Source: a virus
Length of the DNA: 36,747 bases
Reading direction: 5' to 3' (one strand)
IMG/VR virus record: IMGVR_UViG_3300049432_000053
Coordinates: 1 to 36,747 of that record
The notes under the pieces are model-generated. The model saw only the letters and a list, made by a program, of their open reading frames with translations, made no database searches and was not told the DNA's origin. The position numbers and the translations under genes are program-made. Of this stretch, positions 1-36,747 are shown one piece after another (position 1 is the stretch's first letter; each line of letters begins with the position of its first letter).

Positions 1-18
1 CGCCCCCCCCGGCCGCCC

Positions 19-144
19 ACGACCCGGGAAAAGCACCGACCCCGACCTCCCCCCACCCCGGCGCAGACGACCCCGCCAGCTCAACATCTGGTCCCTCGAG
101 CGAGGCGGGATCCGCGCCCAGGTCGTCTCGTACTCGGCGGAACT
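19..144. repeat. Left copy of terminal direct repeat (circular overlap)
   Basis: These 126 bases are identical to 36622-36747, giving an offset of 36,603, which is the inferred circle length. The repeat lies inside the tail assembly chaperone gene, and joining the two copies gives one continuous reading frame. It is therefore best read as overlap from assembling a circular or circularly permuted molecule, not as a biological terminal repeat. The first 18 bases of the window are C-rich and do not match the sequence before the right copy. Confidence 0.93.
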
Positions 145-262
145 CTGGGGCTGCTTCGGACTCACCATGATCACCGTGTGGGAGATCGACGGCCCGACGT
201 TCGCGTCCCTGTGCAGCGACATCGACCGGCGCAGAGCGTCAGCTGAACGGAAGGAGACCTAG
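19..262 (+). CDS. Tail assembly chaperone, 3' part (gpG end and gpT-like -1 extension)
   Basis: This continues the gene that starts at 36297. In the zero frame it ends at TGA 168-170, giving a 158-residue G-like protein with a Pro/Ser/Thr-rich tail. If ribosomes slip back one base at GGGAAAA (26-32), translation continues to TAG 260-262 and gives about 189 residues. The extension starts STDPDLPPP and contains the hydrophobic segment AELWGCFGLTMITVWEI. In lambda-like siphophages the G and GT products coat the tape measure protein before tail tube polymerisation. The tape measure gene starts at the next base, as expected for this family. The two frames are seen directly; slippage is inferred from the heptamer and the gene order. 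Confidence 0.85.
26..32 (+). other. Programmed -1 frameshift slippery heptamer (left copy)
   Basis: The heptamer G GGA AAA is in the correct zero-frame phase (CCG GGA AAA GCA) and fits the X XXY YYZ rule; lambda G-T uses G GGA AAG. Slippage leads into an open frame that ends directly before the tape measure gene. The same heptamer appears at 36629-36635 in the right copy of the repeat. Confidence 0.85.
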
Positions 263-3244
263 GTGGCCAGCCAGACCCGTCGGGTCGTCTTCGATTTCCT
301 CGGCCGGACCGGTGATCTCGACCGGGCTTTCGGACGGGTGACCGAGCAGGCGGCCCGCCTGGACGGTTCGATGAAGCATCTGGGCGGCGGGATGCTGTCC
401 GCCGGGGCGGCTGCCGCCGCGGTGGCCGGCCCTGTCCTGGCCGGCGGCGCGGCGTTCGTGGCTTTCGCTGCCGTGTCCGGTCCGGCCATCAAGAAGGTGA
501 TCGCCGCCCAGGGCGACCTGGCGGGGTCCTGGGGAACCCTGACCACCAACCAGAAGGCGTCCTCGCTGATCATGCGGGGGCTGACGGATGACTTCGAGAA
601 GCTCACCGACGCCTTCCAGCCGCAGGGCCTGGCGGTGTTCAACACCGTTCTGGGCGCGGCCAAGACCGAGATGCCCGCCTTCGACAAGCTGGTGAAGTCC
701 ACGGCGCTGTCGATGCAGGGACTGACCGACAAGTTCGCGGGCTTTGTGACCGGGCCGGTGGATGGGTTCCTGGCGTTCGCGGCCAAGAACGCCCCGCAGG
801 CCCTGGACCAGCTCGGCACGACCTTCACCACCACGGGCACCTTGGCGCTGAAGGTCGTCGAGGACCTCGCACCGCTCGGGTTCTCCCTGATCTCGGTGGC
901 CAACGGGGGGCTGGGCCTGGTCAACTCCCTGGCCCACATCAACCCGCTGCTGTCCCAGTTCGCGATCACGACGTTGCTGCTGCGCGGGCCGATCGGCGGG
1001 CTGGTCAACGGCATCGGTTCCATGGCGACCCGGATGCGGTCGGCGGCTGGGGCGGGTGAGGGCCTGTCCCGCAGCGCCCGCCTGGCCAACGTCGCGGCGG
1101 CGGCAGGCCCGCAGCTGTGGCTGACCGCGGCCGCCGCGATCGGCTTCTTCGCGATCAAGATGTTCACCGCCAAACGCGCGGGTGATGAGTTCATCGAGGC
1201 GTTGCGCTCCCAGCACGACGCGGTCGGCAACAACGTGGCGGGGTATCAGCAGCTCACCACTGACATCCTGCCCAAGCTCGCCGCAGCGCAGAAGCGGGTG
1301 TCGGACCTGGCCAAGGCCGACCAGGCGGCCACCCCCGCATGGTCGCTGGCCTACCGGGACGTCGGCCTGTACAAGGACGAACTCGAGCGGACCACGACCG
1401 CGATCAACCACATCAACCAGGGGTCCAAGCAACTCGCCGACACCTACGGGGTCACCTCTAAGCAGGCCATCGCCCTCGCGAACGCTTCCGGGGTCGACCT
1501 GACCAAGGCCATCGGGAGTAACGGCGAGCTCACCGCCGAGGCCACCCAGAAGATCCGGAACTACCGGGTCGCGGTCGAGGCCGCCAAGGACCCGACCACG
1601 CTCCTGTCGCTGGCCATGGAGGACGCGAGCAACTCCACCCTGCAGATGAAGGACCGCACCACCGCCCTGGCGGGCGCGTTCGACGCCGTGTTCAACCCGA
1701 CGCTGGCGGCGTTCAACGCCACGACCCAGCTGAAGGACGGGTACCGGCGGCTGATCGATCAGATGGACAAGGCCAAGGGCCGGTTCTCCGGGAACACCGA
1801 GGCCTCCGGTGCGCTCCGGGCGGCGTTCGCTTCCCAGCTCGGCACCGTGAAGGACCTGTACACCGCGACGTTCACCCAGACGAAGTCAACGGACGCGGCG
1901 TCCAAGTCGGTGCGTAACCAGATCCCCGTCCTGTACGCCATGGCCGGCGGTAACAAGGAGGCCCGCAAGCAGATCGACGCGCTCGCCCAGGTGACCGGGA
2001 ACGCCGCCGCCGTCACCAACACCAGCCGTAAGAACTTCCTGAGCGCCGCGAGCTCCATGGGGATCGGTGCCGACAAGGCCAAGGAACTGTGGGCGGCCCT
2101 GCAGAAGTTCAAGTCCCGCAAGGTCGGGCTGTTCATCGACGCCGAGGGCAAGTGGAAACTGCCCGCCACCCGGGTCTCGGCCTACGCCACCGGCGGCCCG
2201 GTGCCCGCCATCGGCCCCGGGGCGTCCCGCCTGCACGACTCGGTCCCGGCGATCTTGAGAGTGGACGAACACGTATGGACGCCGGAGGAAACTGACGCGG
2301 TCGGCGGGCACGGGGCGATGCTGCGGCTACGGCAGGCCGCCCTCGCGGGGAGATTGAAGGGGTTCGCCGGCGGCGGCCGCGTCGGCAGCGGTTCCCTGCT
2401 GACCGATCCGGGTGTCGTCGGGTCGGTCATCAAGCCGATCGAGGACGGCTATCAGTCGATGCTGTCGGACCTGGCCAAGTCCTACGCGCTGGCGTTCAAG
2501 AAGGCGTTCGGCGGGTCGACCAGCGTGGTGGCGGCGGCGCGCTCCCAGATCGGGCTGCCCTACTCCTGGGGTGGTGGCGGCACCGGCGGCCCCTCCTACG
2601 GGATCGGCCGGGGCGCGGGCACCTTCGGGTTCGACTGCTCGGGGCTGACGGAGTACAGCTGGTGGAAGGGCGCGCACCAGGCGATCGGCGGGGTCACGAA
2701 CTCCCAGTGGGCCAACTCCTTCCCGATCTCGGGTCCGCGCCCTGGGGCGCTGGCGTTCCCGCACGGGCCCGGTGTGCACGTCATGCTCGGCTCCGACCGG
2801 CCCGGGTACGTCATCCAGGCCCCCTACACCGGGTCCTTCGTGCAGGAGGTCCAGCGGTCCTCGGGAGGGTGGCGGTGGCCCAAGGGCGCCGGGTACGCCG
2901 CCGGCGGGAAGGTCCGCAAGTGGGGGCAGGACTACATCGGCGGCTACCAGGTCGGCCACGACCAGGTGATGACGAACCTGGCCGGGATCGCCGGCGGCCG
3001 CCGCCGGGCCCGGGGCGGGCCGGTCGCGCCCGGGGTGCCCTACCTGGTCGGTGAGCACGAGGCCGAAGTGTTCACCCCCACCACCGGCGGGACGGTGTCC
3101 CCGCTGGGCGGCACCACGATCATCCAGCAGATCGAGCTCAACGTCCTGGTCCCGCCCACGGTCGACAAGGGCCGGGTCGGCGCTGAGGTCGCGCAGGCGC
3201 TGTGGGCCTACAAGGACCGCGGCGGGAAGCTGCCGCCCCCATGA
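263..3244 (+). CDS. Tape measure protein with C-terminal NlpC/P60 peptidase domain
   Basis: This 993-residue protein would set tail length and act at DNA ejection. It is the longest gene of the tail block and follows the frameshifted chaperone. The GTG start at 263 has AAGGAG at 251-256 and directly follows the chaperone stop. An Ala/Gly/Val-rich hydrophobic segment near residues 50-75 could enter the membrane. The long middle part is helical. Near residues 755-870 it has an NlpC/P60 cysteine peptidase domain, with Cys792 in FDCSGL and His839 in GPGVHVMLG as likely catalytic residues. That domain would cut peptidoglycan peptides to let the tail tip through the wall. The C-terminus is Gly-rich. 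Fusion of a lytic domain to the tape measure is common in phages of Gram-positive hosts. Confidence 0.9.
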   Translation: MASQTRRVVFDFLGRTGDLDRAFGRVTEQAARLDGSMKHLGGGMLSAGAAAAAVAGPVLAGGAAFVAFAAVSGPAIKKVIAAQGDLAGSWGTLTTNQKASSLIMRGLTDDFEKLTDAFQPQGLAVFNTVLGAAKTEMPAFDKLVKSTALSMQGLTDKFAGFVTGPVDGFLAFAAKNAPQALDQLGTTFTTTGTLALKVVEDLAPLGFSLISVANGGLGLVNSLAHINPLLSQFAITTLLLRGPIGGLVNGIGSMATRMRSAAGAGEGLSRSARLANVAAAAGPQLWLTAAAAIGFFAIKMFTAKRAGDEFIEALRSQHDAVGNNVAGYQQLTTDILPKLAAAQKRVSDLAKADQAATPAWSLAYRDVGLYKDELERTTTAINHINQGSKQLADTYGVTSKQAIALANASGVDLTKAIGSNGELTAEATQKIRNYRVAVEAAKDPTTLLSLAMEDASNSTLQMKDRTTALAGAFDAVFNPTLAAFNATTQLKDGYRRLIDQMDKAKGRFSGNTEASGALRAAFASQLGTVKDLYTATFTQTKSTDAASKSVRNQIPVLYAMAGGNKEARKQIDALAQVTGNAAAVTNTSRKNFLSAASSMGIGADKAKELWAALQKFKSRKVGLFIDAEGKWKLPATRVSAYATGGPVPAIGPGASRLHDSVPAILRVDEHVWTPEETDAVGGHGAMLRLRQAALAGRLKGFAGGGRVGSGSLLTDPGVVGSVIKPIEDGYQSMLSDLAKSYALAFKKAFGGSTSVVAAARSQIGLPYSWGGGGTGGPSYGIGRGAGTFGFDCSGLTEYSWWKGAHQAIGGVTNSQWANSFPISGPRPGALAFPHGPGVHVMLGSDRPGYVIQAPYTGSFVQEVQRSSGGWRWPKGAGYAAGGKVRKWGQDYIGGYQVGHDQVMTNLAGIAGGRRRARGGPVAPGVPYLVGEHEAEVFTPTTGGTVSPLGGTTIIQQIELNVLVPPTVDKGRVGAEVAQALWAYKDRGGKLPPP

Positions 3245-4530
3245 CCGACGTACAGGAACCCACCCTCCGCACCGAGACGGCGTTCGCGGGGGCGTCGACG
3301 TCGACGCTGCTGCACCTGGACGACCCGACGCGCGGCCTGCTCGGCACCGGAACGCTGGGGTCGGGGGCGTCCGAGACACCGGACTGGACGGACCTCACCT
3401 CGCGGTTCCGGTCGATGACGACCAACCGGGGATCCCGCCGGATCGACTCGCCGATCATCGGCTACGACCCGGGCACCCTGGCGGTCGTCTATGACAACCA
3501 GGACCGCGGCCTGGACCCGGCCAACCTCGCCGGCCCGTATGTGTCCGGCGGGGTTACCCAGCTCACCGCGATGCGCGCGACCCGGGTCCTGGCCACCTGG
3601 GATGGGGTCACCTACGAGGTGTGGCGTGGGTTCACCGACAACTTCGACGTCGTGTGGATGGACCCCGGCGACTCCGAGACGACCCTGACCGCCAGCGACG
3701 GGTTCAAGGTCCTGACCGGTGTCGACCGGACCGGTGGCGGATCGGCCGGGGTCGGGGAGACCACCGGCGCCAGGATCAACCGGATCCTCGATTCGGCGGC
3801 CTGGCCGTCCGCGGACCGGATCGTGGCCACCGGGGACAGCACCGTGCAGGGCACCGCGCTGGGCGGGCCCGCCCTGGCCGAACTCCAGCTCACCGCCGAC
3901 TCCGAAATCGGCGAGCTGTACATGGACGGCGGCGGCCGGGTCGTGTTCCGGAACCGGCAGGCGATCTTGACCGATGCCCGGTCGAACACCTCGCAGGCCA
4001 CCTTCGGGGACTCCGGCAGCGAACTGCCCTACAAGGACCTGAAGATGTCCGCCGACGGGTCCACGTTCTACAACCAGATCAAGGTGACCCGGGCGGGCGG
4101 CACCGAGCAGATCGCCCAGGACGCCACCTCCCAGGCCCTGCTCTACACCAAGACGTTCCGGCCGACGGCCGAGCCGATCCTGCAGACCGACGCCGACGCC
4201 CTGGCCTACGCCCAGTGGCTGCTGCACATCAGCGTCAGCCCGGAGATCCGCTTCACCGAGATCACCATCGACGCCTATGTCGACCCTGACGACCTGTTCC
4301 CGCAGGTCCTGGGCCGCCAGATCGGCGACCGGATCACCATCCGCCGGCGGCCGCCGGGCGGCGGGACCCTCATCGAACGGGACTGCTTCATCCGCGGCAT
4401 CTCCCACAACGTCGCCGCCCAGAGCTGGCTGACCACCTTCACGCTGCAGGACGCCGAGAAGTACGGATCCTTCCTCGTGCTCGACAACACGATCTTGGGC
4501 CGTCTCGACTACAACGCGCTCGCCTACTAG
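3241..4530 (+). CDS. Minor tail protein (distal tail/hub-like)
   Basis: This 429-residue protein starts at ATG 3241, overlapping the tape measure stop by ATGA, so the two are probably translationally coupled. It starts MTDVQEPTLRTETAF and is mostly beta-rich with many Gly, Thr and Asp residues; no transmembrane segment is visible. The position directly after the tape measure is where siphophages encode the distal tail or hub proteins that close the tail tube and anchor fibres. The content fits that role, but no diagnostic motif was recognised, so the exact subunit is uncertain. A longer antisense frame over this gene is a codon-bias shadow. Confidence 0.65.
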   Translation: MTDVQEPTLRTETAFAGASTSTLLHLDDPTRGLLGTGTLGSGASETPDWTDLTSRFRSMTTNRGSRRIDSPIIGYDPGTLAVVYDNQDRGLDPANLAGPYVSGGVTQLTAMRATRVLATWDGVTYEVWRGFTDNFDVVWMDPGDSETTLTASDGFKVLTGVDRTGGGSAGVGETTGARINRILDSAAWPSADRIVATGDSTVQGTALGGPALAELQLTADSEIGELYMDGGGRVVFRNRQAILTDARSNTSQATFGDSGSELPYKDLKMSADGSTFYNQIKVTRAGGTEQIAQDATSQALLYTKTFRPTAEPILQTDADALAYAQWLLHISVSPEIRFTEITIDAYVDPDDLFPQVLGRQIGDRITIRRRPPGGGTLIERDCFIRGISHNVAAQSWLTTFTLQDAEKYGSFLVLDNTILGRLDYNALAY

Positions 4531-4542
4531 GAGGACCTTGAG

Positions 4543-5052
4543 ATGACAGCGGTACCCGGGACCTTCCTCGCCGGCGCCGTGCTGGCCGCCGCCAGCATGG
4601 AAGCGATCATGAAACGGCCGTTGATCATGGTCGGGCGGAACACCGCGCAGTCGATCACCACGTCGACGGTCACGGTGGTGGGCTGGAACACCGAGGGCAG
4701 CGACGACGACGCCATGCACGACAACGTCACGAACAACTCCCGATTGACGATCCCCGCCTCCTGCGGCGGGTGGTGGATCTGGGCCGTGTGCATCCCCTGG
4801 GCGGCCAACGCCACCGGCGCCCGCGAAGTCGGGCTGCGCGTGAACGGCGGGTCGGGCATCGCCATCGACCGCAACAGCCCCGGGGCCGCGGTCGGCCACT
4901 ACAACCAGGGCATCGGGATCTTCCCGACGGCCCTGAATGCCGGTGACTACGTCGAGGCGCAGGTGTGGCAGTCCTCGGGCGGCTCGCTGAACATCGACAA
5001 CACCGCGTTCCAAGGCGCATGGATGGCCGGTTTCTGGCTGAGGAGGGCCTGA
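4543..5052 (+). CDS. Minor tail/receptor-binding-like structural protein
   Basis: This 169-residue protein has an N-terminal hydrophobic/Ala-rich stretch, then a beta-rich domain (about residues 35-168) with the pattern RLTIPASCGGWWIWAVCIPW, VGLRVNGG, and GDYVEAQVWQSSGG near the end. This resembles the jelly-roll folds (C1q/TNF-like) at the tips of phage tail fibres. The start ATG 4543 has GGAGGACC upstream. It lies between the hub-like protein and another small structural gene. A role in host binding is inferred from fold impression and position. Confidence 0.55.
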   Translation: MTAVPGTFLAGAVLAAASMEAIMKRPLIMVGRNTAQSITTSTVTVVGWNTEGSDDDAMHDNVTNNSRLTIPASCGGWWIWAVCIPWAANATGAREVGLRVNGGSGIAIDRNSPGAAVGHYNQGIGIFPTALNAGDYVEAQVWQSSGGSLNIDNTAFQGAWMAGFWLRRA

Positions 5053-5057
5053 CAGTG

Positions 5058-5537
5058 ATGACCAACGAGGAACTCGAAGCGGACCTGAACCTGCTGCGCA
5101 CCCAGGTCCCGACCCTGGAAGAGCAGCTGTTCTCCGTGGTCGTGCCGTGCTGGAACAACACCTCCGACAAGATCAGCGGCGCGACCGCGATGACATTGCT
5201 CATCGCCCCGATCCCGTTGCGGATCCTTTCCGCGGTGTGCAGCTGGGATTACTGGAACCTGCCCGCCCACGAGGCGAACTACTGGAAGGCCGACCTGAAC
5301 CGGGGCACCGGCCCAGACGGGTTCACCAGCATCGCCATCAAGACGACCCAGACGACCGGCGCCCTCGCCGGCGGCGCCGTCACCGCACGCAAGGCATGGC
5401 CGCTCGACAGCGCGAACTGGGGCGGCGCGGACCTGGCGGCCGGTGACCTGCTGCGCCTGACCGCCTCCCCGATCGGATCGCCCGCCTCGGACTGGGACCT
5501 GCCGATGACCGTGACCATCCGATACCGGCCCCTCTAG
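5058..5537 (+). CDS. Putative minor tail protein
   Basis: This protein of about 159 residues starts MTNEELEADLNLLRTQVPTLEEQ, a short coiled-coil leader of the sort that trimerises tail fibres. A beta-rich domain with several Trp residues and the ending MTVTIRYRPL follows. The start could be ATG 5058 or the in-frame GTG at 5055; AGGAGG at 5041-5046 serves either. It resembles the preceding gene in size and style and is probably also part of the tail tip. No family was recognised. Confidence 0.55.
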   Translation: MTNEELEADLNLLRTQVPTLEEQLFSVVVPCWNNTSDKISGATAMTLLIAPIPLRILSAVCSWDYWNLPAHEANYWKADLNRGTGPDGFTSIAIKTTQTTGALAGGAVTARKAWPLDSANWGGADLAAGDLLRLTASPIGSPASDWDLPMTVTIRYRPL

Positions 5538-5546
5538 GAGATCACC

Positions 5547-5765
5547 ATGCAGGAGATGCGACACGGCGAGGACGGCAAGTCCTGGCTGTGCATGGCCGAC
5601 GACTGCGACAACACCGCCACGCACGGATGGGCGCAGGCCACCGAGGACGGGACCAAGGCAGTCGAGGCGTGCGAGAAGCACAAGCTCGATGACGACCTGG
5701 CCGCCCTCCTGCACGGCGAGACCTGTCAGGCCCCGCCCGAATGCACCTGCAAGGCCAAGGCGTGA
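5547..5765 (+). CDS. Small Cys/His-rich protein (putative zinc-binding)
   Basis: This 72-residue protein carries WLCMADDCDNTATHGW, then CEKHK and a terminal CQAPPECTCK, a spacing that suggests one small zinc-binding knuckle. GGAG lies just upstream (5537-5540). It overlaps the following phosphoesterase start by GTGA, so it is in the same transcription unit. Function is unknown. Confidence 0.55.
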   Translation: MQEMRHGEDGKSWLCMADDCDNTATHGWAQATEDGTKAVEACEKHKLDDDLAALLHGETCQAPPECTCKAKA

Positions 5766-6640
5766 CGACCCGGCCGTGGCCGCTCCCACCGACCGGCGGC
5801 CTGCTGATCCACCATGTGTCCGACACGCACTTCGGGTACCGGCCCTGGTCCTACGCCGAGTCCGACCACATGCAGAACGACCTGCTCGACAACCTCGTCC
5901 CGCCCCCCGATGTGTTCGTGCACACCGGAGACATCACCGACCACGGGGCACCTACCGAAGACCTCTACGCCCTCAGCTGGCTGGACCACGCCGCGCGGGA
6001 TGCGCCGAGCCTCATCGCGATGGGCAACCACGACATCCGCGACCGGGCCGTCCACACCCGCGCCACCTGGGAACAGGTCTACGGGCAGTCCGCGAACACC
6101 TACGTCGACGTCCAAGGGATCCGCCTGGTGACGTTCGCCGTCGACAGCTTCACCGGCACCACCTCATCATGGGTCGTCCCGCCCACGACCTGGGCGTGGC
6201 TCGACACCGTCATCGCCGAGGCACCCGGGCAGGTCATCCTCGTCGACCACTACCCGCCGCAAGAGCTGGGCGTGGGCAGCGCGAACTACCTGCAACCCGC
6301 GGCCAGCCTCGACGACCTGGTGTCCGGCCACCCCAACATCGCCGGGATGCTGTGCGGGCACATGCACCTGGAGCTGGCCGACCCCGACGCCGCCCAGTTC
6401 CTCACCATCGGCGGCCGCCCCCTACCAGTGCTGTGTGACATTTCCTCCATGCTCAGCCTCGACGGGCACAGCAGAGACCAGTCCGCACAGATCCAGTCCC
6501 ACAGCGCCTACGTCACCGTCCTGGAAGACCGGTGGGAGATCCGCTACCGGGCACACGGCACACACGCCTGGACCGGCCCAGGCGGGCAGCGCGTCACCAC
6601 CCTGGACCTGGCGGCGGCGACCGTGACGAGGGGCATGTGA
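5762..6640 (+). CDS. Calcineurin-like metallophosphoesterase
   Basis: This 292-residue protein shows the full set of metallophosphoesterase motifs in order: DTHFG (D-x-H), GDITDHG, GNHD, a central VDHYPP and the terminal GHMH. Together these ligands bind two metal ions and hydrolyse phosphoesters. The start is GTG 5762, overlapping the previous stop by GTGA; an upstream in-frame ATG at 5741 lies inside the previous gene. Such enzymes occur in tail modules of actinobacteriophages, where they may act on wall teichoic acid phosphodiesters or nucleotides. The substrate cannot be read from sequence. No signal peptide is seen. Confidence 0.85.
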   Translation: MTTRPWPLPPTGGLLIHHVSDTHFGYRPWSYAESDHMQNDLLDNLVPPPDVFVHTGDITDHGAPTEDLYALSWLDHAARDAPSLIAMGNHDIRDRAVHTRATWEQVYGQSANTYVDVQGIRLVTFAVDSFTGTTSSWVVPPTTWAWLDTVIAEAPGQVILVDHYPPQELGVGSANYLQPAASLDDLVSGHPNIAGMLCGHMHLELADPDAAQFLTIGGRPLPVLCDISSMLSLDGHSRDQSAQIQSHSAYVTVLEDRWEIRYRAHGTHAWTGPGGQRVTTLDLAAATVTRGM

Positions 6641-7029
6641 TGGTCGCCCAGATGCGGCTGTGGCGGCGGGTCGGACGGCGCGGCGTCACCCTGCTGTTCC
6701 TCGCGCTTCTGGACCTGCTCTACCCGATCGGGCTGGCCGGGCAGCCAGCAGTGGCCCGCGCCGGGTACGAGCTGCTCGCCCCGTGGCAGGTGTGGGCCGG
6801 CCTCTGGGCGGCGACCGGGCTGGTGTGCCTGACCCAGGCGTTCGCCCGCCGGGATCGGATCGCGTTCACCGCGGCCGTCGCGATCAAACTCGCGTGGGGG
6901 TCGACCTCGTTGGCGGCCTGGACGATGGGCGTCAGCCCGCGAGGCTGGCTTCCCGCCCTGGTGTGGCTGGCGTTCGCCGGGCTGATCGCCGTCATCGCGA
7001 CATGGCCTGAAGAGTGGGACCGCCTATGA
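6640..7029 (+). CDS. Small multi-pass membrane protein
   Basis: This 129-residue protein has about four hydrophobic segments: GVTLLFLALLDLLYPIGLAG, the region around VWAGLWAATGLVCL, the region around AVAIKLAW, and LPALVWLAFAGLIAVIATW. The N-terminus is basic (RLWRRVGRR). The start ATG 6640 shares one base with the previous stop, and an in-frame GTG lies directly before it. It precedes a membrane-anchored coiled-coil protein and the endolysin, so a role in lysis or at the membrane is possible. No holin family was recognised. Confidence 0.5.
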   Translation: MVAQMRLWRRVGRRGVTLLFLALLDLLYPIGLAGQPAVARAGYELLAPWQVWAGLWAATGLVCLTQAFARRDRIAFTAAVAIKLAWGSTSLAAWTMGVSPRGWLPALVWLAFAGLIAVIATWPEEWDRL

Positions 7030-7355
7030 CCGTCTCAGGGACGCTGATGCAGGCCGCGCTCGCAGCGTTGATCGCGGGAGTACCAACGGCGATCGGCGGC
7101 ACGTTCGCCTACCGGCAGGCCACCCGGGTCCAGCGGAACGCCGACCGGGCCGCGTTCACCGACGACCTGCAGGAGGAGCTTGCAGCGCTGCGGTCGGCGG
7201 TGGGCGAGGCCCGCACGGAGTGCGACCAGCTCCGCCACCGGCTGCGCGGGGCGATGGAGTACCTGGACCTGTGCCTGGCGACGATGCGGCAAGCGGGCAT
7301 GGACCCGCCGCCCGTGCCGTCGATCACCCGCTACCCGTGGGAAGGAGATTTCTGA
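7026..7355 (+). CDS. Membrane-anchored coiled-coil protein (lysis cassette)
   Basis: This 109-residue protein starts at ATG 7026 (ATGA overlap). An N-terminal hydrophobic segment, LMQAALAALIAGVPTAIGGTF, is followed by a heptad-rich helix, DDLQEELAALRSAVGEARTECDQLRHRL, and a Pro-rich tail. One membrane anchor plus a coiled coil next to the endolysin suggests a holin-like or endolysin-regulating protein. This is inferred from topology and place only. Confidence 0.5.
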   Translation: MTVSGTLMQAALAALIAGVPTAIGGTFAYRQATRVQRNADRAAFTDDLQEELAALRSAVGEARTECDQLRHRLRGAMEYLDLCLATMRQAGMDPPPVPSITRYPWEGDF

Positions 7356-8077
7356 TGGACATCGTCAGCAGGACAGCGTGGGGTGCCCGGCCCCCGAAGT
7401 CCCGGATCGCCACCACCTGGGGGCGGCGCACGGAGTTCGTCGTGCACCATAGTGAAGGCCCCCCGCACGCCACCGTGCGCAGCATCCAGAACTTCCACAT
7501 GGACGTGCGCGGATGGAACGACATCGCCTACAACTTTCTGGTCCGCGATGACGGGATGATCTACGAGGGTCGCGGCTGGCTGGTCGTCGGGGCGCACGCC
7601 ACCGGCCACAACACCAGCGGGATCGGTGTGTGCTACCTGGGGTACAACGCCCCAACCGACGCGGCGAAGGCCAGCATCCGGGCCCTGTACGACTACGCCT
7701 GCGGCAAGACCGGGCACGCCCTGCTGAAGAAGGGGCACGGGCAGCTCAGCCAGAACTCGACTGACTGCCCCGGCTCGGCGCTGCTCGCCTGGGTCAAGGG
7801 CGGGATGACGGTCGAGGTCGAGCCCCAACCGCCGGCGACGGTCCCACCGTGGCCGCGTCGCGTCCTCATCGAACGTGACCCCGAGATGCACGGAGACGAC
7901 GTCCTCGCATGGCAACGGCAGATGAAGAAGCGCGGCTGGTCAATCACCGTCGACGGCTTCTACGGCGAGGACAGCGCCGACATCGCCGAGACGTTCCAGC
8001 GCGAGAAGAACCTGACCATCGACCGCAAGGTCGGTGCCGAGACATGGGCCGCCGCATGGTCGGCCCCGGTGACCTGA
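7355..8077 (+). CDS. Endolysin: N-acetylmuramoyl-L-alanine amidase with peptidoglycan-binding domain
   Basis: This 240-residue lysin has an N-terminal Amidase_2/PGRP-type domain (about residues 1-150): RTAWGARPP, FVVHHSEG with the first zinc His, YNFLVRDDGMIYEGRGW, GAHATGHN, and the later GHGQLSQNSTDCPG with the remaining His and Cys ligands. It would cut the bond between MurNAc and L-Ala in host peptidoglycan. After a Pro-rich linker, a PG_binding_1-like domain (about residues 170-238; DVLAWQRQMKKRGW, VDGFYGEDS) anchors it to the wall. The start ATG 7355 shares one base with the previous stop, and GAAGGAG sits at 7341-7347. No signal peptide is present, so export needs a holin. Confidence 0.93.
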   Translation: MDIVSRTAWGARPPKSRIATTWGRRTEFVVHHSEGPPHATVRSIQNFHMDVRGWNDIAYNFLVRDDGMIYEGRGWLVVGAHATGHNTSGIGVCYLGYNAPTDAAKASIRALYDYACGKTGHALLKKGHGQLSQNSTDCPGSALLAWVKGGMTVEVEPQPPATVPPWPRRVLIERDPEMHGDDVLAWQRQMKKRGWSITVDGFYGEDSADIAETFQREKNLTIDRKVGAETWAAAWSAPVT

Positions 8078-8087
8078 GGAGGTCGCG

Positions 8088-8258
8088 ATGCTCAGATACG
8101 CAAAAGCGCTCGTCGCCGCGGCGGCGGCCGGGACCGGCACCCTGCTGACCGCCATGGCCGACGACAAGGTGACGTCCGGCGAATGGGTGCTCGTCGCCCT
8201 GGCCGTCCTCGGCGCCCTCGGCGTGACCTACGCCGTCCCGAACAGGCAGGACCTGTGA
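8088..8258 (+). CDS. Holin-like small membrane protein
   Basis: This 56-residue protein starts MLRYAKALVAAAAAGTGTLL, turns at DDKVTSGEW, and has a second hydrophobic segment, VLVALAVLGALGVTYAV, before the basic end PNRQDL. Two membrane segments with a charged turn, directly downstream of the endolysin, is the usual form of a small actinophage holin. The start ATG 8088 has GAGGAGG 7 bases upstream (8077-8083 region). Confidence 0.65.
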   Translation: MLRYAKALVAAAAAGTGTLLTAMADDKVTSGEWVLVALAVLGALGVTYAVPNRQDL

Positions 8259-8551
8259 GTCACATGAGTCACCGGCCCTGTCCCCGTCCCCGCTGGTGGC
8301 CGATCAGGCTGCTATGGGACATCAACCGCAAGATCGACCGAGTCGAAACAACACTGGAGGAACTCATGACCGCACAGCAGGACCAGGCCAACGCCCTCGC
8401 CGCCCGCATCGACACCAGCACCACGAACATCCGCCAGGACATCGCCAACCTCAAGGCCGAACACCCCGACGTGGACTTCTCAGCGCTGGAGGCGAGCGTC
8501 GGCGGCCTCGAGGGCCTGGACGCCGAGAACCCCGAGCCGCCCCAGGCCTGA
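8255..8551 (+). CDS. Coiled-coil protein after the holin-like gene
   Basis: This protein of up to 98 residues has a basic, Trp/Pro-rich start (CPRPRWWPIRLLWDINRK), a long heptad helix (IDRVETTLEELMTAQQDQANALAARIDTS and on), and an acidic Pro-rich end. The GTG start at 8255 overlaps the holin stop by GTGA; ATG 8264 is an alternative. A third in-frame ATG at 8366 has a strong GGAGG about 7 bases upstream and would give a pure coiled-coil product of 61 residues, so two products are possible. The function could be lysis control or a virion structural part; neither is proven. Confidence 0.55.
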   Translation: MSHMSHRPCPRPRWWPIRLLWDINRKIDRVETTLEELMTAQQDQANALAARIDTSTTNIRQDIANLKAEHPDVDFSALEASVGGLEGLDAENPEPPQA

Positions 8552-8574
8552 CGGCCCTAGGCTGGGCAGCGAAA

Positions 8575-8607
8575 ACGCCCCACCCCCTGACGAGAGGGGT
8601 GGGGCGT
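8575..8607 (+). terminator. Hairpin terminator of the late operon
   Basis: A perfect 12-bp stem, ACGCCCCACCCC (8575-8586) with GGGGTGGGGCGT (8596-8607), has a 9-base loop. It lies 24 bases after the last plus-strand late gene. There is no T-tract, as is usual for actinobacterial terminators. It separates the rightward late genes from the leftward transfer-like block. Confidence 0.8.
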
Positions 8608-8775
8608 CGTGCTGCGCGGCCGGTGGTCCGCCAACCTATCCGGCTGCCGTGCGGTCGCCCACGTCAGGCGATCCCGATGTGCTTCGTACTCAGCTAAACA
8701 CCTGGATGCGGCCCCGGTGGTAGTTCAACAGCACTGAACGGAAGTACACAGACCCTGCCGCCCGGATGCCCGGGG

Positions 8776-9078
8776 TCAGCTGCGGTCGGTGGGGAACAGC
8801 TCGAGCTGGTCGACGTCGGTCGGGGTCTCGGGTACGGACAGGCGCAGGCATCGCCCGCAGGTGACGGGGCCGGGGTGGGCGCTGGTGGCGTAGGGGTCCC
8901 ACCCGGAGATCCCGACCATGCAGGCCGGGCCGGGCAGGCGCTCGCCGCCGAGCCATTGGGTCAGGGTGACGGCGTGCACGATGCCGGAGGACCTGACGCG
9001 CATGTGGTCGCCGGGGCCGTAGGCGTCTCTCGCGGCGGCGGCGATCGCCGCGAGCGTCCCGCGCACTGCGTCGACCAT
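8776..9078 (-). CDS. Small protein with CxxC zinc-ribbon-like end, unknown function
   Basis: This 100-residue protein starts MVDAVRGTLAAIAAAARDAY, followed by a short beta-rich middle (MRVRSSGIVHAVTLTQWLGG) and a Cys cluster: CMVGISGW, then HPGPVTCGRCLRLS. The three Cys and the His could bind zinc. GGAGAG precedes the ATG. It is the last gene of the leftward block, separated from the ATPase gene by the GTCACGG array. A longer frame on the same strand (8690-9184) lacks such features and was rejected. Confidence 0.6.
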   Translation of the reverse strand: MVDAVRGTLAAIAAAARDAYGPGDHMRVRSSGIVHAVTLTQWLGGERLPGPACMVGISGWDPYATSAHPGPVTCGRCLRLSVPETPTDVDQLELFPTDRS

Positions 9079-9112
9079 GATCCTGTCTCTCCGTTCCTGG
9101 TGGCGTCCCGGG

Positions 9113-9149
9113 GCGCGGGGCGCGTATGACCATCATGCGAGCCCCGCGC
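9113..9149. repeat. Inverted repeat upstream of the 8776-9078 gene
   Basis: A perfect 9-bp inverted repeat, GCGCGGGGC (9113-9121) and GCCCCGCGC (9141-9149), encloses a smaller imperfect dyad around ATGACCATCAT. It lies about 35 bases before the start of the leftward gene, so it may be an operator or leader hairpin. No other signal was recognised between 9079 and 9216. Confidence 0.4.
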
Positions 9150-9216
9150 ATCCTGGCGCGCGCACGGCTGCGCGTGGGGAGCAACCGCCAGACTCAATGA
9201 TCTTGATCGTGGGTGT

Positions 9217-9300
9217 GTCACGGCCCCTGCGACGTGTCACGGGACGGCGTCACGGCCCATGTCACGGCATGTCACGGGCACCGTGTCACGGCTGTCACGA
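9217..9300 (+). repeat. GTCACGG direct-repeat array, candidate clt (TraB recognition) locus
   Basis: Six exact copies of GTCACGG start at 9217, 9236, 9249, 9261, 9271 and 9285, and a seventh, GTCACGA, starts at 9294. All are in the same direction, and five extend to TGTCACGG. The spacing is 9-19 bases. The sequence is non-coding and starts about 55 bases beyond the stop of the FtsK/TraB-like gene. In Streptomyces plasmids, TraB binds short 8-bp direct repeats in a non-coding clt locus, so this array matches in form and place. Recognition by this particular ATPase is inferred. Confidence 0.7.
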
Positions 9301-9335
9301 TGCTCTGACCAGTAAGAAAGACCCCCAGCCCCCGG

Positions 9336-9359
9336 GCGTGACACGGAAAGGTGTCACGC
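9336..9359. repeat. Inverted GTGTCACG pair overlapping the ATPase gene stop
   Basis: A perfect 9-bp dyad, GCGTGACAC (9336-9344) and GTGTCACGC (9351-9359), has a 6-base loop. It is made of the same GTGTCACG word as the neighbouring array but in both directions, and it contains the stop codon of the ATPase gene at 9354-9356. It could be a terminator for the leftward operon, a boundary of the recognition array, or both. Confidence 0.5.
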
Positions 9360-11693
9360 GTCGACCAGAGCGCGGCCTGCGTGGAGCGGTTCGAGGTCGA
9401 CCACGGTGAAGACGTGGCTGGCGCTGTCGTTGTTGACGTCCAGCGCTCCGAGGTTCACCAGCTCGGTGAGGACCTTGTTGGTCCAGCCACGGGACTTGTT
9501 GCCGGTCCGGACGCGGATCTCGGTCAGCTCGGGGTCGGTGGCGGGGAAGGACGCTCCGAGGCCCTTGGCGACGATCCAGGTGTGGACCAGGCCGCGGGCG
9601 GCTTCGGGGTCCATCCGGCCCGCGCGGGCGGCCTGCTCCTGCTCGGCGGTGCGGGTGTTGAACTGGTCTTCGCGCAGGGTCGGTGTGTGGATTTCGTCGT
9701 AGGGTCCGGCGACCACTTCGGGGTCGGGGTCGTCGGTGCGGAGATACTCGGCGATCGGGTGTCCGTCTTCGCGCAGGCCCTCAATGACGGCCTCTCCGTC
9801 CTCCACCTTGACCAGGACCTCACGGGGGTCGGTGAGACCGGCGGGCTGTGGTCCGACTACGCCCTTCATCTCCAGAGCCTCGAGGATCTGGACGGCCATG
9901 TGGTGGGGAAGGCGGAGCTTGCGGGACAGCATGGCGGAGCTGGCGTGCTGGGTGGCGATGATGAGTTCGGCGGCCTGGGCGAGGAGCTCGCCGAGGTCGT
10001 CCCCTTCTTCGGTGTCGACGTCGACCACATCCGCGACGTGTCCGCCGCCGGCGGGGGCGGCGATCGCCTCGTGGGTGGCGGCCTGGTCGATGGCGGGGGC
10101 GGTCGTGGTGGGGAAGCGGGTCAGACGGCGGGTGAACTCGTCCATGCCCTTGACCTGGGCGGGGAACTGGGCGGAGTAGGCGGTCATCGCGGCGACCGCG
10201 GCCTTGTCACGGATGGCCTCGGACGCGCCCTCGGGAGCGCCCAGGGCCCAGTCCCAGGTACGAAGCGGCATCGCGAGGTGGGCGGCGTCCTGGAAGGGGT
10301 GGTCGAGGTAGGCCATGCCTGGCTGCTTGAACAGCTCGGGGCGGGCTTCGGCTTCCTGCTGGGCGTCCGACAAGCCGTATTCGGCGTCTTCTGACTTGCC
10401 GACCCCGAAGCAGATGAACGCCTGGTGCATGCCGCGCGCCAGGGTCGGGATCTCGGTGTGGGTGGAGCGCTGGAGGCTGTTGAACACCGATCCGCCGGCG
10501 GACCGGAGCTCCTTCATGACCTCCAGCATCAGGTCTTCGTCCTTGGAGCTGAGGTTGCCCCAGAACTTGCCGGCCTCTTCGATCCAGATCACCCAGTACA
10601 GCAGGCCACACCCCTCGACCCACTTGGAGTAGCCGTGCTCGGTGAGCCACTGGGTGCGCTTGGGGATCTCGGCGTGCAGGGCCTTGATGAAGGCGAGAGC
10701 CCCGCCCTTCGTGAGCTCCAGGCGGTGCAGACCGGGCTTGAGCGGGCCGAGGGTCTGCTCTCCCTTACTGGTGTCGATCGCGAACACCGCTACGTCGTAC
10801 CGGGAGATGATCTCGCCGAGGTAGTTCCAGCAGGCACCGATGGACTTACCCGAGCCGGTCGTGCCGTTGACGTTGGTGTGGTGGCCGAGGATCGGGTGGA
10901 GCGCGGTGACGCTGTCCTGGTGGACGCCCGGTCGCAGCGGCAGAGCGATGGTCCCACCGGGGGCGGACGGGCCAGGCCAGGGAATCGGCTTCCTCATCAC
11001 GCGCGGGTCGGTCACGATGAAGTCAGCCAGGGCGGCGTCGTCGTCGCTGCCGCTGATCGACACGCTGCCGGGCGCCAGCCGCATCCCGGACTCGATGTAC
11101 TCGACCTTCTTGACGACGTCGCCGACGGTCTTCTGCCCGGCGGGCAGCTCCATGACAGCCTTGATCTTGTGGTCGGTGACCTCCTTGGTCTTCACCGTCG
11201 CACCCTTGAGGCCGAAGGATTCCTTGCTGCGGTCGAACAGCTCCTTGAGGGCGTCGCCGCCGCGGGCGGGGCCGTCGCCGTGGGTGCCGGTACGGATGAC
11301 CGCGCGGATGTTCCAGCCCAACGCCAGGGTGAACCCGCCGAAGAACCACACGAACACCGTGCCCTGCGCGGTCACTCCGGTGATCGTGGCAACGGTGAAC
11401 CACAAGCACCCGGTCAGGGTCGACAAGGTCGAGTGGATCCGGCCGATGGGGCCGCGGGCGTGGGAAACCAGCCACGTCAGCGCGGTCAGGACGACCGTGG
11501 CGAACGTCCCCGCCATGGCGGCCCAGGGCCCTGAGCTGGTACCGCCCCACATGGCGTGTGAGATCGCGGAGAAGACCATCAGGACGCCGAGCATCAGCCA
11601 CGGCGGGACCAGGACGGCGAGCTTGGTGAAGATCGACACGATCAGGGGAGCGAGGCCGGCGGCCTGGACGACTTCGCTCGTCTTCTTCAACAT
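9354..11693 (-). CDS. FtsK/TraB-type membrane DNA translocase
   Basis: This 779-residue protein has about four N-terminal membrane segments (residues about 12-45, 57-76 and 95-128). An FtsK/SpoIIIE motor domain follows, with Walker A GTTGSGKS (277-284) and Walker B VIWIEE (368-373). Near residues 570-630 there is a winged helix, SSAMLSRKLRLPHHMAVQIL ending GVVGPQ and PREVLV, which closely resembles the FtsK gamma domain that reads DNA repeats. A second helical region ends the protein. The architecture matches actinomycete TraB, the only protein strictly needed to move double-stranded plasmid DNA between mycelia. The start ATG 11693 shares one base with the upstream stop; an in-frame ATG at 11864 lies in the upstream gene and adds non-hydrophobic, non-homologous sequence. 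Alternative: a chromosome-segregation-like helper of the phage. Confidence 0.88.
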   Translation of the reverse strand: MLKKTSEVVQAAGLAPLIVSIFTKLAVLVPPWLMLGVLMVFSAISHAMWGGTSSGPWAAMAGTFATVVLTALTWLVSHARGPIGRIHSTLSTLTGCLWFTVATITGVTAQGTVFVWFFGGFTLALGWNIRAVIRTGTHGDGPARGGDALKELFDRSKESFGLKGATVKTKEVTDHKIKAVMELPAGQKTVGDVVKKVEYIESGMRLAPGSVSISGSDDDAALADFIVTDPRVMRKPIPWPGPSAPGGTIALPLRPGVHQDSVTALHPILGHHTNVNGTTGSGKSIGACWNYLGEIISRYDVAVFAIDTSKGEQTLGPLKPGLHRLELTKGGALAFIKALHAEIPKRTQWLTEHGYSKWVEGCGLLYWVIWIEEAGKFWGNLSSKDEDLMLEVMKELRSAGGSVFNSLQRSTHTEIPTLARGMHQAFICFGVGKSEDAEYGLSDAQQEAEARPELFKQPGMAYLDHPFQDAAHLAMPLRTWDWALGAPEGASEAIRDKAAVAAMTAYSAQFPAQVKGMDEFTRRLTRFPTTTAPAIDQAATHEAIAAPAGGGHVADVVDVDTEEGDDLGELLAQAAELIIATQHASSAMLSRKLRLPHHMAVQILEALEMKGVVGPQPAGLTDPREVLVKVEDGEAVIEGLREDGHPIAEYLRTDDPDPEVVAGPYDEIHTPTLREDQFNTRTAEQEQAARAGRMDPEAARGLVHTWIVAKGLGASFPATDPELTEIRVRTGNKSRGWTNKVLTELVNLGALDVNNDSASHVFTVVDLEPLHAGRALVDA

Positions 11694-12088
11694 CACAGGT
11701 CGACCTCTCCGGCGAAGGGGAACATCTTGTTGGCCTTGACGGGCTTGGTTCCGGCGTCCTGGATGTCCAGGAACTCCCGGCGGTACTGCAGGGTGAACCT
11801 CACCGACTCGGCCGAGACACCACGGGCGAGCTCGGCGGCGCGACGCAGATGGCGGGTACACCACCGGGCCCGGAAATACACGTCGACGCCCACCAGGAGG
11901 GGGTGGCCCTTGAGCTTGCGAATGGCCTTGTTGGCCTGCGCGGCGGCCTCATCCAGCTCGGCGGCCAGGTCGTGGCCGAACTTCTGCGTGACCTGGCCGT
12001 ACTCGGCGATCTTCTTGCCGACCGCGCCGTCGAACTCGATGTCGCCCATCGCGTCCAGGCGGGACTCGCCCGATCCTCCTGCTGCCAT
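11693..12088 (-). CDS. Transfer-operon small protein, paralogue of 12160-12474
   Basis: This 131-residue protein is mostly helical. Its core FGHDLAAELDEAAAQANKAI, LKGHPLLVGVDVYFRAR and RAAELARGVSAESVRF aligns along its length with the next upstream gene (LRGHRLLFGLDAKVKAR, RAQELAHGMGSEIGKF), so the two arose by tandem duplication. GAGGAGG lies 7-8 bases before ATG 12088. It is directly coupled to the ATPase gene by TGATG. It may be an accessory factor of the translocase; no known domain was recognised. Confidence 0.75.
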   Translation of the reverse strand: MAAGGSGESRLDAMGDIEFDGAVGKKIAEYGQVTQKFGHDLAAELDEAAAQANKAIRKLKGHPLLVGVDVYFRARWCTRHLRRAAELARGVSAESVRFTLQYRREFLDIQDAGTKPVKANKMFPFAGEVDL

Positions 12089-12126
12089 CGGTTGTCACCT
12101 CCTCTTTCTGATCTCGGGGATCGGGA

Positions 12127-12151
12127 GCCCGCCGACCACCAGCCGGCGGGC
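12127..12151 (-). repeat. Intergenic hairpin in the transfer-like operon
   Basis: A perfect 8-bp stem, GCCCGCCG (12127-12134) with CGGCGGGC (12144-12151), has a 9-base loop and lies 9 bases downstream of the 12160-12474 gene on the minus strand. It has no T-tract. It may be a partial terminator or mRNA-stabilising hairpin. Confidence 0.55.
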
Positions 12152-12159
12152 CTTGCGGG

Positions 12160-12474
12160 TTACTTCTTGAAGTGCTTGTCGTAGGCGCGGGAGAACTTGC
12201 CGATCTCCGAGCCCATGCCATGCGCGAGCTCCTGGGCCCGGTTGAGGCGCTTGGCCACACGGCGGGCCTTGACCTTGGCATCCAGGCCGAACAGCAGCCG
12301 GTGGCCGCGCAGGGTCTCCATCGCCGCCCGGGAGTCCGACGCGGCGATCTCCAGCTCGAAGGAGAACCGGCGGCCGAGACGCTCACCCTGGTCGCTGTAG
12401 GCCTTGAACTGTTCGCTGAGCTTGCCCTTGAACTCGATCTTGGCCAGTTCGGTGATCTTGCGGTCGCGTGCCAT
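12160..12474 (-). CDS. Transfer-operon small protein, paralogue of 11693-12088
   Basis: This 104-residue, basic, helical protein starts MARDRKITELAKIEFKGKL. Its second half shares the LRGHRLLFGLDAKVKAR and AQELAHG core with the adjacent downstream gene but lacks that protein's C-terminal tail. ATG 12474 shares one base with the upstream stop; the in-frame GTG at 12477 is an equally possible start. The pair may form a heteromer serving the membrane ATPase. Function unknown. Confidence 0.7.
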   Translation of the reverse strand: MARDRKITELAKIEFKGKLSEQFKAYSDQGERLGRRFSFELEIAASDSRAAMETLRGHRLLFGLDAKVKARRVAKRLNRAQELAHGMGSEIGKFSRAYDKHFKK

Positions 12475-12749
12475 CACGGCTCCACTCCGAACTCGGGGTC
12501 GTCGCTCACGTCGGCGTCGACGTAGCCGTGCCGCCCCGCGCGGTACTCATCAGCCACGACGTGGCCCAGGCGGGCGACGACGGGAGACAGGGGCCGGATG
12601 CCGATCAGGGCCGTGAACAAGGCCTCGACGCCGGTCAGGATCAGCAGCAGCACGGCCCACATGCCGCGCAGCGCCTCGGCCACGGTCGGCCGGTCGGGCC
12701 GGGAGGCGTGCCCCTTGCCGGTGCGGCGGGTGGAGGCCATGACCATCAC
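12474..12749 (-). CDS. Small single-membrane-segment protein
   Basis: This 91-residue protein has a basic N-terminus (STRRTGKGHASRPDRP), one strong hydrophobic segment (ALRGMWAVLLLILTGVEALF, then TALIGI), and an acidic C-terminal tail (VDADVSDDPEFGVEP). GTG 12749 overlaps the upstream stop by GTGA; ATG 12746 and ATG 12740 are alternatives. Small membrane proteins of this sort are common in Streptomyces plasmid spread (spd) operons. The function is inferred from context only. Confidence 0.65.
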   Translation of the reverse strand: MMVMASTRRTGKGHASRPDRPTVAEALRGMWAVLLLILTGVEALFTALIGIRPLSPVVARLGHVVADEYRAGRHGYVDADVSDDPEFGVEP

Positions 12750-12934
12750 TCGCCTGCGCCCTCGCTCAACCGCGCGGCGATCCGGTCGGCCCAGCCCTGG
12801 AACTTGTTGGCCTCGGTCTGCGCCGCGGCCTGGGTCCAGTTGTCGTCGCCGCCCTTATCGGCGATCGCCTGGTAGGTGGCGGCTCGACCCTTGTTGAACT
12901 GGAGTCCGTGCCGCATTTCCTTGTCGGTGGGCAT
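12746..12934 (-). CDS. Small hydrophilic protein, unknown function
   Basis: This 62-residue protein, MPTDKEMRHGLQFNKGRAAT and so on, is rich in Ala, Gln and charged residues and probably helical. AAGGAG lies about 9 bases before the ATG. It is the first gene after the long hairpin at 12979-13025 and couples to the next gene by a GTGA overlap. No family was recognised. Confidence 0.6.
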   Translation of the reverse strand: MPTDKEMRHGLQFNKGRAATYQAIADKGGDDNWTQAAAQTEANKFQGWADRIAARLSEGAGE

Positions 12935-12978
12935 GATGATGTTTCTCCTTCGGAGCGGTAGGTGTTCCGTTGGGGACG

Positions 12979-13025
12979 CCGGCCCCGGGCCAGGTCCGGC
13001 AAGACCTGGGTGAACCCGGGGCCGG
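12979..13025 (-). terminator. Long compound hairpin, probable terminator or attenuator
   Basis: The outer stem CCGGCCCCGGG (12979-12989) pairs with CCCGGGGCCGG (13015-13025), 11 of 11. The inner stem CCAGGTC (12990-12996) pairs with GACCTGG (13003-13009), closing a 6-base loop, with a 5-base bulge on one side. It lies just past the stop of the Spd-like gene on the minus strand. It probably ends or dampens transcription into the downstream small genes. Confidence 0.75.
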
Positions 13026-13029
13026 TGGG

Positions 13030-14388
13030 TCAGAGGTAGGCGCCGGTCTGCGGATCGGCGGTGTCGGTGGCGGCGGTCTTGGACTTGATGCGGCGCAGTG
13101 TCCGCGCGATCGTGGTGCGCGGCACCTGCCGCCCGACCAGATCAGGGATCTTGCTGGCGATCACCTCTTCGTCATCGACGCCCTTGCCCAGCAGCATCCG
13201 GATCGCGTCGGTGGCGTTGTCGGCGGCCGGCCGCAACGGCGGCACCTCGGCAGGTGCCTGCGGCACTGCCGACGCGCTGACCAGCGGCGGGACCGGTGCC
13301 GCTTCGCTGCCGCCGGCAGACGCCGCGGGGCCGGGCCCGATCGGTGGGGGTACTGCCCGGAGGTGCGGCGCGGCGGCGGCTTGAGCCGCGTGCAAGGCGG
13401 CATGTGCCGCGTACTGGGCGGCGGGGGCGGCAGGTGCCGCATCCGGGATCTCCAGGACGGCCCGGGTACGGTCGTCGACGTCGAGCGCACCAGCGGCGAT
13501 CAGGGTCGTGTAGGCGCCCTCGAGATCGGGCTGCCCTGCCGGTGCCGTCTGCGCCCAGGGCGCCGCGGGCTGGACCGTCAGCAACGACCCGGCCCCGTAC
13601 AGGACACCGAGCTGGGCCAGCAGAAGGTCACGGCTGGCCGGGTCGGTGCCCAGCCGCCCATACTCCAGGGCCCGCTGCAGCGCGGTCTCCAATGCGCGGT
13701 GTGCCCGGCGCACCCGCCGCTCGGCACCGCGGCCGGTGGAGGCCTCGGCGAGACGGGCGTGGTGGGCGGCGACCGCCAGCGTCATCAGGGTCCGCTCGGC
13801 CGACACCTCGGCGACCGTCCGGTCGGTCGGGTCGGCCAGGCCCAGCCGGGTCAGAACCCGCTCAGGGGTCAGCCTCCAGTTGATGCCCCGCAGTTTCCCC
13901 GTCCGGGCGCGGCGCTCCAGGCGCATCGACCGCTCCCACCCGTAAGCGGCGACCAGCGGCGCGCTCAACCGGAACAGCACCTCGCCGAACGACGCCGCGT
14001 GGGTGGCGGCCAGGACCGCGCTCAAGCAGGTCAGGACCCACATCGCGACCCCGTCGATCCCGGGCGAGTAGTCCTTCCTCATCGAGGACCGCGCCCGGAT
14101 CGCGCTGCCGATGACGTTCAGCTCAAGGAACGCGAAGAACAGCACGGCCAGGACAGCGGGCATCAGCAGGGTGTGGCGGAAGAACTCCCACATACCCTGC
14201 GCGGCCACACCCGTGGCGATCGCCGCGACCACCACCGTGATGGCGTTCTCCGCCCGGGCGTCGTGCCGGCGGCAGGCCCGCACCGCCGCCCGGACGGCGA
14301 CGAACACCACGGCCAGGGCGAGCACGGCAACGGCGGCCAGGACCCAGGGGTCATCGGTGTAGGTGGACAGGTTCGGCATCTCAGCCAT
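13030..14388 (-). CDS. Spd-like multi-pass membrane protein with C-terminal HTH
   Basis: This 452-residue protein has four hydrophobic segments (about residues 16-36, 48-64, 74-92 and 113-131). A basic segment (LERRARTGKLRGINWRLTPE) follows, then a helical domain and a long Ala/Pro-rich linker. The C-terminus (about residues 395-440) looks like a helix-turn-helix: IRMLLGKGVDDEEVIASKI then VPRTTIARTLRRIKSK. Membrane proteins of this layout occur beside traB in actinomycete plasmids and AICEs, where Spd proteins aid spread between mycelial compartments. GGAGAT precedes ATG 14388. The overlapping plus-strand frame of similar length is rejected because it has neither membrane segments nor recognisable domains. 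Confidence 0.72.
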   Translation of the reverse strand: MAEMPNLSTYTDDPWVLAAVAVLALAVVFVAVRAAVRACRRHDARAENAITVVVAAIATGVAAQGMWEFFRHTLLMPAVLAVLFFAFLELNVIGSAIRARSSMRKDYSPGIDGVAMWVLTCLSAVLAATHAASFGEVLFRLSAPLVAAYGWERSMRLERRARTGKLRGINWRLTPERVLTRLGLADPTDRTVAEVSAERTLMTLAVAAHHARLAEASTGRGAERRVRRAHRALETALQRALEYGRLGTDPASRDLLLAQLGVLYGAGSLLTVQPAAPWAQTAPAGQPDLEGAYTTLIAAGALDVDDRTRAVLEIPDAAPAAPAAQYAAHAALHAAQAAAAPHLRAVPPPIGPGPAASAGGSEAAPVPPLVSASAVPQAPAEVPPLRPAADNATDAIRMLLGKGVDDEEVIASKIPDLVGRQVPRTTIARTLRRIKSKTAATDTADPQTGAYL

Positions 14389-14404
14389 CGGATCTCCATC
14401 TCGC

Positions 14405-14454
14405 GTTCGCGCGTTTGACCCGGCCCCGGCGAACGCGCGAACACCGGGGCCGGG
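14405..14454 (-). promoter_or_regulatory. Two interleaved inverted repeats (attenuator- or pseudoknot-like)
   Basis: Two perfect 11-bp dyads are interleaved: GTTCGCGCGTT (14405-14415) with AACGCGCGAAC (14432-14442), and CCCGGCCCCGG (14419-14429) with CCGGGGCCGGG (14444-14454). Because each loop contains one arm of the other, they form either mutually exclusive hairpins or a pseudoknot. They fill the gap between the gene ending at 14462 and the Spd-like gene start at 14388, so they lie in the leader of the latter. Confidence 0.65.
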
Positions 14455-14461
14455 GGTCTAG

Positions 14462-14671
14462 TCAGCTGCGTTGCTGCTGCTGGCGGGCGCGGGTCAGGTT
14501 GACCTCGGCGAAGTTCGCGCAGCTCTGCTCCTGCTGGATCAAGTCGCGGATCCGACCGGCCTCGGTGGGCTGCTCGGCGGCCTCGGCTGCGCTGAGCTGC
14601 CGGTTAAGGGTCTGGAGCACGGCACCGCATTCGGCGAGTGTGCCTTCGTAGTGGCTCGGATCGAGCAGCAA
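14462..14671 (-). CDS. Small helical protein, unknown function
   Basis: This 69-residue protein starts at TTG 14671 (LLLDPSHYEGTLAECGAVLQ), with AAGGAG 6 bases upstream. An ATG at 14734 is in frame, but the added residues look non-coding and overlap a hairpin. The product is helical and ends in a Gln/Arg-rich tail (TRARQQQQRS). It would be the first gene of the leftward Spd/TraB block after the hairpin array. Moderately sure it is real. Confidence 0.5.
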   Translation of the reverse strand: MLLDPSHYEGTLAECGAVLQTLNRQLSAAEAAEQPTEAGRIRDLIQQEQSCANFAEVNLTRARQQQQRS

Positions 14672-14711
14672 GACGGTCTCCTTGCGGTGGTCGGGTGACG
14701 TGAGGTGTGGC

Positions 14712-15027
14712 CCGGCCCAGGCGCGCGCCTTCAACCTGGGCCGGAGTCTTGGGGTGCGGCTGCGTGGGACCTGGCCCGGCTGTCTGTGGCAGCAGGGTGA
14801 TCAACCGCGCAGCCGCCCGGGGCGCGGCGGCCAGGAAGTGCACTCATGGGTGTGAGTTGCGGCTGGCCGCCGCGCGTTCGGGGGCGGGGACCGTACGGCC
14901 CGGGGCGCAGTGCGGTGCGCTCGACGGGCCGTACGGGATTCCCCCCATGCAGGCCAAGCGCGAGCTTGGCCGGGTAATAATGTGGGAGCGTCGGGCGACC
15001 CCGCCAAGGCCCCCCCGACGCCCCCAC
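14712..15027. other. Array of five consecutive GC-rich hairpins, non-coding
   Basis: The gap between the leftward genes at 14671 and 15030 holds five successive inverted repeats with unrelated stems. They are: 10 bp at 14712-14721/14735-14744; 13 bp at 14822-14834/14863-14875; 11 bp at 14891-14901/14926-14936; 8 bp at 14952-14959/14964-14971 with a 4-base loop; and 14 bp with one mismatch at 14982-14995/15014-15027. No convincing gene lies here. The array could be a structured RNA leader, a set of terminators, or a single-strand or replication origin of a former plasmid. Compare 22479-22760. Confidence 0.7.
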
Positions 15028-15029
15028 GA

Positions 15030-15260
15030 TCAGGACGCCGTTTCGGCGAGCTTCTTCTCGTTCTCCGCCTGATGGGCAAGAGCATCGGCCAGGTCAGCCC
15101 AGGTGTCGTGCATCAGCGTCATCACGAGGCCGGCACGCATCTCGGCTACGCTCAGGTCGCACTTGTCCATGCGGGTTGCGATACGAGTACCGCTGAGCGT
15201 GAAGCGGATGTGCCACTGCGGATAAGCGGCCCTGAGACCGACCGGATCGATCGTTTCCAC
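15030..15260 (-). CDS. Small protein, unknown function
   Basis: This 76-residue protein starts at GTG 15260, with AAGGA about 10 bases upstream. The first half is beta-like (YPQWHIRFTLSGTRIATRMD); the second half is helical (AEMRAGLVMTLMHDTWADLA then ADALAHQAENEKKLAE). It is transcribed away from the DUF5753 regulator, sharing the 15261-15431 intergenic region with its palindrome. No family was recognised. Confidence 0.6.
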   Translation of the reverse strand: METIDPVGLRAAYPQWHIRFTLSGTRIATRMDKCDLSVAEMRAGLVMTLMHDTWADLADALAHQAENEKKLAETAS

Positions 15261-15336
15261 GAAGTCACATCCTTGGATCAGAGCGCCTGTTCTAGTGATC
15301 AGCGCTCACGGTCTGTGTGTTGCACCTCACTATGGC

Positions 15337-15352
15337 CGTGAACTAGTTCACG
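15337..15352. promoter_or_regulatory. Perfect 16-bp palindrome, candidate operator
   Basis: CGTGAACTAGTTCACG is a perfect palindrome in the divergent gap between the leftward 15030-15260 gene and the XRE regulator at 15432. XRE proteins bind dyads of this size. It is the most likely binding site for the adjacent regulator; binding itself is inferred. Confidence 0.6.
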
Positions 15353-15431
15353 AGTCCACTGAACACGAGTGATAGTTATGTGGCCGAACGTGGCCTTGCC
15401 TTCACACAGCGAGAACGGAACAATCCGCGCC

Positions 15432-16280
15432 ATGGTCCGCCCTGAGAATCCCGCCACCGTCCGCCACCGCCGCGTAGCCTCTGAGCTGCGGAAACTCCGA
15501 GAACGCAATGATCTAACCCCGCAGCAAGCCGCCGATGCCCTCGGCTGGAGCAGACCCAAACTCAACAAATACGAGACCGCATCCCGCCGACCGACCGTTA
15601 CTGACGTCGAGCAGATGCTGAATCTGTACGGCTGCGAGGAGGGCCTGGCCCTCGCCCTGCTGAAGTTGACCAAGAACATCGGGGTGCGTGGCTGGTGGAC
15701 CGGCTACGAGGATGTGCTGGATTCCTCCTACCCCGAGCTGGAGTCCGACGCCGTTGAGATTCGTAGCTGGCAGATGGGCGTCCTCCCCGGCCTGCTCCAG
15801 ATCGACGAGTACGCCCTGCCACTGATCCGGCTGGGGCTGCCGGGCGACTCGAGCGAGTCGCACGCACGGCGTCTCGCCGCCCGTGCGGCGAGGCGGGAAA
15901 TCCTGACGCAGCCCGGTGCCCCGACGCTGCACGCCGTGATCGACGAGGCGGCCCTGCGCCGGCCGATAGGCGGGCCTGAAGCATGGCGCAAGCAACTCGA
16001 GTTTCTGATCGAGAGCATGGAGCAGCCGAGCGTTCGGATCCAGGTGATGCCGCTGAAGAGCTGGCAGCATCCGGGCCTTGACGGGCCTGTGGTCCTGCTG
16101 GGTTTCGGTGGGGCCGTGCTCCTGGATGTGGCCTATCTGGAAGGTGCAATGGGGACTGGCATCTACCTGGAGGACGTTAAGCAGGTAACTCGATGTAGCG
16201 TTAACTTCGAGCGAATCTCTGAGGCAGCGCTTTCGGACGAAGAATCGAAAGCGTTCATCAGGGGCTTGCTCGACGCGTGA
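15432..16280 (+). CDS. XRE-family regulator with DUF5753 C-terminal domain
   Basis: This 282-residue protein has an N-terminal helix-turn-helix (about residues 15-65; LRKLRERNDLTPQQAADALG then WSRPKLNKYETASRRPT). The C-terminal DUF5753 domain has the typical GVLPGLLQIDEYA, LHAVIDEAALRRPIGG and VAYLEG segments. Such proteins are abundant in Streptomyces and relatives and usually pair with a DUF397 protein, as here; several such pairs influence development, and some act as toxin-antitoxin-like units. The start ATG 15432 was chosen over ATG 15369 because homology starts near MVRPENPATVRHRRVASELR. It sits between the transfer-like block and the integrase and may control the former. Confidence 0.92.
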   Translation: MVRPENPATVRHRRVASELRKLRERNDLTPQQAADALGWSRPKLNKYETASRRPTVTDVEQMLNLYGCEEGLALALLKLTKNIGVRGWWTGYEDVLDSSYPELESDAVEIRSWQMGVLPGLLQIDEYALPLIRLGLPGDSSESHARRLAARAARREILTQPGAPTLHAVIDEAALRRPIGGPEAWRKQLEFLIESMEQPSVRIQVMPLKSWQHPGLDGPVVLLGFGGAVLLDVAYLEGAMGTGIYLEDVKQVTRCSVNFERISEAALSDEESKAFIRGLLDA

Positions 16281-16305
16281 GTCCTAGCCCCAAGGAGCAA
16301 CCATT

Positions 16306-16542
16306 TTGCAAGCTTCCCCGTTCGACGACGCACGCCTTGATTGGCGTAAGGCCAGCCGCAGTACAGGCAGTGGCAATGACTGTGTGGAGGTCGCCCACAT
16401 TCCTGGACTGATCGGCGTCCGCGACAGTAAGACCCGCGACGCCCATGGCCGCAACGTCAGCCCTGTGATTGAGATCACCGCCGCCACATGGCGGCACCTC
16501 TCAAACCAGATCAAGAGCCAGAGCGCCACCGCCCAGTTCTGA
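16306..16542 (+). CDS. DUF397 domain protein
   Basis: This 78-residue protein has the DUF397 signature: ARLDWRKASRSTGSGNDCVE, then VAHIPGLIGVRDSKTRD and a terminal ITAATWRHLSNQIK. The start is TTG 16306, with AAGGAG 8 bases upstream. It is co-transcribed with the DUF5753 regulator 25 bases before it. In actinomycetes these partners work together, the DUF397 protein often modulating the HTH protein. A strong terminator follows. Confidence 0.9.
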   Translation: MQASPFDDARLDWRKASRSTGSGNDCVEVAHIPGLIGVRDSKTRDAHGRNVSPVIEITAATWRHLSNQIKSQSATAQF

Positions 16543-16548
16543 AAAAGC

Positions 16549-16563
16549 GGGGGGGGGGGGGGG
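16549..16563. repeat. G15 homopolymer tract
   Basis: Fifteen consecutive G bases start 7 bases after the DUF397 stop and are preceded by AAAAAGC. Such a tract is prone to slippage in vivo and in sequencing, so the exact length is uncertain. It changes no reading frame because it is non-coding. Confidence 0.85.
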
Positions 16564-16605
16564 TTCTCGGCGATGCCCTGAAATTTTTCCCCACGCTCCA
16601 ACAGC

Positions 16606-16636
16606 AGAGCCCCCCGGCCATCGGCCGGGGGGCTCT
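16606..16636 (+). terminator. Strong hairpin terminator after DUF5753/DUF397
   Basis: A perfect 14-bp stem, AGAGCCCCCCGGCC (16606-16619) with GGCCGGGGGGCTCT (16623-16636), has a 3-base loop. It lies between the rightward regulator pair and the leftward integrase, so it may serve both directions. Confidence 0.85.
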
Positions 16637-16707
16637 TCGCGTGAGTCGGATGACCCGCGTCCAGGATAGGCCGGGCCTCTGACAGTGGGCAGGTCCGTAC
16701 CGCGATA

Positions 16708-16938
16708 TGCGTGCGTGGTGCGTGATGATCATGCCCCATGGTGTCCCACGCTGACCCACACTGACATATTTGCACGTGCATACATGCTGGTCAGGGCCAA
16801 GATCTAGCCTCTGACCAGGATGGCCAAACACTCGACATGATGCGTCTGCGGTATCAAGTCGGATCGAACAGATGCGCAGGTCAGCTGTCCGTTCCGAGTG
16901 ATCGTTCCTTGGCTGTGCGTGCATGGTGCGTGATGATC
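16708..16938. other. Candidate attP region with duplicated integrase 3' end
   Basis: A 23-bp segment at 16708-16730 recurs at 16916-16938 with one mismatch; the second copy is inside the integrase 3' end. After a short length difference, both are followed by TCCCACGCT (16744-16752 and 16942-16950), so the similarity spans the last part of the integrase gene. Between the copies lies an 8-bp dyad, CTGGTCAG (16787-16794) with CTGACCAG (16811-16818), around a 16-base centre. Arm-like repeats flanking a core dyad beside int is the usual attP layout. No tRNA 3' end was recognised, so the crossover point is unknown. Confidence 0.4.
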
Positions 16939-18080
16939 TCTTCCCACGCTCTTTCCACCATGCCGTGCGCGTCGGGCTGCAGGTGCGCGTACCGCTGGGT
17001 GGTCTGCGACGACTCGTGCCCGAGCAGCGCCTGAACGTTGTACAGCGGGACGCCCTCCTGCACCAGCCAGCTCGCCGCAGTGTGCCGGCAATCATGCGGG
17101 TCATAGCGCGGCACCGGATTCTCCCGCTCATTTGGCGGCCGCTTCCTATTCGCTGCTTCCGTCTTCGCGTTGGCCGCGTCGATCGCCTTGTACCAGACAA
17201 CCCGCCAATTCGCCCCCGACACCACAGGAAAGACGGGGTCCTTCTTTGTGCCGGGGCTACACCGACTCGCGACGAATAGCCATGCGTCCGGAGCACGGCC
17301 CGTCAGCAGCGGCGAAAGACCATCGAGCGCATGCTGGGGGGCTGGCACTTCCCGGCGGCTCTTCGACGTCTTCGGGTATTCCTTCCACTTACCTTTCTGA
17401 TCGATCGCGCCCCTGACTCTGATGCGCTTCCGGAACCAGTCCACGGGATTGCCCGTGCCGTCATTGCGCTCACTCCCCGCGCAGCCGGCGGCCTCGCCCC
17501 ACCGCAGCCCGGTGTAGACCATGAGCTCGACCATCGCGGCGTGCCCGGCCGGAAGCTCGGCCTCGATCCGGTCGACCTCGCTGCGCGTGAACCATGTCGG
17601 GATCTTCGGCGGCATCGCAGGGAGATCGATCTTCACACACGGGGTCTCGTTGATCAGGCCCTCAAGGACCGCGTCGCCGAGCATCTTCGACAGCAGGTTG
17701 TACGAGCGCCGGATCGCGGACAGGCCAACCCCGTCCTTCTCCATCTTCCGGATCCAGCCCTGGACGTCCAGGCGCCGGATGCTCATGATGGGCACGGCTT
17801 CCCAGCGCGGCAGGATGTGGTGCTTGAACTGACCGTTGTCGCCGCGCACCGTCTCCGGCTCAACGACCCGGGCCGCCCGCCACCGCACAGCCCATTCGCC
17901 CAGGGATATGCGGCCGGCACGCGGGTCACGCCACTGCCCTTTCTCGATGTCGGCCTCAAGGTCGTACGCCCATTTCTGCACGACCTTCTTCAGCTTGTCG
18001 GTCTTGGTGGTGCGCTTGCGGTTGGGCAGGTAGACGATGCCCTGCCACAGGCCGGACGGGAGCTTGCGGAAGGAGGGCAC
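16881..18080 (-). CDS. int: Tyrosine site-specific integrase
   Basis: This 399-residue recombinase has an N-terminal arm-binding part (VPSFRKLPSGLWQGIVYLPN), a SAM-like core-binding domain (about residues 58-150) and a C-terminal catalytic domain. The catalytic residues visible are Arg193 (YTGLRWGEAAG), Lys240 (TSKSRRE), His329 and Arg332 (DPHDCRHTAASWL), His355 (LLGHESS) and Tyr364 (TQRYAHL). It would insert the phage circle into the host chromosome by attP x attB recombination. GTG 18080 is preferred, with AGGAG 7 bases upstream; the longer frame from 18188 adds low-complexity sequence overlapping the next gene. The 3' end overlaps a repeat that may belong to attP. Confidence 0.93.
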   Translation of the reverse strand: MPSFRKLPSGLWQGIVYLPNRKRTTKTDKLKKVVQKWAYDLEADIEKGQWRDPRAGRISLGEWAVRWRAARVVEPETVRGDNGQFKHHILPRWEAVPIMSIRRLDVQGWIRKMEKDGVGLSAIRRSYNLLSKMLGDAVLEGLINETPCVKIDLPAMPPKIPTWFTRSEVDRIEAELPAGHAAMVELMVYTGLRWGEAAGCAGSERNDGTGNPVDWFRKRIRVRGAIDQKGKWKEYPKTSKSRREVPAPQHALDGLSPLLTGRAPDAWLFVASRCSPGTKKDPVFPVVSGANWRVVWYKAIDAANAKTEAANRKRPPNERENPVPRYDPHDCRHTAASWLVQEGVPLYNVQALLGHESSQTTQRYAHLQPDAHGMVERAWEEIITHHARTAKERSLGTDS

Positions 18081-18105
18081 AGCGCTGCTCCTGTTCGGGG
18101 CGAGA

Positions 18106-18525
18106 TCAGTTGGTCGGGTAGAGCTGGATCGGGTGGGGGCCTGTGGGCGCTCCATCGTCGTGGCCCGCGGCGAGGCCTTGGAGCACATCGAGAATCTCCC
18201 TGTGGATCTGGAGACCCCGACGGGTGTCGGCCTGGACGTCGGCGAAGGTTCGATCGATGCCGTCGAGACGACGGTCGAACTTCTGGGCGCGGGTGGCGGA
18301 TCGTCCCGCCGCGGCCTGCGCGGTGAGAAGGGCAGTGATCAGAGCGACGCCGTTGACGAGCACGACGACCAGGGCCCCGACGCCGATCGTCGGGATCGAC
18401 GCGCCGTGAACGATGATCGTGGCGCCTGAACTGGTCGCGGCTGTACCTGCCGTGATCAGACCGCTGAGTTGGAGGGGTGAGAACTGTACGGGTTGCAACG
18501 GCGGGCCTTTCGTTTTGCGGGGCAC
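18106..18525 (-). CDS. Membrane protein with C-terminal coiled coil, unknown function
   Basis: This protein of up to 139 residues starts at GTG 18525 (or TTG 18498, which has a better AAAGG upstream). Two hydrophobic stretches (LSGLITAGTAATSSGATIIV, then IPTIGVGALVVVLVNGVALI) are followed by an amphipathic heptad helix (FDRRLDGIDRTFADVQADTR and on). It lies just upstream of int on the same strand, where temperate phages often place lysogen-expressed membrane proteins such as exclusion factors. That role is a guess from position; no family was recognised. Confidence 0.55.
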   Translation of the reverse strand: MPRKTKGPPLQPVQFSPLQLSGLITAGTAATSSGATIIVHGASIPTIGVGALVVVLVNGVALITALLTAQAAAGRSATRAQKFDRRLDGIDRTFADVQADTRRGLQIHREILDVLQGLAAGHDDGAPTGPHPIQLYPTN

Positions 18526-18739
18526 CGTGTTGCTGACGAGTCGTTTTGTTACGTGGCGGGGTCGGTCAGCGTTGGTTTCGTCCCTATGGCGAGTGATTGA
18601 GTGTCATATCGTGGCGTGTTCGAACGTTGAGTGAGCTGACCTTTGGGTAACAGGGCTCTTACCTGGTCGTTTCCCGTAAGGCATATCGGGACGAGCTATC
18701 CCAGTAGTTCACTATCTGAAATCCCATGAGCCTCATACC

Positions 18740-19204
18740 TCACGAGGCCTCGTTCCTCTGGTCGAATTCAGCCAGCGTCTCGATCAAGCTCTGTGCCCAG
18801 CGCCGCACGATCCGCTGCTGCCGAGCGTCGAGATCACGACCAAGCCTCCGGAGAATCTCCTGGATCTCCAGGGCCATGTGCTCCGACTCCTCAAGCAACT
18901 CTTGATTGCTCTTATCTCCGTGCTTCTGGTCGAGCTCGGAGTCCTGGAGTGCTTCAGCGGCATCAACGCGATCGACCTCGCGAAGCTGGAACGACCGAAC
19001 GCCCACGACGCGGGCCATGCTCGCGACGTTCTGGGCCTTGCCGTCAGCCGGCACGCGGTTACCGCCATGCTCGGCATAGCCGCGGACCACGTTCCGCCAC
19101 GTCGTGCCGCTGATCCCCGCCCGCTTGGCCGCCTCGTTCTGCGAGAGCCCGCTCCTGGTACGAGCAGCTTCCAGCAGGGCGCCTAGCGGCGTCAGGTCGG
19201 TCAT
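18740..19204 (-). CDS. XRE-family repressor (CI-like)
   Basis: This 154-residue protein starts MTDLTPLGALLEAARTRSGL and has a helix-turn-helix (SQNEAAKRAGISGTTWRNVV, about residues 20-45). A long charged helical C-terminus follows, ending QRIVRRWAQSLIETLAEFDQ, probably for dimerisation. It is transcribed divergently from the Cro-like gene at 19374, and GTTCGCGAAC sites lie near both starts. This is the classic layout of a phage lysogeny switch. No peptidase (LexA-like) domain is visible, so induction would not work by self-cleavage. Confidence 0.8.
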   Translation of the reverse strand: MTDLTPLGALLEAARTRSGLSQNEAAKRAGISGTTWRNVVRGYAEHGGNRVPADGKAQNVASMARVVGVRSFQLREVDRVDAAEALQDSELDQKHGDKSNQELLEESEHMALEIQEILRRLGRDLDARQQRIVRRWAQSLIETLAEFDQRNEAS

Positions 19205-19222
19205 GCCACCAAGCATGCTCAC

Positions 19223-19232
19223 GTTCGCGAAC
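19223..19232. promoter_or_regulatory. Operator candidate OL-like: GTTCGCGAAC
   Basis: A perfect 10-bp palindrome lies 19 bases upstream of the leftward repressor start. The same palindrome occurs 120 bases away at 19343-19352 near the divergent Cro-like gene. The paired sites flank the shared promoter region. Confidence 0.7.
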
Positions 19233-19340
19233 AGTGTCCAGCCAAGCGGCAGGTAGTGAGGGGTATCCGGCCGCCGAATCAACGGCCAGGCGACCACGAA
19301 CATGTGCGCAGGTTCTTAAGAATCATGAAAACGTGGGTGG

Positions 19341-19354
19341 ATGTTCGCGAACAT
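19341..19354. promoter_or_regulatory. Operator candidate OR-like: ATGTTCGCGAACAT
   Basis: A perfect 14-bp palindrome containing GTTCGCGAAC lies 20 bases before the Cro-like start. A further palindrome, TTCTTAAGAA, sits at 19313-19322 between the two operators in an AT-richer stretch that probably holds the promoters. Confidence 0.72.
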
Positions 19355-19373
19355 TCGCAGTAACGTGTGCAAC

Positions 19374-19589
19374 ATGACCAGCTCTACCGTGCGAATGCGC
19401 CAGCGAAGCGGAGCCATTAAGACCGCTCGCGAACGGAACCATTTGAGCAAGGCCGAACTCGCCCGCCGTATCGGCATCAGCCGCAGCCTGATGACCGAGA
19501 TGGAGGCAGGCACCCGGAACGCCACCGAGGACAACCTCCAGAAGCTCGCGACAGAGCTGGACTGCCCGATCGAGGAACTGCGCGCATGA
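19374..19589 (+). CDS. Small XRE-family regulator (Cro-like)
   Basis: This 71-residue protein is little more than one helix-turn-helix domain: GAIKTARERNHLSKAELARR, IGISRSLMTEMEAGTRNATE, then a helix ending CPIEELRA. The size and single domain fit a Cro-type early regulator. The start ATG 19374 is preferred over ATG 19341 because the latter lies within the operator palindrome. It is the first gene of the rightward early operon and overlaps the next gene by ATGA. Confidence 0.85.
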   Translation: MTSSTVRMRQRSGAIKTARERNHLSKAELARRIGISRSLMTEMEAGTRNATEDNLQKLATELDCPIEELRA

Positions 19590-19795
19590 GCGCCCCCGAC
19601 ACCGCCCTGCTGACGATCCCGGAGACTGCGGCCGAGCTCAGAGTCAGCCCGAAGACGGTCTACCGGCGCATCGCGGCCGGCGACCTCGAGGTGACGGACA
19701 TCGCGGCGACCGGCGCCTTCGGCACCCGGACCCGGGTCCCCCGAGCCTCCCTCGACGCCTACATCAAGTCCCGTACCCGGCGCGCTGGCGCCTGA
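19586..19795 (+). CDS. Excisionase-like small HTH protein
   Basis: This 69-residue protein has a MerR/excisionase-type winged helix: LLTIPETAAELRVSPKTVYR, then RIAAGDLEVTDI, and ends VPRASLDAYIKSRTRRAGA. This DNA-binding fold is shared by Xis proteins and by small regulators. Being early and in a genome with a tyrosine integrase, it could be the recombination directionality factor. It lies far from int, so a transcriptional role is also possible. Confidence 0.75.
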   Translation: MSAPDTALLTIPETAAELRVSPKTVYRRIAAGDLEVTDIAATGAFGTRTRVPRASLDAYIKSRTRRAGA

Positions 19796-19811
19796 GAGAG
19801 AAGCCCCCTCC

Positions 19812-20237
19812 ATGACCACGTACAACCCCGCCCCCGAGACGGAACCTCTCCTGACCCCGGCTGAGGTGGCGCTCATGTTCCGCGTCGACCCCAAGACGGT
19901 CACCCGCTGGGCCAAGAACGGCAAGCTCACCTGGATCAAGACCCTCGGCGGTCACCGCCGTTACCGGGAGGCTGAGGTCCGGGCGCTGCTGACCCGCGAT
20001 GCCGGGCCGTCCCACCCGGTCCCGGCCACCCTCCCCGAGCTCAAGGCCCACCGGCCCGGCCTGGTCGGCCGCACGGTGAGCATCGAGACCTCCAACACCG
20101 GCCCGGTGATCGTGGAACGCGAGTTCGGCTGGCGCGTTCACGTCGTCACGGACCTGACCACCGGTGCCGAGATCGGTGAGGCGGCCGCCGCCCTCGCGAC
20201 GACCCTCGACGCGGTGTACCTCGGGACCCTGGTATGA
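19812..20237 (+). CDS. BldC-family DNA-binding protein with C-terminal extension
   Basis: The first ~65 of 141 residues match Streptomyces BldC closely: EPLLTPAEVALMFRVDPKTV, TRWAKNGKLTWIKTLGGHRR and YREAEVRALL. BldC is a small MerR-like protein that binds DNA cooperatively and controls the timing of development and sporulation. Unlike the 68-residue host protein, this one carries a further ~75 residues (GRTVSIETSNTGPVIVEREF and on), a beta-rich domain of unknown role. A phage copy could regulate phage promoters or interfere with host development. The N-terminal homology is clear; the consequence is inferred. Confidence 0.9.
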   Translation: MTTYNPAPETEPLLTPAEVALMFRVDPKTVTRWAKNGKLTWIKTLGGHRRYREAEVRALLTRDAGPSHPVPATLPELKAHRPGLVGRTVSIETSNTGPVIVEREFGWRVHVVTDLTTGAEIGEAAAALATTLDAVYLGTLV

Positions 20238-20584
20238 GCGGGCCGACGCCCGGCCTGCCCGGCCCGTGGGACAACCGGGACAGCCTGCGGTTGCAGCGCC
20301 GCTCTTACGCCCTGCTCGGCACGTTCCTGCGCCGCGACGATCTGCCCGTCCTCGAATGGGTCGTGAGCCAGTGGTCCCTGACCGCCAAGGTGACCCCCAC
20401 GGACGGCATCAACCAGTGGGACGTCGTCGAAGCGTGGGCCACTGCCCTGGGCCTGCAGGTCCAGACGCATGCGTTCGCTGACTTCGCCCGGGTTGCGGCC
20501 GTCGGCAAGCTCGACGGCGAAGGTGGCCACGTCGAGGTCGGGATCATCGCCGACATCTACGGCGACGGTGAGGGTGGCCTGTGA
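20234..20584 (+). CDS. Early operon protein, unknown function
   Basis: This 116-residue protein starts MSGPTPGLPGPWDNRDSLRL and contains a mixed alpha/beta middle (DLPVLEWVVSQWSLTAKVTP; VVEAWATALGLQVQTHAFAD). It overlaps its neighbours by ATGA and GTGA, so it is tightly coupled in the early operon. No family was recognised. Confidence 0.6.
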   Translation: MSGPTPGLPGPWDNRDSLRLQRRSYALLGTFLRRDDLPVLEWVVSQWSLTAKVTPTDGINQWDVVEAWATALGLQVQTHAFADFARVAAVGKLDGEGGHVEVGIIADIYGDGEGGL

Positions 20585-20907
20585 CCTACGACGACCACGC
20601 CGCCGAGGCCGCCCGCCTACTGGACGACGCCGTGGACAGCCATGGGAACCCCGTCGTGGCCGAACCCCTGGACCTGATGATCATCGGTGCTGGCATGGCC
20701 GCCGCCCAGGTCCACGCGACCCTCGCCGTGGCCGCCGCGGTGCGTGAGCTCGTGGTCGCCACGACGCTGCCGGCCGAGGCCCTCGACGCCATCCGCCAGA
20801 AGATCGCCGACCCGGGAGACCACGCCCGGGTCGGCCACAGCCGCCGCCCACGCAAAAGGCCCCCGGCGGACCGACCCGCCGAGGACCTGACGACCCCTAC
20901 CCAGTGA
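20581..20907 (+). CDS. Early operon protein, unknown function
   Basis: This 108-residue protein starts at GTG 20581, overlapping the previous stop. It is largely helical and Ala-rich (AAAQVHATLAVAAAVRELVV) with a basic Pro-rich tail (HSRRPRKRPPADRPAEDLTT) that could contact nucleic acid. No domain was recognised. Confidence 0.6.
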   Translation: MTYDDHAAEAARLLDDAVDSHGNPVVAEPLDLMIIGAGMAAAQVHATLAVAAAVRELVVATTLPAEALDAIRQKIADPGDHARVGHSRRPRKRPPADRPAEDLTTPTQ

Positions 20908-20918
20908 GGAAAAGAGCC

Positions 20919-21314
20919 ATGACCAATGTAACGCCCACTGCCCCCAATCCGGTGACGGAGAAGCAGATGTCCGCCGCCCTGGTGCTGGCCGACATCCTGG
21001 ACCACGGCCTGCCGCCGGTTCATTGGGCCATCGACGCACTCGACGCCGGTCGGCTGGTCGGCCAGGCCTTCCATCACGTCGGCACCGAGGCCGAACGGGA
21101 CGCCGTGGAACGGGAGACCGTCCGGGCCTTCGCGGATTTCCTCGGCGGTGAATATCGCGAGGACAACCACGATGGCCTCTGCTGGACCGAGGTCTCGACG
21201 TCCGGCACCTACGAGGGCGTCAGGGTCCGCGTGTGGGCCAGCGTCGATGACCGCGAGGAGATCGCGAAGGAGGCGGCCGCCCTGGCCGCCACGACCGCGC
21301 CGGTGTCGGTATGA
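20919..21314 (+). CDS. Early operon protein, unknown function
   Basis: This 131-residue protein starts at ATG 20919, with GAGGAAAAGAG just upstream. A helical N-terminal half (AALVLADILDHGLPPVHWAI) is followed by a beta-rich part (HDGLCWTEVSTSGTYEGVRV; RVWASVDDREEIAKEAAAL). It overlaps the next gene by ATGA. No known family was recognised. Confidence 0.62.
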   Translation: MTNVTPTAPNPVTEKQMSAALVLADILDHGLPPVHWAIDALDAGRLVGQAFHHVGTEAERDAVERETVRAFADFLGGEYREDNHDGLCWTEVSTSGTYEGVRVRVWASVDDREEIAKEAAALAATTAPVSV

Positions 21315-21694
21315 GCGCCGCGCCTGAGTACGTGCAGCGGGAAGCGGTCGCGATCGGCCGGGACCGGTACCGGCTGCAGCAGACCGAGGCCGACATCCCG
21401 GTCTTGGAGCAGCAGCTACGTGACGTCCAGAAGGCCATGGCCGACATCAACGACCGCCTTGGCAAGGCCAGGGAGACCCGCGTTCAGCTCGTGGAGGCGG
21501 CCCCGCTGCGGGTGGAGGCCCTCCGGCTGCTGTGTGAGGCCCACGGCTGGGACGTCCCGCAGCCGCCAGCCGACCCCCTCAACCTCAACGGTCAGACCCC
21601 GCCCCCGGCCCCGGCCGAGCCGCAGATGACCCAGGTCGACGGTCCGGCGGGGAACACCACGGCGCTCCGGATCCCAGGCAGGGGGCACCGATGA
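21311..21694 (+). CDS. Coiled-coil early protein
   Basis: This 127-residue protein has a heptad-rich helix over residues ~10-75 (RYRLQQTEADIPVLEQQLRD; VQKAMADINDRLGKARETRV), then a Pro-rich tail. It probably oligomerises. Both ends overlap neighbours by ATGA. Function unknown. Confidence 0.6.
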   Translation: MSAAPEYVQREAVAIGRDRYRLQQTEADIPVLEQQLRDVQKAMADINDRLGKARETRVQLVEAAPLRVEALRLLCEAHGWDVPQPPADPLNLNGQTPPPAPAEPQMTQVDGPAGNTTALRIPGRGHR

Positions 21695-22080
21695 ACGTGG
21701 GCGAGAGCAAGGACGTGGCCACCCTTCTGCGGTGGCTGACCGGCACCGCCAATGAGGACGACACGGCTGAGCGAGCGCGTGAGGCCGCTGTACGCCTGGG
21801 GATGCGGTCGTACGAGACGCTCGCCGTTGGGCTCAACACCGACCAGATCCGCCAGCAGTGGCCCGCCGCCCGCTCTGACGAGGCCGCCCGCGTGCGGATC
21901 CTGCAGCTCGAAGAGGCCGTGCTCGCCTCGGCGCAGCTGGTCTTCGACGAGGTGCCCGCCGAGCCCAAGGGCCTGGAGTCCTGGTACAGCCAGAACCTGT
22001 ACGAGATGGCCGAGGACATCAAGGAGGCGCTGAAGGCCCGGGGCCCAGCGCTCGACGCAGTCACAGGAGGCCAACGATGA
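21691..22080 (+). CDS. Helical early protein, unknown function
   Basis: This 129-residue, all-helical acidic protein starts MNVGESKDVATLLRWLTG and ends in an amphipathic helix (YSQNLYEMAEDIKEALKARG). It is coupled to both neighbours by ATGA overlaps, with an AGGAGG near its 3' end serving the next gene. No family was recognised. Confidence 0.6.
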   Translation: MNVGESKDVATLLRWLTGTANEDDTAERAREAAVRLGMRSYETLAVGLNTDQIRQQWPAARSDEAARVRILQLEEAVLASAQLVFDEVPAEPKGLESWYSQNLYEMAEDIKEALKARGPALDAVTGGQR

Positions 22081-22472
22081 AGACGACCGCCGACATCCTC
22101 GACGCGGCCGCCGCCGTCCTTGAACGCAACGGCTGGTACCAGGGCGACTTCTTCGAGCCGCTGATCGACGACTCCGACGGGACCGACGTCCCGCCCAGGG
22201 ACTGCCCCGTGTGCGGCCTGGGCGCGATCATGATCGCGGCGGGCATGGACCCGGGCGGCGATGGCCTGTGCCTGGACTCCCCGGCCTGGGCCGCGGCGAA
22301 GGCCTTCGCCGCTCACCTGGGCAGGCTGGAGCCTGACGAGATCACCCCGGCGAACTACGTCATCCACACCATCGGCGAGGACTGGAACGACGCCGGAGAC
22401 CGCACTGCGGACCAGGTGACCGGCGAGCTCCGGGCCTGCGCCGCCCGTATGCGTGATGTCTCCCGTGCGTGA
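22077..22472 (+). CDS. DUF6197-like protein
   Basis: This 131-residue protein starts MKTTADILDAAAAVLERNGW. It contains CPVCGLGAIMIAAGMDPGGD and later VIHTIGEDWNDAGDRTADQV, the pattern of the DUF6197 family seen in actinobacterial phages and genomes. The function of that family is not known to me. AGGAGG precedes the start. It is the last gene before the hairpin array. Confidence 0.6.
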   Translation: MKTTADILDAAAAVLERNGWYQGDFFEPLIDDSDGTDVPPRDCPVCGLGAIMIAAGMDPGGDGLCLDSPAWAAAKAFAAHLGRLEPDEITPANYVIHTIGEDWNDAGDRTADQVTGELRACAARMRDVSRA

Positions 22473-22478
22473 CTCACA

Positions 22479-22760
22479 GACTCCCGGAGTCCCCCGGCTC
22501 CGGGCGCGGTCGGCCTCCCCCTGTCCGGCCGCACGCCCGAGCGACTCTCCCCTGGGTCGCTCGGGCACCTCAACGTCGACGTCCGTCCGGAGGGGGACGG
22601 CCGTCGACCCGTGCCGAGTGCCTGCTGGCCTCGGCACGATGCGCGGGGTCTGGGAGGACCCCCGCGCTGTGCTCCCTCGCCCAGCCTGGGCGGGATCGGC
22701 GAGGGAGCACGCCCCGACGCGGGCAGCCGGATGCGTGGGAGAGACGCACCGGCTGCCCGC
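22479..22760 (+). other. Array of six strong consecutive hairpins, non-coding
   Basis: The 331-base gap (22473-22803) is packed with distinct stem-loops. They are: GACTC/GAGTC at 22479-22491; 11 bp at 22535-22545/22556-22566; 14 positions with one mismatch at 22575-22588/22595-22608; 9 bp at 22610-22618/22630-22638 with an inner 3 bp; 10 bp with a one-base bulge at 22641-22650/22657-22667; 13 bp at 22669-22681/22698-22710; and a 15-bp stem with one bulged A at 22721-22736/22744-22758. No stem resembles another, and no gene fits. It may be a multi-stem functional RNA, a transcription or translation control region, or a single-strand DNA origin. Confidence 0.8.
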
Positions 22761-22803
22761 CACCCGAACCTGTGACACCGACCCGACTGGAGCCGACCGC
22801 ACC

Positions 22804-23214
22804 ATGTGCATCGAGACCGACACCGACCACAGCCACTACATCGACCGCGTCGCCCAGGTCCTGGCCGCCGCCGGGCTGACCGTCGCCGAGTACCAGGCCC
22901 TCGACGACACCCATCGCGAGGCCTACATCAAGCTCGCCCCGACGACCGACCCCGTCACGGAGATCGAGAGCTCGGTGGTCCTGACCTGGCACGAGGGGGA
23001 AGGCTGGCGGCACGGATTCACCGAGACCCACCGGGTCGAGCGTGGCATCCAGTGCCTCTCCGAGCTGATGTGCGACGACCGGTACATCGAGACCGTCGCT
23101 CTGCCGACCACCGTCGCGGACGCGCTCCTGAAGCTGACCCACACCGTGCCCGACGACCTGGACAAGGCGCTCGCCGCCTACCTCCCGGCCGACCAGCCCG
23201 GCGCGATCACATGA
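22804..23214 (+). CDS. Early protein after the hairpin array, unknown function
   Basis: This 136-residue protein starts at ATG 22804 (MCIETDTDHSHYIDRVAQVL), with a weak GGAG upstream. It is acidic, mixed alpha/beta, with WHEGEGWRHGFTETHRVERG in the middle and a helical end (DDLDKALAAYLPADQPG). It overlaps the next gene by ATGA. No family was recognised. Confidence 0.62.
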   Translation: MCIETDTDHSHYIDRVAQVLAAAGLTVAEYQALDDTHREAYIKLAPTTDPVTEIESSVVLTWHEGEGWRHGFTETHRVERGIQCLSELMCDDRYIETVALPTTVADALLKLTHTVPDDLDKALAAYLPADQPGAIT

Positions 23215-23537
23215 CCACACCGGGCCCTGGGCCGGCCCCAACCAACGACGTCCCACCCGGCGAGAGCGGCTGGCCCTACACCAACGCCCCGACCGCCCCT
23301 CAGCAGCTGCTCGACATGGCCGCCGCCCGGTTCTTCGGCGCCGACCCCGGCGAGCCCATGGCCGTCTCGCTGGAGGCCGCGGTGACCGCGGTCCTGGCCG
23401 CCGCTGAGAAGCAGATCCGCGCCCGGGTCGCAGCGGACATCGAGGCCGCCCGGCCGCTCGACACCGGCTGCACGGAGAACGTTCTGATCGCCTCAGGCCT
23501 GGCCACCGCCGCGCGTATCGCCCGGGGTGAGCGGTAA
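23211..23537 (+). CDS. Early protein, unknown function
   Basis: This 108-residue protein has a Pro/Gly-rich start and an Ala-rich helical remainder (AVSLEAAVTAVLAAAEKQIR; ARVAADIEAARPLD). The ATG at 23211 overlaps the previous stop. It precedes the replication initiator-like gene by about 100 bases. No domain was recognised. Confidence 0.58.
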   Translation: MTTPGPGPAPTNDVPPGESGWPYTNAPTAPQQLLDMAAARFFGADPGEPMAVSLEAAVTAVLAAAEKQIRARVAADIEAARPLDTGCTENVLIASGLATAARIARGER

Positions 23538-23640
23538 CCGACGTCTCACGCCCGCGACCGACCAGCACCACAGGACCCAGACAGGCCTCACGCCGACGCG
23601 TCAGGCGAATCGACACGAGATCAGCAAGGCAGGTGTGACG

Positions 23641-24417
23641 GTGAGCGTCGAGGCAATTACCTGGGTCCTCAACGAGGCCCCAGGCGTCCCCCCGCAGTTG
23701 GTGAGCATCCTGATCGGTATCGCCAATCACGCGGGCCCGGACGGCAGGAATGCCTACCCGGCCCAGTCGAGGCTGGCGACGTATACCCGCAAAGCGGAGC
23801 GGACCGTACGCCGAGACCTCGCTGAGCTGGAGAAACTCGGCTTGGTTCGGCGCGGCGATCAAAGGGTGGTCGAACACCTCCCTCGCGACCGCCGCCCCGT
23901 GGTTTACGACCTTGTCATGACGCAGCCCGAGACCAGTCAGAACGGGAGGACGCACAGGTCCCCCCGGACCTACACGTCCGGCCGTCCGCGACCGGACGTA
24001 CAAGACCGGGGGGACGCACACGACCGGCCGTCCACGACCGAACGGGGGGACGTACAAGGCCGCAACGGGGGGACGCCCACGTCCTACAAACCGTCATTGA
24101 ACCAACAGAACCAAAATCAGTCCGTCACGCGCGGGCGCACACGCGAGGCCCACCGCTGGCTCAAAGACCGATACGGCCTGACTGACAACGAGGCCGCCGA
24201 GGTGATGACCGAGGCGCAGCGCCGAGCCGCCAGGCCCATCGACAGCCCCGTGCCCTACCTCGAGACCATGGCCGAGGAAGGCCACCTCGCCGACATCGTC
24301 ACCGCCGTCACCACTCCGAGCGAGCCCACTCCGCCGCCAGCCTGGCCGCCCACCACCCAGCAGATGCCCTACGAGCGCACCGTCGCCGAGGCCCTGTCTG
24401 CCGCCCGGGGGAACTGA
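23641..24417 (+). CDS. Replication initiator-like HTH protein (lambda O-like layout)
   Basis: This 258-residue protein has an N-terminal winged helix (about residues 1-95; VSVEAITWVLNEAPGVPPQL, YPAQSRLATYTRKAERTVRR and DLAELEKLGLVRR). A disordered basic linker encoded by the iteron region follows, then a C-terminal helical domain (REAHRWLKDRYGLTDNEAAE and on) like those that recruit replicative helicase. This order - DNA-binding head, iterons in the linker, helicase-recruiting tail - mirrors lambda O. The start GTG 23641 is favoured because the wHTH family starts here; an in-frame GTG at 23527 would add about 38 low-complexity residues. It fits a phage initiator that uses host replication enzymes. 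Confidence 0.75.
   Translation: MSVEAITWVLNEAPGVPPQLVSILIGIANHAGPDGRNAYPAQSRLATYTRKAERTVRRDLAELEKLGLVRRGDQRVVEHLPRDRRPVVYDLVMTQPETSQNGRTHRSPRTYTSGRPRPDVQDRGDAHDRPSTTERGDVQGRNGGTPTSYKPSLNQQNQNQSVTRGRTREAHRWLKDRYGLTDNEAAEVMTEAQRRAARPIDSPVPYLETMAEEGHLADIVTAVTTPSEPTPPPAWPPTTQQMPYERTVAEALSAARGN
23948..24084. repeat. Iteron array, candidate phage origin of replication
   Basis: Six 14-base repeats of consensus GGACGYACAMGNCC start at 23948, 23966, 23994, 24012, 24048 and 24071. Two further 14-mers, GGCCGTCCGCGACC (23980) and GGCCGTCCACGACC (24026), sit directly between them. Immediately after the last copy, 24085-24125 is much richer in A and T than its surroundings. Iterons followed by an AT-rich unwinding zone inside the initiator gene is the lambda ori arrangement. 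Binding by the encoded protein is inferred. Confidence 0.75.
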
Positions 24418-24878
24418 TGGGCCCCGGGCGGCTCCGGATGTGCCGCAACTGCGGCCGCGCCCTGTCCGACCGCCTCTCGCTGCGATACCGGCTCGGCTCG
24501 GACTGCCGCAGCGGCATGACCGGCGAGCAGCTGCGCGAGGCCCTGGCCCTCACCGCCCGAGAACGTGACCTCGTGCGCGAGCAGGCTCAGCCCGGCTACA
24601 TCCCACCGGCCCGGCCCGCCTCAATCGCCGCCCGGGCAACGAACGCTGAGGCCCGCCAGGTCGCCGCCGGCCGCCCGCTGTGCGCCGAGCACGGCGGCCT
24701 GCTCGGCGCCTGCGCGCAATGCCGCGCCGAAGCCGACCCGGCGTACGGCGTACGTCGCGTGATCCGCGAGATCCGTGCCGAACGCAGCGCCGACCGCAAC
24801 GCCGCGTACGCGGCCGCCCTGGCCCAACGCCGCCAGCAAGGCCAGCAGACCGACCTGTTCGGAGCCGTCCATGCGTAG
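24417..24878 (+). CDS. Zinc-finger protein, DUF6011-like N-terminus
   Basis: This 153-residue protein starts with a Cys knuckle, RMCRNCGRALSDRLSLRYRL then GSDCR, like the DUF6011 zinc-binding module common in actinophages. A second cluster, LCAEHGGLLGACAQCRAEAD, lies near residues 87-107, and a basic helical tail ends TDLFGAVHA. The ATG shares one base with the initiator stop. Nucleic-acid binding is likely but the role is unknown. Confidence 0.7.
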   Translation: MGPGRLRMCRNCGRALSDRLSLRYRLGSDCRSGMTGEQLREALALTARERDLVREQAQPGYIPPARPASIAARATNAEARQVAAGRPLCAEHGGLLGACAQCRAEADPAYGVRRVIREIRAERSADRNAAYAAALAQRRQQGQQTDLFGAVHA

Positions 24879-25152
24879 GCGCAAGAAGCCCCCACTACCC
24901 CCGCCGACCTGCGAGCACTGCGGCGAACGCATCCTCTGGGCCACGACCGTCGCAGGCCGCTCGCAAGCCCTCAACCCTGCCCCTGACCCCAGCGGCAACA
25001 CCTGGGCCTACGCGGACGCCAAAGGCCGCCTACAGGCCCGCGCGGCCACCAGCCCGGCCAAGCACCTGGAAAAGCTCTACATGCCCCACGCGGCCACCTG
25101 CCCCGGCCCAGCCACCATCCAGGACCCGCTCTTCGCAGACAAGGACACCTGA
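24871..25152 (+). CDS. Small zinc-ribbon-like protein
   Basis: This 93-residue protein starts MRRRKKPPLPPPTCEHCGERI and ends near YMPHAATCPGPATIQDPLFA. The CxxC pair plus the later His/Cys could bind one zinc. It overlaps the previous gene by 8 bases. The basic start suggests nucleic-acid contact. No further family was recognised. Confidence 0.6.
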   Translation: MRRRKKPPLPPPTCEHCGERILWATTVAGRSQALNPAPDPSGNTWAYADAKGRLQARAATSPAKHLEKLYMPHAATCPGPATIQDPLFADKDT

Positions 25153-25154
25153 CC

Positions 25155-25289
25155 ATGCCCAGAGTCCGCGACCAGGTGCTCATCGGCCTGCTCGGCGTCA
25201 CCCTGATCGCAGGCCCCTACATCCCCATGATCAGCGGCAACGTGCGGCTGGCCTTCGCCCCCGCCATAAGCCAGGAGCAACAACGATGA
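25155..25289 (+). CDS. 44-residue membrane peptide
   Basis: The peptide MPRVRDQVLIGLLGVTLIAG continues YIPMISGNVRLAFAPAISQE and has one or two hydrophobic stretches. It starts 2 bases after the previous stop and overlaps the next gene by ATGA. The tight coupling supports it being real; function unknown. Confidence 0.5.
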   Translation: MPRVRDQVLIGLLGVTLIAGPYIPMISGNVRLAFAPAISQEQQR

Positions 25290-25828
25290 CCGACGACGAG
25301 AACCCGACGACGATCTGGGTGACCAGCGACGTCACCCCGTTCGGGAACTACCAGCTGGCGATCCACTTCGACGACGACACCAGCCGTGTCCTCGACCGAG
25401 ACGCCGCCTACGCCTACGCCTCGACGGTCATCGACGCCAGCGAGCGAGCCGAGTACTACGCCGCCGTGATCCGCCAGTTCAGCACCACGCTCAAGGCTCC
25501 CAAGGAACTCGCCGCCAGCGTGGCCGGCGACCTACGGGCAGACCTGCCCCCGCTCGACGTCGCCGCGGTCGCACCGCTCGACCTCCGGCCCGGTGTCTCG
25601 CACCGGGACGGCAGCGCGTTCCTGGCGATCTGGCGTAACGGCAAGCAGGTCGGCCAGTGGTCACCAGCCGACGCCCGGGGCCACGCCCTGCACGTCCTCC
25701 AGGCCCTGCACGTCGTCCCGCTCGACGCCGCGTACCGGCGCTACCTCATCGGCCCGATCAACATCGAACCCGACCGGGCCGCGAACATCGTCGACGACCT
25801 GCAGAAGCACCGCCAGGATCAGCCATGA
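25286..25828 (+). CDS. Early protein, unknown function
   Basis: This 180-residue acidic protein starts at ATG 25286 (MTDDENPTTIWVTSDVTPFG), with CAGGAG upstream. It has a beta-rich first part (NYQLAIHFDDDTSRVLDRDA), a helical middle and a second beta unit (AFLAIWRNGKQVGQWSPADA). The start was chosen because upstream in-frame codons overlap two other genes. No family was recognised. Confidence 0.65.
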   Translation: MTDDENPTTIWVTSDVTPFGNYQLAIHFDDDTSRVLDRDAAYAYASTVIDASERAEYYAAVIRQFSTTLKAPKELAASVAGDLRADLPPLDVAAVAPLDLRPGVSHRDGSAFLAIWRNGKQVGQWSPADARGHALHVLQALHVVPLDAAYRRYLIGPINIEPDRAANIVDDLQKHRQDQP

Positions 25829-25983
25829 AGCGCCGGAAGGGCAACGGCTACGTCCCCGAGCCCACCGAGTACGAGCGATCAGAGCCGTCGCCCAAGGACC
25901 CGTTCACCGACCCGGACGAGATCGCCGCTGTGCTGGAAGAGACCCGGCGGTCGATCGAGGCCCAGACCGAGGAACCGACGTGA
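25825..25983 (+). CDS. 52-residue charged protein
   Basis: This short hydrophilic protein starts MKRRKGNGYVPEPTEYERSE and ends in an acidic helix (DEIAAVLEETRRSIEAQTEE). It overlaps both neighbours by 4 bases. It may be an adaptor-like peptide; no family was recognised. Confidence 0.5.
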   Translation: MKRRKGNGYVPEPTEYERSEPSPKDPFTDPDEIAAVLEETRRSIEAQTEEPT

Positions 25984-26075
25984 GCGGCCGTGATCTCGCC
26001 ATCCGGATCATCGTCGCCCTTATCGCGGTGGCGCTGATCATGTACGTCGGATCCCACATGGTGGTGCTGGTGTGA
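25980..26075 (+). CDS. 31-residue single-pass membrane peptide
   Basis: GTG 25980 encodes MSGRDLAIRIIVALIAVALI then MYVGSHMVVLV, almost entirely a membrane helix. It overlaps both neighbours by GTGA. Coupling and clean topology support it being translated. Confidence 0.45.
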   Translation: MSGRDLAIRIIVALIAVALIMYVGSHMVVLV

Positions 26076-26200
26076 GCGGGCCGTGGGAAGGCGACCTCTC
26101 CGAAGAGGAGCTGGCCGATCTGCCGTGCCCTGAATGCGGGGGCTGGACGGAGGATGTGGAGGGCGGTCCGTGCCGTCTGTGCTGTGATGCAGCGCCCTGA
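26072..26200 (+). CDS. 42-residue zinc-ribbon peptide
   Basis: GTG 26072 encodes an acidic start (MSGPWEGDLSEEELADLP), then CPECGGW and CRLCCD, two CxxC pairs typical of a zinc ribbon. It lies just before the HNH endonuclease. It probably binds zinc; its partner is unknown. Confidence 0.55.
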   Translation: MSGPWEGDLSEEELADLPCPECGGWTEDVEGGPCRLCCDAAP

Positions 26201-26216
26201 CCAGGAGGTGTGAGGC

Positions 26217-26570
26217 ATGGCTAAGCCTGGGCTGAACGGTCGGCACCAGACCGTGGCCGCGATCGTCCGGGCGCAGGCCGCGCGCGGTGAGCCGTGCTGG
26301 ATCTGTCGGCTGCCGATCGACACCCGCACCGAGGCCGAGGGCGGGCCGCCGGCCCGGTCGAGGTGGGCGTTCAGTGCCGACCACGTGAGGGCCAGGAGCA
26401 GGGGCGGTGCGTCGACCCTGGCCAACACGCTGCCCGCGCACTACGGATGCAACAGCAGGCGAGGTAACGGCACACGACGCAAGGCATGGCGTGCACGGCG
26501 CTGGACCAAGACCACCAAGGCTGAACCCGAACAGCGCGACGATCGATCAAGAGGAATCCGAGAATGGTGA
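26217..26570 (+). CDS. HNH endonuclease (packaging-associated)
   Basis: This 117-residue protein has the HNH fold: CWICRLPID, ADHVRARSRGGASTLANTLP with the central Asp-His, and HYGCNSRRGNGTRR with the final His/Asn. The CxxC pair binds structural zinc. GGAGG lies 8 bases before ATG 26217. HNH enzymes directly upstream of terminase in HK97-like phages assist terminase in cutting cos DNA, and the position here fits that. A homing endonuclease is less likely because the gene is not inserted in another gene. Confidence 0.85.
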   Translation: MAKPGLNGRHQTVAAIVRAQAARGEPCWICRLPIDTRTEAEGGPPARSRWAFSADHVRARSRGGASTLANTLPAHYGCNSRRGNGTRRKAWRARRWTKTTKAEPEQRDDRSRGIREW

Positions 26571-26708
26571 CAGCGAGTGATGACCGTCGGGGTGATCCGA
26601 AATTCTGTCCAAGATTTTTGATCATAGGGATGCCAGAGACCCGCCGACGTCTACTTTTTCTCTCCCCGGGCCCTCAGGGTCCGATGATCTTGGTCGGGCG
26701 ATGATCGC
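26571..26708. other. Gap before terminase; possible promoter or cos location
   Basis: This 138-base non-coding stretch has AT-richer parts (CCAAGATTTTTGATCAT and CTACTTTTTCTC) unlike the surroundings, as well as CCCGGGCCCTCAGGGTCC. In HNH-terminase phages cos often lies here. I cannot identify a cut site or a clear promoter from sequence alone. Confidence 0.3.
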
Positions 26709-27008
26709 ATGTCACGCAAAGTGAGCGACATGGGGCCGGTCGAACGAGCCGTGAATCGTGATCTTGGGAAGATGGGCCGGGCGGCGAAGGCCTCGGCGCT
26801 GGGTGCGATGGCGCTGAGCCTGGGCCGGAAGATCGACGAGTCCGACACCCCCGGGGCGGCGGCCGCGGTGGCCAAGGAGCTACGGCCGACTTTGCTCGAG
26901 CTGGCCAAGGAGTTCCCGCCCGTCCGGGACGCTGACGAGCTGGAGAGTCTCCGCAGCCGGCGGGCCGGAAGCCCTGGAACCCTGCGATCGGCCGGCGAGA
27001 CGCCGTGA
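26709..27008 (+). CDS. terS: Terminase small subunit
   Basis: This 99-residue, helical, basic protein starts MSRKVSDMGPVERAVNRDLG and is directly coupled to the large subunit by GTGA. Length and place fit the DNA-recognition subunit of the packaging motor, which binds phage DNA and presents it to TerL. No clear HTH is visible, so the call rests on order and size plus a central helix-rich segment. Confidence 0.75.
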   Translation: MSRKVSDMGPVERAVNRDLGKMGRAAKASALGAMALSLGRKIDESDTPGAAAAVAKELRPTLLELAKEFPPVRDADELESLRSRRAGSPGTLRSAGETP

Positions 27009-28558
27009 CCCTGATGGGCGTGCGGGCCCCGCGGCTGCACGCGGTCCCCGCGTACGAGCGGACGTACGGCCCAGACGTCGTCGAGCTCGCGGCGATGGCC
27101 GGCCTGGTCCTGGACCCGTGGCAGTGCGACGCCCTGGACGACATGTGCGCGGTGGCCCCGGACCGGCCGGGCGAGTGGAACACCCTGGAGTGCGGGCTGG
27201 TCGTCCCCCGGCAGAACGGCAAGGGCGGGATCCTCGAGGCCTACACGCTGGCCTGCCTGTTCCTGTTCGACGACGAGACGATCATGTTCTCGGCTCACCG
27301 GTTCGACACCGCCCAGAAGATGTTCCGCCGGATCGCGAAACTGGTCGCCGGCGCGCCGTCGCTCAAGCGCCGGGTGAGGCAGGTCTATGAGGGCAACGGC
27401 AAGGAGAGCATCCTGCTCAAGAGCGGCGCCGAGCTGAAGTTCCACGCCCGGTCCGACGCCGCCGCCCGCGGGTTCTCCGGCGACAAGGCCATCCTCGACG
27501 AGGCGTTCAAGCTCGACCCCGGCATGATGGGCGCGATCCTGCCCGCCCTGTCGGCCCGCCCGAACCCGCAGATCGTGTACGCCTCAAGCGCCGGGTGGGA
27601 GATCTCCGTACAGCTCGGCACCCTGCGCCGCCGCGCCCTGGCCACCCTGCACCACGCCCACCGGGCGAACGGGGCCACGATCGAGGAATCCGCGGACCTG
27701 CTCGGCATTCCCCTGGAGGACGCCGAGCGGCTGGAGAAGAAGCCGGGCGCCGACCCGTCCCTGGCCTGGCTGGAGTGGTCGGTGCCCGAGACCACCCAGC
27801 GGACCAAGGCCGCCATGAACGACCCGGCCCTGTTCGCCCAGGCCAACCCCGCGCTCGGGATCCGGTTGACCGAACGGTTCTGCGCCGCCGAACTCCGCAC
27901 CCTCGGCGCGATCGAGTTCGCCCGGGAGCGGCTCGGCATCGGCGACTACCCGCCCGACAGCGAGGACGACGGGTGGACGGTCATCTCCGAGGTGGCCTGG
28001 GCCAAGCTCACCCACCCCGACCCCGAGGTGAGGCCCGGCGCAGTCGGCGGCCGCCGGCCCGCGTTCGCCGTCGACATGCGCCCCGACCGGTCGAAGGCCT
28101 GCATCGCCGCCGCCTATGAGGACGACGAGGGCAACCCCGTCGTCGAGGTCATCGCCCACGCCCAGGGATCTGGGTGGGTGGTGGCCCGGTTGCTCGAGCT
28201 ACGCGACCGGTACGACCCGTGCGCGATCGCCTTCGACACCGTCGGCCCGGCGTCCTCCCTCATCGAGGAGCTGAAGAACCTCGACGTCGAGGTCCTCGAG
28301 CTGAGCACCGCCGACATCGCCCAGGCCTACGGGCAGTTCGCCGACGCCGCCACCGACACCCGGACCCTGCGCCACCACGACCAGGAGCCCCTCAACGACG
28401 CCATCAAGGGCGCGACGACCCGGCCGCTGGGCGTGCGCAAGACCTGGGACCGGACCGGCGACACCGACATCTGCCCGCTGGTCGCGGGCACAAATGCCCT
28501 GCATGCCCACATACGGACCGCGCACCTGGCGACGGACCCGATGGAGAACATCTGGTGA
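27005..28558 (+). CDS. terL: Terminase large subunit
   Basis: This 517-residue packaging motor has an N-terminal ATPase with Walker A-like VVPRQNGKG (about residues 66-74) and Walker B ILDEAF (163-168). A C-terminal RNase H-like nuclease follows, with FAVDMRPDRSKACIAAAYED, AFDTVGPASSLIEELKNL and a final basic helical part. It pumps DNA into the prohead and cuts the concatemer. The start is GTG 27005, or ATG 27014. The QNGKG form of Walker A is usual for the Terminase_1 family of actinophages. Confidence 0.95.
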   Translation: MTLMGVRAPRLHAVPAYERTYGPDVVELAAMAGLVLDPWQCDALDDMCAVAPDRPGEWNTLECGLVVPRQNGKGGILEAYTLACLFLFDDETIMFSAHRFDTAQKMFRRIAKLVAGAPSLKRRVRQVYEGNGKESILLKSGAELKFHARSDAAARGFSGDKAILDEAFKLDPGMMGAILPALSARPNPQIVYASSAGWEISVQLGTLRRRALATLHHAHRANGATIEESADLLGIPLEDAERLEKKPGADPSLAWLEWSVPETTQRTKAAMNDPALFAQANPALGIRLTERFCAAELRTLGAIEFARERLGIGDYPPDSEDDGWTVISEVAWAKLTHPDPEVRPGAVGGRRPAFAVDMRPDRSKACIAAAYEDDEGNPVVEVIAHAQGSGWVVARLLELRDRYDPCAIAFDTVGPASSLIEELKNLDVEVLELSTADIAQAYGQFADAATDTRTLRHHDQEPLNDAIKGATTRPLGVRKTWDRTGDTDICPLVAGTNALHAHIRTAHLATDPMENIW

Positions 28559-28616
28559 GCTGGCGGTCAAGTCAACGATGGTTGACAATCAGGTGGGTGA
28601 GGTGCTGGTGGTAGCA

Positions 28617-28880
28617 ATGACGGCGGCCCGGACGAAACGTCCGAAAGCCGCGAACCGGGTACGTGCGCGGATGACTCTTCCGGCGATCGCCGACGTCGCC
28701 GGGAAGGTGCTGCGCGTGGGCCTGGCCGTCGTCCTGGCGGTCCGCGGCCTGGCGGCCCTGGGCCTGATGTCGTATGGGGCCTGGCTGGTCTACCCGCCCG
28801 CCGGTCCGATCACGGCCGGGGCGCTGCTGCTGGCCGACCGGCTCGCCGACGACCGACGTGTGAAGGCGGCGAGCGAATGA
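28617..28880 (+). CDS. Small membrane protein between terminase and portal
   Basis: This protein of about 87 residues starts at ATG 28617 with GGTGAGG upstream; ATG 28578 is an alternative. A basic N-terminus (TAARTKRPKAANRVRAR) is followed by two hydrophobic segments (VLRVGLAVVLAVRGLAALGL; PAGPITAGALLLADRL). It overlaps the portal gene by ATGA. The role is unknown; a membrane protein in the packaging block is unusual. Confidence 0.5.
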   Translation: MTAARTKRPKAANRVRARMTLPAIADVAGKVLRVGLAVVLAVRGLAALGLMSYGAWLVYPPAGPITAGALLLADRLADDRRVKAASE

Positions 28881-30196
28881 GTTACCTGTTCGGTGGTGCA
28901 AGGCTCGAGCGGCGCCACGCTTCGGTCGGGGCGTTCCAGCAGTCGGGGATCATCCCGCCGAACTCTCAGGCCGGTACGGCCATGGGCGGCAACGGCGGCC
29001 TGGAGTGGTCGTTGCAGAAGATCGCGGTGTGGGCGTGTGTGTGCCTGACCGCGACGATCGCCGAGTGCATGCCGGTCGAAGTGTTCGACGACGACGGCCC
29101 GAACAAGTCGAAGGTGCCCCTGCCGTCGTGGCTGGCGGATCTGGGCGGCGACGGTCACGGCCTGCCGGACTGGCTGTTCCAGGGCGTGTTCTCCCAGATG
29201 CTGCGCGGCAACCTCTACGGCCTGGCCCCCGAGGACTTCCGCACCCGGGCGGGCACCCCGACCCTGATCCAGATCCAGCACCCTGACATGGTGAGCCTTC
29301 TCCAGCCGTTCAGCGCCGGAGCGCCTGTGGAGTGGCGTGTGAGGGGCCAGAAGGTACCCGACGGGGAGATGTGGCACCGCAGGGTGTTCCCCGTCCCCGG
29401 GCGGCTGCTGGGGGCCTCTCCGATCGAGTACGGCGGGTCGACCATCAGCCTGGCGGTGGCGACCACGAAGTTCGGGCTGCAGTGGTTCCACGAGGGCGCC
29501 CACCCCAGCGGCATCCTGACGAACGAGGCGAAGCTGGACCAGGGCCAGGCCCGCACCGCGAAGGAACGTTTCATGGCCAGCCTGGTCGGTACCCGGGAGC
29601 CGGCCGTGCTCGGGAACGGGTGGAAGTACCAGACCATCCAGGTTGCCCCGAACGAGTCACAGTTCCTGGAGACGGCGGGTTTCACCTCGGCTGAGTGCTG
29701 CCGGTTGTTCGGCCCCGGGTACGCCCAGATCTTCGGGTATGAGACGGGTGAGTCGTTGACGTATGCGAATGTCGAGCAGCGCAGCCTGGACATGCTGACC
29801 TACGCCGTGGATCCGTGGCTGGTGCGGTTCGAGCGGATGCTGACCCTGCTGCTGCCCGGCGGCCAGAACCTGCGGTTCAACCGGGGCGGCCTGCTCCGCT
29901 CGGACCTGCTGACCCGCTACCAGGCCCACGAGATCGCGCTCCGCAACAAGATGCAGACCGTGAACGAGGTCCGCGCCATCGAGGACCAGGCCCCCGTCCC
30001 GTGGGGCAGCAACCCCGAGGCCGAGGTCACCCTGGCCGACAAGGTCGCCGCCGCCGGCGCGCTGGTCCGCGCCGGGTTCGACCCGACGGAAGCGCTGGGC
30101 CTGGTCGGCCTGGACCCGATCAAGCATCTGGGTCTGCTGCCGGTCACCGTCCAGCCCAAGGCCATCGCCCCTGTACCGAGCACGGAGGACAAATGA
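28877..30196 (+). CDS. Portal protein (HK97 family)
   Basis: This 439-residue protein has the Phage_portal pattern: LEWSLQKIAVWACVCLTATI near residue 45, AECMPVEVFD, the central GASPIEYGGSTISLAVATTK, and EQRSLDMLTYAVDPWLVRFE before a C-terminal helical region. It forms the dodecameric ring through which DNA enters and leaves the head. It overlaps both neighbours by ATGA, as usual for terminase-portal-protease order. Confidence 0.93.
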   Translation: MSYLFGGARLERRHASVGAFQQSGIIPPNSQAGTAMGGNGGLEWSLQKIAVWACVCLTATIAECMPVEVFDDDGPNKSKVPLPSWLADLGGDGHGLPDWLFQGVFSQMLRGNLYGLAPEDFRTRAGTPTLIQIQHPDMVSLLQPFSAGAPVEWRVRGQKVPDGEMWHRRVFPVPGRLLGASPIEYGGSTISLAVATTKFGLQWFHEGAHPSGILTNEAKLDQGQARTAKERFMASLVGTREPAVLGNGWKYQTIQVAPNESQFLETAGFTSAECCRLFGPGYAQIFGYETGESLTYANVEQRSLDMLTYAVDPWLVRFERMLTLLLPGGQNLRFNRGGLLRSDLLTRYQAHEIALRNKMQTVNEVRAIEDQAPVPWGSNPEAEVTLADKVAAAGALVRAGFDPTEALGLVGLDPIKHLGLLPVTVQPKAIAPVPSTEDK

Positions 30197-30885
30197 GCAA
30201 GGATCAGCGGGCGGCGGCCCGGGGCGTCGAGCGGCGGAACTACGCGGTCAGCTTGCAGGTGCTGGCCGCCTCGGCGGGACCGGCCGGAACGGTCACCCTG
30301 GACGGGTATGCCACCATCACCGACACCCCGTTCGAGATGTGGGACTACTACGGCACCTATGCCGAGGTCATCCAGAAGGGCGCCTTCGCCCGCACGCTGA
30401 ACGCCAACCCCGAGGTGCAGCTGCTGCTCAACCACGGCGGCATGTCCATGGCCTACACCAAGGCCGGGCGGCTGCGGCTGGAGGAGGACGACCACGGGCT
30501 GCGCATCTCTGCGGATGTGAACCCCGACCGGCACGACGTGCACGACATGCTGGCCGCGATCGAGGACCAGGACGTCGACGAGATGTCGTTCGCGTTCCGG
30601 GTGACCCGGCAGAAGTGGTCACCGGACTACGACCAGCGGGACATCCTCGAGATCGACCTGCACCGCGGCGACGTGTCCGTGGTGAATTTCGGGGCGAACT
30701 ACCACACCGAAGGCAGCCTGGTCGTGCAGCGTGCCGCCGTGTTCGACCAGATGTCCGAGGAGGACGCGCGGGTTCTGTATGAGCGGCTGGGCCGTCGGCT
30801 CGCTCCCCAGGGGGAGGGCATGCCGCTGTCCCTGGCCAGGGCCCAGGCGGCGCGGCTGAGCGTGGGCTCGGCGTACGTCGGTTGA
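30193..30885 (+). CDS. Prohead protease (HK97 family)
   Basis: This 230-residue serine protease has GYATITDTPFEMWDYYGTYA, the catalytic His81 in LLLNHGG and Ser132 in DEMSFAFRV, followed by the HRGDVSVVNFGANYHTEG strand. It cuts the scaffold (delta) part off the capsid protein during head maturation. The start ATG 30193 overlaps the portal stop, with GGAGGAC at 30184-30190. Confidence 0.93.
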   Translation: MSKDQRAAARGVERRNYAVSLQVLAASAGPAGTVTLDGYATITDTPFEMWDYYGTYAEVIQKGAFARTLNANPEVQLLLNHGGMSMAYTKAGRLRLEEDDHGLRISADVNPDRHDVHDMLAAIEDQDVDEMSFAFRVTRQKWSPDYDQRDILEIDLHRGDVSVVNFGANYHTEGSLVVQRAAVFDQMSEEDARVLYERLGRRLAPQGEGMPLSLARAQAARLSVGSAYVG

Positions 30886-31038
30886 CCGGACGGCCGGTCT
30901 GGGCTCACACTCTGTAGCTGTACGCCTGCGTCAGTTCGACGCCCCGGAGCCCGCCCCGGACCGCGCACCTTGCGGCACCACTCGGGTCACCACTCGGAGA
31001 GCAGCAGGCATCATCCGACGTACCAACGGAGATGCCTT

Positions 31039-32532
31039 ATGTCCCGAATGGATTTCCTTCGCGCTCGCATGGTCGAGCTGCTGGAGAAGCGCAACACCGC
31101 GCAGGCCGCCGTCGACGAGGTCCTGTCGGCGCCGACTGCGGAAAACCGTGACCTGACCGCCGAGGAGACCTCGCGGTTCCAGGAGCGTCAGGCCTCGGTC
31201 GTCGCCGTCGACGGCGAGATCGCAGGCGTGCAGACCGAGCTGACAGCCGCCGAGGACGCCGAGAAGCGCTCCGCAGCGGCCGCCGCTCTGACGGCCAAGT
31301 ACGGGCAGGCCAAGCCCGCCGGACCGAGCGGCCGCGTCGAGGTCGTCTCGGAGCCGCTCACCTACCAGCGCGGTAACGGCCAGTCGTACTTCATGGACCT
31401 CGCGAACGCGCAGCTGCGTGGCGACTCCGAGGCGGCGACCCGCCTGCAGGCGCACGGCCGTGAGCTCGAGGTGGAGATGCCGGCCCGCGACAAGCGGCGC
31501 GATGAGCGGGCCCGCCAGGAGCTGAGCAGCATCTCCCACCTGCCCCGCGAATACCGGGAGTCGGTGTTCGAGAAGCGCACCAACCCCAACCGCACCGACG
31601 GGCAGGGCGGCTACTTCGTTCCGCCGCTGTGGCTGGTGGATGAGTACATCGACCTGCCCCGGTTCGGGCGCCCGTTCGCGAACGCGGTCCGGAACCTGAC
31701 CCTGCCGACCGGCACGGACTCCATCAACCTCCCGAAGATCGCCACGGGTACGGCCGTGGGAGTGCAGACCGCGGACGCGGCGGCGGTCACCAGCACCGAC
31801 CTGACCGACACGTTCGTGAACGCCCCGGTCCGCACGATCGCCGGTCAGCAGGACGTCGCGATCCAGCTGCTCGACCAGTCCCCGGTGTCCTTCGACCAGA
31901 TCGTGTTCGCCGACCTGATCGCCGACTACAACCAGAAGCTCGACCTGCAGACGCTCAACGGGACCGGCCTGAACGGGCAGCTGCTCGGCGCACTCAACGT
32001 GACCAGCCCGAACGCGATCACCTTCACCGACGCCGATCCCACGCTCCCGGAGATGTGGGTGCCGTGGGTGAAGTCGGTGTCCCAGGTGTTCACGAACCGG
32101 AAGATGCCCGCGACGGCCACGTTCGTGCTGCCGTCGATCTGGTACTGGGCGGCGTCGCAGCTCGACACCACGAACCGGCCGCTGATCATCCCCGAGCAGG
32201 GCGGGGCGTTCAACCCGATGGCCCTGCAGACCGGCGAAGTCGCCGAGGGCCCGGTAGGACGTCTGACCGTGGGGACCCCGGTCATCCTGGACGGGAACAT
32301 CCCGGCGAACCTCGGGGCCGGGACGAACGAGACCCGCATCCTGACGGTCCGCACCCCGGACCTCTACCTGTGGGAAGGCGCGATGCGCACCCGGGTCCTG
32401 CAGGAGGTCCTGTCCGGCACGCTGCAGGTCCGGTTCCAGGTGTACAACTACGCGGCGTTCATGCCCGACCGGCTGCCCAAGGCCATCTCCATCGTCAGCG
32501 GCACGGGCATGATCCCGACCGCCGGATTCTGA
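31039..32532 (+). CDS. Major capsid protein (HK97 fold) with N-terminal scaffold domain
   Basis: This 497-residue protein has an N-terminal coiled coil (residues ~1-100; FLRARMVELLEKRNTAQAAV and on) that serves as delta scaffold for removal by the protease. The HK97 core follows: LPTGTDSINLPKIATGTAVG, DVAIQLLDQSPVSFDQIVFA, a central domain, and RVLQEVLSGTLQVRFQVYNY near the end. The start ATG 31039 has GGAGAT upstream, and the in-frame ATG at 30970 lies in the leader. The 153-base leader (30886-31038) holds a small hairpin at 30884-30899 and a doubled CACCACTCGG (30976 and 30988). Confidence 0.93.
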   Translation: MSRMDFLRARMVELLEKRNTAQAAVDEVLSAPTAENRDLTAEETSRFQERQASVVAVDGEIAGVQTELTAAEDAEKRSAAAAALTAKYGQAKPAGPSGRVEVVSEPLTYQRGNGQSYFMDLANAQLRGDSEAATRLQAHGRELEVEMPARDKRRDERARQELSSISHLPREYRESVFEKRTNPNRTDGQGGYFVPPLWLVDEYIDLPRFGRPFANAVRNLTLPTGTDSINLPKIATGTAVGVQTADAAAVTSTDLTDTFVNAPVRTIAGQQDVAIQLLDQSPVSFDQIVFADLIADYNQKLDLQTLNGTGLNGQLLGALNVTSPNAITFTDADPTLPEMWVPWVKSVSQVFTNRKMPATATFVLPSIWYWAASQLDTTNRPLIIPEQGGAFNPMALQTGEVAEGPVGRLTVGTPVILDGNIPANLGAGTNETRILTVRTPDLYLWEGAMRTRVLQEVLSGTLQVRFQVYNYAAFMPDRLPKAISIVSGTGMIPTAGF

Positions 32533-32544
32533 GCGGGAGCGCAG

Positions 32545-32907
32545 ATGCCCCAGGATTTGCTGGCCGAGCTGGCCGGCTACAACGACGAACTGGCCCTGGA
32601 GTCCCGGCGCGGCCGGGGCGAGCGGGCGGACGCGGTCCGCGATGAGATCGCCCGGGTCCGCCGGGAGATCGGCGAGCAGGCCGACAGGCTCGAGGCCGAA
32701 GCCGATGACCACGTCGAGCAGGGCCAGGACCTCAAGGCCGCGCAGGCCGCGGTCGCGGCGCGCGGGCTGCGGGCGGCTCTGGAGGCGGCCGGTCCGCACC
32801 CGGCACCGCTGGAGAACACCGCGGAGTCCCGGCCCAAGGAGACGGCCAGGGCCACGACCAAGCCTGCGGCGGGCAAGCCCGCCGGCGGGGCGAAGGGCGG
32901 GTCCTGA
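32545..32907 (+). CDS. Coiled-coil head-associated protein
   Basis: This 120-residue protein has a long charged helix (AVRDEIARVRREIGEQADRL and on) and a Lys/Ala/Gly-rich tail (KPAAGKPAGGAKGGS). Small proteins of this sort follow the capsid gene in many actinophages. The exact role is not known. The ATG has GGGAG upstream, and the gene is coupled to the next by TGATG. Confidence 0.6.
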   Translation: MPQDLLAELAGYNDELALESRRGRGERADAVRDEIARVRREIGEQADRLEAEADDHVEQGQDLKAAQAAVAARGLRAALEAAGPHPAPLENTAESRPKETARATTKPAAGKPAGGAKGGS

Positions 32908-33476
32908 TGCCGTTGGTGAACGGGCACTACTCGCCGGTCAATCCCGAGTGGCTGGCCGACGGTTCGCCGTCGGGGTTCCGCCGGTCGAACCTGCCCCGGT
33001 ATCTCGTCACGAACGACTACACCACCTTGACGACGCAGGTGCTGCTGTCGGCGGCGATCGCCCTGCAGGCCGGTGACACCGTGAGCGCGCTGACGTTCAA
33101 GTCCGGGGGGACGGCGGCGGTGACGCCGACGAACTGGTGGGTCGCGCTGTATGACGACTCGGCGACGCCGGCGCTGATGGGCCAGTCGGCCGACCAGCTG
33201 ACGGCGGCCTGGGCGGCGGTCACGTCCAAGACGGTGTCGCTGGCCACCCCGAAGCTGATCCCGAGGTCGGGGATCTACTACGCGGCGCTGATGATGAAGG
33301 CCGCGACCCCGGTCAGCCTGCTCGGGGTCGCGGCCCTGGTCGACGCCGTGTCGGGGTTCGTGTCCGGGGACAAGGTCCTGGCCCAGAACAGCGGGTCCGG
33401 GCTGACGACTACGGCACCGGCCACGATCACCGGCGGGAGCGCGGTCGGGTTCATCCCGCGCGTGGTCGTGACCTGA
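32907..33476 (+). CDS. Head decoration or minor structural protein
   Basis: This 189-residue, beta-rich protein contains GTAAVTPTNWWVALYDDSAT and SGIYYAALMMKAATPVSLLG, a jelly-roll-like pattern. It lies between the capsid and the connector genes, where decoration proteins are found. The fold impression and place support a structural role; the precise one is unsure. Confidence 0.55.
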   Translation: MPLVNGHYSPVNPEWLADGSPSGFRRSNLPRYLVTNDYTTLTTQVLLSAAIALQAGDTVSALTFKSGGTAAVTPTNWWVALYDDSATPALMGQSADQLTAAWAAVTSKTVSLATPKLIPRSGIYYAALMMKAATPVSLLGVAALVDAVSGFVSGDKVLAQNSGSGLTTTAPATITGGSAVGFIPRVVVT

Positions 33477-33477
33477 G

Positions 33478-34047
33478 GTGGCCGCGACCGACATCGTCGC
33501 CCTGGCCGACGCGAAGGCCCAGCTGAACATCACCGATACCAGCTCGGATGCCGAGCTGGCCGGGTACATCAGCGCGGTCACGCGGCCGGTGGAGAAGTAT
33601 GTCGGTCCGGTCATCCACCGCAACGTGACCGAGGTGTTCGACGGCGGCCGGACCACGATGATCCTGTCGCAGATCCCGGTCGTGTCGATCACCTCGGTGA
33701 CCGAGGGCGGGACCTTGGTGGCCGCTTCCGGATACACCGTGGCCAAGGACTCCGGAGTATTGACCCGGGTCGCCGGCGTCGCCCCGGTGGCGACCGTGCC
33801 GGGTGTGCAGTCCGTCAGCGTGCTCTACGTGGCCGGGCAGGCGGCTGACACCACGGCGGTCACAGCGAACCTGGGCCACATCCGCCTGGCCGCGCTGATC
33901 ATTTTGCAGCACATGTGGGAGACCCAGCGGCCCGCCGGCGGCGGCCCGTTCTCCCAGGGCCAGGACGACTACGACCCGCGGTACTCCTACTCCATCCCGC
34001 GCCGGGCGCTGGAGTTGCTGGGCGAACCGATCGGGGGTTTCGCGTGA
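33478..34047 (+). CDS. Head-tail connector (gp6-like)
   Basis: This 189-residue protein starts at GTG 33478 (MAATDIVALADAKAQLNITD). The helical start (residues ~1-45, AELAGYISAVTRPVEKYVG), beta middle and later helix (LGHIRLAALIILQHMWETQR) resemble gp6/gp15-type connectors that sit under the portal. Order capsid-connector-terminator-tail supports this. Confidence 0.75.
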   Translation: MAATDIVALADAKAQLNITDTSSDAELAGYISAVTRPVEKYVGPVIHRNVTEVFDGGRTTMILSQIPVVSITSVTEGGTLVAASGYTVAKDSGVLTRVAGVAPVATVPGVQSVSVLYVAGQAADTTAVTANLGHIRLAALIILQHMWETQRPAGGGPFSQGQDDYDPRYSYSIPRRALELLGEPIGGFA

Positions 34048-34502
34048 GCACCCAGGTCCCGCAGGCCATCGACAAGCTGGTCGCCCTGTTCACCGCGGCG
34101 CTGCCCGGGGTGCTGGTGGCCGACGGCCCGCAGACGACGTTCCCGACCGCCCGGTGGGCTGTGGTCGGCGGGGACGGCCCTGTGCAGGAGGAAGAGGACG
34201 CCGCCCGCGCGGTCCAGCAGTGGAACGGCCTGGGCGCCCGGGTGCGTAACGAGCAGATCGACGTGGTGTGCGCGGTCGGGTCCAGCACCGGGAACGCCGA
34301 GACGACCCTGAAGACCCGCCGGGACGACGCCTACGCCCTGCTCGGCCCGGTCGAGGCCGCGCTGCGCGCTGACCCGGGGCTGGGCGGGTTCACCACCGGT
34401 GGCGCGGCTGCGGTCACCGAGACGGCCCTGAAGTACGTGACGAACTCGGCCGGTGTCGGCGCGGTCGTCGTGTTCACGATCAACATTCCGGTACGGAGCT
34501 GA
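34044..34502 (+). CDS. Head-tail joining / tail terminator protein
   Basis: This 152-residue protein starts at GTG 34044, overlapping the previous stop (MSTQVPQAIDKLVALFTAAL). It has a beta-rich body with RNEQIDVVCAVGSSTGNAET and ends VVVFTINIPVRS. Place and fold pattern fit a tail terminator, which caps the tail tube and joins it to the head. The call is from gene order. Confidence 0.6.
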   Translation: MSTQVPQAIDKLVALFTAALPGVLVADGPQTTFPTARWAVVGGDGPVQEEEDAARAVQQWNGLGARVRNEQIDVVCAVGSSTGNAETTLKTRRDDAYALLGPVEAALRADPGLGGFTTGGAAAVTETALKYVTNSAGVGAVVVFTINIPVRS

Positions 34503-34511
34503 GGAGCAGCG

Positions 34512-34757
34512 TTGAAGAGGAAGTTCATCGGCCCGCCGAACCCGGGCCCCGACGGTGAGGACCAGGGCCATGACGTCCGTGTGGCCGGCCGATCCTTCGG
34601 GGCGGTCAAGTCCGGTGAGGTCCTGGAGATCCCGGACGAGGCCTGGGAGGAACTGGTGGCCGAGCACAAGGCCGCCAAGTGCCCGCTGCCGGTCTGGTCG
34701 GAGGAACTGTGGGAGGACGTCAAGGCGTCCCCCTCGAAGGGCAAGGGTGACAGCTGA
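34512..34757 (+). CDS. Small protein before the major tail protein
   Basis: This 81-residue protein starts at TTG 34512 with GAGGAG upstream. It starts MKRKFIGPPNPGPDGEDQGH, has a short beta unit (DVRVAGRSFGAVKSGEVLEI) and a helix. It is coupled to the next gene by TGATG. Similar small proteins precede the tail tube gene in other actinophages; function unknown. Confidence 0.6.
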   Translation: MKRKFIGPPNPGPDGEDQGHDVRVAGRSFGAVKSGEVLEIPDEAWEELVAEHKAAKCPLPVWSEELWEDVKASPSKGKGDS

Positions 34758-35791
34758 TGGGTACGCGCAGTGGTCTGGACGCTCAGGCCGGGATGGTCGC
34801 CGAGGTGACCTACGGGACGCTGGTGACCCCGACCCGGTTCCTGGAGTTCGACACCGAGGGATTCGAGTACGTGCCCACCTGGCTGGAGGGCGAGGGCATC
34901 CGGGCCGGCCGGAAGTTCAAGCGCGACAGCAGGGTCGGGGTGACCCGCAAGGACGTGAACGGAAAGCTCGACCTGAAGGTCCCGACCAAGGGCCTGGGCC
35001 TGCTGATCAAACACATGATCGGTTCGTCGGGGACGACCACGGTCATCGGCGCGACCGCCGCCTACCAGCAGATCCACATCCCGGGGGATCTGTTCGGCAA
35101 GTCGATGACGATCCAGATCGGCAAGCCCGAACCGGGCACCGGCACCGTCCGCCCCTTCGCCTACCTGGGGTGCAAGTGCAGCCAGTGGGAGATGTCGGTC
35201 TCTGACGGCGAGCACCTCAAGCTCTCCACCACCTGGGACGGGCGGGACGAGGACACCACCACCGGGCTGGCCACCGCGAGCTACGCCAGCGGTGCGGGCC
35301 TGTTCAACTTCTCCCACGCCACCCTCAAGCTGGGCGGCACCCCCACGACCGGGGGCACACCGTCGCAGATCAGCGTGGCGGGCGGTGCGGCCGTCGCCGC
35401 GATCATCAACAGCATCACGATCCGGGGCGAGAACCCGATGGCCGGCGAGCGGTACGGGGTGGGGAACGCGGGCCTGAAGTCCGAGCCGCTGGAGAACGAC
35501 TACCCGACCGCGACCGGCAGCTTTGACGCGGAGTTCGCCAAGGCCGAGCTGTACGACGTGTTCAAGGCCGCCACGTCGGTGGCCCTTGAGCTGGCGTTCA
35601 GCGTCGGGGACGCCGGCGGCGGCAACCCCTACCTGCTGTCGTTCATCGCCCCGAAGATCAAGCTGAAGAAAGCGCCGGCGCAGGTCAACGGGCCGGGCAT
35701 CGTGCGGATGTCGACGGAGTTCGAGATCTACGACGACGAGACGAACGCCCCGTTCCAGTTCAAGCTCGTGTCCACGGACACGACGATCTGA
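34757..35791 (+). CDS. Major tail (tube) protein
   Basis: This 344-residue, beta-rich protein starts MGTRSGLDAQAGMVAEVTYG and contains GKLDLKVPTKGLGLLIKHMI, VSDGEHLKLSTTWDGRDEDT and NSITIRGENPMAGERYGVGN. The strand pattern and the place between connectors and chaperone fit the siphophage tail tube subunit. The longer loop-rich middle may include a surface domain. Confidence 0.8.
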   Translation: MGTRSGLDAQAGMVAEVTYGTLVTPTRFLEFDTEGFEYVPTWLEGEGIRAGRKFKRDSRVGVTRKDVNGKLDLKVPTKGLGLLIKHMIGSSGTTTVIGATAAYQQIHIPGDLFGKSMTIQIGKPEPGTGTVRPFAYLGCKCSQWEMSVSDGEHLKLSTTWDGRDEDTTTGLATASYASGAGLFNFSHATLKLGGTPTTGGTPSQISVAGGAAVAAIINSITIRGENPMAGERYGVGNAGLKSEPLENDYPTATGSFDAEFAKAELYDVFKAATSVALELAFSVGDAGGGNPYLLSFIAPKIKLKKAPAQVNGPGIVRMSTEFEIYDDETNAPFQFKLVSTDTTI

Positions 35792-36300
35792 TGTACATCA
35801 ACGTGGACTCCGCCGGGCTGCGGCGGCTGGCCCGGGACTTGCGGCGGGCCGGGGAGACCAGCCGGAACCGGGAGCTGGCCAAGGCCTTGCGCAAGGAGCT
35901 GAAGCCGGTTGTGGCCCCCATCCGGGCGGCGATCCGGGCCACGCCGAGCATGGGCAACACCAGGACGCCCGCCTCGCGCGAGGCCCGGCCGCGCGGGCTG
36001 CGGGACGGTGAGGCCCGCGGGGTCGTGGTGAAGGTCATCCTGTCCTCGCGGGGCGCTGAGGCCTCGGTCCGGATCGCCACGAGGCATTTCCCGTTCGGGT
36101 CGAAGTCGGTCATCGCCTACCGGGAAGGCGTGATCGACCGGTGGCGGGTGCGGAACTGGGGCCGCGATGACTGGCATGTGCAGCGCGCCCATCCGGCGTT
36201 CTTCCCGACGCTGGAACCGCTGATCCCCGGAGTGTCGGAACGGGTCGAGGCCCAGGTGTCGGACACGGTCGACGCGGCGCTGAGGGACGGGCACCTGTGA
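35791..36300 (+). CDS. Minor tail component (gp10-like)
   Basis: This 169-residue basic protein starts MYINVDSAGLRRLARDLRRA. Its helical start, central beta part (GVVVKVILSSRGAEASVRIA) and end FFPTLEPLIPGVSERVEAQV resemble HK97 gp10-type tail completion proteins, which normally lie near the connectors. Here it lies after the tube gene. It is coupled by TGATG to the gene before it and by GTGA to the chaperone. Confidence 0.55.
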   Translation: MYINVDSAGLRRLARDLRRAGETSRNRELAKALRKELKPVVAPIRAAIRATPSMGNTRTPASREARPRGLRDGEARGVVVKVILSSRGAEASVRIATRHFPFGSKSVIAYREGVIDRWRVRNWGRDDWHVQRAHPAFFPTLEPLIPGVSERVEAQVSDTVDAALRDGHL

Positions 36301-36747
36301 TCGTCATCGAGTTGAGCGACTGCCGGGTCGCCTCGTGCATCGCCGCTGGGCAGACCGAGCACCGGTGGGAGTGGGAGCGGCCCACCGTCCGGGAGCTGCT
36401 GCGCGTCCAGGAAACGCTCGGCATGGATCCCGACCAGTGGCAGGACGCGCTGGGCCAGGCGATGCAGGGCCTTACCGCCGACGCCATGAAAGCCTCGATC
36501 ATGCTGGTCACCGTGCTGCACAGCCGGATCGGTGTCCCTGCCACCTATGAGGAAGTGGACTTCGACCTGTTCAGTCTGCGGTTCCTGTCCGACCCCGACG
36601 CCGAGGCCGCCCAGGCCGAGGACGACCCGGGAAAAGCACCGACCCCGACCTCCCCCCACCCCGGCGCAGACGACCCCGCCAGCTCAACATCTGGTCCCTC
36701 GAGCGAGGCGGGATCCGCGCCCAGGTCGTCTCGTACTCGGCGGAACT
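36297..36747 (+). CDS. Tail assembly chaperone, 5' part (gpG-like), continues across circle
   Basis: GTG 36297 overlaps the previous stop by 4 bases. The protein starts MIVIELSDCRVASCIAAGQT and has a helical G-like domain (VRELLRVQETLGMDPDQWQD; ASIMLVTVLHSRIG), then an acidic linker. The codons CCG GGA AAA at 36627-36635 carry the slippery heptamer. The frame runs off the window but continues exactly at the left end: 158 residues without slippage, about 189 with it. It works with the tape measure protein in tail assembly. Confidence 0.88.
   Translation, partial: MIVIELSDCRVASCIAAGQTEHRWEWERPTVRELLRVQETLGMDPDQWQDALGQAMQGLTADAMKASIMLVTVLHSRIGVPATYEEVDFDLFSLRFLSDPDAEAAQAEDDPGKAPTPTSPHPGADDPASSTSGPSSEAGSAPRSSRTRRN
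36622..36747. repeat. Right copy of terminal direct repeat (circular overlap)
   Basis: Identical over 126 bases to 19-144. It contains the slippery site at 36629-36635 and part of the chaperone gene. Confidence 0.93.

Follow-up and report, generated by a model that had tools for sequence, protein, structure and literature searches.

A candidate clt-type repeat site beside a TraB-like gene in a circular temperate actinophage genome

The DNA analysed here, hereafter the window, is the 36,747-nt IMG/VR virus record IMGVR_UViG_3300049432_000053, in which a 275-bp gap separates a probable gene at 8776–9078 (minus strand) from the end of a traB-like gene at 9354 (also minus strand). Within this gap lies an array of seven direct repeats (9217–9300, plus strand; consensus TGTCACGG), which are candidate TraB recognition sequences; the closest TraB loci share the motif. 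GTCACGG occurs exactly at 9217, 9236, 9249, 9261, 9271 and 9285, and the seventh copy, at 9294, reads GTCACGA. The core GTCACG is invariant in eight copies, including one at 9353, and is usually preceded by T, while a single inverted copy lies at 9337. The original prediction of seven same-direction copies, six of them exact, in 84 non-coding bases was confirmed by counting, as was its remark that only scattered single copies occur elsewhere, since the ten other GTCACGG in the window are each isolated and fall on both strands. The total of 16 copies is not raised over the 13.8 expected, and hence only the clustering is unusual. This clustering lies far beyond chance: the largest number of copies of one 7-mer within 84 nt was at most three in 59 of 60 first-order Markov genomes, and four in the remaining one. 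Similar clusters in other parts of the window, which had been named as evidence against the site, were also looked for, and no 300-nt stretch of the rest of the window held more than four copies of any 7-mer.

The predicted interval of 9217–9300 holds the array, but only part of the conserved unit, which extends from about 9198 to 9359. On the plus strand this clt-like element comprises TGATCTT, the repeat array, a constant box, a C-rich tract and an inverted pair, and it aligns end to end with elements at the traB 3' ends of Actinomadura and Actinokineospora (L083–L090, L100, L111, L116 and L117). The constant box, recognized by its conservation downstream of traB, reads TTACTGGTCAG in the window (9305–9315, minus strand; consensus TTACAGGTCAG, that is, TTAC(A/T)GGTCAG) and is sited between the inverted pair and the array. 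The C-rich tract ACCCCCAGCCCCCGGG (9320–9335, plus strand), which is G-rich on the opposite strand, is conserved beside the box. In relatives, the G-rich tract near the box (GGGCGGGGGCTGGGGGAGGG) could form a G-quadruplex; the tract of the window is shorter. At 9336–9359, two opposed repeat copies form a perfect 9-bp inverted repeat, GCGTGACAC-GGAAAG-GTGTCACGC, which holds the traB stop codon: the TGA at 9354–9356 falls within TGACACC (9350–9356, minus strand)/GCGTGACACC, one arm of the inverted repeat. The 3' end of traB carries both an array of seven direct copies and a perfect inverted pair. The single-strand folding of the whole element is ordinary (z −0.47). Relative to traB, the element of the window and of L111 is flipped compared with that of the other close relatives; one orientation is found in L083–L090, L100, L106, L108, L109, L114, L116, L117 and L121, and the other in the window, L111, L045 and L056. 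Since the array points either way in different relatives, its orientation toward the gene is unconstrained, and the clt-like element behaves as an independent cis module.

The traB-like gene (9354–11693, minus strand) encodes a protein of 779 aa, assigned by matches to NCBIfam plasmid_TraB and Pfam FtsK_gamma, by tblastn and by an AlphaFold2 model. The plasmid_TraB match (5.2e-107) covers residues 25–548, and its 358.9 bits fall short of the 800-bit cut-off of the TraB equivalog NF041214; judged by these matches, the product is homologous to plasmid TraB but divergent. Its best plasmid relatives by tblastn are TraBs, pJV1 included, and TraB-like hypothetical proteins, at about 30–42% identity. 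In 50,697 phage records, tblastn gave no match at 1e-5, and the matches added at E values up to 10 were either very weak or confined to the gamma domain. When viral contigs were scanned with the window TraB as a single protein, nothing was found, whereas an alignment-based scan did find loci. The protein has two predicted transmembrane helices at the N-terminus and a motor with the Walker A sequence GTTGSGKS, which adopts an FtsK fold in the AlphaFold2 model, a model of modest confidence (mean pLDDT 64). The same model contains two winged helices, an FtsK-gamma domain at about residues 565–627 and a C-terminal TraB-type domain at about 696–764, the modelled recognition helix of the latter spanning residues 735–747. 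All the features that define a TraB translocase, namely a membrane anchor, an FtsK-like motor with Walker A and a C-terminal winged helix, are thus present. The FtsK-gamma domain (window about 9813–9999) resembles its counterpart in the chromosomal FtsK of related hosts at 39–46%. Counts of the FtsK-type loading motif GGGNAGGG are too low to be informative.

Several further genes, among them those of the tra cassette, lie upstream of traB on the minus strand. A small protein conserved upstream of traB (11693–12088) is 47–60% identical to its counterparts in the closest Actinomadura loci. The next (12160–12477) is TraA-like, with 52–61% identity in those loci and a weak match to NCBIfam plasmid_TraA (7.6e-4; NF041213, 19.6 bits, under the curated cut-off of 80 bits). 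Another small protein (12474–12749), with one or more hydrophobic segments predicted from hydropathy, has relatives of 43–66% identity in related tra loci. At 13030–14388 lies a gene for a multi-spanning membrane protein, identified from hydropathy and from the neighbours of traB elsewhere, which is possibly a spreading protein of the Spd type. In a Thermobispora plasmid, a homologue directly follows the 3' end of traB, and homologues adjoin traB in several phage or prophage loci. A comparison with a protein of the post-traB cluster of pJV1 gave no match, and so the designation Spd-like is based on topology and position. The family, which has no Pfam name and is represented by L007 (10008–11549) and in Nocardia farcinica plasmids, occurs in TraB phages and in actinomycete plasmids. 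A membrane protein of this type is also encoded by phage L029, in which TraB was not found.

These genes belong to a phage. Positions 19–144 are identical to 36622–36747 over 126 bp, which closes the sequence into a circle of 36,603 bp, as the phrase "whole circle" in the original prediction had correctly implied, although IMG/VR lists the record as linear. The initial 18 nt disagree with the opposite end, apparently through an assembly error. In addition, an open reading frame stays open across the end joint of the window. The overlap and this reading frame together place the tra and virion genes on one element, and they rule out an integrated conjugative element joined to an adjacent prophage; direct repeats of at least 12 nt flanking the tra module, the absence of which also counts against such a joined element, were not found. 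The circle encodes a tyrosine integrase (16881–18188, minus strand; Pfam Phage_integrase 2.4e-19, PHROG integrase 7.3e-52) and, on the plus strand, a terminase large subunit (27005–28558; PHROG 1.4e-63), a portal protein (28877–30196; Pfam Phage_portal 1.2e-47) and a major capsid protein (30970–32532; PHROG major head protein 4.7e-55), as well as tail and amidase genes. What carries the site is a temperate phage genome, closed at 36.6 kb, and not an ordinary plasmid. It falls outside the definition of an actinomycete integrative and conjugative element (AICE; integrase and TraB/FtsK with no virion genes), as terminase, portal, capsid and tail genes are on the same circle, and within that of a plasmid-phage, in which phage structural and plasmid functions share one circular element. 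Neither ParA nor ParB turned up among the proteins scanned, and a search for attP against tRNA ends yielded nothing convincing. GTGCGTG occurs four times within 300 nt in the region where the integrase gene ends (16650–16999) and may relate to attP.

The phages nearest in capsid (about 60% identical) showed no TraB in 23 records, many of which are fragments, in a search run without a positive control. The nearest TraBs are found in Actinomadura genomes, mostly without a detected terminase of family phrog_9, which suggests that the tra cassette and the site were acquired from an integrated conjugative element. Six Actinomadura genomes searched (G059–G064) gave no phrog_9 terminase, and in a seventh, G076, one is present, but on another contig. 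Their tra loci (L083–L088 and L116), as relatives of the window, are new in this analysis: they share a TraB of 48–51% identity that has the gamma domain, the same repeat, box and C-rich tract, and the small upstream genes, and differ in that the element is mostly inverted relative to traB. TraB and terminase occur together in 16 further IMG/VR records, though they can stand far apart in the longest of these, and on shared contigs in three Nonomuraea genomes. A Herbidospora prophage has the order of the window: terminase, portal, capsid and tape measure come first, then amidase and a traB that faces the other way.

TraB loci were gathered from IMG/VR, genomes and plasmids, and about 300 nt past traB were examined in each. 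A same-direction 8-mer cluster stronger than in all 20 shuffles was present past traB in 47 of the 96 TraB loci, of which some are the same DNA in two collections (e.g., L045/L096, L046/L099, L056/L128), so that independent cases are somewhat fewer than counted. About half of the 96 showed no cluster by the shuffle test; some of these have the site elsewhere, and some perhaps have none. The Nonomuraea-type loci L006, L101, L102, L104, L105, L107 and L118 lack a repeat cluster in the 300 nt that follow traB, and in L006 the next gene follows directly after traB, so the site may lie elsewhere. The repeats vary by lineage around a common shape (GTGACACC, CTGACACC, GTGGCACC, GTGGCCCC, GTTGCACC, CCGCACA), and the closest relatives, from Actinomadura and Actinokineospora, bear the window's own TGTCACG arrays in the same place, within an element of about 160 bp.

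This variation follows the TraB recognition helix. Helices of the form DIS-R-x-W pair with GTGGCCC repeats and DMS-R-x-W with GTGGCAC, while R-x-W-x-S helices go mostly with CTGACACC and R-x-W-x-Y/N mostly with CGTGAC. With motor-domain distance controlled, helix and repeat remained associated (partial Mantel r = 0.26, p = 0.0005), in a type of test that overstates significance among related sequences; the association is strong, yet it partly reflects shared ancestry that is not fully removed. TraBs lacking the gamma domain (L089, L090, L100 and L117) still have a GTCACG array. The gamma domain is thus dispensable for repeat identity, and its candidacy as the repeat reader is ruled out by these natural proteins. 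The original prediction had assigned the reading to a winged helix of the adjacent ATPase, and this is supported for the C-terminal TraB-type helix, which covaries with the repeats, but not for the FtsK-gamma domain; the reader is most likely the former rather than the domain detected by Pfam. The table of helices and repeats offers about 50 natural pairs on which TraB specificity can be tested.

The constant box behaves differently from the repeats. At no more than one mismatch, TTACAGGTCAG is found in 32 of the 99 stretches downstream of traB (the window and 31 others), where the remainder of the same loci predicts 0.003 per stretch, and its spacing to the next repeat is mostly 24–25 or 13–14 nt. 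It is constant across loci whose repeats differ, and so its reader is probably not the variable recognition helix. A limited literature search found no description of the box, which is apparently an undescribed, concrete part of clt.

The type of gene, the position at the traB 3' end, the conservation in relatives, the motif shared with the footprinted clt of pWTY27 and the covariation with the helix all support the candidate clt of the original prediction. With considerable confidence, we regard the cluster as the core of clt, a cis-acting loading site on phage DNA for the phage's own TraB. Weighing against this are the shared ancestry behind part of the helix–repeat association, the TraB score under the equivalog cut-off, the loci without a cluster and the variable orientation of the array. 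The strongest competitor, which we consider unlikely, is that the site does load TraB/FtsK, but to segregate or move phage DNA within the mycelium rather than to pass it to a recipient. The gamma domain, with its 39–46% likeness to that of host FtsK, fits such a role, and cultured phages carry FtsK-like proteins of unknown role; yet the motor and C-terminal domain are of the plasmid TraB type, a TraA-like protein is encoded nearby, and the closest kin reside in Actinomadura genomes, most of them without a detected phrog_9 terminase. Much less probable is an iteron array, part of a replication origin and recognized by a replication initiator. Iterons are likewise clustered short direct repeats, and rep and tra genes are often found together on plasmids. 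However, whether in phages, plasmids or genome loci, the array comes after traB and not after a rep gene, the sequence of the repeats covaries with the TraB helix, and the likeliest replication gene of the window, for an HTH_36 protein (23527–24417), is about 14 kb off; in pWTY27, moreover, the iterons occupy a site apart from clt and differ from its repeats (PMC3583192). We give an equally small chance to a set of operators through which a transcriptional regulator controls the tra genes or the gene at 8776–9078, for which the position between two genes and the control of tra operons in this group by repressors (PMC4170104) might speak. The array lies at the 3' end of traB instead of before its operon, a simple scan for sigma-70-type sites found no promoter-like site, and seven asymmetric same-direction copies are unlike dimer operators. 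Arm-type sites of the integrase or a phage packaging (pac) site can both contain short direct repeats, and the window encodes an integrase and a terminase, but these genes are 7.5 kb and, on the circle, about 18 kb away and the same array is present in Actinomadura genomes with no detected phrog_9 terminase, which leaves either scarcely credible.

If the array is the core of clt, the C-terminal winged helix of TraB would read the 7–8-bp repeats, as homology and covariation indicate. By analogy with TraB biochemistry in other systems, the array-bound subunits would then assemble into a hexameric FtsK-like motor of fixed polarity. Once excised and circular, the double-stranded phage genome could be pumped by this motor through the membrane to the adjacent hypha, a step in which the membrane protein encoded at 13030–14388 may assist. 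More speculatively, TraB acting on the integrated prophage could drag chromosomal DNA along. The constant box belongs to this site as its second part, and, again speculatively, a further conserved factor may bind it. Conjugation of the phage element is what we infer from these sequence features. A broader proposal, which we put forward tentatively and hold to be somewhat short of an even chance, is that a compact temperate actinophage travels in virions and is also passed from hypha to hypha as naked double-stranded DNA by a TraB of its own. It would do so from a two-part docking site, in which repeats coevolving with TraB are combined with the constant TTACAGGTCAG box, at near-fixed spacing in phages, plasmids and integrated elements, to load or position the motor via a second factor. 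As the cluster beside the TraB gene matches plasmid docking sites, the phage may, if this is true, spread by cell contact besides virus particles. TraB homologues accompanied by clt-like repeats are found repeatedly in the phages and prophages of mycelial actinomycetes, in many cases where the late operon ends. If these are functional, their phages could move from one hypha to the next with no need for lysis, and mobilization of chromosomal DNA would be possible, as by TraB plasmids.

Among known systems, the clt of pWTY27 is needed in cis for transfer, and footprinting with the TraB homologue marks a region whose TGACACC repeats start inside the gene (PMC3583192); in the pWTY27 sequence, the traB stop codon lies inside GTGACACC. 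The two sites share the position at the 3' end of traB/traA, the 7-bp TGACACC, the overlap with the stop codon and the inverted repeats. They differ in that pWTY27 has four published direct repeats against seven GTCACG copies in the window, is a plasmid and not a phage, and has no evident exact box TTACAGGTCAG. The clt of pJV1 (described in PMC3583192; sequence L009) likewise has nine same-direction short repeats just past traB, although its repeat is CCGCACA(C/G)(C/G). The TraB of pSVH1 forms an FtsK-like hexamer, in which alpha 3 of the C-terminal winged helix reads 8-bp repeats (Vogelmann et al. 2011, via PMC3583192 and PMC4170104); the window shares the FtsK-like TraB and the C-terminal winged helix, whereas pSVH1 has no phage genes and the window TraB adds an FtsK-gamma domain. 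Phage structural genes in a mobile element are also found in pZL12/ΦZL12, pSLE1, pCQ3 and ΦNon1 of Nonomuraea (PMC4487206, PMC5431353). Transfer functions have been characterized for pZL12 (cited in PMC4487206 and PMC3583192), pCQ3 carries traA-traB, tail genes and ParAB, and the ΦNon1 paper does not describe transfer genes (PMC5431353). These plasmid-phages are 59–90 kb in size and of a different tra lineage, in contrast to the 36.6-kb integrase-bearing genome of the window, and pCQ3 and pSLE1 differ further in carrying ParA/ParB. Thus, plasmid-phages with transfer genes are already known from pZL12 and pCQ3, and the window adds another tra lineage to them.
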